Of a DNA stretch of 64,000 nucleotides, positions 1 to 64,000 are shown piece by piece. The notes under the pieces are model-generated. The model was given only the letters and a program-made list of their open reading frames with translations, searched no databases and was not told where the DNA came from. The stretch covers positions 124,001 through 188,000 of the forward strand of contig WFMF01000131.1 of the NCBI GenBank assembly GCA_011033025.1. The letters run 5' to 3'. Source of the stretch: Beroe forskalii. Its lineage: Eukaryota; Ctenophora; Nuda; Beroida; Beroidae. How positions within the stretch are numbered: position 1 is the first letter of the stretch; each line of letters begins with the position of its first letter. The position numbers and the translations under genes are program-made.

Positions 1-99
1 CTAAAGATATAGGAGGCGCATTCTGAGGTAGGTATACACATCGAGAGAGTTGTTCAATGTTCATCAGAATCGTTCGAAAATCCTGTGATTATCGTCGTC

Positions 100-660
100 A
101 ACCACTATATCTTAGAGTTCACCTATTTTATATTCTTAGGGTACATCTAAAAATCTAAGAGTCTAGAAGGTCCTTATCCAAAGATACACACACGATATAC
201 ACTCACGATATACTTAAAGCAAAGAACAACTATTTTTAGAGTTCACCTTCTTTATATTTTTAAGGTAGATCTAAATTAAGATCTTGGAGTCTAAAAGGTA
301 CTTATTCAAAGTAATATTTTAAGGGTTCATCTAAGGATCTAGAAGGTACACACAAGTGATATTTAAATCCAAGAACAACCAATTTTATCTTCTTAGGACT
401 ACTGGTACATCTAATTGGAGTCTGAAAATCTAATTGGAGTCTTTAAGGTACTTTTTCAAAGTTGCAAAGGTACATCTAAAGGTACTTTTTCCAAGCTACA
501 CACACACGCGATATACACTCACGATATACTTAAAGCAAAGAACAGCTATTTTTAGAGTTCACCTTCTTTATATTTTAAGGGTACATCTAAAGATCTAGAA
601 GGTACTTATTTTCCAAGGAACACGCACATACGATATACTTAAAGCAAAGAACACACAGCA
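100..660. repeat. Degenerate interspersed repeat cluster
   Basis: Variants of 'aggtacttattcaaag', 'gggtacatctaaagatct' and 'cgatatacttaaagcaaag' recur several times at irregular spacing (for example near 165-255, 290-345, 420-500 and 505-655). This looks like a diverged tandem array. No open frame or gene was seen here. Confidence 0.55.
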
Positions 661-689
661 GCACGAGCAGTGGCTGGTATCTTAAACAT

Positions 690-1075
690 CCAGCAGTATA
701 TGATACCGCGCGCGCGGGAATAGGCGGTTACCACATGACGTCATTATCATAGCGCAATGTAGTGAGTTGGTGAGGTATTGAACCGCCTAATTTTATCGTG
801 CGGGCATGTATTATATATGATCATGCTGAATGCGATGCCCAAGACGGTATAATGATGCTGCTTCCATTATGTACCCAAATGAGAGAGTCACTAGGATGTG
901 TGGTAGGTGGTAAAAATAGGCGGTGTGATGTCATCAACTCACTGTGTTGAGTGAAGACGATGATGTCATCGTATCGTTATTGTTTTTCAGCGACCTATGA
1001 ATATATTTTGGGGCAAGACGTGCGTAGTTAGTGATAATTTTGCTGAAGAGCGATTATCATTAGCGATGGCAATTT
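690..1075. repeat. Dispersed palindromic repeat (GCGCGCGCG…ATAGGCGGT type)
   Basis: A 'cgcgcgcgggaataggcggt' segment is followed by 'gacgtcattatcat'; a second 'aataggcggt' with 'gatgtcatca' lies near 913-940. A related segment in opposite orientation lies near 35945-36045. It is probably a small non-autonomous repeat family. No coding potential was seen. Confidence 0.4.
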
Positions 1076-1085
1076 GCATTGGCAC

Positions 1086-1365
1086 CACTTTCATCTGACA
1101 CCATTTTAATATGGAACCACTCTGGCACCAATGGCACCAACTTCATCTGAAACTGCACTGACACCAGTTTCACTTTCATCTGACACCAGTTTTATCTGAC
1201 ACCAGTTTCATTTGACAACAGTTTCATCTGACACCAGTTTCATCTGACACCAGTTTCATCTGACACCAGTTTCATCTGACACCAGTTCCTCTGACACCAG
1301 TTTCATCTGAAACCAGTTTCATCTGAAACCAGTTTCATCTGACACCAGTTTCCGTGTTCTCACTG
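1086..1365. repeat. Tandem repeat, about 16-17 bp unit
   Basis: About 12 or more imperfect copies of 'tctgacaccagtttca' occur in a row, with variants ('gaaaccagtttcat', 'gacaacagtttcat'). This is a non-coding minisatellite in the sequence upstream of the large thrombospondin-like gene. The rest of 1365-2285 shows no gene I can support. Confidence 0.8.
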
Positions 1366-2285
1366 ACACCACATGTCATACCCTGATTTTCAATGAAATT
1401 TTGACATTTCTCTTGAGGATTGACGAGTTCCTTTGACACCAATCACATCGATTTCACTGAACATTTCACAGGATTGAAGCTGAATTGATGAATGCAGTCT
1501 GCGGATTGGGAAAATTGTTCGAGTTAATAAAAGAATTACTGGCTTGATATTTGAATCCTTAATATTTTAGAATTTGATAATGAAGTGTTGCTGGTCCTAA
1601 AAATCCCATAATAATTTGGCACGCGCTGGGCCCATGGAAAATATTTTAATGATTTTGATCTTCAAGGTAGCATTTGTGTTGTAATTCTGTTGTAAGAAGA
1701 AGGACTCGTATTTCAGACTTCAGAGGGTATTGCAACATGATCTAACAACAAACATCCCTATTTTGAATTTTTGTCAGTCTCACAACAGTACCAAATTGTA
1801 GTTCCTGTCGCACAAGGAAAATGGCGGTAGAAAACCACTTCATTTTCATGACTTGAAACGTCCGATCCATTCCTCTGAACCGCCTTATCTCCAGATTTAA
1901 CCCAACTACCAGTACTCTGAAAATGCGTCACTCGTCACGCTGCGTGAGTTTTGTCGTCACGCACGTGACCACGTCACGTGATTTACAGCTGTAACTAGGT
2001 AACTAGGACCATGATGCGTGCTAAAAAAGGCAAAACATGTCCATAATTCAGCATGATAAACCAAGATAATGACAACTTCCTCCAGTGCCAATTCCTCGTG
2101 CTTGACCTCCATAGTTGATCCAGAATATCTGGAGTGAGCGAAACTACTGTAAATCAGCATTTTGTGGGGATTTCTGTTTTTTTGTCTTTTGACTCCTGTA
2201 AATCTGTTTAATTACTTGATAAGTCCCCCCCCCCCCTAAAGACATATATCACGGTCAGTTATTAACGTTTTTTCAAGGTAATTAT

Positions 2286-5200
2286 ATGTCCAGCAACTCC
2301 ATAACAGGTATGAAATTCGCTGTTGTATCTGGACTGCTAAGAAGATACTCTCACATTTTCATCCTGGCTCTTTGGCTAAACTTCAGCAGTACGAACTGTC
2401 AAACAAAGAATACCCACGTTTCAACCTTCGAGTTATTCACAGACCTGGACTACCCTGAAATCGAATACTTGGAACAGACGAAATGGCATGGATTCTGGCA
2501 CAGGAAGTGGAAGGGATACGATTTTAATCATGATAATTATAAGAAAGCTAAAGTGTCCCCCAAGAGCTGCAAAGTCACCGAATCTGGTGCACTTGATTGC
2601 TCGGCTGTCGCCTCATCTGACAGAACAATCGAAATAATTGGGAACGATGAAATCTTGCGCATTAAATTTGATTCTTTTCCGAGTCAAAATAATATTCAAG
2701 TCCTCCGATTGATCTCTCTGGCTGAATTAGACGACATTGACGATGAGGCATTTGATAATCTCTCTAAACTAACTGAACTGGTTATATCCGGAACAAAGAT
2801 ACAACAGGTTCCGGTATTTCACAAATCCATGGAATCTTTGGAACTTATTGACTTTTATGATAACAGCATTGACAAAATATTTGCTGATGCATTCACAAAC
2901 TGCCCTAATCTGAAGCAGGTGAATCTAGGGAAGAACATGCTAAGCTACATCGCTCCAGCAGCCTTTAGTGGCACTAAAACCGAACTCCTCACAGTTCACA
3001 ACAACTCACTCACTTACGTGCCAGATTTGGAAGGCATGGGAGATTCTCTCCAATACTTCGGCTTGGAACACAACCATATTGATGTTGTGGGAGAGTATAG
3101 TCTCCAGGGATTTTCGTCGTTACAACACCTCAATTTGAGCTACAACCCGATTGAGCTGTTCGAACACGGATGTTTGAAGTCATTAACCAAACTCCGATTT
3201 CTGGATATGATTTTTCTGTCTGCTCCAAAGACAGATGTGCCCTACAATCTCTTGGATGGAGCTCCGGAACTTGTCCACATCGCGTATGATCACTCCTCCT
3301 CACTCATTTTCTCTGGAAAATCACTTGAAATCACACCCAGCCTACGAGGATTTTCTGCCCGATACTGTGGAATTGAAGGACTCGATTTCCGTTCTTTCGA
3401 AGGGGAGAATGCCTTGACACATTTATGGTTGGACGGCAATGCCATCACTACTCTACATCACTCCATGTTTATCCATACTAATTTTGAGAAACTAGAAAAA
3501 CTCTTCCTCAGTAACAATGATATCAAAGACATTGAATGGTTTGGAGACAGCGAGTTCAATGATAGAGGTCGCATCATTAAAAAGTATTTCGTCTATGAGA
3601 ACGAGACTAGTTTCCCCTCCCTACCTCGGTTATCCGTTCTGAACTTGGATGGAAATGCGATATCAGGGATTCGGAATGACACTTTCAAGTCACTGTCAAA
3701 CCTTAGGGAACTCTATATCAACAGGAACCGACTCAAGGACTCTGAAATTGAAAGTTCTGCATTTGATGGTTTGAGCAGTTTGAAAATTTTGATGCTCGAG
3801 AACAATAATCTGAACTCAGTTCCATTTGCGGTGTACTCCTTGAGTAAGCTATGGAAATTTAGCATGAAGGGCAACCAACTGAATTTCATTCTGTCTCACG
3901 ATTTCACCGAACTCACCAATCTGAACATTCTCAACATTGCAAACAACAGAATAATATTGGTTGAAAATGAAGCCTTTCCCGAATCAATAGAAGAAATCTA
4001 CATGTCTCAAAACAAGTTTGATTTCGTCGATGTTGAAGTATTTCACGGTCTCAGTGAGTTGAAAGTCCTTTCCTTATCGGAAAACAGAATAACTGTACTA
4101 CCAAAAGATGTCTTCTCCCAAAATGTCAAATTAGAAAGCATCTATCTGGATAACAATTTCCTGAGATTCATCAACGAAACGCTTTTTCAAAACTGCAAGC
4201 TGACAGGGGATATCCACTTGCAACACAACCAAATAGCCTACATTGCTGACAACAGTTTTCAACATGTTCGAGAAACCAAGAACTTCCTTTTGAATAACAA
4301 TGAGCTCTATGAGATACCATCCAGTGGGATGTTTCAAAACATGGCTGTCAGAGAGAAAATACGGCTTGACCACAACAAAATCACACAGATTCGATCAAAC
4401 ACGTTCAGTGGACTGTCATGCCAGCTGTTTAGGATCAACGATAACGATATTGTAGAGATTGAGAGTTTGGCATTCAATGAAATAACCGTGACTTCGAATT
4501 GGAAGAAGTTGACTACAGTTTTTGACATAAGCAACAATCCTCTGAGTCGTTTGCATGAACGGGCTTTTAACAAAATTTCCGTGGATAGCAGAGCTGCATT
4601 TTCTAATCTGAAATCTCTCAAAGTCATTCCATCATTTGCATTTACTGAGTTCTCAGCTGAAACCATCGTATTAAGTGGAAATCATGTGAACTTTATTGAA
4701 TCACATGCCTTCCAAGATGTGGTTGTAAAAGCAGGACTATACCTGAATGACATCGAGTTGAAATGGATAGATAGGAAGTCAATCGTTGGTTCTGTAAAGG
4801 AGTTGTATTTGAATGATAATCAGATCTCAAAAATACCAGCTGAGGCGTTGTTTTATGTGACAGGAAATTCTGAAGTTTATTTGAGCAATAACAAGATCGA
4901 AGTTGTCGAATCAAATGCTTTACCCGAAACTGATGACTTCGTTGACTTATCGAACAACAAAATTGCAGTTCTCACCGAAAGAATGTTCGCAAAAAATGAA
5001 AATACGAAAACCTTGCACCTTCAATCTAACCAGATAAGCCGGACAGAGGATAATGTTTTCCCAGAAATGTCAAAGCTTGCTGAACTTGATTTAAGTGATA
5101 ACGAACTCACCGAGATTTCTGATAACTTGTTCAGTGGTCTGGAATCTCTTACTACTCTTGATTTAAGTAATAACAAAATCAGGCACTTTGGGGCTCAAAC

Positions 5201-6392
5201 TGATCTATCAAATTTAGAATCTATCAATCTTAGTGGCAATAAAATTTCGCAGTTGGATCCAACACTGTTTGAAAGCACTGGTATACCTCTAACCACCCTT
5301 ACTCTGGATGATAACAATCTATCTTGTGGGTGCGGTTTATTTCGAGCATTGGAAGCAGTGAAAGATGCAGTGACTGGGGCTTCCTGTTCTAATCCAACCC
5401 ATTTAATGGACACCCTGCTTAATCACGATGAACAGGGCAGTCCCATGTATTTTCTCAGCATCCCTCAAGACAGCATTGTTTGTGAACCTGTTGAAATATC
5501 CACTGAGAAGAGTAGTGAGAATTCCTTCAGGTTGGAATGGAACCCTCCACCAAGCATAGAATTTAAAGGTACTTCTGATACCACTTACTGTTATGAGCCA
5601 AACTGCCCTTCAACACAGATCAGTTATAAAGTCCTGTGCAGTGATCAAGATGAAGCCACTGTGTTTTCAAAGACCAATTTGCAGGATGCGTCTGTTGAAA
5701 TAACCTTTGAAGATGATCTGCCCTACTTTTGCTCGGTTGGTCTTGACTTCCATTCAACTGAAGAAGTTTCCAGTAGCTGGAGTTCGATAGTTAGCTACAA
5801 AGCTGAAATTCCCGCCGGTGATGAGTTTATTTGCCAGGGTGGAGATGGGTGTTATGTTCTACATGCTGAATATTACAAGATGAGCCGGGATGTGGATCTG
5901 TTTAATGCCTATGGACCAAGGGAAATCATTAGATCCCCTCAGTACAGGCGAAATATGCTGCTCAACTATTTATACAAGGAAGACTATTCTGATGAAAATG
6001 ATGAATTAGTAAATTGGTACGGTCCTGTTGAAGACAAAAATGCTCTCACAAAAAGCACCTTGACACTGGGAAAAGAAATCGAGAATGGTTATCGTTTGTA
6101 TACTGAACACTTTTACCCTGTTGAAGATGTGTTTGAACAATTCTCTCGAGATTGTGATTTTAATGTTAGACCATTAGGATTCACTGCAAAATTATCCACA
6201 TCATTTGTCAGAAGTCAGCAGGAAGTACTCAAACTGGGCATGGTTGATGAAGGGTGGGTTTACCTTGGAGGGAATCTGATAGTAGAACTGATTGCCCCAG
6301 ATGGCAATGAAGAACAAGTTTGTACAGAGATAGAGTTTTTGGATGAGGTTGCTCAAGTTTGGATTGGTGTCATGGCCGAAGAAAATTGCCAA
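2286..6392 (+). CDS. Exon 1: signal peptide, about 30 leucine-rich repeats, LRRCT, FN3-like domain
   Basis: One 4.1 kb exon encodes residues 1-1369. LRRs of the 'L..L.L..N.I..I....F' type run from roughly residue 110 to 1010. A cysteine-rich LRR C-terminal cap begins near residue 1010 ('[10 protein letters not shown]') and runs to about 1065. A fibronectin-III-like stretch follows ('[12 protein letters not shown]', 'ISYKVLCSD') to about residue 1180. The final ~190 residues match no family I know. The frame runs on to a stop at 6411, but 'CAA|gttagt' at 6392/6393 is a phase-0 donor that joins in frame to the acceptor at 6847/6848 ('atttcag'). Confidence 0.85.
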
Positions 6393-9300
6393 GTTAGTCC
6401 AATTGAAAATTGAGAATCTATACATGATTTTTCTCTCAATTCTCACACTGTGCTAAAATTTTGTTGGGATCCTCCATTAAAACTTTCAAAGAAGCTGATG
6501 ATCAAAGTGTGGAAGGATAAACGATGATTGCTGACTGATAACAACATTAAGATGCAATATGCATGCTAGAAATGAAATGCATGAAAATCTCCAATTAAAT
6601 TTGAAGATCACTATAATGACTCAAAAACCAAGGTACAATTAATGAAGCTGATCGAAGAAAAAACATGATATTATATTATCTAAATATCTAAATTCATCTA
6701 TTGGCTCCCTGCATGATCATGAAATGGTGCATTATATCAATTTATTATTTGGTCACATACTTATTCGCATGTTTGTGTCACACCTAAACTCTTTTAAAAT
6801 TGAACTTCCTTTTTAAATGACCTGAACAATGAACATAAAAATTTCAGATTGACAAGTCTACAGATGATGGAATTGAAGTTCAAATCAGTAGCGCCAGCAA
6901 TAAACTGGAAATATTTATTAGTCAACGAAGAAATTGTGAATCAAAATTGTTTCTTGAGATGACAAACTTCAACCTTGTTGCTGATACTGACTTCGACAAC
7001 CAAGAGCCAATATTCATTTTTGATACATCAGAAGAGAAGCCAATTAGAGGCTTCATTGCATCCTTAGACTTGAGCAATCCCTTCACCACTGACTCGTACC
7101 GAATAGAAATCCTAAATGGCAATGGATACTTTCGTTTCATAGATGACCCTGATTTAGTTGTTTCTGTCCCTCCACCAAAGGAAGAAGTTGATGCTGGATT
7201 TGGTATTCCACCTTATGTCCCATATGAAGAATCAACCTCCCCAGAGCCCTTAACAAAGCGAACAACATTCAACATCAATAGCAACAACGTTATCATTATA
7301 CTTGCAGCACCATTAGACTTTCGCCTGCAAACAGAATCAAGGATAGCATATAGAATAAGTAGCTCTCTACCTGATGGGACAACTTACTCTGGGACTGGTG
7401 TGATTCTTATCAGGATATCTGACTATAACAACCACTGGCCAAGTGCCATAAAGGGGAAATATTCATGGGATGGAAACGAGTGTGCACTCTCTACTGACCC
7501 TCTAGTTGTTGAAGCCACTGATCTGGATGAAACCATCAATGCTGAGTTGGAATATTATATTGGGAGTATCACACGACCACAAAACGAAACATTTTACAAG
7601 GAAGTCCAGCAGTTGTACCTCTATGAGGATGTAATGTTGGATTATGATGTTACTGTCCACATTCTGGACAAAGGGACTCCCCGACTGGGAAGAACAACTC
7701 ACGTCAGCGTCACTCTGAGTGCTGCATGTGTCACCACACTGGGGTTTGAGATCGGTCTAGCCACAGGGGACTTCTTTGTCAAAGCTCCTGGGTACTACTC
7801 GGCTTCTAATAAGAAGTATTGTGACCCATGTGAGGCAGGGTATTATTGTCATGGCTATGGGCTCCGTGCCCAGTGTACCACCTGTGACTTTGAGCTCTTA
7901 CAACCCAACGGATCGTATGATATTGTGGAGACAGTATCTCCTTGTGAACGAAGTAAGACTGAATTCTCATTTGGAGGGGCGTCCGAGTGCAGCCCATGTA
8001 AAGATGGTTGGATTTGTGAGGAAGGAGTGGCACTCCCCATACTGGATCACTCAATGTACATTGAAACGTGCTCCATTGAGAGTTGTCCTGAACCTCTGCC
8101 ATGCCCTGCTGGTGCAGCTTGCATGTTCGGGATAAAGCAGGATTGTGAACCAGGTACATCTGGCAATGGGGAGCGGTGCGTGTTCTGTCCACCAGGAAGA
8201 TACTCTGATGAAGTAAATGCTGCGGAGTGTGAGTGCTGCCTTCCTGGATTTGAATCATCCCACAAGAAAGCTAGTTGTATACCCTGTGCATTCAACGAGA
8301 TCTCATATGGGTGTCAGCAATGTGTTCCCTGCCCCAGCAGTGAAGAGTGTCCTTGTTTGGAGTCCAATCCCTGCTTTGCAGGAGTGCAATGTGTCAATGA
8401 TCCCAATTCAGATGATGGGTTCCTCTGTTTGGCATGTCCGGAAGGCACAGAAGGTAATGGGAGAGAATGTGATGATATTGATGAGTGTGAGGTGGCTGGG
8501 GCCTGCTTTGAGAGCTGTCATAACAAGGAGCATGGTTATGAGTGTGGTTCATGCCCAGCTGGGTACGCAGGAGAAACACCATCAGGTAGATAAGATGGTT
8601 GTGTGTAGTGATCATTTTAAATCTTACTGATTGCAATGAAATTAGGAGGGTGAATGGACTCAAAATTTGTATCATATGGCAATTTTTCAGAATCAGAGTG
8701 AATAAAAATATGCCTGGTTTCGATAACACACTGTTCAACTTTTATTCAAAATCCATTGGTGATTTCAGCTTTAATTTCTGAAACGGGTTGCATTTTTCAG
8801 GTATTGGCAAAGAGTATGCTGAAAACAACCAGCAAATCTGTACAGATGTGGACGAGTGCCTCGTGAACAATGGTGGATGTGGGGAGCATGTCCTTTGTTT
8901 TAACAACATTGGTAGGTATTTGCCATCTTATTTTACCTACTTTTACTTTATGAAGTGATTTTAATTTCTCATAGGTAAGTTAGATTACTGACCAGATTTT
9001 TATTGCAGTTTCTTTTTATGAGATAGTTCGTAAAAGACTTCTTACCTTGAAGGTGAAGCACCGACATGTGAAGGGTGTGAAGATGGATATGCTGTACTAG
9101 AGATCGACAGCATTGTCACCTGTAAACGTGCAAATCCCTGTGAAGAAGCAGACGCTTGTGCAGCCAATGCCCGGTGTGTCTTCATCAAACCTCTGCATCA
9201 TGCCTGCTTCTGTAATATCGGCTATGCAGGTAGGCGAGAACTATTGGTTAACAAGCTAATCAATGATTGGCAAAAGAAAAGTGATGTAGCAAAGCATGGC

Positions 9301-12300
9301 CTCGATTATAATGGCCCCGTCACAGGTGCCAGTCACAGGTGTAAAAGGTCGTTATTGAGTTATTGAGACTAAAAACATGTTAGCTTTAACAGTTAATTAT
9401 CCAATTAACTCGAGTTCAGGTGACCCAAGTGCAGGGGGTGAGTGTGGAATTGACAGTGATGCTGATGGGTACCCCGACTCCAACCTCAATTGTCAGGGTG
9501 CCAGATGTCAGGCAGACAACTGTCCTGATATTCCCAACATTTCCCAGGTGATATTTCCTTGATATTTGTCACGTGAAATATTCCTATTTCCTGATTTTTT
9601 GAAATTGTAGATGAACAAATATATACGAGAATTTGTTTGGTGATCAATTTTTATCCATTTTTTATTCTATTGTGCTGTAAACGAACAAAAGTCTTCTTAG
9701 ATTACAATGAAACCACTTCATAGTTAATATGTCTCATGATCCATTGGTAAATTTTCACATTGAAGCGATTCACTGATCCTGTAATCGATTTTAGTGTGCC
9801 ACCTTTAACTTATAGTGAAATGTATAATGTCTGAGGCACTAAGCCCTAAATTCCCATAAAAATGTTAGACCTTACATCATTATCTTTATTATGAATGGCG
9901 TTTTGGCAACGTCATGACGTGTATTGTGTTTATAGATCTGGTAACCTTGGTGATGTTGCTGACTGTGTTAGAGTTGTGTCACTTGCATAATTGAGCACAT
10001 ATTATTCTGGTCTGTAAGAAATCATCTTTTGTAACAAAATGAAACTTTCAGCCACATCAAATAGAAAAGATGTCTCACATTTCGCTCTCTAATCCAGGGG
10101 TATAGCCCAATTGAGTGGGTCCATGCTCCATACTTAAACACCCTAACACCTGTAAATAAAACAGCTTTTTGCTATAACTAGCGACTTCAACCTGACATAA
10201 TCGGCTACATGAGTGATTCTTCATACTTTTACAACCAATTTACAAATCTGTCAGAGTGACACTGATGGAGACAATATCGGTGACGCCTGTGACTATGACC
10301 TGGACGAGGACGGACTGCCCAATGAGATGGACCTGTGTCCCTACGATGATACTCTGACTTATACCGACACAGATGGGGACGGAGTGGGAGATATATGTGA
10401 CAACTGCCCGGACGTGTAAGCAAATATCTTAGTATCTTGTGGGGTTTGGAGGAGATAAATTTGAAATGTTTCCTTTGATTCCTTTTTATATGCAATGTCC
10501 AGTATCCACTGAACACAAATTCTCACGCTTGGTTCTGAACACCAGAGCCAGACTGGATACCATTACACCAACTGACCACCTTAAATTAATATATTCCCCT
10601 GAAAGGTGGAATCCGGAGCAGTTGAACGTGGACAGGGATGAGTTTGGGGACAAGTGTGACACCAATGCCGACAATGACAACAGACCTGACACCGGTGACA
10701 ACTGCCCTCTCATACCTAACAGCAGCCAGAAAGGTGTTGCTTAACTTATTCTATTTCTATTGAAGACTAATTATTTTCTGAATTCTGACAAGGGTGTCAG
10801 TTTCATGAATTACGAGTTGATTCATGAAACTTTGCATGTCAGAGCAGTTTGATCCAAATTAGCAAACTTAAAAAGTTTCGCTCTCCGGTCACTTCAGATA
10901 CACTGGTCAGAATTTTCAAAATTTCTAATTCTGGCTGCTACTATTTTGATATTTTAGACGGTACCTTTTCGTTCGTATCTGCAATAGTTCAGTATATTTT
11001 CACTACACACCAGAAAGACGGTGATGGTGATGGTGTCGGTGATTCCTGTGACAATTGTCCGAGTGCCAAGAATCCAGATCAGACGGACAGTGATTGGAAC
11101 GGTGTTGGTGATGAGTGTGACAGTTCTGAGGATTCAGATGGGGACGGGGCTGTGAATGAGAGTGACAACTGTCCAAGCTTCTCAGATGGGTCACAACTTA
11201 ATAACAGTGAGTATTGAGCAATAGAAGTGAACTGTTTTAGTTCACTAAAGTGAAAGTTGGAAGTGAACTGTTTTAGAGAATTTGATTCTCTCTAGATATA
11301 GCTGATACTTCAAAATCATTATAGAAAGAAATGATAAATTTGGGAAGCACAGATTGAAGATGGTCATGTTGTCAACATTATGATGACAACATGATTAATA
11401 AAACATGAAACCATGATGTTGATTGTTGTCATGACAACTGAAAACCATGATGTTGTCATGACAACTGAAAACCATGATGTTGTCATGTTGTATTCCTGCA
11501 GACTACGCTAGAGAGTACAGAAGGAGCCTGGATACTGGAGATATTTGTGACACTAATCTGGATGGGGATTCCAAGTACAACTGGGATGACATCTGTCCCT
11601 ACGACAAGGCAAACTCTTGCGAGGATTTGCTGAATGCTCTCTTGTAGATGAATTCTATGATTTATTACTACATCATGGAATTCATGAGTTCAATTCTGTA
11701 ATTAAATCATATGTGATTACCAGTTTTACGTTTACGCTTGTTCTCAAGGTGTCCCTATTGGATTGAAAATGAAATTTGAATCCAATTAATATACCTGCCT
11801 GCAGATTTGGAAGAGGGCCCTGATGCTGACGGGGATGAGGTCCCGGATTACCGAGACAAGTCTCCGTGGGATCCCAGCATTGGCGATCAGTTTGACTTCT
11901 TTGGTAATATAACGTCCTTGTTTTGGTAATATAAAGTCCTCGTTTTTGTGATATAACGTCCTCTTTTTGGTAACCCACAAGCTCCTAGATAGGGATTTAT
12001 TTCCTCTTTTCTTTAAGGAACTCTGATCAATCAAAAGATATTAAAGTATTAAATCTGATAATTTTGATGGGGTATGAAACCTCCTATAAATTCTCAAGTA
12101 TCCAATCTCTGAAACTACTGTCTTATCCTATCTAGACTTGGAGTCTCCCTGGCGCTCCTTCGTCCTTGACGGCTCTGACACAGAACTAGGATGGAAGTAC
12201 GACTTCCTGAATTCTCAGTATTCGAACGAGTTCTACCAGTTCCGTGAGGTGACAGCCCCATTTGTGGGGGTTACGAGTCGCAAGTTCCACGACATTGATA

Positions 12301-15300
12301 TCCTGGGCACTTGGTTTGTCAAGGGGTGAGTCGCAGAGAATTTGCTCTTATTAAGATTGGAATTATATCTTACGATCAAACTTTTGTCTAGAGGTTTGTT
12401 TTGGTCTAATTTTTAATGAATTCTTGAAATTGAGACCAAAATCTATGATAGTATAATGTGAACTTGGCGGCTGAGTCAGAATAATTCAAGACACACTATC
12501 CGTGAATCATCTATGAGTTGCTATCACTCACTTTTTATTATTAATTCTTTAATCTTCGCCAGAAATTTACAGACTTACTGGTTACAAGTCTTTTCTTTTC
12601 TTTGATTTTAAGTCTTACTTTCTTCAGGAATTCTCCGGGAAACTACATAGGTTTCGTGTTTGGTTTCCAGAGTGCGAAACGGTTCTTTCTCGTGGCGTGG
12701 AGAAGAGATCATGCATCTTACATGAACGAAGGTTGGGGAACTAATTGCTTAATTGTTCGAATGGATTGTTCACTATTAAATTTTATGCTTTTCATCTTAA
12801 TTGCCCTCAACTTACAATTTTCATAATGAATATTCCAGTGGAATACTCTGTTAAAATTTGGAACTTTGGCTTCGTAACTTTCCAGTGCGTTTCTTTCACT
12901 CGGAGATTTTCCTTTCTTGTCCGTATTTTAAAAACTGCCAACATTATTGAAACTGACCATAGTAAACTATTCCACATACCCATTTTTTGTACAGTAAAGT
13001 TTTCCACTATTTTTCCACTTTACAGGAGGTCTGAGGGGTCTGCACATCAAGGCTGTGCACGCCTCACAAGACTTTGGGGCTGGGTTCGAGGAGCTGCTCT
13101 GGAGCACATCATCTGAGGACCAGGACACCTCTCTGCTCTGGTATGACAGGAATAAGGTCCCCTGGCAGTTCAACACGGCCTACCGGTGGTACCTCCATTT
13201 CAGGCAAGTTTAAATGTTTATTGAATGAAAAATCTTGTTATCAATTCAAATTTCGATAGTTAACAGATAATTTATCCCTCTCCCAATCGAATTCTTGGCT
13301 TTCCAAAAAGGCATTGAAGAGGGTTAACAAGTTGCATCATTTTCAAAATTTTGAGTGAAGTTGCACGTTGTATTTTCGACCCGCTGATACTATGAAGATT
13401 GAAGCCGTTTTTGTTTGAGTATATTGTACTAACAACTCAAGAATTCGTCTATTCAAGAACAGAAGAACCCGATAATATTGCAGGCCAAGTATCAGCGCTT
13501 TTGAATTGTGGGTTTATCAGGCAGACACAGTGCTCATTCACTCTGGAGAGATCCGATGCAACAAAATACTCGGTAATAAGATACTATCTTTCAATATAAC
13601 AATATACACCAGATCCTGATCTCTTCTAGAAACCTATTTTTGCGGAGGTTCAATGCTCGTACTTGTGTCGCTCCGATTTTTCTATCTCAGAAATTTTAGG
13701 ATGCTCACAGAAGCACAGAAGCAATGATCAATTCATGGGACCTTTTTATTTATAGGAGGAAGTTTTGGAGTTTTTGCGTTCAATCAGCCGTCCACATATT
13801 GGTCAAACATAGAGTTTCAAGCTCAACAAAGAGAAAATGGGGCTTTATACCTTGGAAATGAGATCTCGTGAGTATCCAGGGGATTCTATCGGGAGCCATG
13901 GTTACTGCAATCCAAATTTAAAGCAAATAGTTTCCACTAAAACTGATAGATTGCAACGATTAACGATTTGTGACTCCAATGCGCTCATTACTATGGCACA
14001 TGATTTGATGTTAATTAGAATTTGATCATCACTCCTACTCCACCAGAAAGATCCCACTGAACTTCTCCCTCCCACCCTCCTCCTCCTCCCTCCTCCTCTC
14101 CCTGTGGGTATCCCTGGACCCCTCCTCAGTTCCCCTAACCGGCCGCTCATCCCGATGCCCCACCTTCTCCAGTCCCCTCCTCTGCAGCTCCGAGATGTGC
14201 ATCTCTCTCGAGATCAGCAAAGCTTCCCAGTCATACAAAGTCATGTTCAGGTGAGAGGTTGTAGCTTCGGTAATTGTTTCCATTCCGCTTATAGAAGTTC
14301 ATGCCTAAAACATCATTTTTTGGGCTTGATGAAAATCATGAGATTATCTTCGTCACTTTTTAGTTTTTCTATCCTTTCGAAGGCTTTGCTTACCTAATTA
14401 ATTTGGTCATTGCATGTCTCAAATTTATCAGGTGGTTTCATCGTTCCGCGTCGATCGAATGGATTGATCAAATGAACAACGCGCTCAATACACTTTGACG
14501 ATTACGTCCGCGCAAAACAGGAATTGTGTGCGTTTTTCATTTGATCAATTCATTTGATCGACGCGGAACGATGCAGGTGCCTCATCATACCAACATAGCC
14601 CTCAATAATAAAGTAAAAGTTCTTTTTGAAGAGAAGTCAGTGTTTTTGCACTATAAAACCTTTGCTTATTGTAGGTTTGGTGATGTGGAGCTGGAAGTTC
14701 CTTTGTCTTCGTCAGATCTAGAAACGAGAGAAAACAAGGCCAACTCGCGGTCGTCGTACAATGCCAAGTGGATTAGCATGGTTATCGAGGTAGGGGTCAT
14801 AGAAATAGAAATAGAAATAAACATACGATGCCAAATCGCACTTCTGCAATGTCAGACATATACTCATAAAAACCATATAGGATATAATAATTTAATGAAG
14901 AATCATACGACCATTCATGCTCTCATCTACTATCGCCATGGGTCTTGAATCGTAATAATATTTATTATTTAAGTTTTTATTAGCATTGCCTCTAATTTCA
15001 CTTGGATTTTTAGGTATACTTCAAATCTTTCAAGTGTCGAAATAGTGCTACTCACGCCCTGATCGTATTTACGACTTTCAAAAAGAATGAATAAAATTAC
15101 AAGTTTAAACTCTTTCAACACCCCCCCCCCCACAACACACTCCATTCCCAATCTACCCCCTTTCATCCGCAGTATGTGCAGCCCGAGGGATTAGCTCGTT
15201 TCTGGGTTAACAATGAGGCGGTAGGCGAGGGTATTGTGACAGCACCACCCCAAAGTTACGAGGATATTTACTTGGGGTCGGAGCAGGGACCTGTACCTGT

Positions 15301-15580
15301 TCTCGTGGACGAGGTGTGAACACTTTGCGGAGGGGTCGATTGAAAATACCAATCATATTTTTTCCGTAATTGGGTTATATTCGTGTTACACATTTACACG
15401 TGTGTTAATCTGCAGTTGCCATGACACCACCGCCCAGGTCAGAGTGTTGAGAGGACGTATTGATGAGGGAGAGTTGGGAAGTGTTGTGGGGGATCCTGTC
15501 CTTCAGAAGTTCTCTGACCAAGACAGGATTGTGGTGTGGTACGATTTTAATGAGGATCCAGGCTCTACACTGGTTCGTTT
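2286..15580 (+). CDS. Giant LRR–FN3–cadherin-like–EGF–thrombospondin protein (multi-exon gene)
   Basis: Secreted or cell-surface matrix glycoprotein. My splice model is 2286-6392, 6848-8585, 8801-8911, 9053-9229, 9420-9547, 10255-10415, 10606-10733, 11018-11206, 11502-about 11646, 11805-11903, 12136-12325, 12628-12731, 13026-13203, 13484-13572, 13756-13867, 14047-14250, 14675-14789, 15173-15313 and 15438-about 15580. Phases match at all joins except exon 9 to exon 10, where I found no clean donor. The product is about 2,750 residues or more. The start at 2286 (or Met9 at 2310) puts a signal peptide ('[14 protein letters not shown]') at the N terminus. The thrombospondin type 3 repeats and the C-terminal lectin domain are clear, but they follow an LRR ectodomain instead of the usual laminin-G-like N terminus. 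The 3' end is unresolved because a foldback element begins just downstream. Part-by-part notes are in the separate exon-block entries. Confidence 0.8.
6848..8585 (+). CDS. Exon 2: cadherin-like domain and cysteine-rich (ephrin-receptor/TNFR-like) region
   Basis: This exon encodes about 579 residues in phase with exon 1. Residues encoded by about 7260-7735 resemble a cadherin repeat: '[17 protein letters not shown]', then '[18 protein letters not shown]'. From about 7780 to 8460 the protein is full of 'C..C..G.' units ('[12 protein letters not shown]', 'FCPPGRYSD', '[10 protein letters not shown]') typical of GCC2/GCC3 or ephrin-receptor-like modules. It ends in the start of a calcium-binding EGF ('[12 protein letters not shown]'). 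The donor is 'TCAG|gtagat' at 8585/8586, phase 1. Confidence 0.8.
8801..9229 (+). CDS. Exons 3-4: EGF-like modules
   Basis: Exon 3 (8801-8911) encodes a calcium-binding EGF ('[18 protein letters not shown]'). Exon 4 (9053-9229) encodes further EGF-type cysteines ('[15 protein letters not shown]', '[11 protein letters not shown]'). Both exons are flanked by phase-1 introns, the arrangement typical of shuffled extracellular modules. In thrombospondins, EGF modules sit directly before the type 3 repeats, as here. Confidence 0.8.
9420..11903 (+). CDS. Exons 5-10: thrombospondin type 3 (calcium-binding) repeats
   Basis: Exons 9420-9547, 10255-10415, 10606-10733, 11018-11206, 11502-about 11646 and 11805-11903 encode Asp-rich repeats such as '[14 protein letters not shown]', '[19 protein letters not shown]', '[16 protein letters not shown]' and '[19 protein letters not shown]'. 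These match the thrombospondin type 3 signature that wraps calcium ions before the C-terminal lectin domain. The join from exon 9 (stop at 11645 if unspliced) to exon 10 needs a phase-1 donor that I could not identify; a weak GC donor or a sequence error is possible. Confidence 0.85.
12136..13867 (+). CDS. Exons 11-15: thrombospondin C-terminal (L-type lectin-like) domain
   Basis: Exons 12136-12325, 12628-12731, 13026-13203, 13484-13572 and 13756-13867 encode the C-terminal domain. Hallmarks are '[19 protein letters not shown]', '[13 protein letters not shown]', '[11 protein letters not shown]', '[11 protein letters not shown]' and '[18 protein letters not shown]'. These line up with the family pattern 'GFIFGYQ…FYVVMWK … LWH … YRWFLQHRP … GGRLGVFCFSQ'. 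The intron after 13203 begins 'GCAAGT' rather than GT; the phase-2 join across it restores the domain, so it is a GC–AG intron. Confidence 0.88.
14047..15580 (+). CDS. Exons 16-19 after the thrombospondin domain, function unknown
   Basis: Exons 14047-14250, 14675-14789, 15173-15313 and 15438-about 15580 continue in phase after the lectin domain. Exon 16 is Ser/Leu/Pro-rich and contains Cys. Later exons carry '[14 protein letters not shown]', '[16 protein letters not shown]' and '[17 protein letters not shown]', which look like beta-rich extracellular sequence. Canonical thrombospondins end at the lectin domain, so this is a C-terminal extension. The next exon is not certain, since a foldback element begins at about 15739. 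I do not recognise a domain here. Confidence 0.6.
14448..14574. mobile_element. Palindromic MITE-like element in an intron
   Basis: Near-perfect terminal inverted repeats, 'catcgttccgcgtcgatcga' at the left and its reverse complement at the right, flank a short spacer. It lies in the intron between 14250 and 14675 of the thrombospondin-like gene. It has no coding capacity and would be mobilised in trans if it is a MITE. Confidence 0.65.
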
Positions 15581-17335
15581 GTATCAAAGGGTTCGCTTAG
15601 TGGCACGAATGTACCCTCTCTCTGCAAATACCCTAATAGGGACCGTTCACATATAACGTAATTAATTTTTTGCTGATTTTTATTTCCCCCCTCACGTTCA
15701 CGTAATTTTATTTGCACCTTATCTCAAAATCATCACGACATTGACCAATCAGAGCATGAGTTTACGTTCAACTTGCACGCTGATAGTCAGGGACGAAATG
15801 GAATCCCGTGCTTTTTTCGTGTTAATGGACAGTTAGGAGTGGTTCTAGGTATTTTAGGCTATGCTGAATCGATCTAGCTATGCCGACATTTTTTATTTCG
15901 ATGACGTCACCTAGTTTTGGCCACGCCCATTTTTGCCCTGTATGCGCATGCCATAGGATCGAAAAAATTTTATTTTGCCCTTGAAATGGTGTATCATACA
16001 TCGAAATAGGGGTTTTTCGACACGAGAAACACGATGCAATCCTCAGATTTGGCTCAAAATGTTCACAGAAAGGTCTAGAGGTGACCACACCCCTTTTTAG
16101 ACACACGCGTGAGCCCAAAATTACAAAATTCCCATTTCCTGACACCCATGGCATGTGATATATCAAAATAGAGGTTTTTAGACACGAGAAACACAATGCA
16201 ATCCTCAGATTTGGCTCAAAGTGTTCACAGAACGGTCTAGAGGTGACCACACCCCTTTTTAGACACACGCGTGAGCCCAAAATTACAAACTTCCCATTTA
16301 CCGATACCCATGGCATGTGATATGTCAAAATAGGGGTTTTTCGACACGAGAAACACGATGCAATGCTAAGAATGGACCAAAGATGTTCATAGGATGACTT
16401 AAAAGTGACCACACCCCTTTTTGGGACCATCCGAGGTCCCAATATGACTCGAAAATTGCATTTCCTGATACCCATAGCATGTGATATATGTCAAAATAGC
16501 ACTGGTTTTATGGCACGAGAAACGCGATGCAATACTAAGAATGGACCAAAGAGGTTAAAAGTGACCACACCCCTTTTCTGGGACCATCCGAGGTCCCAAT
16601 ATGACTCGAAAATTCCATTTCCTGATACCCATAGCATGTGATATATGTCAAAATAGCACTGGTTTTATGGCACGAGAAACGCGATGCAATGCTAAGAATG
16701 GACCAAAGAGGTTCATAGGATGACTTAAAAGTGACCACACCCCTTTTCTGGGACCATCCGAGGTCCCAATATGACTCGAAAATTCCATTTCCTGATACCC
16801 ATAGCATGTGATATATGTCAAAATAGCACTGGTTTTATGGCACGAGAAACGCGATGCAATGCTAAGAATGGACCAGAGAGGTTCACAGAACGATTAATAA
16901 GAAGTGACTACACCACTTTTTAGGCTCATGCGAGACACCAGAATGCCAAGTTTGTACATTTACCGATACCCATGACACGAGAAAACGATTCTCTATTCAA
17001 TTTCAGCCTAAAAGTAAAATGCTACCAGAGTGAAATATTGACAATCTACTACTGGGCCCAGGTGGTGCCCAAGAGAGGGAGACCGAGACGAGGAATGAGC
17101 ATCCCCTTTTTTTTATTTCGAAGGTTTTATGTCTATTCCAAAAGCCGTACGGCTAATGACAAGAATCGAAAGATTCAAGTTTAATCAAGCCAGTGTAATC
17201 CATACTTTCATCGCCCGAGACTTCGCTGCTATGGGCAGCTCCTCATTTAACCCTCCCGCACAGTGTCCTGTATGCTCGGCTGAGTGAACCGTTGTGCCAC
17301 ATATAGGCTCAAGATGAATCTCTCACCCTTAGCTC

Positions 17336-17408
17336 ATTGGTGCTGGCCGGGATTCGAACCGAGGATCTTTCAATCCTGTGCCCAATTCGATACCACTACA
17401 CCACTGAC
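17336..17408 (-). repeat. tRNA-derived (SINE-like) sequence
   Basis: On the minus strand a perfect Pol III B-box 'GGTTCGAATCC' (17350-17360) follows a tRNA-like D-arm 'AGTGGTGTAGTGGTATCG' and an anticodon-arm-like hairpin ('AGGATTGAAAGATCCT'). The acceptor stem does not pair properly and the anticodon loop is short. I therefore read it as a tRNA-derived SINE fragment rather than a working tRNA gene. Confidence 0.5.
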
Positions 17409-17427
17409 CCAGCTGTGGCCCCCGGTG

Positions 17428-17549
17428 GAGAGGACCGTTTTTCCCAGTTGCCACCCTGCTGGAGCGGGATGGTGTTGTCAGCCAAGCAGTGGGGGTCAGG
17501 CCCTTTCTTCTATGACCGGAGCGAGGGCTACCTCTGCAACATCCTCTAG
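17428..17549 (+). other. Possible orphan exon
   Basis: After 'ttcccag' (17441-17447) a GC-rich open stretch reads 'LPPCWSGMVLSAKQWGSGP' then 'FFYDRSEGYLCNIL' and a stop. It is more coding-like than its surroundings and could belong to the 3' part of the thrombospondin-like gene. I could not join it in phase with confidence. Confidence 0.2.
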
Positions 17550-19795
17550 GGACGGCTTAACTGTTACCCTGATACCCAAGACACTTGTCCCGAGGGATAG
17601 AATCTTTAGTGGTTGCACTTGAAGAGTCGTCACCAGCTCTCTTAGACACTAGGCAACCAGTCCTATATTGGTATAGCTAACAAACCTGTTAAGTTTGAAC
17701 CTGTCCACGATGTCGGTGTTTGCACATCACAATTGACAAACTTTGGAGTTGGACTTGGATTCCAATTTTGCAGAGAAATTCCTGTATTTCTTGTTCCATT
17801 TGTTGCCCTGCAGCATTTCATACCTCTTACGGGAATCCTTCCTTATGAACTTATGTTTTCAAGGTCCGAGGTATATTCTGCTGCCTTCTCCTCATCTTTG
17901 CTCTCATTTCTCTCCTGGGTTCCCCCTGCCCTCACCTCAGGCTGTCCCAACAAATGGTTTAATAATTAATTTTTGCTGACACGTAGGTCGGTTCAGTTGC
18001 CAAGTCGAAGGCACCAAAATGAGCGCAGATGCCGCTTTTTCCATTTTTGACGGAGTCAATATTCCTGAACACTTCTACTACAGATCATGATGAAACATGA
18101 CGTGATGCCATCAATAGTGTTCTGTTACATAGTTTCTGACTTTCTGATGTTCTGGGGATGAAGAAGAATTCAAAGCGACGATAATCACATGATTTCAGAA
18201 AGCTCCTGATTTAAAGTTTATCGTATCATTGAACGTTTTAACTTGCTCTCTAAAAATTGGTTCGTTGTCACAAGAATCTTAGAATGCTTCTGAAAGTCCC
18301 TATTTTCCACTATAATCAAAATGATCACATCATCTTGAATGAGGCGGAATGAGGATGCAATTTCGAGGCCTATTAAAAAGCAACACAAGAGTTGTGTGTC
18401 AGCTTAAAGTATTTGTGCTCTCGTGGTACATAATATTATAAAGTACCATACAAGCATGATGTGGTAGGCGATGACCTTCACTGACGACTGCACTGTGATA
18501 ATAAGTATGGAGGAAACTTGTTTTGAAACTGGGACCAAGAGCATGGGAGCGCTCGGCCTGAAACTCCCTCTCTTGGGCGCCGCCTGGGATCAGTAGAAGA
18601 TTCACAATAATTTCAATATTTCACGTTTAACTGTATCTTTTGCTCTGAAGATTGAAGGCAGCATTTTACTTTAAGCCTGAAGTTGTGTTTCTCATGTCAT
18701 GGGTGTCTGTAAATGTAACCAGAAACTTGGCATTCTGGTATCTCACATGGGCGCAAAAATGGGTGTCGTCACTTCTAGATCGGTCTGTGAACCTTTTTGG
18801 CCGAATCTAAGCATTGCATCGCGTTTCTCGTGCCAGAAAACCACTATTTTAGTATTTTGACATATCGCATGCTATGGGTATCAGGAAATGGAATTTTCGA
18901 GTCATATTTGGAACTTGGATGGTCCCAAAAAGGGGTGTGGTCACTTTTAAGTCATCCTATGAACCTCTTTGGTCCATTCTTAGTATTGCATCGCGTTTCT
19001 CGTGCCATAAAACCAGTGCTATTTTGACGTATCACATGCTATGGGTATCAGGAAATGGAATTTTCGAGTCACATTGGGACCTCGGATGGTCCCAAAAAGG
19101 GGTGTGGTCACTTTTAAGTCATCCTATGAACCTCTTTGGTCCATTCTTAGCATTGCATCGTGTTTCTCGTGTCGAAAACCCCCTATTTTGACGTATCACA
19201 TGCCATGGGTATCGGTAAATGGGAAGTTTGTAATTTTGGGCTCATGCGTGTGTCTAAAAAGGGGTGTGGTCACCTCTAGACCGTTCTGTGAACATTTTGA
19301 GCCAAATTTGAGGATTGCATTGTGTTTCTCGTGTCTAAAAACCCCTATTTTGATATATCACATGCCATGGGTGTCAGGAAATGGGAATTTTGTAATTTTG
19401 GGCTCACGGGTGTGTCTAAAAAGGGGTGTGGTCACCTCTAGACCTTTCTGTGAACATTTTGAGCCAAATCTGAGGATTGCATCGTGTTTCTCGTGTCGAA
19501 AAACCCCTATTTCGATGTATGATACACCATTTCAAGGGCAAAATAAAATTTTTTCGATCCTATGGCATGCGAATACAGGGCAAAAATGGGCGTGGCCAAA
19601 ACTAGGTGACGTCATCGAAATAAAAAATGTCGGCATAGCTAGATCGATTCAGCATAGCCTAAAATACCTAGAACCACTCCTAACTGTTCATTAACACGAA
19701 AAAAGCACGGGACTTCTATATTGACCAATTGGGCCTTGACTATGATTGGTCAATGCCAACTGGATCTGTGGCTCTAACACCCAATAACACCCCAG

Positions 19796-20005
19796 GTGAA
19801 AGACAGGAGTTCCAACCACCAAGACACCACTCTACCCTCCCCCAACCTACGGAGCACCTCACGATGTGAGGGCTTCCAATACGCTCTCCAGTACTCCTCT
19901 TCTTCTTCCCTGAATTCAGTGTCCTCTTCATCCTCTTCTTTGAATCAAGAGAAAAAGGAGGAGAGGAAAAGGAGGAGTTTCAGTCCTCGTCACACGGAGT
20001 TGTAG
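19796..20005 (+). CDS. Candidate terminal exon (Ser-rich, basic tail)
   Basis: An acceptor-like 'aacaccccag' is followed by an open frame of 69 codons to a stop at 20003. It encodes a Ser-rich stretch ('QYSSSSSLNSVSSSSSSLN') then a charged segment ('EKKEERKRRSFSPRH'). It lies just outside the foldback element on the same strand as the thrombospondin-like gene and could be its last exon, with the element inside an intron. No homology was recognised; this is inference from position and splice signal. Confidence 0.3.
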   Translation: MKDRSSNHQDTTLPSPNLRSTSRCEGFQYALQYSSSSSLNSVSSSSSSLNQEKKEERKRRSFSPRHTEL

Positions 20006-20334
20006 CAGGAAGAGGAGTACTAGAGGAGGAATTGTAATGGATATCTGCTATTATCGTACGGTAACGTTTGTTTGTTGTTTGGAAGAGGTGACATTTGGAC
20101 ATTAGGTTGACTCAGAATTAGGGTGCGGCAGCCTTTTTATACGGAGAGGTAATGGGACAACAGCAGCAGTAACAGTAAATCATTTCGCCAAAAGTCACAC
20201 ATAATTATTTAATGATTACAATAACATATTTTGCACAATCAGCTGGCATGGTATTTAATTATTTAAAACTTATTTAAAATCCATATAAATCAAAAAAATT
20301 GACTAACATTGTGGTTTAAAAAACCTTAATATTC

Positions 20335-20445
20335 GGATCGTCTAATCGAGAGATTAAGATATTTAAAGAAAGTCGAATCGTCTAATCGAGAGATTAAAAT
20401 ATTTAAAAAACGTCTAATCGTCTAATCGAAGGTATAAAGAATCCT
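20335..20445. repeat. Tandem repeat around 'cgtctaatcgagagattaa'
   Basis: Three imperfect copies of 'tcgtctaatcgagagattaa' plus 'gatatttaaa' occur with a period of about 45 bp. Non-coding. The sequence from 20046 to 20556 has no gene that I can support. Confidence 0.6.
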
Positions 20446-20556
20446 TGTGAGCTTTCTTCAATTGGGCGAGCGCTCGTACGCACTCGACACAAGAGCATCA
20501 TTATCTCCAATATGGAGCAATAGACCTTTGCAGTGTGCATGCATTTTAGACGTCTT

Positions 20557-20826
20557 TAAAACACGATCCAGAGAAGAGCAAGAGCAAGGAGCAGTCATCC
20601 TAAAACTCTAAAACACGATCCAGAGCAGAGCAAGAGAAAGAGCAAGGAGCAGTCATCCTAAAACTCTAAAACACGATCCAGAGCAGAGCAAGAGAAAGAG
20701 CAAGGAGCAGTCATCCTAAAATTCTAAAACACGATCCAGAGTAGAGGTAGAGAAAGAGCAAGGAGCAGTCATCCTAAAATTCTAAAACACGATCCAGAGT
20801 AGAGGTAGAGTCAGAGAAAGGAGCAT
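20557..20826. repeat. About 62 bp tandem repeat that includes the 3' end of the Ly6-like coding sequence
   Basis: Five copies of a unit beginning 'ctaaaacacgatccagag' and ending 'aaggagcagtcatc' lie in a row. The last copy overlaps the final coding bases of the Ly6-like gene on the minus strand, so the array appears to be amplified copies of the region that encodes its last residues and stop codon. Confidence 0.75.
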
Positions 20827-21365
20827 CCCTAGGGAAGCACTGCTGTTGCAGTAGTCCGTGTAGCATAACGAGCATTCCCCGCCAACTAAAGCCGTGCTAC
20901 CACTGCAGTCGCCACAGCCGTACACTTTAGAGGTGACAATGCCACCGACGGAAGTTGTGTACCTGTTAAACACAAGGGGGGAAATAATACTCATCTTCTT
21001 TTTGAAATGACTTTATTCTAAATTCTTGCCCTTGCTTCATTCCTAAGAATGTAACCGGCTGATATTATCGATATGATTACTGACATGTTCAAACGATTGG
21101 ACTTTTTCTATTTTTTCTCTCTCGTATCAGTTATATCTTTTTATCTTCAATCTCTTCAAATGAGATGCCTATTTAGCCTCCTATAATAGCATAAAAACCC
21201 AACTGATCGGTTTTGCCATACTCACTTGAAGCATTGCTCGACTCCGTCCAGACATTCCATAGATTGGGTTTTGATAACATTCATCCCTCCGGCTTCCCCT
21301 CGGAAGTAGCAGTTTATTGCTGAGCAAGGTGCTGTCAGTGCGCAGAGGAGGATGAACAATCGCAT
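20782..21365 (-). CDS. Ly6/three-finger GPI-anchored protein, copy 1
   Basis: Two exons: 21226-21365 (start ATG at 21365) and 20782-20962, joined in phase 2 (AA|G). The product is about 106 residues. It has a signal peptide ('MRLFILLCALTAPCSA'), then an ectodomain opening 'INCYF' with eight cysteines and ending in the Ly6 signature 'CSLCYTDYCN'. A hydrophobic tail ('LGMLLSLTLPLLWIVF') at the very C terminus is typical of a GPI-anchor signal. Family members bind receptors or ligands at the cell surface; the partner cannot be told from sequence. A paralogue with the same two-exon structure lies at 33451-34052. Other hydrophobic-tailed cysteine-rich proteins are possible, but the CN ending favours Ly6. 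Confidence 0.8.
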
Positions 21366-21540
21366 TTCTCTGTTCAGGAAACCTATGCATATGTGTGTGC
21401 AGGTCAATTGATTGACAGGGGGGTCGATAAAGTTTGATGTCCTCTCGATAGAATTTATAGAAAATCCCAATTTTTTCAAACCCCCTATAATTTGATTCCC
21501 AGAATCACTGTCCCACATAAATATGTCTATTATTAGGCAT

Positions 21541-22640
21541 CAGGAAACCTACAGGAACCCACTAAGATATTTAAGTTACTATGCAAAAACCTTAATCATT
21601 AATCGTCAAACTCAAATAGTCAAATTTATAATCAAAACTAAACAAAAACTATACCACGAACTGTAATTTAATGCGAACATATTTTAAGGCATGTTTGAAA
21701 ACTCTCATGGGAAGCATGGGACTTTTTGATTCCTCTGACTTCTGAGGAACTGAAATTTGTTCAAGTTTTTCAGAAGTCGGAGTAATCAAAAGGTCCTATG
21801 GTCCACAGATTTTGGGGTTGTAAATAAGATTGGTGCCACCAGTTGGTAGCCAACCACTATTACCACACCGTGATACGACACTAAATGGTAAATGAATGAA
21901 ATGCAACACAAAATGAATTAAATAAGACGCTAAAAGGATATCTCCTGGCAAGATCCTGGCACTATCTCTCAAGCAATTTTATACTTATACCTGTACAGTG
22001 AATTCACAATCCTATTATACTGCTACCTGATATTCTCATAGGCTAATGGCAAGGACACATCACCTGGCCACATAACTACATCACCTCAGCAGTCAGCTCC
22101 CCTCGTACTCTCGTATGGATAAATTTCCATGAATTTCTATGAGAGATATGTTTTTCACCTGGTCGTTCATACATTGTTCGTATATAAAGGACTTGAGTTA
22201 GATACTGACTACCTACTTACCTACCTACATAGCTACTGTTGATCACAATAGGAATTTATTTAGGGAAGGAAGAAGAACCGCATTTCTTATTTTCTTAGGC
22301 AACCTATAGTTGAATCATGTTATTCAAAACTAGGCAAAAACCTGCTAAGTCAAACTAAATTAGTCAAATCAATGTAGCAAAAACTATACTACGAACTCTG
22401 ATATAACACAACTCTGATATAACACAAACATATTCTTGAACTATGAAGTTTTGATTAAGATTGGTGCCACCTGTTGGTTCAAAGCGACACAAAATGAAAT
22501 GAAGGACCTCTTAACTGGTAACTTTATACTAGCTTATACTCATAAATATGCAAGACTACAGGTCATCATAAGTTCATTTTACAATGACTTAATGCCACCT
22601 GAGGCTAGCAGCGAGACCACCTGGTCACATTACTCCGCGC
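21541..22640. repeat. Diverged direct repeat pair and a hairpin
   Basis: Segments at about 21541-21860 and 22310-22480 share 'gcaaaaacct', 'caaaaactata.cacgaact' and 'aagattggtgccacc' in the same order, so they are diverged direct copies. Between 21720 and 21798 'actttttgattcctctgact' pairs with 'agtcggagtaatcaaaaggt' as a hairpin. A TATA-like 'cgtatataaagg' lies near 22178. No gene was seen from 21366 to 22858. Confidence 0.45.
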
Positions 22641-23697
22641 CCAGAAGAAGACGCTATCTTCGCCCTGCTCCTTCATATTTTGTAGCCTGTCACGTGATAA
22701 AATAGAGGGCTGTGATTCGCCGAAAATTCTAGCCAATCACAGCGCGCTGCTACTGACTTTCTGTGTATATGCTGTAGCATATAAAGTCATAAAAATGGAA
22801 GAGTCATAGCGGCCGAGGAAATGTTCCCACGGGGACAAGCTCTGATAGTTTTTGCAATTGGTGTTGATAATATAGGCATAGCAGCAAAAGACTTGTTCGG
22901 CGTGTAAGGGAGAGAGGGGCAAATGGGATAGTATTCCAAATTATGAGCTGAAATGGGACCCTTGCCAGTTCTCGGAATTCATATGAGTGGGGACTAAAAT
23001 TTTCGTTGCTGCATATAAAGTTATGAAAATCGAAGTGTCAAATACGGAAAGATACTGCTTCTCCAAATTTAAAATTCCACATGTATGGGTCACAACGGCC
23101 GAGGATTTTAATGAGAAAAAGTCCTCTCCCGTTTTACACTGTAAAGAAATATTCATGAAAAATAATTGGTCTATAATAGTATAATAATCAGCTCAAAATA
23201 ATTACATGAGCTTGTCATTGTCAACCATACCTCACTTTTCAAGAGACTAATATAGCTGTAATAGTATTAGAATATAATAGTAAAAGAATAATAGTTGAAG
23301 TATTATTTTATTGATGCAATCATCTATTTTATTGATGAAAATTGCAATGAATAAATACCATTTCTTACGAGACAAATTTATAGCGTACGAAATTTGGGGA
23401 TTTTTCAAAAAATCCCTATATTTCCATTGCCCACAAGAGATCAAAATGACGTCATCATCATACGTTAACAAGCGTAATATTCAAATTTCGTTCCCCCAAA
23501 ATTTCGATCCCCGGAATTATTGTTCCATGTAAATTTATTTCGTAAGGTAACTGGAATTATTCATTCTATAAACTATAAGTATCTTCAGATTTATAATATT
23601 CATATTGTACAAGTCCTAACTACAACAATTACAAAATATTATTTGAATTCAAGTCTCGTAATTATAATAATGTTCTTTTTTTATATATGATTTTTCT

Positions 23698-25851
23698 CTA
23701 CATTTGTTTCATAACGTAAGCGTCAGCATACAGATGTTCCTGGTCAGTGTCATCTGCTTTAACAACCAACTGCATTAACTCGTACTGCTCTGAATCATCA
23801 ACCGCATTCTCCTTTTCTGCATTCTTCTCTCGCTCCTCTTCTCTCATTTCTTCCCGGGGAATTTTCGCCTCTTCAATTTCCAATGTCTCTCTGGACTGCT
23901 GTTTGGCTTTCATTTGGAATAATTTCATCACGGATGATGATAGTGCTAGTAATAGGGCAAGTGAGCCAATACCCAAAGCTGCGGCCTCAATTGGTGAAAC
24001 TGAATCTTTCGCACAGTTATTTTCAGAACTGTGTGTTATGTCAATCCATACCTTCTTTCCTGTTGCACTGCAATAGTACTGCTCTGTTGGGAAACATGGC
24101 GTTCCACAGTCCACTCCGTAATACCCTGCAGCGCACGTTTTGCAATCATCACCGGCCCAATTGTAGTAACACACTTTATTCCCGATCTCATCACATTTGA
24201 ATTTATCCTTTTCTTCGATACATTTCACACTACAATTACCAGATGGGTAAAAGTTTCTTGCGCATTCCTGGCATTGCAATCCAGTCCAGCCATCAATGCA
24301 CTGATCACAATTCTCCCCTTTCCATTTTTCTGAACAAATAGAGCAATTCAAACCTGACCAGTTGTCATAGCAAAGTTTTTGGCCTTGATCTGAACAGTTG
24401 AACCTTCCCAACTCTGGTTTGCATTTGATATTACAGACTCCTTCTGGATAATAGTTCTCTTCACATTCCTGGCATTTAGCGCCAGTCCAGCCCTCAATGC
24501 ACTGATCACAATTCTCCCCTTCCCATCTTCCAGCACACTCATTGCAATCCAAACCTGACCAGTTTTCATAGCAAACTTTTTGTCCTTTATCAGAGCAGTT
24601 GAACCTTCCTAACTCTGGATTGCATGTAACATTGCAGACCCCATCTGGAAAATAGTTCTCTTCACATTCCTGGCATTTAGCGCCACCCCAGCCCTCAATG
24701 CACTGATCACAATTCTCCCCTTCCCTTCTTTCAGCACACTCATCACAATACAAACCTGACCAGTTTTCATAGCAAACTTTTTGTCCTTGATCAGAGCAGT
24801 TGAACTTCCCAACCTGTTGTACACATTCCACAGTGCAGTTTCCATCTGGGTAATAATTGTCTGCACATTCCACACAATCCAAGCCAGCCCATCCCACCTC
24901 ACACACATCACAGTTCTCTCCTGTCTTATGTTCAGCACACTTCTTATCTCCTTCTGCACTGCAGGTGTAGTTACCTTGAACTGGTTTGCAGTACTTGTTA
25001 CATGTACTTCCATACCAGTGATTCGAGCAGTAGTTACAGCCCGGCAATTCATGATTTTGCGAACATGATTCAATTTTAATCTCTATTATAATATACCCAG
25101 GATAAGTTATGTACATCTTTTGAGTGATCCAATCATTATACTTGTCAATTTTATAGAATTGTATCTCAAAATCAGCGTAATCTTTTATGAGTATGCTTTT
25201 GGACTCGCCCTCATTATAGTCCCAAAGTTCAAACCGAAGCAGTGTTGATGTATTAGTCAAAAAGTCAATCCTTTTTGGAGAGTTGAGTTGTGGTACGTTT
25301 CTAAACATAATCGTGCTTTCATTGTCTATATGGTCCGTTTCATTGATGCTCCATATATCTCCTGTTTTATCGTACACTGCTATGTCCTTGAAGAAGATGT
25401 CACATTTTCCTGTTTCACTAGAACCGTCACATTTCGCATAAGTGTGATATTCAATGAACTTCAGATAGCCTATTCCTCTCTGCTCAGTTGGTTCCTGTGT
25501 TAATAATGAATTAATGAATCAGTCAAATACCCCCTCCCCCATCGTGGGGGAGGGGGCTCTTTCATGGGCGATAAGAGGTAATCCAAAAATTTCTAAAACT
25601 TCACAGATGTAGCGGTTAGACATGTTGGCTTTTTAGCTGTTAGTGGTTAGCCTTGCTCGATTAAAATAATCACTGATCAGGCTATCAGACATCAGTAATT
25701 ATGGGGAAGTGTCCAAATATGAACAGAGTTTATACTTTTATACCACTCAACTGAATGAATTTGATTTAGTATTAGTAATCTATGTCAAGGAAAAGTTAAC
25801 AATTCTAAGGATCATACTTACAAGGAGTAGCAGAATCAGGAGTATCACCAT
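23698..25851 (-). CDS. Notch-ligand-like transmembrane protein with six DSL-type modules (copy A)
   Basis: Two exons: 25822-25851 (ATG at 25851, 'MVILLILLLL') and 23698-25494, phase 0; 608 residues. After the signal peptide comes an MNNL-like N-terminal region ('GYLKFIEYHTYAKC', 'CDIFF'). A DSL module near residue 165 follows: 'CSNHWYGSTCNKYC', then Cys spacing x8, x7, x8. Four more DSL-spaced modules follow ('CADNYYPDGNCTVEC', 'CEENYFPDGVCNVTC', 'CEENYYPEGVCNIKC', 'CARNFYPSGNCSVKC'), each separated by a short EGF-like piece ('CDQCIEGWTGAKCQE'). A sixth ('CAAGYYGVDCGTPC') has Trp where the fifth Cys should be. A transmembrane helix ('IEAAALGIGSLALLLAL') and an acidic/basic tail of about 90 residues complete it. 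Canonical Delta/Jagged ligands carry one DSL followed by EGFs. Function as a Notch ligand is inference. Confidence 0.82.
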
Positions 25852-26809
25852 CTCATGTGTGTTGAGTTCAAGAACACAAACTGACTACGCAAGGTTTTCA
25901 ATTGTGGGAATAGGTTTATGCACCATGTATCACTTCTGTTAATCGTAACAAACTATTACAGAAATATGCAAATAATGTAAATGCAAGGCTGGTATCTTCG
26001 ACTAACATCCTGACATGGTTGATCATGAAGAATTGTGATGGCTGGATGGCGACTATTCTACTCACTTTACGATTTACTTCTAAACAGCCGAACATTGAAC
26101 AGTATAAACTGGTTTAATGAGACTCCGACTATTCGGTGCATACCGACTCCAATCGAGTATATCCCAATTCGTTGGAAACGTAGGTGAGAGTTATTTTCCT
26201 AAACATTCTGTTATCAGCTAGGATGGATTGTAAATATGTTGAGGATGTTACGGAGGATTGGATCCTCAAACAGTGCTCCCTTACCCACTCTGACAGCTGT
26301 GAGTTATACCCTGGCTCTGTCGGGCGTTGTGTCACTTTTATTCAATATTTAAATGTATTTGTCACACATGTACTTGTGTGGAACTGGATAGTTATCTGAG
26401 CGATAGTTACAACTTGGTCCTTCGAAATACTGGTCACATGATATTTTCATCCTTACATCAAGATAGCCATACGGATTGCTCAAGTTAAAACGGTAATTGA
26501 TTCATGCATTACTGGTTTTGATATTATTGTAGGGTATCACAAGGTTCAAGTGACGTATATGTTTATATTTTGCAGGCAAACTCAACACACGCCAATTTCT
26601 ATCCCACACCTGGAAAGTATGAAAAGTATATTGCGCGCATTATAAGATGCGAGCCTTTATTAATCTCTTTATCGATCGATGCATGGCCACATCTGTGTGG
26701 TCTCACGTTGACATCAGTGGTGAAGCCCGGAAATGTTTCATGAACACTTCGTGTACCTAGGAAACCATTGTCATTTAACTTTTTCAACCGCGCCCTCAAA
26801 TTTAATTGT

Positions 26810-27563
26810 GAAAGTGCGACATTTTACCGCCCGACATTTGACCCCTCGACATTTGACCCCCCGACATCTGACCCCCCGAGGTCTGGAGTAGTTCCGGAGG
26901 AGGTTCTGGATCCTGTCGTTCCTCCTTCTCTCCAGGGCAGATGACTTGAACACGTCTTCTCTAGTAACACGGAACATCTTGGCTCTGGAGAGGTTCTGGA
27001 GTGTCTTTAGGAGGGTCCAGATGGAGGAGTGGTGGCAGCTCTGTCACGGACGCTCCACATGTGGAGAGGGAAGATCGGGGGAAGTCGTCGTCCTCCAGCT
27101 GGAAAGTCCGATCCAGGTCCTCTCGAAGTAGGCCAGAAGTTGGAGCTCATCTGCCAGGAAGGTGATGGAGAGGAACTCGAAGGAAGCCACAAAAGGTTCA
27201 TGTTGCTTGACACTACGTCCTCAGCTCAGTCGATGGTGCCACACCTGAATCCCCGTTCCCAAGCACAGTTGCATGGGAGTTTACTGTGCTTTAAGAGGGG
27301 ATGTGATGTCGGGGGTCAAATGTCGCACTTAGACACCTTGTTCAAGCCGCGGATCAGTGCGCTTGATCTATGTTTATTCATCGGGGGATGTAATGTCGGG
27401 GGGTCAAATGTCACAGCAATCGTCGAGCTGCGACGTTTGACCCCCCACTTTCCTCTATAGATTTACAGTACTGTAGAAGGGGGTGTAGTGTCGGGGGATG
27501 TAGTGTCGGGGGATGTAATGACGGGGGATGTAATGTCGGGGGGTCAAGTGTCCCTTTAGCCAT
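26810..27563 (-). mobile_element. Decayed MULE-type transposon remnant flanked by 'gacatttgacccc' repeats
   Basis: The minus strand encodes broken pieces of the C-terminal part of a MULE-transposase-family protein. 'LADELQLLAYFERTWIG' (about 27110-27160) and 'HHSSIWTLLKTLQNLSRAK' (about 26980-27036) share one frame. 'RRLPPIFPLHMWSVRDR' lies between them in another frame. The order and spacing match the family (YFE-T-IG, then FP..W, then H-IW..). Frame changes and a stop show that it is dead. Both flanks carry multiple 'cgacatttgacccc' or 'ggggggtcaaatgtc' units in opposite orientation. The whole piece is absent from duplication unit B, so it inserted after the duplication or was lost from B. 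Confidence 0.6.
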
Positions 27564-28589
27564 TTGTACAGCCCACTGTTAACTACACTATTACTGTGCC
27601 ATGGTTGGGTTGACCTGTACACCTGTTGTTATCATACCTGTTGGTTATGTAATCACACATAAATATCATTACCCAGGGTGAATTAATTGGTTAATGACAT
27701 CATTACCTCCATTATATTCATTGCTGTTGGTGTTGATAATATAGGCATAGCAGCAAAAGACTTGTTCGGCGTGTAAGAGAGAGAAGTGCAAATGGGATAG
27801 TATTCCAAATTATGAGCTAAAATGGGACCCTTGCCATCTCTCGGAATTCATATGAGTGGGGACTAAAATTTTCGTTGCTGCATATAAAGTTATAAAAATG
27901 GAAGTGTTAAATACGGAAAGATACTGCTTCAGCAAATTTCAAATTCCACATGCTCTTCATATTGCGCTGTAGGTCATAGCGGCCGAGGATTTTATGATTA
28001 AAAGGTCCTCTCCCGTTTTACACCGTAAAGAAGTATTCGGGGAAAATAATTGGTGTATAATAGTATAATTATCAGCTCAAAATAATTACATGAACTTGTC
28101 ATAGTCAACCATACCTCACTTCTCAAGGGACTAATATAGCTGTAATAGTATTAGAATATAATAGTAAAAGAATAATAGTTGAAGTATTATTTTATTGATG
28201 CAATTATCTATTTTATTGATGAAAATTGCAATGAATAAATACCATTTCTTACGAGACAAATTTATAACGTACGAAATTTGGGGATTTTTCAAAAAAAATC
28301 CCTATATTTCCATTCCCCACAAGAGATCAAAATGACGTCATCATCATACGTTAACATGCGTAATATTCCCAATAATATCCCCAAATTTCGTTCCCCCAAA
28401 ATTTCGATCCCCGGAATTATTGTTCCATGTAAATTTATTTCGTAAGGTAACTGGAATTATTCATTCTATAAACTATAAGTATCTTCAGATTTATAATATT
28501 CATATTGTACAAGTCTTAACTACAACAATTACAAAATATTATTTGAATTCAAGTCTCTTATAATTATAATAATGTTCTCTATATGATAT

Positions 28590-29275
28590 TAGCCAATTTT
28601 GAGGGTACTTGTAGGCGTGCAATAATAAGTAATATTGCACTCCTCACATTGGCTAATACACTAAGAGCATGGCAAATGGTCATGACGCTAATAAAATTAT
28701 TGCACTCGGCTTCGCCTCGTGCAATAATTTGGTATTGTCGCACTCGGCCTGCTCCTCGTGCGACAATACAAATTATTGCACTCGTCTTCGCCTCGTGCAA
28801 TAATTTATATTAGCCAATTTTGAGGGTACTTGTAGGCGTGCAATAATAAGTAATATTGCACTCCTCACATTGGCTAATACACTAAGAGCATGGCAAATGG
28901 TCATGACGCTAATAAAATTGTACTCGGCTTCGCCTCGTGCAATAATTTGGTATTGTCGCACTCGGCCTGCTCCTCGTGCGACAATACAAATTATTGCACT
29001 CGGCTACGCCTCGTGCAATAATTTCTATTAGCGCATTCCCAGCCATGCTCTAAGCGTATATTAGCGCATTCCCAGCCATGCTCTAAGCGTATATTATTTA
29101 ACTCACAGCCCGTTCGCCGAGTTTGAAATCCAGATTACGGAGCGGCCTTGTACTTTTTTCGGATCGTTAAATAATAATGTTACTACACACGGATATCGGT
29201 GTGGATTTCCCATATTCCACTCGGCTTCGCCTCGAGGAATATTCACCAATCCACACCTCAATAGTGTGTAGTAAC
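28590..29275. mobile_element. Hairpin-rich insert present only in duplication unit B
   Basis: Two direct copies (about 218 bp each, 28590-28807 and 28808-29026) contain perfect hairpins such as 'attgcac'…'gtgcaat' around 'tcggcttcgcctc', and 'ttgtcgcac'…'gtgcgacaa'. A doubled 'gcgcattcccagccatgctc' (about 29030-29090) follows. Last comes an inverted pair 'gttactacacac' (29178) / 'gtgtgtagtaac' (about 29264). No protein is encoded. It sits 15 bp from the stop codon of copy B, in its 3' flank. Confidence 0.65.
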
Positions 29276-29289
29276 ATCATATTATGTCT

Positions 29290-31430
29290 CTACATTTGTT
29301 TCATAACGTAAGCGTCAGCATACAGATGTTCCTGATCAGTGTCATCTGCTTTAACAACCAACTGCATTATCTCGTACTGCTCTGAATCATCAACTGCATT
29401 CTCCTTTTCTGCATTCTTCTCTCGCTCCTCTTCTCTCATTTCTTCCCGGGGAGTTGTTGCCTCTTCAATTTCCAATGTTTCTCTGGACTGCTGTTTGGCT
29501 TTCATTTGGAATAATTTCATCACGGATGATGATAGTGCTAGTAATAGGGCCAGTGAGCCAATAACCAAAGCTGCGGCCTCAATTGGTGAAACTGAATCTT
29601 TCGCACAGTTATTTTCAGAACTGTGTGTTATGTCAATCCATACCTTCTTTCCTGTTGCACTGCAATAGTACTGCTCTGTTGGGAAACATGGCGTTCCACA
29701 ATCCACTCCGTAATACCCTGCAGCGCACGTGTTGCAATCATCACCAACCCAGTTGTAGTAACACGCTTTATTCCCGATCTCATCACATTTGAATTTATCC
29801 TTTTCTTCGATACATTTCACACTACAATTACCAGATGGGTAAAAGTTTCTTGCGCATTCCTGGCATTGCAATCCAGTCCAGCCTTCAATGCACTGATCAC
29901 AATTCTTCCCTTCCCATTTTTCTGAACAAATGGAGCAATTCAAACCTGACCAGTGTTCATAGCAAACTTTTTGTCCTTTATCAGAGCAGTTGTATCTTCC
30001 TAACTCTGGTTTGCATGTAACATTGCAGACTCCATCTGGAAAATAGTTCTCTTCACATTCCTGGCATTTAGCGCCAGTCCAGCCCTCAACGCACTGATCA
30101 CAATTCTTCCCTTTCCATTTCTCTGAACAAATAGAGCAATTCAAACCTGACCAGTTTTCATAGCAAACTTTTTGACCTTGATCTGAGCAGTTGTATCTTC
30201 CTAACTCTGGTTTGCATGTGATATTACAGAATCCTTCTGGATAATAGTTCTCTTCACATTCCTGGCATTTAGCGCCAGTCCAGCCCTCAATGCACTGATC
30301 ACAATTCTCCCCTTCCCTTCTTTCAGCACACTCATCACAATCCAAACCTGACCAATTTTCATAGCAAACTTTTTGACCTTGATCTGAGCAATTGTACCTT
30401 CCCAATTCCTGTAGACATTTGATATTACAGACTCCATCCGGGTAATAATTGTCTGCGCATTTCATACAATCCAAGCCAGTCCATCCTACCTCACACACAT
30501 CACAGTTCTCTCCTGTCTTATGTTCAGCACACATCTTATCCCCTTCTGCACTGCAGGTGTAGTTACCTTGAACTGGTTTGCAGTATTTAGTACATGTACT
30601 CGTGTAGTAGTTATTTGAGCAATAGTTACAGCCTTGTCCTTCGAAGTGTTCAGAACATGATACAATTCTTATCTTTATTTCAAGGTACCCTCCATTAGAC
30701 AAGGTGAACTTTCGAGGAGTCCAATCATTAATCTTGAAAATTTTCGTGAAGTGTATCTCAAAATCAGCGTGTTTTTCTATCAATTTACTTCCGGACTCGC
30801 CCTCATTATGATCCCAAACCTCAAACCTAAGCAGTGTAGATGAATTAGTCGACAAGACAATCTCTTTTGCAGTGTTCAGTATCGGTACGTTGCTAAACTT
30901 AATCGTGCTTTCATTTTCAGATATGTAGTTCGTTTCATTGATCCTCCATATATCTCGCGTTCTATCGTACACTACTATGTTCTTGAAGAAGATGTCACAG
31001 GCTCCACTTGCACTAGAACCAACACATTTTCTCTTAAGTATGATATTCAACGAACTTAAAATATCCTGTTCCTCTCTGCTCTGTTGGTTCCTGTGTTAAT
31101 AATGAATTAAAGAATCGGTCATAATACGTGTTTCCCCATCGGGGGGGGGGGGGATTGCCTCTTCCATGGGCGATGAGAGGTGATTCGCAATTCTAAAGAA
31201 ACATTCACAGATGTAGCAGTTAAGTTAGACATGTTCGCTTTTACCGGTCATTGGTCAGCCTTGCTCAATAAAAATATTCAATTATCATTCTATGGGGAAG
31301 TTGTCCAAATATGAACAGAGTTTATACCACTCAACTGAATCAAATTTGATTTAGTAATCTATGTCAAGGCAAAGTTACCAAATCTAAGGATCATACTTAC
31401 AAGAAGTAGCAGAATCAGGAGTATCACCAT
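29290..31430 (-). CDS. DSL-repeat Notch-ligand-like protein, copy B, with an N-terminal frame break
   Basis: Exons 31401-31430 (signal peptide, identical plan to copy A) and 29290-31090. About 18 codons into exon 2 the frame meets TAA (31034-31036), and one extra A in 'GAAAATG' shifts the frame relative to copy A. Downstream, the frame is open for 586 codons. It contains the same DSL1 ('CSNNYYTSTCTKYC'), four DSL-spaced repeats, the sixth Trp-variant, the transmembrane helix and the tail, all close to copy A. Either this is a very young pseudogene, or the break is a sequencing error at the A run. No ATG restarts near the break. The conserved remainder argues that loss of the frame, if real, is recent. 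Confidence 0.7.
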
Positions 31431-32833
31431 CTTACGTGTGTTGAGTTCAAGAACACAAACTGACTACGCAAGGTTTTCAATTGTGGGAATAGGTTTATGC
31501 ACCATGTATCACTTCTGTTAATCGGAACAAACTAACTCAGAAATATGCAAATAATGTAAATGCAAGGCTGGTATCTTGGACTAACATCTTAACATGGTTG
31601 ATCATGAAGAATTGTGATGGCTGGATGGCAACTATCCTACTCACTTTGCGATTTACTTCATTCTAAACAGCCGAACATTCAACAGTAAACATTGGTTTAA
31701 TGAGACCCCAACTCTTCGGTACATACTGAATCCAATCGAGTATATCCCAATTCGTTCGAAACGTATAGGTAAGAGTTATTTTCCTAAACGTTCTGTTATC
31801 AGCTAGGATGGACTGTAAATATGTTGAGGATGTTACGGAGGATTGGATCCTCAAACAGTGCTCCCTTACCCACTCTGACAGCTGTGAGTTATACCCTGGC
31901 TCAGTCGGGCGTTGTGCCACTTTTATTCAATATTTAAATGTATTTGTCACACATGTACTTGTGTGGAACTGGATAGTTATCTGAGCGATAGTTACAACTT
32001 GGTCCTTCGAAATACTGGTCACATGATACATCATCCTTTCATCAAGATAGCCATACGGATTGCTCAAGTTAAAACGGTAATTGATTCATGCATTACTGGT
32101 TTTGATATTATTGTAGGGTATCACAAGGTTCAAGTGACGTATATGTTACTTTTTGCAGGCAAACTCAACAAACCCCAATTTTTATCCCACACCTGGAAAG
32201 TATGAAAAGTATATTGCGCGCATTATAAGATGCGAGCCTTTATTAATCTCTTCATCGATCGATGCATGGCCACATCTGTGTGGTCTCACGTTGACATCAG
32301 TGGTGGAGCCCGGAAATGTTTCATGAACACTTCGTGTACCTATGAAACCATTGTCATTTAACTTTTCCAATTTCCAACCGCGCCCTCAAATTTAATTTTA
32401 CAGCTCACTGTTAATTACACTATTACTGTGCCATGGGTGGGTTGACCTGTACACCTGTTGTTATGTTATCACACATAAATATCATTACCCAGGGTCAATA
32501 AACAGGTTAATGACATTATTACCTCCATTATATTCATTGCTTGTAGCTAAATTTCATGTCAATTAACTAATTAATGGAATAATGACATAATTACCATTGA
32601 AACTGCTGCTATGAAGTCAAAATCATCAATCAATAATACTACATGAATATATTGTAACATGATTATAAAACTTGATTCTCTATAAAACGTTATTATTCTC
32701 TGATCCTATTCTAAAATCACATTTCTGAATATCATGCTCGTAAAAATTGGCAGGCTGGGAAAAGTAAAGAGTAGGCGATTAAGCATATACATAATATTAG
32801 CTCCCTTAATATGGAAGATAAGATACCGTGACG

Positions 32834-32998
32834 TCTCCAACTTTTGAGGCGCGGCGTATTACGCCGCGCTTGGGTACTTATTTGAGGCACGTTGCAAATG
32901 AGCAAATGGTTTGAAAGTACTTTGCGCGCTATCACGCGCCGCAAGAAAGTACCCAGGCGCGGCGTTATTCGCCGCACCTCAAAAGTCGAGACACCTGG
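32834..32998. mobile_element. Palindromic GC-rich MITE-like element
   Basis: Terminal inverted repeats of about 40 bp: 'acttttgaggcgcggcg' at the left mirrors 'cgccgcacctcaaaagt' at the right, and 'ttgggtacttatttgag' mirrors 'aagtacccaggcgcgg'. Flanking DNA is AT-rich, so the element stands out in base composition. No coding capacity. Confidence 0.65.
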
Positions 32999-33450
32999 GA
33001 TAGTATTAAAAGTATTACTAGACCCTCAAAACATTAATGTGACTTGACATATAAAATCGATGGTAGCCACTAGCCATGAGTTATGTAGTGAAGATTTATC
33101 AGGTCAATTGATGTATTGATAACAGGTTAGGAAAAGACCGGTTAACCTAACCGAAACCGGACGTTTGCTATAACAGGTCAGCGTTATCATGAATATAATG
33201 ATGATATATATAGCTGCTGCCACACCCTGATGAATTCCACAAGATCCAGGTTACTTATGTTCGCTTCACCATGGCTTGGTATGTTTCTTGGTGTTAACCA
33301 CATTATATGATACCACCACGTCATATTGGCACTGATAATGTCTCTTGTTTACAGAGTCTGAGACCCTCGTGAGAATTGACGCACCGCGGCTCAGACAACG
33401 TCTGACGACAATGATACAGTCATTGGAATCATATATTAGACATACAAATC

Positions 33451-34052
33451 TCATCCCATCATGAGTCGGATAGCAATCAGCCCCGCAATAAGAAGCACAG
33501 GGTTACGAGAGGTACTCGTGGCAGCATTGCAATAGTTCTTCGAGCAATCCATGCAGTTGGTTTGGTCCCCACAGGACCCACACGCGTGGACCTTGATAGC
33601 AACCCCCAGCGCAGTTACCGTGTTGTATAGGGTGAACCTGAGGGGGTGATTGGTTAGAGAGATCAAGGAGGGGAATTTGAGGAAAGGGAAGGAGACTTTT
33701 CAATGGGGAATTACCTGAACATTATTTTGAGTTTTGGTTAGAAACCGAAAAAAGCCATATTGCTATCCAAAATTCATCACTGAAATATTAAGTAGTTATT
33801 TTATTGATCATAAAGAGTAAAAAATTGAAAAAATAAAGAAAAATAATCTAAACATTAATTATTTTGCCACCTTTTGCAGCTGCTAGCGCCGCGTGTGGCG
33901 GTGGTATTCGCACAGTCCGTGTCCACCAGGTTCCCATACTCCTCCGTTCTCCCGTTCCTCGTGTCTCCTCCCTTCTCGTAGAGATTACCCACTTTGCATT
34001 TAATAGCGGCACAGGTTGCCACCAACGCAGAGAGTAGTAGGAACACCTTCAT
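33451..34052 (-). CDS. Ly6/three-finger GPI-anchored protein, copy 2
   Basis: Two exons: 33871-34052 (ATG at 34052) and 33451-33637, joined in phase 2 (AG|G); 121 residues. It has a signal peptide 'MKVFLLLSALVATCAA', mature start 'IKCKVG', and cysteines ending 'CMDCSKNYCNAA', the Ly6-type CN terminus. A hydrophobic C-terminal tail ('NPVLLIAGLIAIRLMMG') fits a GPI signal. Splice phase and gene plan equal those of the 20782-21365 gene, so the two are paralogues on either side of the DSL duplication. The spacer between its second and third cysteines is longer than in copy 1 and carries an 'NTT' N-glycosylation site. Confidence 0.78.
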
Positions 34053-37000
34053 TGTTATAGCCTAAGTTTAGGAGAAGTTTTGAGATGATTTAGGGCACAT
34101 TTTCTAGGTTTTAGACCAATGAAAGGGAGCGTTTAGACCTTAGGTGCGTTAAGGGGGCGCCCGAAGGGCACGCCGATTCATATTTCAGTGTGAATTTAGG
34201 GGACTTTCAGAGTGCATTTAGGGTATATACGCAATATTCCCATTATGCTATAGGTAGGTAGGGATACTGTACAAAAGGTGGAAATGAATATCTCCAGAGT
34301 ACAATCGAAATGAAGACTTGCGGAAGTAAATAAATAATAATATTTTCCGTGGGTCAATTGGCCTGAAAAATGATCTGAAGAAAATGACGAAAAATAAAGA
34401 TCACTGCGAAATGAGGTTCATATTTGATTGTTTAGAAAATGATCATTTAAACTATTTTGCACGCGAGTTCATGCAATTATCATGTTTGAAATGTGGATTA
34501 AAAAGCTGCGCGAAAATGATGTTGTTAAATGCGTTTCCAACCGAATGGCGAATAATCGATGCATATAATTACTCGATTATACCTAATTAAATGAAATCGA
34601 TTATAAAATTGAAATTGCAGAATGCTATATAAACGTGATGAGAGCAGCACATAATAATAGCTGAGGTATTCTACTCTATCTCACACAATGAGCACACCAC
34701 TGAAACTATAGGACTCAAGCTAAAAAGCCACGTGAGTAACACATATAAACCGATGCCCGACGAGTGGCAACAACATACATAATGTAGAGGTAATAGTTTA
34801 GGGCGAGAAGAGTCTATGTAAAGTAAGGCAAGAAGAGTCTATGTAAATTAGCCCTAATATAAAGTAGGGCAAGACGAGGATGAAAGTGAGTATACTGGGC
34901 TGGTAGCCAACTATGTAACTATGGTGTGACTCTGTTTCCTTGATCAGTGTACATTGTGTACAATGATACAGGCATTACTGCATTATTCTCAGAAATTTCA
35001 TGCCAGGAATAGTTCCTGGATGCTCTCTGCTCAGCATGATAGTCAGAAATATCATGGCTGAATAGATGAATGAGTGATTGTTAGATTGTTCTAGAATCTT
35101 GATACTATTTTCGTATTTTTGTCATATGTTTTACAAGAACGTAGGAACTGGATGTTTGAAATATATGCGGAAAAAATATGCTTTTTAAAAATTATTTTTG
35201 AAAACCGAATTTTTGTTATTGGTACCCTCCGAATTTATCATACCTAGATCTAATTTGTCAATGAAATTGTCTGCATGCATATGATCTGCAAGGTATAGTG
35301 GATAGAGTCTTGTCTAAACCGGTAACCACAAAGAATTGCCCGTCTATAAAGCCTCCCGGCCTTCTTTGGTTTTCAGCTTAATTAACAAACATTCCAGCAG
35401 TATTTTATCTTCGAGAATGGCGAGAATATGGGCACCTCTTCGAGTTCTATCAAGATTAGAAGAATATACCACATTATTGATGCAGACAGTTATTTGTCGT
35501 AAATATTATTATAAGAATACGTAAATAAAAAAGTAAAACTAACTACGAAGTTGAAAGAGTTCAAAATACGTAGGTTTTCCAATTTTGCACGTGAGTTCGT
35601 GCTCTGATTGTGTAGAAATTAAGAAACTTCAAGAAAACCGCTCCATAATCCAAGAACTCTGCTGTATTGTTGAAGCTAGATTTGAAAAGCGACAGTAACA
35701 ATCAAAAAACCCCTTAAAACGAATCACACTTTACTCAAAACTCACTGCAATTTACTCAAACTCACTGCAATTTACTCAAACTCACTGCAATTTACTCAAA
35801 ACTCCTCACACAGTAACTATCACACCACAACAACAACGTAATACATCTTAACACTGAGGGGGCCAGGTGTAGGCATGTAGCGCCATCTAATATGCCCAAA
35901 GCGCATATGATGATGGAGGATAATGGGTCACGTGCGGGGAAATATGCGGGAGATGATGACGTCATTATCATGGTTTAGAATGGTGAATTGATGACGTCAT
36001 AGACCGCCTATTTTAGTATTTCTCGCGCGCGCGTGGCATATATTTTATTACACGTGACGAGCTCCAGGTTATGAGAGGACACATGAATGAATTAGGGCTC
36101 ATGACTAAATTACAGGTCACGTATTGAGGCAGTGGTTCAGCGGAACATCCAGGAATCATAACTGTCACGAGAAATAATAAAATTTGGGTGTGCTAGTTTA
36201 CAATCCTATTACAATCCTATTAGGATATGATAGTGATCTCGAAATTATTAATATTCAGATATTTGGATATAATATTTACTTATTTGGGTGTGTTCGAGTA
36301 AGTTTACAATCCTATTAGGTCGATGATAGTGATCTCGAAATTATTTTACGACCAACGTTCAACGGTCGTTCAAATCTTGGTATATGTGGTGATCAAAGTA
36401 CAACAAATATTCAATATATTCGGGCAACTCTACTACTATATGCGAAATATGTGCTTTATTATTAAAAAGAAAAAAGATCTCAAACCTTCGGTTCTACAAT
36501 AAACCGTTGCTCGTTGATTACTATTTCGGACCAACGCTCAAATGTTTTATAAAGTTATGTGGTGATCGAACAACAGGCTACTCAAAAAACAATCAGGCAA
36601 CTTATTAAAAACGCTATGCATAAAACATATTTTTTATCAAGAATATATCTCAAATCTTCAGTTATTATATTTCCCAGAAAAACAGATCTTATACCAACAA
36701 CGAACGGTTGCTCAGTACCTACACGGAATGTACTAAGCATATAATATAGGTGGTCCAGGCGAATATATGGCTGGCTCGTTCGTTGTAGTAATTGCAATAC
36801 AACTAATGATCACTGCTGAGAGGACTGCTGTTGTTCTCCAGGTATACCATCAAGAGGCATTATAGGTAGGTACCTGGCATAGTGCCAAAAATGGATGGAT
36901 AAAGAGCCCTCAATCGAAAGGGCAGCTTTCCCATGATGAGGGCAACACGTGCAACATGACATATGATTACTGGTAATTGTCATCATTAATTCACCTTTCT

Positions 37001-37674
37001 AAACTATGATAGTTGGACAATGGACGATTGCTATTCACCGTTCTGAACTATGATAATTACGTCATCAATTCACTATTCTATGCCTTGACAGTAACACTAC
37101 TTCAACCACCAAATTTCGTCGACTAAACTAATTTTCTAAATTAATTTTTCTAATTTTCTGAACTCTAATTTTTTAAAGATTTAGATCGGGCTTTTCTATA
37201 GTCCTGAGCTAAAATCCTTAAATTAATTTCCAATTCTAATATTTTAAACACGTAATAAAATCATCAATATGTGTATTTTTTATTGCAGTTTTTCATATAG
37301 ATGGCACCTTATCTTAGAATTAATGTGTATAGCCATTCTTATCTCATTTGCAGCAAGCTATCATATTTGGATGTAACTTTGTACAGTTTGAATGATATGC
37401 ACTGATTTTGTAAACTGTCTCTTTTTGAGTACGAACTTTGATAAAGTTTAGCAGTTAGTAGGCACTTGCAATTGCAGTTTTGAAGGTAAAAACTAAATTA
37501 AAACTATGGGTCATCATAGGGTGTGATGCTAGCTTGGGCAAAGCCTCGGGATCACTTGGGACAAATTTGGGGATCAATTTAAAAAAGGCTATTTAATTTA
37601 AATTCATCCATTTCCTCATTGCGACAGTATTCTATAATTTGACTTGTAGATTTATTAAGGTTACCTCCCTCAGG
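34053..37674. other. Intergenic region, AT-rich, small repeats only
   Basis: No convincing gene. Contents: a 'gaagagtctatgtaaa' doublet near 34807-34850; a 22 bp tandem 'aactcactgcaatttactca' near 35740-35805; and a 'gacgtcat…atagaccgccta…cgcgcgcgcg' segment near 35948-36035, related to 690-760 in reverse orientation. A doubled segment near 36185-36350 ('ttacaatcctattagg', 'gatagtgatctcgaaattatt') also occurs. Confidence 0.5.
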
Positions 37675-40600
37675 ATGATAAAGTGGCTAATAGTTTGGTT
37701 TTCATTATTCACCATCACCCGCTGCACCTTTGTCTTCTACCCTCAGGTTGGATATCATTTATTAAGTTATTTACTTTTTATTTATTTAGGTATTTATTTA
37801 AGTAGTTTGTTTTGTAACTGCCCTGATTATATTTGAGTAATCTTATGGGTACCCCACTATAGGTTTTAGTCAAAAAATATTTAAAAACATATTTTACTTA
37901 AATGAATCTTGAAAATATTTCAAATATTATCTCAGGATTATAAAATATTTTGATTAATTTAATATTTACTGATATGGATGGCGCCTACCTTCACTTTGAG
38001 TTATTTTTGACATCTCAGTTACCGGCATCCGGTATAGATTTTTCGCCGAAATGTCTCCAAATAAATATTGCAATTCTGCAATCTATAGATTGTTTAATCC
38101 AACTTTTCGTATAGCTAAATTCCTCTGTCAGTGCTTAGTTTGTATCATATTCTTTGCCATATTGACTTAAACTAAAACACCCCAAGGAGATAGTAAATAC
38201 TAAAACTAAAACATCCCCCAGGAGATAATAAAACTAAAACTAAAACATCCTCAGGAGATAATAAAGACGGAGTGGTGTGGCAATGAGGCATGCACGGACT
38301 CCTGTAAATTTGACAAACAACAAACCAAACTCTGCGAAATGTCAGGTATGATTGTCCTGCAGTTGTCCTGCAGTATATGAACTATATGCCCGTGAGTTGC
38401 TGCTGCTGGCGCTACTGCGCGCACTCAAATAATAGACATTTCTGTGTGATGATATTCACCTGGTTTGCAGTGTGAAGTTAGGGCTAACGGAGCGCCTATT
38501 CCTCATCCACGGCTCGTATATAATGGTAAAACACATATATTGTCCAGCCTTGACATGATGAAGCTTATCGTAGTGTATAAATCATGGTAATTCTTTATGT
38601 GAGCACGCATTTTGTTAACATTTATAACATGCATTAACAATATATTTTATGCAATTACAAAATCAACAGAACATATATGTAGGAGTTAAATATAGGATAC
38701 TTTGATATATAATTTCAAGCAAACATATTATTAATTTGCCCTTGGAATACTCCGAATTAAGAAATATAAGTTCTCGACTTGGGGACTGTCATTCCTAATT
38801 ACTTTCAGATGACATGACTGATTGCTTAAATACGGGATCTTACACCATCGATGTCAGGAGGTAAGGGATTCAAAATTTCATGCCATGATTTACCATTCCT
38901 GGTCACTATAATTTTACGAATTCCATCCCTAAGTTTCATGTATGCCTAAGCACTCACGATTCGGACTTGTCACATATAAGTGCTATGGTTTGATAGTTAG
39001 TTATTTGCTGGACACTGAACAGATAAAACTCTCTGTCTTCCTTTGCGTCTTATACAGTTATACAGTTATACCTCTATGGCCAAATTTGTGCCCTAACCAT
39101 GCTCCCAACTCTCACATTATATCGATTTTTCATCATTTAACTGTGACAGTTCGAACTGCGGTGGGAACTGTTTTTGTTTGCGCGGCGGCCAGCCATATGT
39201 TATTTAAAGTAGATCTGTGCGCCGCGCACACAAAAGAAACTCAAGCAGCGCTTCAGTTCTGACTACCCCTGTTATCTTTTCCCAGTGATAAGTACAGTGT
39301 TCGAGATAACTCTGTCCTCATAACAAGCACGACTAATGAGGAGTTTGGAATCCATGTGTATGAAACGAACTCGATGGAATTATGGTCCACTGAGAAAGAC
39401 ATGATTTCGGTGAGAGTGGGGCTAAAAATTAAAGTGGGGTTGAAAATTAAAAGAGATTTGTCAAAAAACCACTCGTTTTTAGCAGTTTTGCAACGAAACT
39501 TTTAAAATCAACATAATATGAGCGTAATCGCTAGCAGTTTCAGTATAACAAGTTCTAACAATGCATCGCATCCAGATAAGTACAGTTGATCTCGAAAGAG
39601 TGACTGTGGTAGTTGACGCAGTTGGCATTGTGGTACTCTATGTCAGTTTTCAAGATGGTATGAGCGTCCTTCATAGACCTTTCGTCTATCTCAAAGACAG
39701 CTCTAAGTTCAGAAATGTGAAGTCTATCGTTGCCTTCGAGGAGAACCTTACCATCCACCCTTATGCGGTGATGCAGGACCCAGTGTGAGTATATTGGCTT
39801 CTTGCTTTTAAGCTTCCCAAGTAGTATGTACGACAGTTCAATTCATCTCAGGAAACTTCATCTCAGGTAAGTTCATCTCAGGTAAGTTCATCTCAGAGAT
39901 CTTCATTTCATTTTCAGGACAATTCATCTCCCTGTCAAGACCCTAATTTCTTAATTTATATCTTAACCCGTCCCAAGCCGTGGCTCGGACTTGAAAAATT
40001 ACGAGATTAAGTGTCATGAGACGATTCTTTCTATCTAAGCTTTCTTTCTTTTACCTAAGCTTTCTTGCTTTTGTTTGAATATCTCCAATTGTAATAAGCG
40101 GTTACATGTCGAAGTGGTGACCGTATACCGCAACTTACATGGTCGAGGCGACAGCCGAGACTGTGTAAGTTGGATAATGGACGAGGCGTGCCGAGTTCAT
40201 TATCGTAGGTATACGGTCACAGCTGAGATCATGGAACCGGATTATACCCCGACCGGAAACAGCTGGGACCTACTATTCTCTGAACAAACAACAGTATTTC
40301 TTCCCACTCGGGTCTGACGACCCTCGTCCGGATTCAACGCTTAAGTAGATTTTTGAGTGCTCCTTTATAAAATCAAATTTCATTTTAAGTTTTTTTGTAC
40401 TGTAATTCAGTGGAGACCGTATAACCAAACTTACACGGTCGCTAAAACAAGCATGGGAGGGGTATAATGGCTGTTAACTGCACCGTATGATTGATTATTA
40501 TTAATACTCCTATGTACAACAACACTAAGCAGGTGTCTAATGTAGTTATACTGATATTATAGACAAAACTCATTAGTAATAATATTTGGAATATTTATTT

Positions 40601-43600
40601 TCTTACTGTATACTAATGAACAGATGAGTTCAAATACGCGAACTCAAATTACCCTGGACTCCTCCATATATTATTTTGATGGAACACATGGTGCATATGT
40701 CAGACTAAAGAGCTCCTTTTCGCCGAATTTCAAATTCTAGGAACCCCCAGCAATGGTTTTTCAAAGCTGTAGTTGTTCACTGAAACCAAATCCTTGCTAA
40801 ACTTCATACTTTTATGAGCAGTAAAACGCGACAAAATGAATTTTACGTCAAATGATTATTTCAGGTCTGGGTGCTGGTGCAGGGAGACCCTCCCCTTATT
40901 CCGCGACAACAGGTGTTACTCCTGGGATGAGAAGGAAAGTGAGGGTGCCATAGTGACACCCACTGTCACCAAGGTGATACACAGACTTCCGTTTCCAAGG
41001 ATATTCAACGTGAGTTCAGAGGCATTGAAATATATGGGCTACCCTCAGGGGGGGGGGCATTTGAATGTGTCGTGAATTTCATTAATTCAACTTCTAGATA
41101 GATTTCTTGCTTTTTGTCTTCCTTAATTAATTACATTTCCTTATGGATTCAAATTAGAATTATTATTAGGAAAGTTTTCTGGGTTTTTAAGAGTTGACAC
41201 AGCAGATTTATTGAAAGAAGTTCATGCAATCATGCATTAATCAGTGCCATTACCGGTGATGAGAAAGAGTTTCTCTACAGACTACCCTAGCAAACTTTCG
41301 CTAATATCCAGGAACTATGACTATCCCTCCTGTATACCTCAGTCCAGGCTCTCCTTTATCATATTCATACAACAGCTACAAAGTGAACGTTTATTTGCAG
41401 GTAACGACTGTCTTCTACACTGCTGCCTTCACTGACGTGGATTACATCAGTGTACCGACCTTCGACATTCAACCTCATCTGCTCAGGTATGGTTTAGTCT
41501 TACTCCAAACCGTGTGTTCCAAGCCCGTCCCAAGCAGATTTTACGAGGTGGCACTGAGAGCATTGGCTGGGCCTGAATTTTGTTGGCGTATGCTGCATAA
41601 AAATAAAAGTATGGTTTGGAAATGTAGCATTAGCGATGATCATCCTTGTAATACAGAATGCGGGCTTGTTACTCACGACGATAATCACATGATTTTCGAA
41701 AGCTTCTGATAACATCCCTCTCGTATATCTGTAGAACTTACATCGTTTAAAGTTCATTCTTCAGAATATCGAGTTGTTGCTCACGAGATCGGGCATGAAG
41801 CCAATAAAACCCAGATAATTAGATAAAAACATTTCCTTGCGATTTTATACCAGGTTTTCCGGTTTAACAAACCGGTTTACCCAGTGCTAGAACATTGGAT
41901 AATGTTCAATGAATATGCGGTTTGCCGTCATTACAATTTCCATGGTTAATGATAATAAAATTCCTACTTTCAAACGCCCATTTTACTCCGCATAACATAC
42001 CGATAAGAAACCGGTTTTGTTTTCTTTCCAGACTAAAATCAATACGCGTGGTCAGATGTTTTCTTGAAAATATCGTTAAGCTTTAGATTTTAGCCCATTA
42101 ATAATTTGCTACATCATATTCAACTGTACTTATATTGACTAAAGTAAAGAACACAAAGTGATTACATCTTGAACACCATGGCTGCTGAATCCCGCATTGA
42201 AGTCACCAAGTTCACGGAATACCTGCGAATCAGAACGGATCACCTCTCCCCAGACTACGTTTCCTGCAGACTCTGGCTCCTGGACTACATCTCCGAGATA
42301 GGACTGGAAGTGGTGGTGGACAAGGAGTTTACCCCCGGATTCCCGGTCGTTGTAGCGTCCCTCCCTGGCTCGCGTCCAGATCTCCCCTCAGTCCTCCTCA
42401 ACTCCCACATGGACGTAGCTCCGGCAGATCCAGAAGAGCAGTGGACGCACCCTCCTTTCGCAGGTCACGTGACGCAGGACGGTGCAGTGATTGGTCCAGG
42501 AGCCGAGGGAGGCATTGTGATTGGTCGAGGAGCGCAGGACATGAAGTGTGTGGGCGTGCAGCACTTGGAGGTATTAAGACGCCTGCGGAGGGTGGAGACG
42601 CCCCCTCTCAGGACTGTGTATGTGAGCTTTGTTCCTGATGAGGAGCCGTTGGGAAAGCGAGGAATGGCGTTGTTCTGTGAGAGTGAGGAGTTTAAAGCAT
42701 TGAGAGTGGGCGTGGTTCTGGACGAGGGCTTGTCGAGGGAGGACGAGGCTATGAATATTTACTATGGAGAGCGGCATTTGTTGTGGGCCACGGTCAGTTT
42801 CAGAGGGAATCCCGGGCATGGCTCCATGTTCATTGGTGATACGGCCGTGGTGAAGATGACTAAGTTTCTGAAGAAAGCTCTAAAGTATCGTGAGAAAGAG
42901 GAGGAGAAGAAAGGAGATTTGATTTCTAACGTTAACACTCTTAACATCGGCATGGTCCATGGTGGGGTGCAGCCCAATGTCATACCTCACGAGATCCAAG
43001 TTACCCTCGACTGCAGGATTCGTCATCAGGACAACTTCTCAGACTTCAAAGACATGCTACAACGATGGGTGAACGAATCGGGTGGAGGAAATGTTGAAAT
43101 AATCAACGAATCAGAGAACAACAACACATCGTGTATCGAGCCCACAGATAAGTGGTGGTGTGCTATCTTGGCAGGGATCCAGGAACATTCCATCACCCTT
43201 ATCCCCCAGATTTTCCCCGCCAACACGGATTCCAGGCTGTTGAGGAGGCTCGGATTACCGTGTTACGGTTTCTCTCCGATTAACAACACCCCTGTCCTGC
43301 TCCATGATAAGGATGAGTGGCTGGGGGTGGACACTTTCCTAAGAGGGGTCGATATTTTAGAAGGGGTTGTCAGGAATCTGGCTAGTGTCGAGGAATCTTA
43401 AAATTATTCTTCCTTGTGTGGAGGAATCTTGAAATTCTTGAGGAATCTTTACATTCGTCAGGAATCCTGAAGTTCTTGAGGACAAGCCATATATTCTGGC
43501 CTGTGGGAGGGATTGAACTGTTAGAAGCTTGCATGCAGATTAAGACAATGCTGCTGAGGACTGTGGTAAAGTAGTAAAGTGGTTTTTTTGAATTCGTTTA

Positions 43601-46600
43601 GACCCTCTCAGTGACCTTCTTAGCAGTGAGCTCAGCCGAATCTTTTGAAAAATCGGTCAAATCAGCAATTAATCAATCATTTTTAAATAATTCATCAAAC
43701 CCGGAAAAGATTGAAAAAACTTCGATGGAATTGCTTGAGTGCTTTAATCTGTTATGTTTTCAATGATGAAATTATATTTTCCTATGAACTTTTACTAAAC
43801 CTCCTTCATCCTCAATCCGAATCCATTGCGATGGCCCAAACGGTTTGAATATGCCGTCAAAGTTCAACATTTGGCATCATCTGTTGATTTGCAGGTCCAT
43901 GCCATCCGAGACCAAAATTCTTTATTGAAATTCTTTCTCAAAATTCTTCATCGAATTTCCACTTCCTGAGTTCCTATTACTTACACCGCTCACTTTTCCT
44001 GTCTCAGTGACTTCAGAGACACAGCGGATTCCGGCCGATTCTCCTACTTCAACCCTCTATCCCGGGTAACTCTACAGCTGATAGCACTGGACTACGAGAG
44101 GTCGGAGCTGGAGATAGTTGCTCATTCTCCGAAAACTAATATCACCGACATCTCTTTCTTAGCCAAGTTAGTACATCACTGACGAAGATCCACATTAACA
44201 TGAAATTGCTTTTTTCAATTCCTCGTTATGCTGCCCAGGTCACCATTTTAATCAGTTGAAATTGTCATTACCAAAACTATATAGTCACCCTATATTGTCA
44301 CCCTACGGAATCTATAGTTGGTGAAACTCAATTACCTTTTCAGCTGTGGTTGTGAGGAATGCAATTTTCAGTCAAACTATACGAGCTGCGAGGATTCAAC
44401 TACAACTCCAACGACTCACCCTTCAACTTCGAGTCAAGTGACGACTCACCATACAGCTTTTACTGCTTCTTCAACCAGCCAAGTGACTGATTTAGATCTT
44501 TCTATTCCAGACATGACAAATTATAGAGTCATGAAGTCTACCTTGTTTATTTTCTTTCTTCAACCAGCCAAGTGACAGATTTTAAGACCTGCCGAGTTCC
44601 ACTAGCGAAGTGACAGATTCTAAGAGTCAAGTGAAGACTACCCCTACAGTCGTCTGTTTACTCCGATTTCCAACCAGCCTGTGGTTGTAAGAGGAATGCC
44701 AGTTCCAGTCAAACTGACAAATTCTAAGAGTCAAGTGAAGTCTCACCCTGCAACGTCTGCTACTCCTTCAACCAGCCAAGTGACAAATTTTAAGACTCAG
44801 TGCCGAGTTCGTGAAGTCTCACCCTGCAACTTCTGCTACTCCTTCTTCAACCAGCCAAGTGACTGATTTTAAGACTCAAGTGCCGGGTTCCACTAGTGAA
44901 GTGACTGATTCTAAGAGTCAAGTGAAGTCTCACCCTGCAACTTCTGCTACTCCTTCTTCAACCAGCCAAGTGACAGATTTTAAGACTCAAGTGCCGAGTT
45001 CCACTAGCGAAGTGACAGATTCTAAGAGTCAAGTGAAGACTACCCCTGCAACGTCTGCTACTCCTTCATCAACCAGCCAAGTGACAGATTTTAAGACTCA
45101 AGTGCCGAGTTCCACTAGCGAAGTGACAAATTCTAAGAGTCAAGTGAAGTCTCACCCTGCAACTTCTGCTACTCCTTCTTCAACCAGCCAAGTGACAGAT
45201 TCTAAGAGTCAAGTGCCGAGTTCCACTAGCGAAGTGACAAATTCTAAGAGTCAAGTGAAGTCTCCCCCTGCAACTTCTGCTACTCCTTCATCAACCAGCC
45301 AAGTGACAGATTTTAATACTCAAGTGCCGAGTTCGACTAGTGAAGTGACAGATTCTAAGAGTCAAGTGAAGTCTCACCCTGCAACTCCTACTACTCCTTC
45401 ATCAAGTGCCGAGTTCCACTAGCGAAGTGACAGATTCTAAGAGTCAAGTGAAGACTACCCCTGTAACTTCTGCTACTCCTTCATCAACCAGCCAAGTGAC
45501 AGATTTTAAGACTCAAGTGCCGACTCACCCTGCAACTCCTACTACTCCTTCATCAACAAGCCAAGTGACATATTCTAAGAGTCAATCGCCAAGTTCTACA
45601 AGCGAAGTGACACATTTTAGCAGCAACGAAACAACTGAAGTTGGGAAGACGACATCGGCTGCTCCAACTGTGGAACCCGTAAGCACATCCGACATTAGTC
45701 GTCTTGTAGCAAATTCTTCAACAGTACCTGCAACACCTAGCAGCACTTCTTTCATCACTGTTACTGAGGAGCCCAAAGTATCTAAAACTGGACCACCGGT
45801 AACGTCAGAACGGTTTGCCACAACAGAAGAATCTTTCACGACATTGCAGTCTGTGACTTCTACTTCGGAGCTGAGTTCAGTGACATCAGATCAATCAGTG
45901 ATCGTTACAGCATCTGATGGGACAAGGGCTGTTTCCCCAACCCAAACTGGTCACCCAACACAGAACTTCACAACAACAGAGGGCGAAGAGATCAGATCTA
46001 ACGTCACTTCGGAGTCCCAATCCTCAACGAGTGCTCACTCAACGACGGATTCTCAAAACAGGAAGCAGCCCACCACTTCCCCCCGTTCTTACAACAGCAT
46101 CTCAGAATGTGTCCACGAGTGTGAGACACTCTACTGAAGTTCCTACTTCTTCCGTAACATCTCGGACTGAATTCATCACAGAATCCCCCAAATCAACCTC
46201 CTCGATGCAGGGGAATGTCACTGATACAAATCCTGGCATTTTGCCAGTTCCTTCAGAGAGTCCAACTGATTCCTCAAGGAATGTAACTGTGGTGTCTGAG
46301 AATCCCACGGATTCACCACAGAGCAGCCATGCTACTACAGCAACAGCTAATGGTACCACCTCCCGACTCACCACAGAGACAGGGATTGTAGATCCCACGG
46401 AAGCTAGCAAGAACGACAATGACACAGACGGTAAATATTTGATTTTAAACAACTTTGCATTTTCCATTCTAGCGAACATTATTAGTTAAATTTACAAGCT
46501 TGATACTCAATACTCATTTGGACATTTCAATTTTACAGCCCATTTTAATCTTACAGTCCGTCAGGCCAAAGCTAAATCTCCTCTGACCCCCGATACTTCT

Positions 46601-49245
46601 AGATCACATTTTCTTCCCCTTCAGATCTAGAGCTGTTCTCGAAACAGGACTACGAACAAGCTGTGATCTACACCAGACTTCAGGACACCAACCTTACCCT
46701 CGTGATTCGAGTTAAACACGACTTCAAGAGCTGCTCAGGCAGGGTCAAGCGATCGTTGTCAAGACCTTTACTTGAAAATAGTGAGTATCAAGGCAGGGTA
46801 TTCGGCTTAGATATCAGAAAACTTTCTACTAACTACTTTTTTATCGAAGCAAATGACAACTTAATTCATTCAAGTAGTACTTGACACCATTTTATGACAC
46901 CATTCAAAGTTCCCTGGCACCATTCCAAATTCCCACTTTACTGAGTACTGATGACCCCTGTCTCTCCCTCAGAGGTGCTCTTCAGAAGGTCCTGCGAGAT
47001 GAACGACTGTGCTGAGATGGGTAAAATGGATATCGTTGCGTTTAATGAGCAGGAGGACGGGACCATCAGACACTCTGCTCAGCTGCTAGCTCACACGTCC
47101 TACGTTTACACTCTAATGACAGAGATATTCACCATCAAGAAGTCCATTGAGACGCCTAAGAAAGGTTGGTCTTAAAACCACTGCCGGTAGCATATACGAG
47201 ACGATTAGAATCAGTTTGTTTTTGTTGGTAACCTATCCAGCTGTTTGATCATTACCATCGCTCTTGAAACGCCCTTTTTCAGAACCTGAGGTGATCAGCA
47301 CGATTCTGGTGACTAGTGTGGGGTTTCAGAGAATGTACGTAGATTGGACCGGGGTCTTCAGACCCAACAACAAACTAATCCTTCCAGGTATATCGACTAA
47401 AAATGGTTACTTTGATTTTCCAACTTTTGATCAGTACATTTTGTCCTTCCACTTGAATCTTGAGGATTTTTGGGCAAGACTTCAATGAACAATGTATCTA
47501 TCATTATTTGTTTGATACTTATATTCTCTGCTCTTTATTTTGAAGTTTATGCTCTCCATCCCCTCCTCAGGATGTTTCGTGGTTACAATAACGCAGGATG
47601 ATGTGAGTGTGACGACCAAGACCGACTCTTTGGGAATGTTCTACAACGTTACAGGTCAGTTGGAGGATTGCCATTGACACATCTGTCTATACGAGCCAAA
47701 CGCCATATTTTTCGATCCTAGCCAGAGCTCTTTGAAGGCTGCTCTAAACTACCTGTTATTGAAGTATTGAGTATTGATCATCGCATTGAATGTAAAAGCC
47801 TGACCGAAATCCAAGTAGCATGAGACTGACACACTCAGTGAAATTCCTCTAGATTGCGATAGTATGATTCCACTGAATGTGTCGGATTCTTTGATACTGC
47901 TTTTGTTTTTCAAGAAACGTGACTGCAACCCATTGTGCAGGAAACTCGGGAGGCCAGGTGACTGTTCTCGTCACTATACGCACTGATCTGGGCAACGTTT
48001 CCGCCGTTTCGAGTGAGTTTATATCGGCTCTCAATATTCTCGATATTTGTCAATCGTTTTACTGCAGACTTACGTTCGTGTGAGTTTATCCTTACACTTT
48101 GCAACTCCAGTTATTTCAATCTAAGGTTCGTGATCCAGAGTCGCAATCTAATGAAGTAGAACTCTGACAGCGAGCGTTGAACCTAGCTTATCATGCGTAA
48201 CATTGGGTATTATTTGACATTGGCTAATCAGCCTTCAGCCGTGCAGGTTGACTACTTGACTACAGAACTATATAAAATCCATAGACTCTAATTATTTGTC
48301 AATGACGGTTATAAGATCATACGAGTATGAGCTAATACGCCGCTGATACCATAGCTATAATTTATAATTTTCCTGCTGAAAATAGGAAAAGGTTTTTCAA
48401 CTGACTGCCCCCAACTGCTTAGAAAAACTAAAAACAAGGAGGTTTTTCTAACTGACTGTCCCCCAGATTACGGGTCAGCTGAGGCTCAGAAGCAAGTGGC
48501 TCACTCCCTGATTGTGCTGTCCAGCGTGTTCGGAGTGCTGGGGTTCTTGGTGCTCGTAGTGCTCCTGGTATTCATCATCTTCAGGTCAGTGTGGGGGTAT
48601 CTGATGAAACACATTATTAGCGAACAAGGTCTATGAACTTTTGAACAATGGCACGCGCACTACCCTTGAATTGGGCCACCATTCCATCCAGAAGAATTTA
48701 AGAAAGTCCAGAAAAAAACAGATCCCCCGTTTCGCAAAATCCCGGGAATTTCAATTTCCGATTTTCGAACTTAAGCTCCCCTGATTCATTCCCTCTCCCT
48801 CCCAGGATTCGGCGAAGTGCCGCCCACTCCTACCACTTCAACCCAGACACACTGAGACAGGAGTACCGGCCCAGTGAAGCAGAGAGGAGCAAACTCACCA
48901 ACTTGTCTAACCAGGTACTGTAAGGTTTTCTTGTGACTCGGAATGTCTGTGCCGGGTCATAGTTGTGTAAGTTTTTCCGAAAAGTGTGTCGGAGCTCCAC
49001 TTTCATATTTCTGTCTGGGTATTTTGAGTTTTTACTATTTTCCAATCTGCCTCAATTTAACCAAAACTAAAGCACTCCATCCTCCTCAGACCCAATCTAC
49101 GATCCAACACAACCGCCTCGTTGTAAACAACCCGAAGTCCGAAACAGCGACATTCCAAGTGAAGCGAGTAGATGCTACAGAGAACCTGTGTATTGTGTCG
49201 GACATGCCACCAGCTCCCGACCTCTTACTCCCAACCCCCAGATAA
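37675..49245 (+). CDS. Mucin-like single-pass membrane protein, 17 exons, family unknown
   Basis: Exons: 37675-37746, 38255-38345, 38809-38860, 39286-39409, 39576-39784, 40865-41009, 41401-41486, 44008-44166, 44344-46430, 46625-46780, 46973-47164, 47283-47387, 47571-47654, 47941-48012, 48467-48584, 48806-48914 and 49090-49245. Phases agree throughout. Exon 1 is a signal peptide ('MIKWLIVWFSLFTITRC'). A short cysteine-rich exon ('WCGNEACTDSCKF') and a beta-rich ectodomain follow, then a Ser/Thr-rich repeat region (exon 9). Next are a possible furin site ('RVKRS', exon 10), more beta-rich exons, a transmembrane helix in exon 15 ('VFGVLGFLVLVVLLVFIIF') and a cytoplasmic tail. It looks like a receptor or mucin-type adhesion protein. 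I recognise no named domain. Exon 9 has frame breaks (see its entry). Confidence 0.72.
39785..40864 (+). promoter_or_regulatory. Intron 5 with tandem 'CAG|GTAAGT' splice-like repeats
   Basis: At about 39845-39900 a 17 bp unit 'ttcatctcaggtaag' repeats. Two copies are a perfect fused acceptor/donor ('ctcag' directly followed by 'gtaagt'), the layout of recursive splice sites. They lie on the sense strand of the host gene. Whether they are used is not shown by the sequence. The intron also holds a palindromic element at 40117-40220. Confidence 0.35.
40117..40220. mobile_element. Small palindromic element with 13 bp terminal inverted repeats
   Basis: It begins 'gtgaccgtatacc' and ends 'ggtatacggtcac', perfect inverted repeats 104 bp apart end to end. 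Internal 'aacttacatggtc' and 'gtgtaagtt' also pair. A related end, 'gaccgtataaccaaacttac', occurs at about 40414. MITE-like and non-coding. Confidence 0.6.
42178..43401 (+). CDS. ACY1: Aminoacylase-1 (N-acyl-L-amino-acid amidohydrolase, M20A family), intronless
   Basis: 407 residues, equal to the family's usual length (about 408). This cytosolic zinc enzyme hydrolyses N-acetylated amino acids. All metal and catalytic motifs are visible: 'LLNSHMDVAP' (His ligand and the Asp behind it), 'RGAQDMKCVG' (bridging Asp), 'VPDEEPLGKRG' (catalytic Glu plus ligand Glu), 'LDEGL' (Glu), 'GNPGHGSMF' (dimerisation/lid region) and 'PVLLHDKDE' (last His). The start is the ATG at 42178 ('MAAESRIEVTKFTEYLRIRT'). 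There are no introns. It lies wholly within intron 7 (41487-44007) of the mucin-like gene, same strand. An apparent internal duplication adds residues before the bridging Asp ('GAVIGPGAEGGIVIGRGAQD'). It could be a retrocopy, but the frame is intact. Confidence 0.93.
   Translation: MAAESRIEVTKFTEYLRIRTDHLSPDYVSCRLWLLDYISEIGLEVVVDKEFTPGFPVVVASLPGSRPDLPSVLLNSHMDVAPADPEEQWTHPPFAGHVTQDGAVIGPGAEGGIVIGRGAQDMKCVGVQHLEVLRRLRRVETPPLRTVYVSFVPDEEPLGKRGMALFCESEEFKALRVGVVLDEGLSREDEAMNIYYGERHLLWATVSFRGNPGHGSMFIGDTAVVKMTKFLKKALKYREKEEEKKGDLISNVNTLNIGMVHGGVQPNVIPHEIQVTLDCRIRHQDNFSDFKDMLQRWVNESGGGNVEIINESENNNTSCIEPTDKWWCAILAGIQEHSITLIPQIFPANTDSRLLRRLGLPCYGFSPINNTPVLLHDKDEWLGVDTFLRGVDILEGVVRNLASVEES
44344..46430 (+). 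CDS. Exon 9 of the mucin-like gene: Ser/Thr repeat region with frame breaks
   Basis: It starts 'NCGCEECNFQSNYTSCED', then Thr/Pro/Ser-rich sequence. About 44811-45600 carries repeats of roughly 37 residues built from 'SSTSQVTDFKTQVP', 'SSTSEVTDSKSQVK' and 'SHPATSATP'. A non-repeat Ser/Thr-rich tail runs to the donor at 46430/46431. The reading frame is not continuous. It stops at 44573 and resumes in another frame. A 28 bp deletion in one repeat near 45404 shifts it again, and a run of six C near 46081 marks another shift. The break near 44660-44720 contains a decayed copy of the exon's own beginning. The breaks may be sequence errors in repeats, small spliced segments, or real damage. Confidence 0.5.
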
Positions 49246-49573
49246 CTGCTGTTCTGATGAATGCTGATAACAACTCTAACAGCGATAGGGGCAGCATCAC
49301 TCAGTGCAGGGTCAGTCGCAGGGCTTATTTCTTGCTATTTAATTAAGGGGGTCAGTTTTGGGGCTTATTAATATTTCTTAAATCAGAGAAGGGGGGTCAG
49401 TCTTAGGGCTTATTTTCAAGTCAGGGAAGCTTTAAGTTTAACCTTTAAAAGTCCAGGGATAAATAACAGATTTATTGATTTCGGATATCATTCAAATTCT
49501 CTCTCAGATAGAACGAGGAGAGAAGGGAGTTACATTGACAAGTCAGGATGGGTGCTCACAGACCTACTTGTGA
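49090..49573 (+). other. Last exon with a second, longer open frame (alternative C terminus?)
   Basis: In the phase-0 frame, exon 17 ends 'PPAPDLLLPTPR' at 49245. A second frame of the same exon is also open from its start ('PIYDPTQPPRCKQPEV…') to a donor-like 'AGG|gtcagt' at 49310/49311. It joins in phase to 49508-49573 after 'ctctcag' and ends 'GCSQTYL'. The sequence alone does not tell whether an alternative splice uses it. Confidence 0.3.
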
Positions 49574-50394
49574 CAAAGACCTTCTCAATATCATTATCAA
49601 CAATGATGTCCTCGATGGGTTGCGCGGGCGCAGATAAGTAAGTTAGTAGACTGTTGAGCAGCAGGCGGTTGAGAAAGACTAAAGTGTAACGATATGACGT
49701 CATATCTTTGACAGAAAGTCGTAAACAGTATTTCAGACTAAAGTGATTAAAATGGCTATCAATATCATATCCATGCGCCTATTTGTTTTTTAATTTATTG
49801 AGTTAAATTTAATGTGCGTGCCACCTTCACCTATTCAGTTTCACAGACACTCTGACTTTCAGCAATGGCATTTTGTTCGAATTTGTTGTATTTAGCTCCA
49901 AACCTCCGAGTGTTTACCATCAAATGGCATTTTGTTCGAATGTTTAAACTGCACTGTGCGCGTCTTCTGTCTGCGCGGCTGGCGGCTTATGCTGCGCAAA
50001 CTTGAGCTGCGCAACGAAAGATGCACAAACTGCAGTTCAATCTGTCGCCGTTACCATATTTCTGTTTTTGTTTGCTTTTGTATGAATTTTGTATTTATAT
50101 CAAATATTTAAAAAGATTTTCTCGTGATTATTTTCTAAATCTGATGGAGCGTTTGAATTTTAAATTTAATTCTATTTGTTGACGTTTTGTAATTGTCCTT
50201 TTTTGTTATATAGAGTTTGAGTTTCATTTCAAATTAATTCTAAATTGAAATGGATATTGAGAATCATGATCTTCAACTTTGATTTGCTTTGATTGATGTG
50301 ATTTTTAAAGTGACATTTATTTTTGATTCAAATTTATGTATTCTTGAGTTTGATTTGAGACTAGAAAATAGAATCAATCTGACGTCGTCATGTG

Positions 50395-51110
50395 TGTGTA
50401 CGCGCCGCGCGCTTCCCTACGGTACTGCCTACGGCACACACTGGGAAAGCGCGCCGCGCGAGGCAAACAGGGTGAGGGATACCGGGATATACCTGACCGT
50501 CCTGACCCCCTTCGGCGGACGCGCGCGCCCGCCGAAGGCGTAAGGGTCAGACAACGTATATATATCATTATCCTTGTCAGGCGTTGCCTGACCCCCTCGC
50601 GCGCGCCACGACTCAAATAATGGGTCAGACAACATTATCCCTGTTTGGCTCGCGCGCTTCTCCGTAGGGAAGCGCACGGGGCGTACATGCGGGCTTAGGA
50701 AGGCAACGCGTGACAAAATTGCTCGACGGACGTTGCCCCGTCTATTTCTTCTGACTGCAAGTGCAACTGGATGGCGAGGTTGCAAAGTGACGTCCAAATG
50801 TGGAACGTTGCGCCGCGCGCGAGGGTAGGGTAACATCCTTCGACAAAATTGCCAGACGTCGTACTTGTCTGGGTGCGCGCGGAGGAGGCCAGGCGTTGCC
50901 TGACCTCTTCGCGCGCGCCACGACTCGCAATTTAAATTTTGAAATAATGGGTCTGACGACGTCAGACAAGGCCAGGCAACGTCTGGGTGCGCGGATCAGG
51001 GGGCCACGCAACGTCTGGCAAGAACACATTGCGTTCAGCGTTGCCCGTGCCGGTCCCCGTACAGACGGGTATCGCGCCGGCAACGCAGTAACGCACGTCC
51101 GCGTCGAAAC
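50395..51110. repeat. CpG-rich island with inverted 'ggtcaggcaacg' repeats
   Basis: This block is far richer in G+C and CpG than its neighbours, with many 'cgcgcgcg' runs. Copies of 'cagacaacgt', 'gccaggcaacgtctg', 'gcgttgcctgacc' and 'gcgcgccacgactc' occur in both orientations (for example near 50578-50615 and 50890-50925). Open frames on both strands here result from low stop-codon density in GC-rich repeats. It may be a compound repeat or a CpG-island-like region. The stretches 49574-50394 and 51111-51970 hold no gene that I can support. Confidence 0.55.
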
Positions 51111-51970
51111 ATTTTCTTCTGAAAATGAAATTGGGAAAATCTCGACAACGCGACTAAAGCTACTGTGTACTGAGACTGAGAGACAGTCAGTTTAATTGTA
51201 TTTGTATGTTTAGGATGCTAAGTCTAAGTCTAAAAAAGTCTAATCACACTCACAGATTATCAGCATCTTCTGACTTGTATCTGTGACTGTGAGTGTGAAA
51301 ATCTGCAACTCTTCTCACTCTCAGTCATTTTCCCTATTGGAAAGTAACTGTAAGGAGAATGAATGACAGTTGACGCAGGCTATCAACTATGCATCACTAA
51401 TACAGAACACGGAACTTTTGCATTGCACCGAAAAATAAAATGTGTGAAATTCAAGATGAAAAAGATGATTCATTCAATTTTCACTGCACAATAACTGTGA
51501 ATAAACTGCATTTTGAGGAATTGAATCACAAAATACTCATAGTAGGCATATCCTTAGGTACACCGATACGTCTGATAACATGTCCTAATTCTTTAGATTG
51601 ATAAACTAAACTTAAAGCAACAGGCCATATGAAACCTGCAACCGCTAAGAACTGATTTTCACTTTTATAATTCGACCATTATTGAGTTGCTTCTCAGCTA
51701 CACAAACAAAAAAGTTAAAAATTAAAATACCTAATCAAACTGCCACTATATATATGCCAGCAATCACATTGTAAAATTAAAAATTCAGCTGACAGAATAT
51801 TAAAATAGTTCTTCAAAAGTCCTTCCGTTTATCACACACTAAGTCCTAAACTGGGCTTTTTCTCTCACACAGCTCACTCCTCTATGCGATGTTTTCTACT
51901 TTCCTCCTCTACATATTAATGGCATATCATGAGAACAGAACACGCAGTGCTTCGTCGCACCCTCTTCAAG

Positions 51971-54900
51971 TCAGGGCTGTCTGGTAGTGAGACCTCAGTG
52001 ATTTATCCACGCAGGGGTTGTAGTAAGGGGAGTAGGGCGCCGTTGTTCCGCCGCCTCCGCCGCAAACAGAACTCTCCTTGTTGTAGGTTGAGTCTGGCGG
52101 CGACATGGCGCTTTGCAGTCCGCCGCCGCCGCCGCCTGACTTGGGGTAGGTTGGCGTCGTCTTGTTGGGCGTGGGGTAGAGGTTGTGGAAGTGGGAGGGG
52201 ACTGTGCTGCTTACTTCTGAGGGGGGAGGGGTTATTGTTAGCTAACTGATGAAGTTATTAACTTGCAGTGGAATGGAGGTAACGGTGACAATTCGAAATG
52301 CACGTCTTTTAGTGTGCGCGGCGGCTGCGCAAATTTAAGCCGCGCACACAAAAGGAAGTTTATGGGCGTCTGAAGTAAATTGGTTATGAAATTGAAAACA
52401 TTGATTGATACGAAAGTTTAAAGGCAGAAGCTTTCGAAAATCATGTGATTATAGTCGTTCGCTGTAACTGTAAATGTAATCTTAATCTTGCAGTGAAGTA
52501 ATTGCATAAACTACAGGAATCATGAAATTGAACTTCATACTTCCATAAATTTCAGTAAAGTTCATAATCTCAGTTGAGAAAATGAATAAAATTATTAGCC
52601 CAAGAAATGAAGAGCTTAAAGAAGATGATTATAAACTCGAATAGAGAGTTTCGGGAGTTAAGCAGTTTGTCGATTGCTGCAAGTATAAAACTACTTAAAT
52701 GGACACGGTTAATTGGTTAAGGTTGGTGCAGGGGTAACTCAAGCGAAACGCTTATCAAGATTATACGTTGAGATGAATCATTAACTTGCTTCAATCTCAT
52801 ACAGCAAGAAGTTAAAGTTATCATCATCGAGATTGCTTTCATGTAAAATACCAACAGAGGCTCACAGAATGAGGAAGATATCCAGTTAGTCGAAAGTCAT
52901 GCACGAAGAATCTCGAACCAGCCTGGCTCACCCGTAATATGCCAAGGAAAAAACCTTGGGCGCGGTGTGATATGGCGCGCACGGCGGAACGATGAACGAG
53001 ATTCGACGCGCATCGAACTGGTAACTGGAAGTTGTATTTTCCAGTTATTTGGTAAATAATAAAAACAGGGAAAGAATCAGTGGAAGAGATGGTATTTGGT
53101 ATGAAGCTATCTAACCTTGTTCTGAGCTGATGGGGTGATGGGAAGTTGACGATGACAGAACTGCTCCATGGCATTGGGGGTCTGAGCCGCTTTGCAGCGA
53201 GGTGCTCTGTAGGGTGCCGCTTTGTAAGGTGCCGCTTTGGAGAGTGCCGCTTTGGAGGGTGCCACTTTGGAGAGTGCCGCTTTGGAGAGTGCCGCTTTGG
53301 AGGGTGCCGCTTTGCAGAGTGCCACTTTGTAGCGGCGTGAGGACGGTGAGGGGAGTTAGTTGTGAAGTGGTGGAGATGGCTGGGAGGTTTGAAGGATTGT
53401 TGTAAACCGGAGGGTAGTTTCCGGAATAGGGGAATGGGTGTGAGATCATGACCGCATTAATTAATGGTCATTTCGAGAAGCTTTGGTTAGCTGACTATTG
53501 AGTAGAATTCAAAGACCAGAGTCACCGGCGCTTTTTCATGCGCGGCTCACTGCTTGTAATTAACAGCCTAAGTCAGTGAGCCGCGCACGACTACGCCGTG
53601 CATGGGAAAGCCGCGCACATAGGAGTTCGACGCGCCACCGTTATAGTGACTATAGTTGTTAACTGTAGTAGACACGTGTCTAGTTGCTTGACTCCTAGTC
53701 ACGTGACTGTTGTCATAGTCACGTGACTGTTGTCATAGTCACGTGACTGTTGTCATAGTCACATGACTAGGTGTCACGTGACTGTTCACTCACCGGAAGA
53801 GTTCCACATGTAGTTGGGGAAGGCGTTGAAGGAATGAGAGAAGGAGCTGTAGAGGTTGTGGGGAGCAGTGAAGGGTGTACTGATCTCCTGGTCAGTGCTC
53901 TGAATTAGGGAAATAGTTAAGGCATAGATTACAGAGAAGTCTCATTTAAAAGTTTAAACTCTGAGTCGAAACTTGCATGTTTTCAAATTAATAAGGGATA
54001 TGGCTGGGACTTTTCTCTGAAACAGGGAAATAGTTGAGGCATAGATGACAGAGATGTCTTAATCTCTCTGCATAAAACTTGCATGTTCTCATATTAATAA
54101 GGGTTACGGCTGGGGAAATTGTCGGACGAGTTAAAGGGAGAGCAGTTGAGATAAATTACAAATTAAGGGTAAAAGTCAAAAGAGGGTCACAAATTAAAAG
54201 ATTTATGTAAAAAGGTTAGGAAATTTAGCATCACCTTATTCTGTAAGCTATGACTTAAGGTATTACCTTATTCTTGAAGCTTTGAATAAAGCATTACCTT
54301 ATTCTGTAAGCTATGACTTAAGGCATTACCTTATTCTAGAAGCTATGAATTAAGTCATTACCTTATTGTAAAAGTTAGGACTTAAGGCATGACCTTATTC
54401 TGGAACCTATGACTTAAAGTAAATTAAGTATTACCTTATTCTGGAAGCTATGATTTAAGGTATTACCTTATTCTAGAATAAATGACTTAATAAAACAGTA
54501 CCTTATTTTGGAAGGTAGGTATGGTGACACCAGGGTGTGAGTAGTAAGAAGACTCCTTCCTTAACAACCTCTCATCCACAGCTCCACTCAGCAGGTTGTA
54601 CCGAGCCTCATTCAACCGCTTCCACTTCGTACGCCTGAGAAGATGAGAATTCAAACTTTAAAATTATCGAATTGGTTTGATCTTATAAACTGTTTCGAGG
54701 GGAAAGAGATAAGTATGAAATAAAGTGATTGGTTTGATAACTTCTTCTAGAGTTCTAGGAGATTGGTTTAAAAGCCTCATAATAGAGAATTTCAGTGGCC
54801 ATATTTAAACATTTTAAATGATTTTCGGTAGTTCTGTATAGCGAATCTAGCATCAGACAATATGTCCATAGTGATTAGCTCTATCACACCATATAGGTAT

Positions 54901-57829
54901 AGTCCCTTTTAGTTACAGATAAATTTCGACAAGTTATAGTCCCTCGTGCCCCATCCTCTCTAAAGAGATACCCCACACAATGAATTGGAGGTCACATACC
55001 ACTAACAGCGGAGGTAAAGTTACCCTTCAGCTATATAAATGTGAGAACCATGGCAATTATATACACTGCGAGCACAGAAAGTAGACAAATTCCATCTATT
55101 GAGACGTCGTTTTTGACAGGCAATTTACGAGAAAATATCAACTCATTTAAATGTTAGACGACGCTAAATGCTCTCCCCGGCATCGGTGTAATGAGACGAC
55201 GGAGGGGGAGTTTGTGTGCTGAAATAGTAACTAAACATGTGCACGGAAACGCGCCCAGCGAATCCGAACTTTGGGGAGCGTCCGAGAGGGCAAAGATTAA
55301 AAGTCTGAATTCTCAACAGTGATGGTTTTATAATAGGGAATTTATGAACACGTTCTCAGGGCATTGGGTGGTGTATGACAAAAAGAAATTGTATTGCAAT
55401 AGAGAGTACCGGCAGAAATTTCTGATATATTATAGTTTATCGAGGAATTCGAATTTAAAGTATTTATTTTCTCAACATGAAGCGTCTGGAGTCACAATTT
55501 ATATAATACAAGACTCAAATCTCAACTGCAGACAGGAATAAATAGAGCCCCCGCCAAGAATACCGGACACGAAAACTTAAACAAACGACGGCCTCTGTGG
55601 AACTGAAAACATTGATTTCTTAACACCACTGTTATCCCAGAAAACCCACCTGTTTTGGAACCACGTCTTGATCTGACTGTCCGTTAGTCCGAGTTCAGAA
55701 CACAGCATTGACCTGTCTGCGACACTCACATACCTGAAAAGAAAAGGTTGGTGAGATTGGTTTCAACAACCAACAAATGTTTTTAACAAATAGTAAAATG
55801 ATACGTCGACCCGCGTCGAGGCGTCTTGCAAAATTGTACTCGTATGATCATTTCTGATTTTAAGCGAATTGGGTATCACGCCGTGGGTATTCTTTAACAA
55901 CGGACTGTAACTTCTTTCTGTGGAACATTATCGCTCTCAAAATCCTTCCAAAATCCCGGTAGTAATTTAGTGCCGCATCCTATATTCCCAGAATTCCCAT
56001 TCGCAACCTGGAATTAACACAAATCCACTAACACTCAATCATGAGCTCAGGAATAGAAGATTAAACGTTTAACCGATACGAGGAATGTTTTTCTCAGAAA
56101 AGAATGCGGGTTATCAGTTAACATGCGTCTTGTTGAGCATTCCAAAGTTCCGGAGATGCTCCTTGAAGGAAAACCAGGTAACCATGGCAACACCAGGTAA
56201 CCACACAACCGCTACTATTTCATTACCATAAAGGGTTTAATGAAGGAGCATCTCCTCTCCTCAACTCCACTACATGCACTGTGTGTATAAGCTTACCCAC
56301 CGCACGGTGGAGGATGGCCAATCACCGCAAAGTATTGGTTTGAGACTGAGCAATGATTGGTCGAATTGGTGAGTGCTGTGGGCAAACTGCCAAACTATGT
56401 GCTGGAGTTCATGTAATCAGGAATAGTTTTCATCATATGTTCTCAAATATTGGAGTGGTTTTCTGGTATTAACGTCAAGTTCAAGCTTGGAATCCTATGC
56501 ATTGAATTCTCCAAGTTGGCTTCTAAAAGTGAGATGAGTATAAAAAGCTAAAATGAGGTTTTCAGTTGTCCTGGTAGGAAAATTTGAAAACATTGATAAT
56601 TCGAGAAAGTTTAAAATCATGCGATTCGAAAATCGTGTGATTATCGTCGTCAGATTGTAGTATTATTAATTCTCGAATGCAAGATGCGACCAAGATGAAA
56701 TGAAGCCAAGGACTACCACTTTCAGTTTCAGGGATCTCAAACCTTTCTGGTTTCCAGTTCATGTTTCACCTGCACGTAACATTACATCAGTCTGAAGCCC
56801 TCCATAGTTTCGAATTTTGAATTTCAACGCACACGCATATATGACTTGGACAACCACTTCCTGACTTGAATACGTCTCAAAGTGGAATTATCCCGTGTTA
56901 CAAAGGGAAACTAATTTATATTCATTTGATTGATTATTTGAAATCAGTCCTTATGAGGCCTGTGCAGTGATATGGCCCTGGACATATAGTAAAGTAGTAA
57001 ATAATGGAACGCAGTATTCAGGTTGGTATTCAATTATTCTCGGCACAACTTGATAACACTTATTTGTACAATATATCAGATTTGAGCTTAATAAGATGCA
57101 ACCAATGGCAAAAGTCTGATATTATCGGACTGTATTGAGCGTGGAGATTGATCCCAAATATCATTACATTGTTCCCAGAATGTAGCTGTTTCATGATCAG
57201 TTGATTCCACACAACATGCATGAAACAGCTGATGATACACAGAGATCTTTCACAAGGATCTCAGTACTCAGAACCACTTAAATCTTAAGTAGGTCTTTAC
57301 CACTCTCTCGCACATAGCCAAGCTGTTATGATCCATTTGGGGCAATCCTTTACGGGATGTTGACATCATTTATGTCAAATTACAAGATGAAATATTTTTA
57401 AGAGGGCTGTTATGTTCAGTATAATGGCTACTCAATGACTGAACATCAGTGATCAGATGTTCTTATTTAATTTTTGGACAGACTCTGTTTAAAAACACTA
57501 AATAAGACGTTTTGAGCAACAATTTTGGCAGCAATTTGTCTACAAAATCTCCGCTTCCACTCACAGTTGTTTGGCAAAAATTTATTAAATTCAAGAAATA
57601 TCTGCTCCACTCACTTGTTGATCCTGAATCTCCTCTCCAACTCCTTGAGCTGCTCATCAGAGAAGCAGGTCCGAGGTCTCCGAACCTTCTTGCTGGCTCC
57701 ACAATCCTGACTCTGATCACTGGTGTCAGCCACCATTAGACAAGGTCGGTAAGCTTCACTTTGAGACTTTGGGACGGAGGCGTGGAGGGAGGCAGAGGGT
57801 GACTGGTCTACGGAGTCTTCCTTGGACGC
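51971..57829 (-). CDS. NKL-class homeobox transcription factor
   Basis: Nuclear DNA-binding protein. Exons, minus strand: 57615-57829, 55650-55733, 54502-54634, 53794-53899, 53116-53379 and 51971-52216; phases agree at every join and the last ends in TGA. These give about 349 residues plus an unknown first exon. The homeodomain starts 'VRRPRTCFSDEQLKELERRF', continues 'RINKYVSVADRSMLCSELGL' and ends 'TDSQIKTWFQNRRTKWKRLN'. It has W48, F49, N51 and R53 intact and Thr47, typical of NKL families such as Tlx, BarH and Hhex. I cannot assign the exact family. Introns split codons 24 and 52 of the homeodomain. The C-terminal part carries SGTLQ repeats, a Gly run and a Tyr/Pro/Ser-rich tail. The 5' end is interrupted by a foldback element (57909-62086) in the upstream intron. 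Confidence 0.85.
52306..52354. repeat. Small 'gtgcgcggc' hairpin
   Basis: 'cttttagtgtgcgcggc' and 'gccgcgcacacaaaag' form an inverted repeat with a short loop. Similar sequences occur at about 39172-39237 and 53540-53587. It lies in the homeobox intron just upstream of the last exon. Confidence 0.55.
53195..53335 (-). repeat. Coding minisatellite, 15 bp unit, encodes SGTLQ repeats
   Basis: About nine copies of a 15 bp unit (plus strand 'gtgccgctttggaga' with variants) lie inside homeobox exon 5. Because the period is a multiple of three, the protein reads as repeated Leu-Gln-Ser-Gly-Thr. Copy-number change here would alter protein length without breaking the frame. Confidence 0.85.
53690..53785. 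promoter_or_regulatory. Tandem array of CACGTG E-boxes in a homeobox-gene intron
   Basis: A roughly 20 bp unit 'agtcacgtgactgttgtcat' repeats, giving four perfect 'TCACGTGA' or 'gtcacgtgac' palindromes and one 'cacatg' variant. The array ends next to the exon 4 donor. TCACGTGA is the preferred site of MiT/TFE-type and some other bHLH factors. A regulatory role is inference; it may simply be a minisatellite. Confidence 0.5.
54225..54500 (-). repeat. Intronic tandem array of 5'-splice-site-like units
   Basis: Directly downstream of homeobox exon 3 (which ends 'CCAAAATAAG|gtactg'), the sense (minus) strand repeats a unit of roughly 31 bp. Each unit contains 'AGAATAAGgtaatg' or a close variant; I count eight copies after the real donor. 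The unit resembles the exon-end/donor junction itself and was probably amplified from it. Confidence 0.7.
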
Positions 57830-57908
57830 CTGAGAGAGAGAAGGGGGTGAGAAAGAAATGGGTGAGGGGATATGAAATAAGGGAAAGAATGGGGCGAGAG
57901 AAGGGAAG

Positions 57909-60900
57909 TACTCCAGTAGCTGAGGGCAAGGTCGTGTACCCATCATTGTCGAGAAGGTTTCTCGACGGTTTTCGGCACTTTAGACCATGCTGAAGAAAAC
58001 GTACTTGCTGCCGTTCGATGAATCGACGTCCTGAGGGGTGATATGGCCACGCCCATTTTTGCCCTCAGGCGGTATTATGAGACCTGATTATTTCGACTTC
58101 TGATGGTCATAGAGACTTTAGAATTGAACTAGAGTGTCTATCTCATCGAGGTGAACAACTTTTTCTCTGACAACTTTTTGTCAGATAATTAGTTAATTGA
58201 CCAATTAGCTAATTGGGCAATTTTCAAAAATCCTAAAAAACTTTTATGGCTAAAAATGATCACAATAACCTGAAACGTGGAAAAAAGTGGTTTTTAAGAA
58301 TATTTTGAAAAAATTTTCACTTAGAAAATTTTTGGACTTAGAAAAATTTTGAGCAAAAAACGAAATTTTCATTTTTTGCATCCTTAATTAACTTGGCCCA
58401 ATACTTTTTGACTTCTAAAAGTCACTGCACTGATTGCTTTTGCTGCTCTGACAGCATATTTTGACTGCTCCTACTGGAAGTTTGCCCCCTTCAGAACTGG
58501 TTTCAGAGCCACGATCAGAGGAAAGCTGTGGCAACTGACTACCCAAAATATGTGCCTCCACTGCACTTAATTTGAAGCCAAGATCAAGATAAGCTGCCCC
58601 TCCTCAAGTTACTGGAAGTGTAATCTCTTCATAACTGGTTGTAGAGTCAGCTGGCTCTGCAAAAAGTTAGGAAGAGAGCACATGCTTATAGTTGTAAAAC
58701 AGTGGTGACCCTGGCGCCCAGAGCACCACTGTTTACAAGCAGGTGACTGCCTCTGTTCCTGACCACCCCATCATGGTACTCAGAGAGTCGCTCCCACTGT
58801 CTACATGTGGAAGCAGGAACTAAAGATGAAAGCTGTGGAAACTGACCTCCCCAAATGAAGCCAAGATGGGCTGCTCCCTCCTCCCTTCTTAGAATAGCCA
58901 GACGGACCCGCCAGGCTGTCCTGCAGGGAGAACACCTGTAACACCCATCAACATTTCTCACTAAATTCTCGCCATGATTTCTTCCCAGACGAACTGTCCC
59001 TCTTTCGTGTTCTACACGCAGTTCTTGACATCATCTAGTTCCCTACCAACCCTTCTCCATTCTCTTGCATTATGAGCTGGCAATCCACAATGCTGCGGTC
59101 TGATGCCAGGGGTTGCAACTCGCCAAGCTGTCCTGCAGGGAGAACACCTGTAACACCCATCAACATTTCTCACTAAATTCTCTCTCACAACAACCAGTGC
59201 CTTCTGCTGTGCGACGCCTGACACAGAGAGTAGACACCAATGCTGCATGGTGGACTACAATCACTGGATCATGGATGGCACCCAAAAGTCTTTCCTCACC
59301 CAACCTATACAAACATGCAAGCTTTTATCATTATCCATGACTTCTTCCCAGACCAACTGTCCCTCTTTCGTGTTCTACACACAGTTCTTACCAACCCTTC
59401 TCCATTCTCTTGCATTACGAGCTGGCAATCCACAATGCTGTGGCCTGATGCCAGGGGTTGCAACTTGCACTTTAAACAGTCCCCCTTCAAGCATATTTGC
59501 CGAGCAGATCTTCTGGATGAGTAGGTACCAGATTGTGAACTCACCAATCAGAGCTCAGGACTTCGCCAAGATTGAACACTTCCCTTTGTTCTACTTCTAG
59601 TGGGTGATGCTGACAGAGTGTGAGGGACCCTCAGCTTAAGACTGCACCCTTGATGATGCCTTGATGATGACTGGACCAAATTTGAAGATATTGCCTACTG
59701 TCAAGATAGGCTTTCAGGAAGTTCCACGGGGTAGAGTTGAGCAGACGAGGGCCATGGAGTGGAAACTGTTGTGTCATGTGTGAGCCCTCAGCAATGATAC
59801 AGTGGGTGAGTCTCAGGGAAGCGCCGTGCTTTCTGCTAGTTCCACATGCCGTGGCTAAGGATGTGTGTTGTAGAAGAGGTCCCAATCCATTTGGTGGCAA
59901 AGTAGGAGAAGAAGGAAGCCATGACTACAGTAAGAAGGGGCTTTAGGGTTCTCCCAACTCTGTACAAAATCACCCGCTGGCTCCATTCTTGGCAACGTCA
60001 TCTTTGATTGCTTGAATGGTGAGTTCTCGATCAGCTACTCATCCAGAAGTTCTGCTCGACAGAATCTGTCGAGCAGCTTGAGCTGCTTGATTACAGTACA
60101 GTATGGCAACAACATTATGGTCTGTTCAGTGTGTCAGGAGTCTCACTGCAGACCCCCATATCTAGGGGGACGGCTACAAAAACGGCAATTTTGGTTAAAG
60201 TGTGCACAAAAAGCATCCAAAAGTGTCAAAAACGCGACAAAAGCGTCTAAAAGTGTCAAAAACGCGACAATAAGCGTTCGAAAGTCTCAAAACATGCAGT
60301 TTGAAATTCCTTCTCCTCATCAAACTGCATTGCAGCTGCAGCTAGCTTTTTACAGGCCGCAACTTTTTATTCATGACAAATATTCTATTATTCAACGCTT
60401 AATGAAATGACATATCCTGCCGTAACACGATAACTAGGTATCGTATTAATAATTATAACAGTGTAATTATAACAGTGCAGGAAACATGACAAACTGAAAA
60501 TCTCGTCGTCCCCCTAAAAATGGGGGGTCTGAAGGAGGCAATGGTTGTTTTAAGAGAAAATGTAGTCAGAAAGGGTAATGGATTTTCCATGTCTCAGGGG
60601 AACAGGGGTTCTCAAGGCTGAACAGCCTGGTGGGTCAGTCTGGCTATACTAGCGACCTAGCAATTGAGGGGATGCAGCTCCCCCTTCCACATGTTGAAGT
60701 GGTCAGGAACAGGGGTGCTCAACTTCCGTCTTCCTGTCAATACACAACAGTTGTGATCCTGGCTCTGCTATCAGGTCTGAAGAGCGCACACTTCCAGTAG
60801 TGAGGAGGGGCAGCTTATATTGGCCTTGCTTGGAAGTATCATAAGCAAGGCGATTATCTGGGGCAGTCAGTTGCCATATCTTTATTTTGTCGCAGCTTTC

Positions 60901-62086
60901 ATCTTTAGTTCCTGCTTCCACATGTAGACAGCTCGTAATGCAAGAGAATGGAGAAGGGTTGGTAAGAACTGCGTGTAGAACACGAAAGAGGGACAGTTCG
61001 TCTGGGAAGAAATCATGGCGAGAATTTAGTGAGAAATGTTGATGGGTGTTACAGGTGTTCTCCCTTCAGGACAGCTTGGCGGGTCCGTCTGGCTATTCTA
61101 AGAAGGGAGGAGGGGAGCAGCCCATCTTGGCTTCATTTGGGAGGTCAGTTTACACAGCTTTCATCTTAAGTTCCTGCTTCCACATGTAGACAGTGGGCGT
61201 GCCTCTCTGAGCACCATGGTTGGGGTGGTCAGGAACAGAGGCAGTCACCTGCTTGTAAACAGTGGTGCTCTGGGCGCCAGGGTCACCACTGTTTTACAAG
61301 CAGGTGCTCTCTTCATAACTTGTTGCAGAGCCAGCTGGCTCTACAACCAGTTATGAAGAGAGTACACTTCCAGTAACTTGAGGAGGGGCAGCTTATCTTG
61401 ACATTGGCTTCAAATTAAGTGCAGTGGAGGCATCTTATATAAGGCACATATTTTGGGGAGTCAGTTGCCACAGCTTTCCTCTGATCGTGGCTCTGAAACC
61501 AGTTCTGAAGGGGGCAAACTTCCAGTAGGATCAGTCAAAATCTGCTGTCTGAACAGCAAAAGCAATCACAGTGACTTTTAGAAGTCAAAAAGTATTGGGC
61601 CAAGTTAATTAAGGATGCAAAAAATGAAAATTTCGTTTTTTGCTCAAAATTTTTTCTAAGTCCAAAATTTTCTAAGTGAAAATTTTCAAAATATTCTTAA
61701 AAACCACTTTTTTCACGTTTCAGGTTATTGTGATCATTTTTAGCCATAAAAAGTTTTTTAGGATTTTTGAAAATTGCCCAATTAGCTAATTGGTCAATTA
61801 ACTAATTATCTGACAAAAAAGTTGTCAGAGAAAAAGTTGTTCCCCTCGATGAGATAGACACTCTAGTTCAATTCTGAAGTCTCTATGACTATCGAAGTCG
61901 AAATAATCAGGTCTCATAATACCGCCTGAGGGGCAAAAATGGGCGTGGCCATATCACCCCTCAGGACGTCGATTCATCGAACGGCAGCAAGTACGTTTTC
62001 TTCAGCATGGTCTAAAGTACCGAAAACCGTCGAGAAACCTTCTCGACAATGATGGGTACACGACTTTGCCCTCAGCTACTGGAGTA
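57909..62086. mobile_element. Foldback element 2: about 1.1 kb inverted arms, duplicated core
   Basis: The left arm (57909 to about 59000) and right arm (about 60995-62086) are reverse complements, starting 'tactccagtagctgagggca'. The centre holds repeated modules: 'gtccctctttcgtgttctac' and 'caatccacaatgctg…gatgccaggggttgcaac' occur at about 59000-59120 and 59360-59465, and the first again reversed near 60975. No transposase was found. It shares the 20-mer 'ggccacgcccatttttgccc' (58045) with foldback element 1 (15919), suggesting one family. It lies about 80 bp upstream of the first certain homeobox exon. Confidence 0.78.
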
Positions 62087-62763
62087 AAGGTGGGGTGAGG
62101 GAGATAAGTCGTGAGATGATGGAATCGTTAGTTACTGCTAAGGGGATTCTAATGGCGGTATTATGACGATGAATTCCATTCACAGCTTTTGAATACCAAA
62201 GAAAATGTTTCAAAAGGTTAGTAAAATAATTTGAAGGAAGGAGGTTTATTAATGATCATGTTGCTTTTGATGAAGGGTGCTTTAAACAGAGAAACTGTTA
62301 TTGTATGTGACTATATTGATGACTGCTCCATCAAAAAACAGAGCTGGATACGGTATTTTTGAATAATTGAATAAAGCCCTCGGCCGCGAATACCAAAGTT
62401 TTATATAATTTATTAGTTTCTTCCGCTGGAACTCCCCCTTTTTTAACCATTGACGCAAATGATCCAGCACAAATAGCAATACAATGGGACTGCTTTGGAA
62501 TAGCACCCATTTGTTTCCACAAAAAGAACTCCTATAGAATCGGACCTGGATCATTAAAAAGTTATTATAAAATCAATTTAAAAGGCGGCAAAAATTGCCG
62601 AAATGCCAGACACCTCTGTGTCTTTGGAAACGTAACTCACCTTAAAAACCATTAAAAACTGGAAATGAATCGACTCGAGGAGGAAAGAGAGAAAGAGTGA
62701 GACAAAGAACAGGTTAGTGCACCACCACGCTGCAAACCTTCAGATTGAAAAATCAAATGATAC

Positions 62764-62958
62764 CTGGTTACAATGGGTGCGAGTGTACGCGCGGGGTTTC
62801 GAACATACTGTTGTCTCGATCGACAAATTCTGTACAAATTTATAAACAAAGGGGGCACAAAAATCTAAAGGCAGCGGCTGGGGGTCACGTGGTTTTTTCA
62901 GAGATTTGAGTAAAGAGGATGGTTGAATGCTGCTATGGAGCGATATAATTTGAAACAT
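62764..62958 (-). CDS. Candidate first exon of the homeobox gene
   Basis: An ATG at 62958 opens a 65-codon frame ('MFQIISLHSSIQPSSLLKSL…') that ends at a donor-like 'AACCAG|gtatca' (62764/62763) in phase 0, the phase needed by the exon starting at 57829. The join would span foldback element 2. No recognisable repression motif (EH1) is present, so this rests only on position, start codon and phase. The rest of 62087-64000 shows no gene I can support. Confidence 0.2.
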
Positions 62959-64000
62959 GGATTATATATAAGACTTATATGAGGAGGTAGGGGAGGGAGG
63001 AAAGTTTTAAGTAAAATTCGAACCCTGTCTCGTGCGCTAGAGTTATCTGTGATGCCAAATATTAGAAAAATAAATAAAACCAGCGGTTGATGAGAGGTTC
63101 GGCTTCGATTATACAATTTTTGGTCACCACAGCGGACATAAAATTAACGTGACTTTTTCTAAGAAATAAATTTCTCTGCACGACGGCAGTTTGATACAGT
63201 GGCTGTAAGAATTGGCCCATTTGGTCTAATGCCTCTCATTGTACCCTTCTTCCACTTCACTCACTTTCATTTTCACGGAGACAAACTGAAACATTTATAT
63301 AATTCGTATCAAAATCTTCAGATTCCTTTTGCCCTCAGTGGCTACTTATATTACGATTCCATGGTCAAATCCAATTGCAATAGAACTGTGTCACTAACTT
63401 TAATGGTTTTCGCTGCTGAGGGAGGTGCCGACTTATTACCAACCCTGTAGTTTAATCAGTCGCTAAAACCATTTCATTTAGAAAGGGCCACAAGCTACCC
63501 TCTGATTCTCTCGAGTGGGGTTGACGTCCTCAGATACTTTAAACTAAGCCCCCACATACGATCTTAACTCTCAACGCCTCCCTCTTTCACACGATCTAAA
63601 TAAACTCTACACACCAACTTCGCCATTTGAAGGCTGTACATATTGACAAGCCATGGTTGGTATGTATATATAACTATAAATACAGCCACATCAGGGCATG
63701 AAATTAAAATAATGCCTATTATAAATTTTACAGATTGGCAGGTATCCGAACGATCAAAGCAACAGCTGTCACCCGTTCCTTTGAGGCATCTCGATTGGAA
63801 AGCCCCTTTGAAAATTGGAATCGTGGGCCGTAGTAGCTACTCCCCCTTCCCGCCCTGGCCAGGGCGGTAACCCCCCGCGGTAAAAAGAAAACTGGCCAGG
63901 GGTATAAGTTAGAGATTTGAGTGTCACAGGGTGATAGTATAATAAGATAGATATAATAATAATATCATGATAATTGGGAGCAAATTTAAAACGATGAGAT

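Follow-up and report, generated by a model that had tools for sequence, protein, structure and literature searches.

Proteins with several DSL domains are already a known kind. Nematostella genes with 1-11 DSLs, one of them with one MNLL and three DSLs, were described by Gazave et al. 2009, and the question whether these multi-DSL genes are real or misassembled was left open there (PMC2770060). In Capsaspora, a receptor tyrosine kinase with two DSLs has been mentioned in a review (PMC4810162), and in Hydra a second, secreted protein with one DSL has been described (PMC3180645). The Delta proteins of Amphimedon were found to lack the residues used for binding in bilaterians, and they nevertheless go by the name of ligands (PMC3482393). 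In ctenophores, Notch has been reported as present and Delta/Jagged as not found in a study including Beroe ovata and Mnemiopsis (PMC8166818); Delta/Jagged were also not found in two further accounts (PMC5356439; PMC11193209), and the above review gives a Delta orthologue in Pleurobrachia and describes Mnemiopsis as without diagnostic Delta domains (PMC4810162). As no Delta or Jagged was reported, Notch signalling in ctenophores has come into question. Ctenophore DSL proteins may, moreover, have been overlooked because the searches also required MNNL and EGF.

In our study, a multi-DSL gene of Beroe forskalii has been analysed in a window of 64,000 nucleotides (bases 124001-188000 of contig C172) and compared with the whole assembly of 216 Mb and 1134 contigs. 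Thirteen innexin matches were found in this genome; sponges are not known to have innexins. A sponge host, at first suggested by the absence of MNNL and MamL-1 matches and by the single-DSL ligand without EGF, was therefore rejected. The mitochondrial contig (C1134, 13,339 bases) contains a COX1 in which TGA stands for Trp and which, judged by eye, seems strongly divergent, and no tRNA was detected in 2844 bases near it (ARAGORN, bacterial code). Ctenophore mitochondria are extreme. The nuclear-receptor zinc finger zf-C4 had no match in the genome, and no control matched either; its absence from the nuclear receptors of ctenophores and from the genome of Mnemiopsis has been reported (PMC3038971). 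The missing zf-C4 speaks, within this limit, against a cnidarian or bilaterian, and the three features together point to a ctenophore.

The gene, its domains and its neighbours

The gene lies on the minus strand with the coordinates and strand given by the initial annotation, and its parts are listed below. Bit scores refer to an HMM built from seven bilaterian DSLs only.

25851-23698, minus strand: multi-DSL gene, two exons, about 608 residues
25822..25851, minus strand: exon 1, ATG, MVILLILLLL, short, hydrophobic and signal-peptide-like, with the donor GTAAGT next to it
25495..25821, minus strand: intron, 327 bases, GT...AG (GTAAGT...ACACAG)
23698..25494, minus strand: exon 2, 598 residues and stop
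25066..25494, minus strand: C2/MNNL-like N-terminal domain, exon-2 residues 1-143
25030..25065, minus strand: half DSL/EGF piece between the C2-like domain and DSL1, by sequence
24910..25029, minus strand: DSL module 1, Pfam DSL positions 1-44/46, 23.7 bits
24745..24867, minus strand: DSL module 2, 19.6 bits
24544..24666, minus strand: DSL module 3, 20.5 bits
24343..24465, minus strand: DSL module 4, 23.3 bits
24142..24264, minus strand: DSL module 5, 14.8 bits
24013..24135, minus strand: DSL module 6, Trp for the fifth Cys, 5.0 bits over its first part only, the weakest
23926..23991, minus strand: transmembrane helix, hydropathy 1.92 over 20 residues
23701..23925, minus strand: cytoplasmic tail, 75 residues with 8 Lys and 3 Tyr (YELM, YADA, YVMK)

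The splicing is predicted from the sequence, and the 10-residue hydrophobic exon 1 is a putative signal peptide. The half piece before DSL1 is absent in two relatives (L013 and L024), in which the C2-like domain directly adjoins the DSL, as in Jagged.

The profile search gave a Pfam DSL match over six stretches of the open reading frame (E 4.4e-34), in agreement with the six DSL modules proposed at the outset. The whole ectodomain scored 64.7 bits with the bilaterian-only HMM, as against a maximum of 1.2 bits in 500 shuffles with every Cys kept in place and 5.9 bits in 500 free shuffles; cysteine spacing alone is therefore an insufficient explanation of the score. Further, a profile of the repeats alone, searched against solved structures, found Jagged-2 as the sole match at E <=0.01 (0.0017 and 0.0023). 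By profile the modules are thus DSLs beyond generic EGF, so that the profile check suggested earlier does not refute the assignment. The cysteine pattern of module 1 is the classic one that had been claimed (C-x8-C-x3-C-x8-C-x7-C-x8-C), and the Trp of module 6 does stand at the fifth Cys position. The spacing in modules 2-5, described as the same, is nearly so, with x9 and not x8 between the first two cysteines. The transmembrane helix and cytoplasmic tail were likewise rightly recognised. The repeats score as laminin-type EGF too (EGF_laminin, 35.8 bits for the whole window protein against a cut-off of 21; single stretches over the cut-off were zero in this copy and four in the second copy), and the initial description as DSLs alternating with half-EGF pieces is therefore a fair one. 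Pfam searches for EGF and hEGF, carried to E 1 for the window proteins and to E 0.05 for ten relatives, gave no match, and the EGF-type matches of the relatives were of laminin type only, except one weak teneurin-EGF match in L043. VWC, also searched to E 1, had no match in the window proteins, nor had Ig or lectin domains in the window proteins and the ten relatives.

The N-terminal domain occupies the position held by MNNL in Notch ligands. A profile of this domain together with DSL1, built from 18 members, was searched against the PDB and matched Jagged-1 (E 1.5e-9), Jagged-2 (5.8e-8) and 'neurogenic locus protein delta' (2.4e-6). The aligned part of Jagged-1 comprises the latter half of its C2 domain and the DSL. 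The domain alone found no Jagged in the PDB up to E 10. With Pfam, MNNL matched 0/18 members and C2 matched 4/18, the best at E 0.067. In hhalign, the domain aligned with seven ligand C2 domains with a score of 20.1 (P 0.018), and 1 of 300 column-shuffled decoys was as good as the real profile. Hence we have named it C2/MNNL-like and not MNNL, an assignment which is weak by sequence: the MNNL-like region expected before DSL1 is present in the right place, and its identity as MNNL by sequence alone is unestablished, with no Pfam MNNL match and no Jagged match on its own.

A second copy of the gene and two relics of a further family member are present in the window.

29290..31090, minus strand: tandem paralogue, exon 2, with an in-frame stop after EPTEQRGTGYFKFVEYHT
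31401..31430, minus strand: tandem paralogue, exon 1, matching exon 1 of the window gene
26352..26612, minus strand: relic of a further family member, last part of the C2-like domain with the beginning of DSL1 (tblastn E 1.7e-13)
31940..32145, minus strand: matching relic beside the second copy, in two frames (tblastn E 1.8e-8)

The tandem paralogue also matches Pfam DSL over six stretches (E 2.0e-35). The two copies are 89% identical over 3152 aligned bases, and the translations of their exons 2 show 80% identity. The stop of the second copy falls at codon 19 of exon 2, and this copy is therefore probably disabled, or the stop is an assembly error. The degraded pieces of the further member lie upstream of each of the two copies. 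Elsewhere on the plus strand of the window, three other reading frames were seen: one of 1375 residues with 16 LRR_8 stretches (2286-6413), one of 548 residues in which cadherin and ephrin-receptor-like domains were matched weakly and below cut-off (6947-8593), and one of 410 residues for an M20 peptidase (42169-43401).

A family of DSL genes and the Notch pathway of the genome

In the genome, the DSL profile was matched at 83 places with E <=0.001. At the wider limit of E <=5 there were 148 places, out of 150 scored among 189 candidates. At least 107 places on 35 contigs reached the Pfam DSL cut-off, two of them only together with their neighbours; among 14 control genomes searched at E 5, two matched DSL and none exceeded the cut-off. 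Sequence was read for 32 stretches, which cover 28 of the 35 DSL contigs and include the Notch contig and a repeat of the window; the set comprises neither the other seven DSL contigs nor some additional places on C462 and C358. The stretches contain 43 stop-to-stop reading frames with the DSL cysteine pattern (two of which are the window genes again). A transmembrane helix was predicted in 27 of the 40 frames scanned, the number of DSLs ranges from 1 to 7, and the end of a C2-like domain precedes the first DSL in 27 of 41 by a regular expression which missed the window gene itself. The remaining family frames are incomplete, interrupted by frame breaks or of another build. The gene count may be too high because of uncollapsed alleles, and some paralogue pairs could be alleles. 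The initial annotation had seen in the locus a different way to build a ligand; the DSLs and the layout of C2-like domain, DSLs and transmembrane helix bear this out, and the protein belongs to a large family and is not one odd ligand.

Two members deserve separate mention. On contig C479 (L016), 13 DSL modules, many nearly alike, are divided as 7 + 6 between two overlapping frames, pointing to recent module multiplication with a frame break. On contig C355, a divergent reading frame with a transmembrane helix and a short tail (L043:2444-3016, minus) is unlike the main family and has two DSL-like modules by cysteine pattern and one by Pfam. No bilaterian-type ligand with DSL and EGF was noticed among the DSL stretches read (28/35 contigs), although an intron-split DSL may escape such a search.

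The loop between the third and fourth cysteines differs clearly from that of the bilaterian ligands. In seven bilaterian ligands it has 11 residues, RPRDDxFGHY or close variants, with FGH near its end, whereas in 118/118 family modules it has 7-9 residues and FGH is absent. These modules were picked by a cysteine regular expression accepting loops of 5 to 13, with L020 (a small reading frame), L040 (a gene on C569) and L044 (a repeated stretch) excluded. In bilaterian ligands the RPRDDxFGHY loop of the DSL contacts Notch. With the loop shortened and without FGH, the face which contacts Notch in bilaterians is therefore changed. As the Amphimedon Deltas also lack the binding residues, such a loss is compatible with Notch binding.

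The tandem pair L040 and L048 on contig C569 are apparently intron-split genes with a single DSL, whose 11-residue loop ends in GHYT, without F. A transmembrane exon was found in this pair and no EGF was seen, by eye and without a gene model. From their sequence they look like the more canonical candidate Notch ligands of this genome.

The search for a Notch gene in the same genome, proposed as a check at the outset, led to Notch-like exons: on contig C269, EGF repeats are followed by two LNRs and then by ankyrin repeats, the LNRs identified by Pfam and the EGF and ankyrin repeats by eye from exons, without a full gene model. An LNR match on C657 was rejected as Notch, as its reading frame was read by eye as a GNPTAB-type protein. 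CSL and MIB_HERC2 (Mind bomb-type) domains are also present in the genome. MamL-1 and MNNL gave no match in it, and no control matched either of them.

Evolution of the N-terminal domain and exchange of tails

The C2-like domain is mostly faster-changing than the DSLs. Between the window copies, the second of which is probably broken, dN/dS was 0.85 for the C2-like domain, 0.18 for DSL1, 0.19 for DSL2 and 0.27 to 0.41 for modules 3 to 6. In 11 of 13 paralogue pairs, which share genes, dN/dS was greater in the C2-like segment, limited to its coding portion, than in the 150 codons after it, a stretch which in some pairs extends past the DSLs; the exceptions were L032/L033 (3.04 vs 3.23) and L037/L038 (0.24 vs 0.25). 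The value for the C2-like domain was nominally above 1 in 4/13 pairs, on small counts. Pooling of seven gene-disjoint pairs gave nonsynonymous to synonymous changes of 164:68 in the C2-like domain against 125:88 (Fisher p 0.0097, rounded counts), and four of these seven, omitting three pairs with the C2-like part cut short or doubtful, gave 108:27 against 56:37 (p 0.0015). The DSL region had a dN/dS of 0.15-0.53 in the 10 pairs, out of 11, for which this ratio is defined. Further, in the reading frames with at least three modules, the nearest relative of a module was of the same class in another frame for 18/21 first, 40/45 middle and 16/21 last modules, a comparison to which recent duplication contributes. 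For the transmembrane helix with the tail, dN/dS was 0.20 between the window copies and 0.28 for L025/L027, and near 1 for L027/L028 (1.06, 46 codons) and the L013 pair (0.94, 36 codons).

One clear mosaic was found among the relatives. The C2-like domain of L019 is 79% identical to that of L015a and 34% to that of the window protein, whereas its transmembrane helix and tail are 88% identical to those of the window protein and 22% to those of L015a; hence, a tail has been exchanged between ectodomains. A second exchange is possible in L018 (L018:4515-6792, C636, minus), which has a window-like C2-like domain (65%) and, beyond a frame break, DSLs together with a long tail in which the motif VIYSKI occurs twice.

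The tails themselves differ widely. On contig C998 (L015:152-3340, minus), a tail was observed with nine YAD[LI] at 11-residue spacing, forming eight full ITAM consensus pairs, and with eight further repeats of TTYATLNDHE type. This frame, L015a, is a single one of 1063 residues, and its tail contains eight overlapping [DE]xxYxx[LI]x7Yxx[LI] motifs. In comparison with shuffles it has 20 Yxx[LIVM] where 4.4 are expected, 9 ITIM-like motifs where 1.3 are expected and 8 ITAM-spaced pairs where 0.09 are expected; the motifs are tandem copies and the shuffles therefore overstate their rarity. The full ITAM consensus was present in one of the six tails scanned (L015a only), and L015b and L035 showed an excess of Yxx[LIVM] with two loosely spaced pairs each and no full ITAM. 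The window tail has no ITAM or ITIM-like motif and one Yxx[LIVM] against 0.6 expected; four aligned relatives of its class carry YxN at the first Tyr. Tails of 2-26 residues were found in L021 (two reading frames), L022, L023, one frame of L026 and L029.

Possible role of the family and known systems

We consider that the window protein may be a lineage-specific type I recognition or adhesion receptor which arose from a C2-DSL ligand, and not a classical Notch-activating ligand, a reading which we hold with evenly divided confidence. The ancestor, a Delta-like protein with a single C2 (MNNL-type) domain and a single DSL, would have been duplicated many times; multiplication of its DSL module would have produced a stiff, disulfide-rich rod or stalk, possibly with extra contacts, and diversification of the C2-like tip a variable recognition surface. 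Tails would be exchanged among members and would relay a signal through tyrosine motifs, and the proteins might serve at cell contacts in self/non-self or cell-type recognition. Activating and inhibitory immune receptor families swap tails between ectodomains, and the tail exchange together with the ITAM array of one relative fits receptors better than ligands. The pattern of duplication, diversified tip and exchanged tails suggests recognition receptors at cell contacts. It is a more tentative proposal that a ctenophore family of dozens of C2-DSL receptor genes, with a diversifying tip and interchangeable tails, of which one or more bear an ITAM array, constitutes a self/non-self or immune system, and that the separate single-DSL pair could be the missing Notch ligand.

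The main rival to the receptor reading is a multivalent Notch ligand, in which several DSLs would raise the avidity for Notch and the family would supply the Delta/Jagged function missed by standard searches. In keeping with it are the Notch-like exons (coding for EGF, LNR and ankyrin repeats), CSL and MIB_HERC2 in the genome, the PDB structures of Jagged and Delta matched by the C2-like domain with DSL1, and the 8 Lys of the tail, which could take ubiquitin, as well as the Amphimedon Deltas, which are regarded as ligands although they too lack the binding residues (PMC3482393). We regard it as rather unlikely, in view of the loop shortened and FGH missing in every one of the 118 modules, the lack of classical EGF repeats by Pfam, the many variable paralogues with an exchanged tail and the more canonical single-DSL pair on C569.

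It is distinctly less probable that the proteins are homophilic adhesion or matrix-linked molecules whose modules are a mere stalk and whose tails do not signal. The laminin-type EGF scores of the repeats, the several relatives with tails of 2-26 residues and the dN/dS near 1 of the transmembrane helix and tail in two pairs (few codons) would be expected of such molecules, but the same segment of the window class looks constrained elsewhere (0.20, 0.28), other tails are long and Yxx[LIVM]-rich, and the tail of L019 has been exchanged. An assembly artefact or collapsed repeats, by which the number of modules and copies would not be real, is highly improbable. The same question was left open for the multi-DSL genes of Nematostella (PMC2770060), and the frame breaks in L016 and L018 and a count inflated by uncollapsed alleles point in this direction; against it, the modules keep their positional identity across reading frames, the DSL regions have a dN/dS of 0.15-0.53, the same exon 1 and splice signals occur at both window copies and the family is spread over 35 contigs.

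If the receptor reading is true, the Notch-ligand domain would have been put to a new use, in a family of DSL receptors that exchange their tails. DSL proteins are in any case abundant in this ctenophore host, which gives named genes to the question of the missing ligand, and the family bears on whether multi-DSL genes are real. In the literature searched, no description was found of a family of this extent, of its tail exchange and ITAM array, or of such genes in a ctenophore host.

Among the known systems, the multi-DSL genes of Nematostella have tandem DSLs in common with the window protein; they were compared by architecture only, belong to another phylum, and their transmembrane helices, tails and family evolution are not in the description compared. 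AmqDelta4 of Amphimedon has a DSL without EGF repeats, and its plan is nearest to the single-DSL genes of C569; it differs from the window protein in having one DSL, and that genome has five Deltas and not dozens (PMC3482393). The Capsaspora kinase shares several DSLs in a receptor ectodomain, whereas it has a kinase domain and EGF repeats, and no expanded family is mentioned in the relevant passage of the review (PMC4810162). With Delta and Jagged, the window protein shares a DSL, preceded by a putative C2/MNNL-type domain, as well as type I topology and Lys in a short tail. It differs from them in six DSLs in place of one DSL with EGF repeats, in a loop of 7-9 and not 11 residues between the third and fourth cysteines, and in having no Pfam MNNL or VWC. 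Receptor families with ITAMs or ITIMs, and allorecognition receptors like Alr of Hydractinia, are characterised by tandem paralogues, a faster-changing tip and exchanged tails. Those receptors are built on Ig or lectin folds, whereas a DSL/C2-like ectodomain is used here; the tandem paralogues, the fast tip, the exchanged tail and one relative with ITAMs are the features which the family has in common with them.
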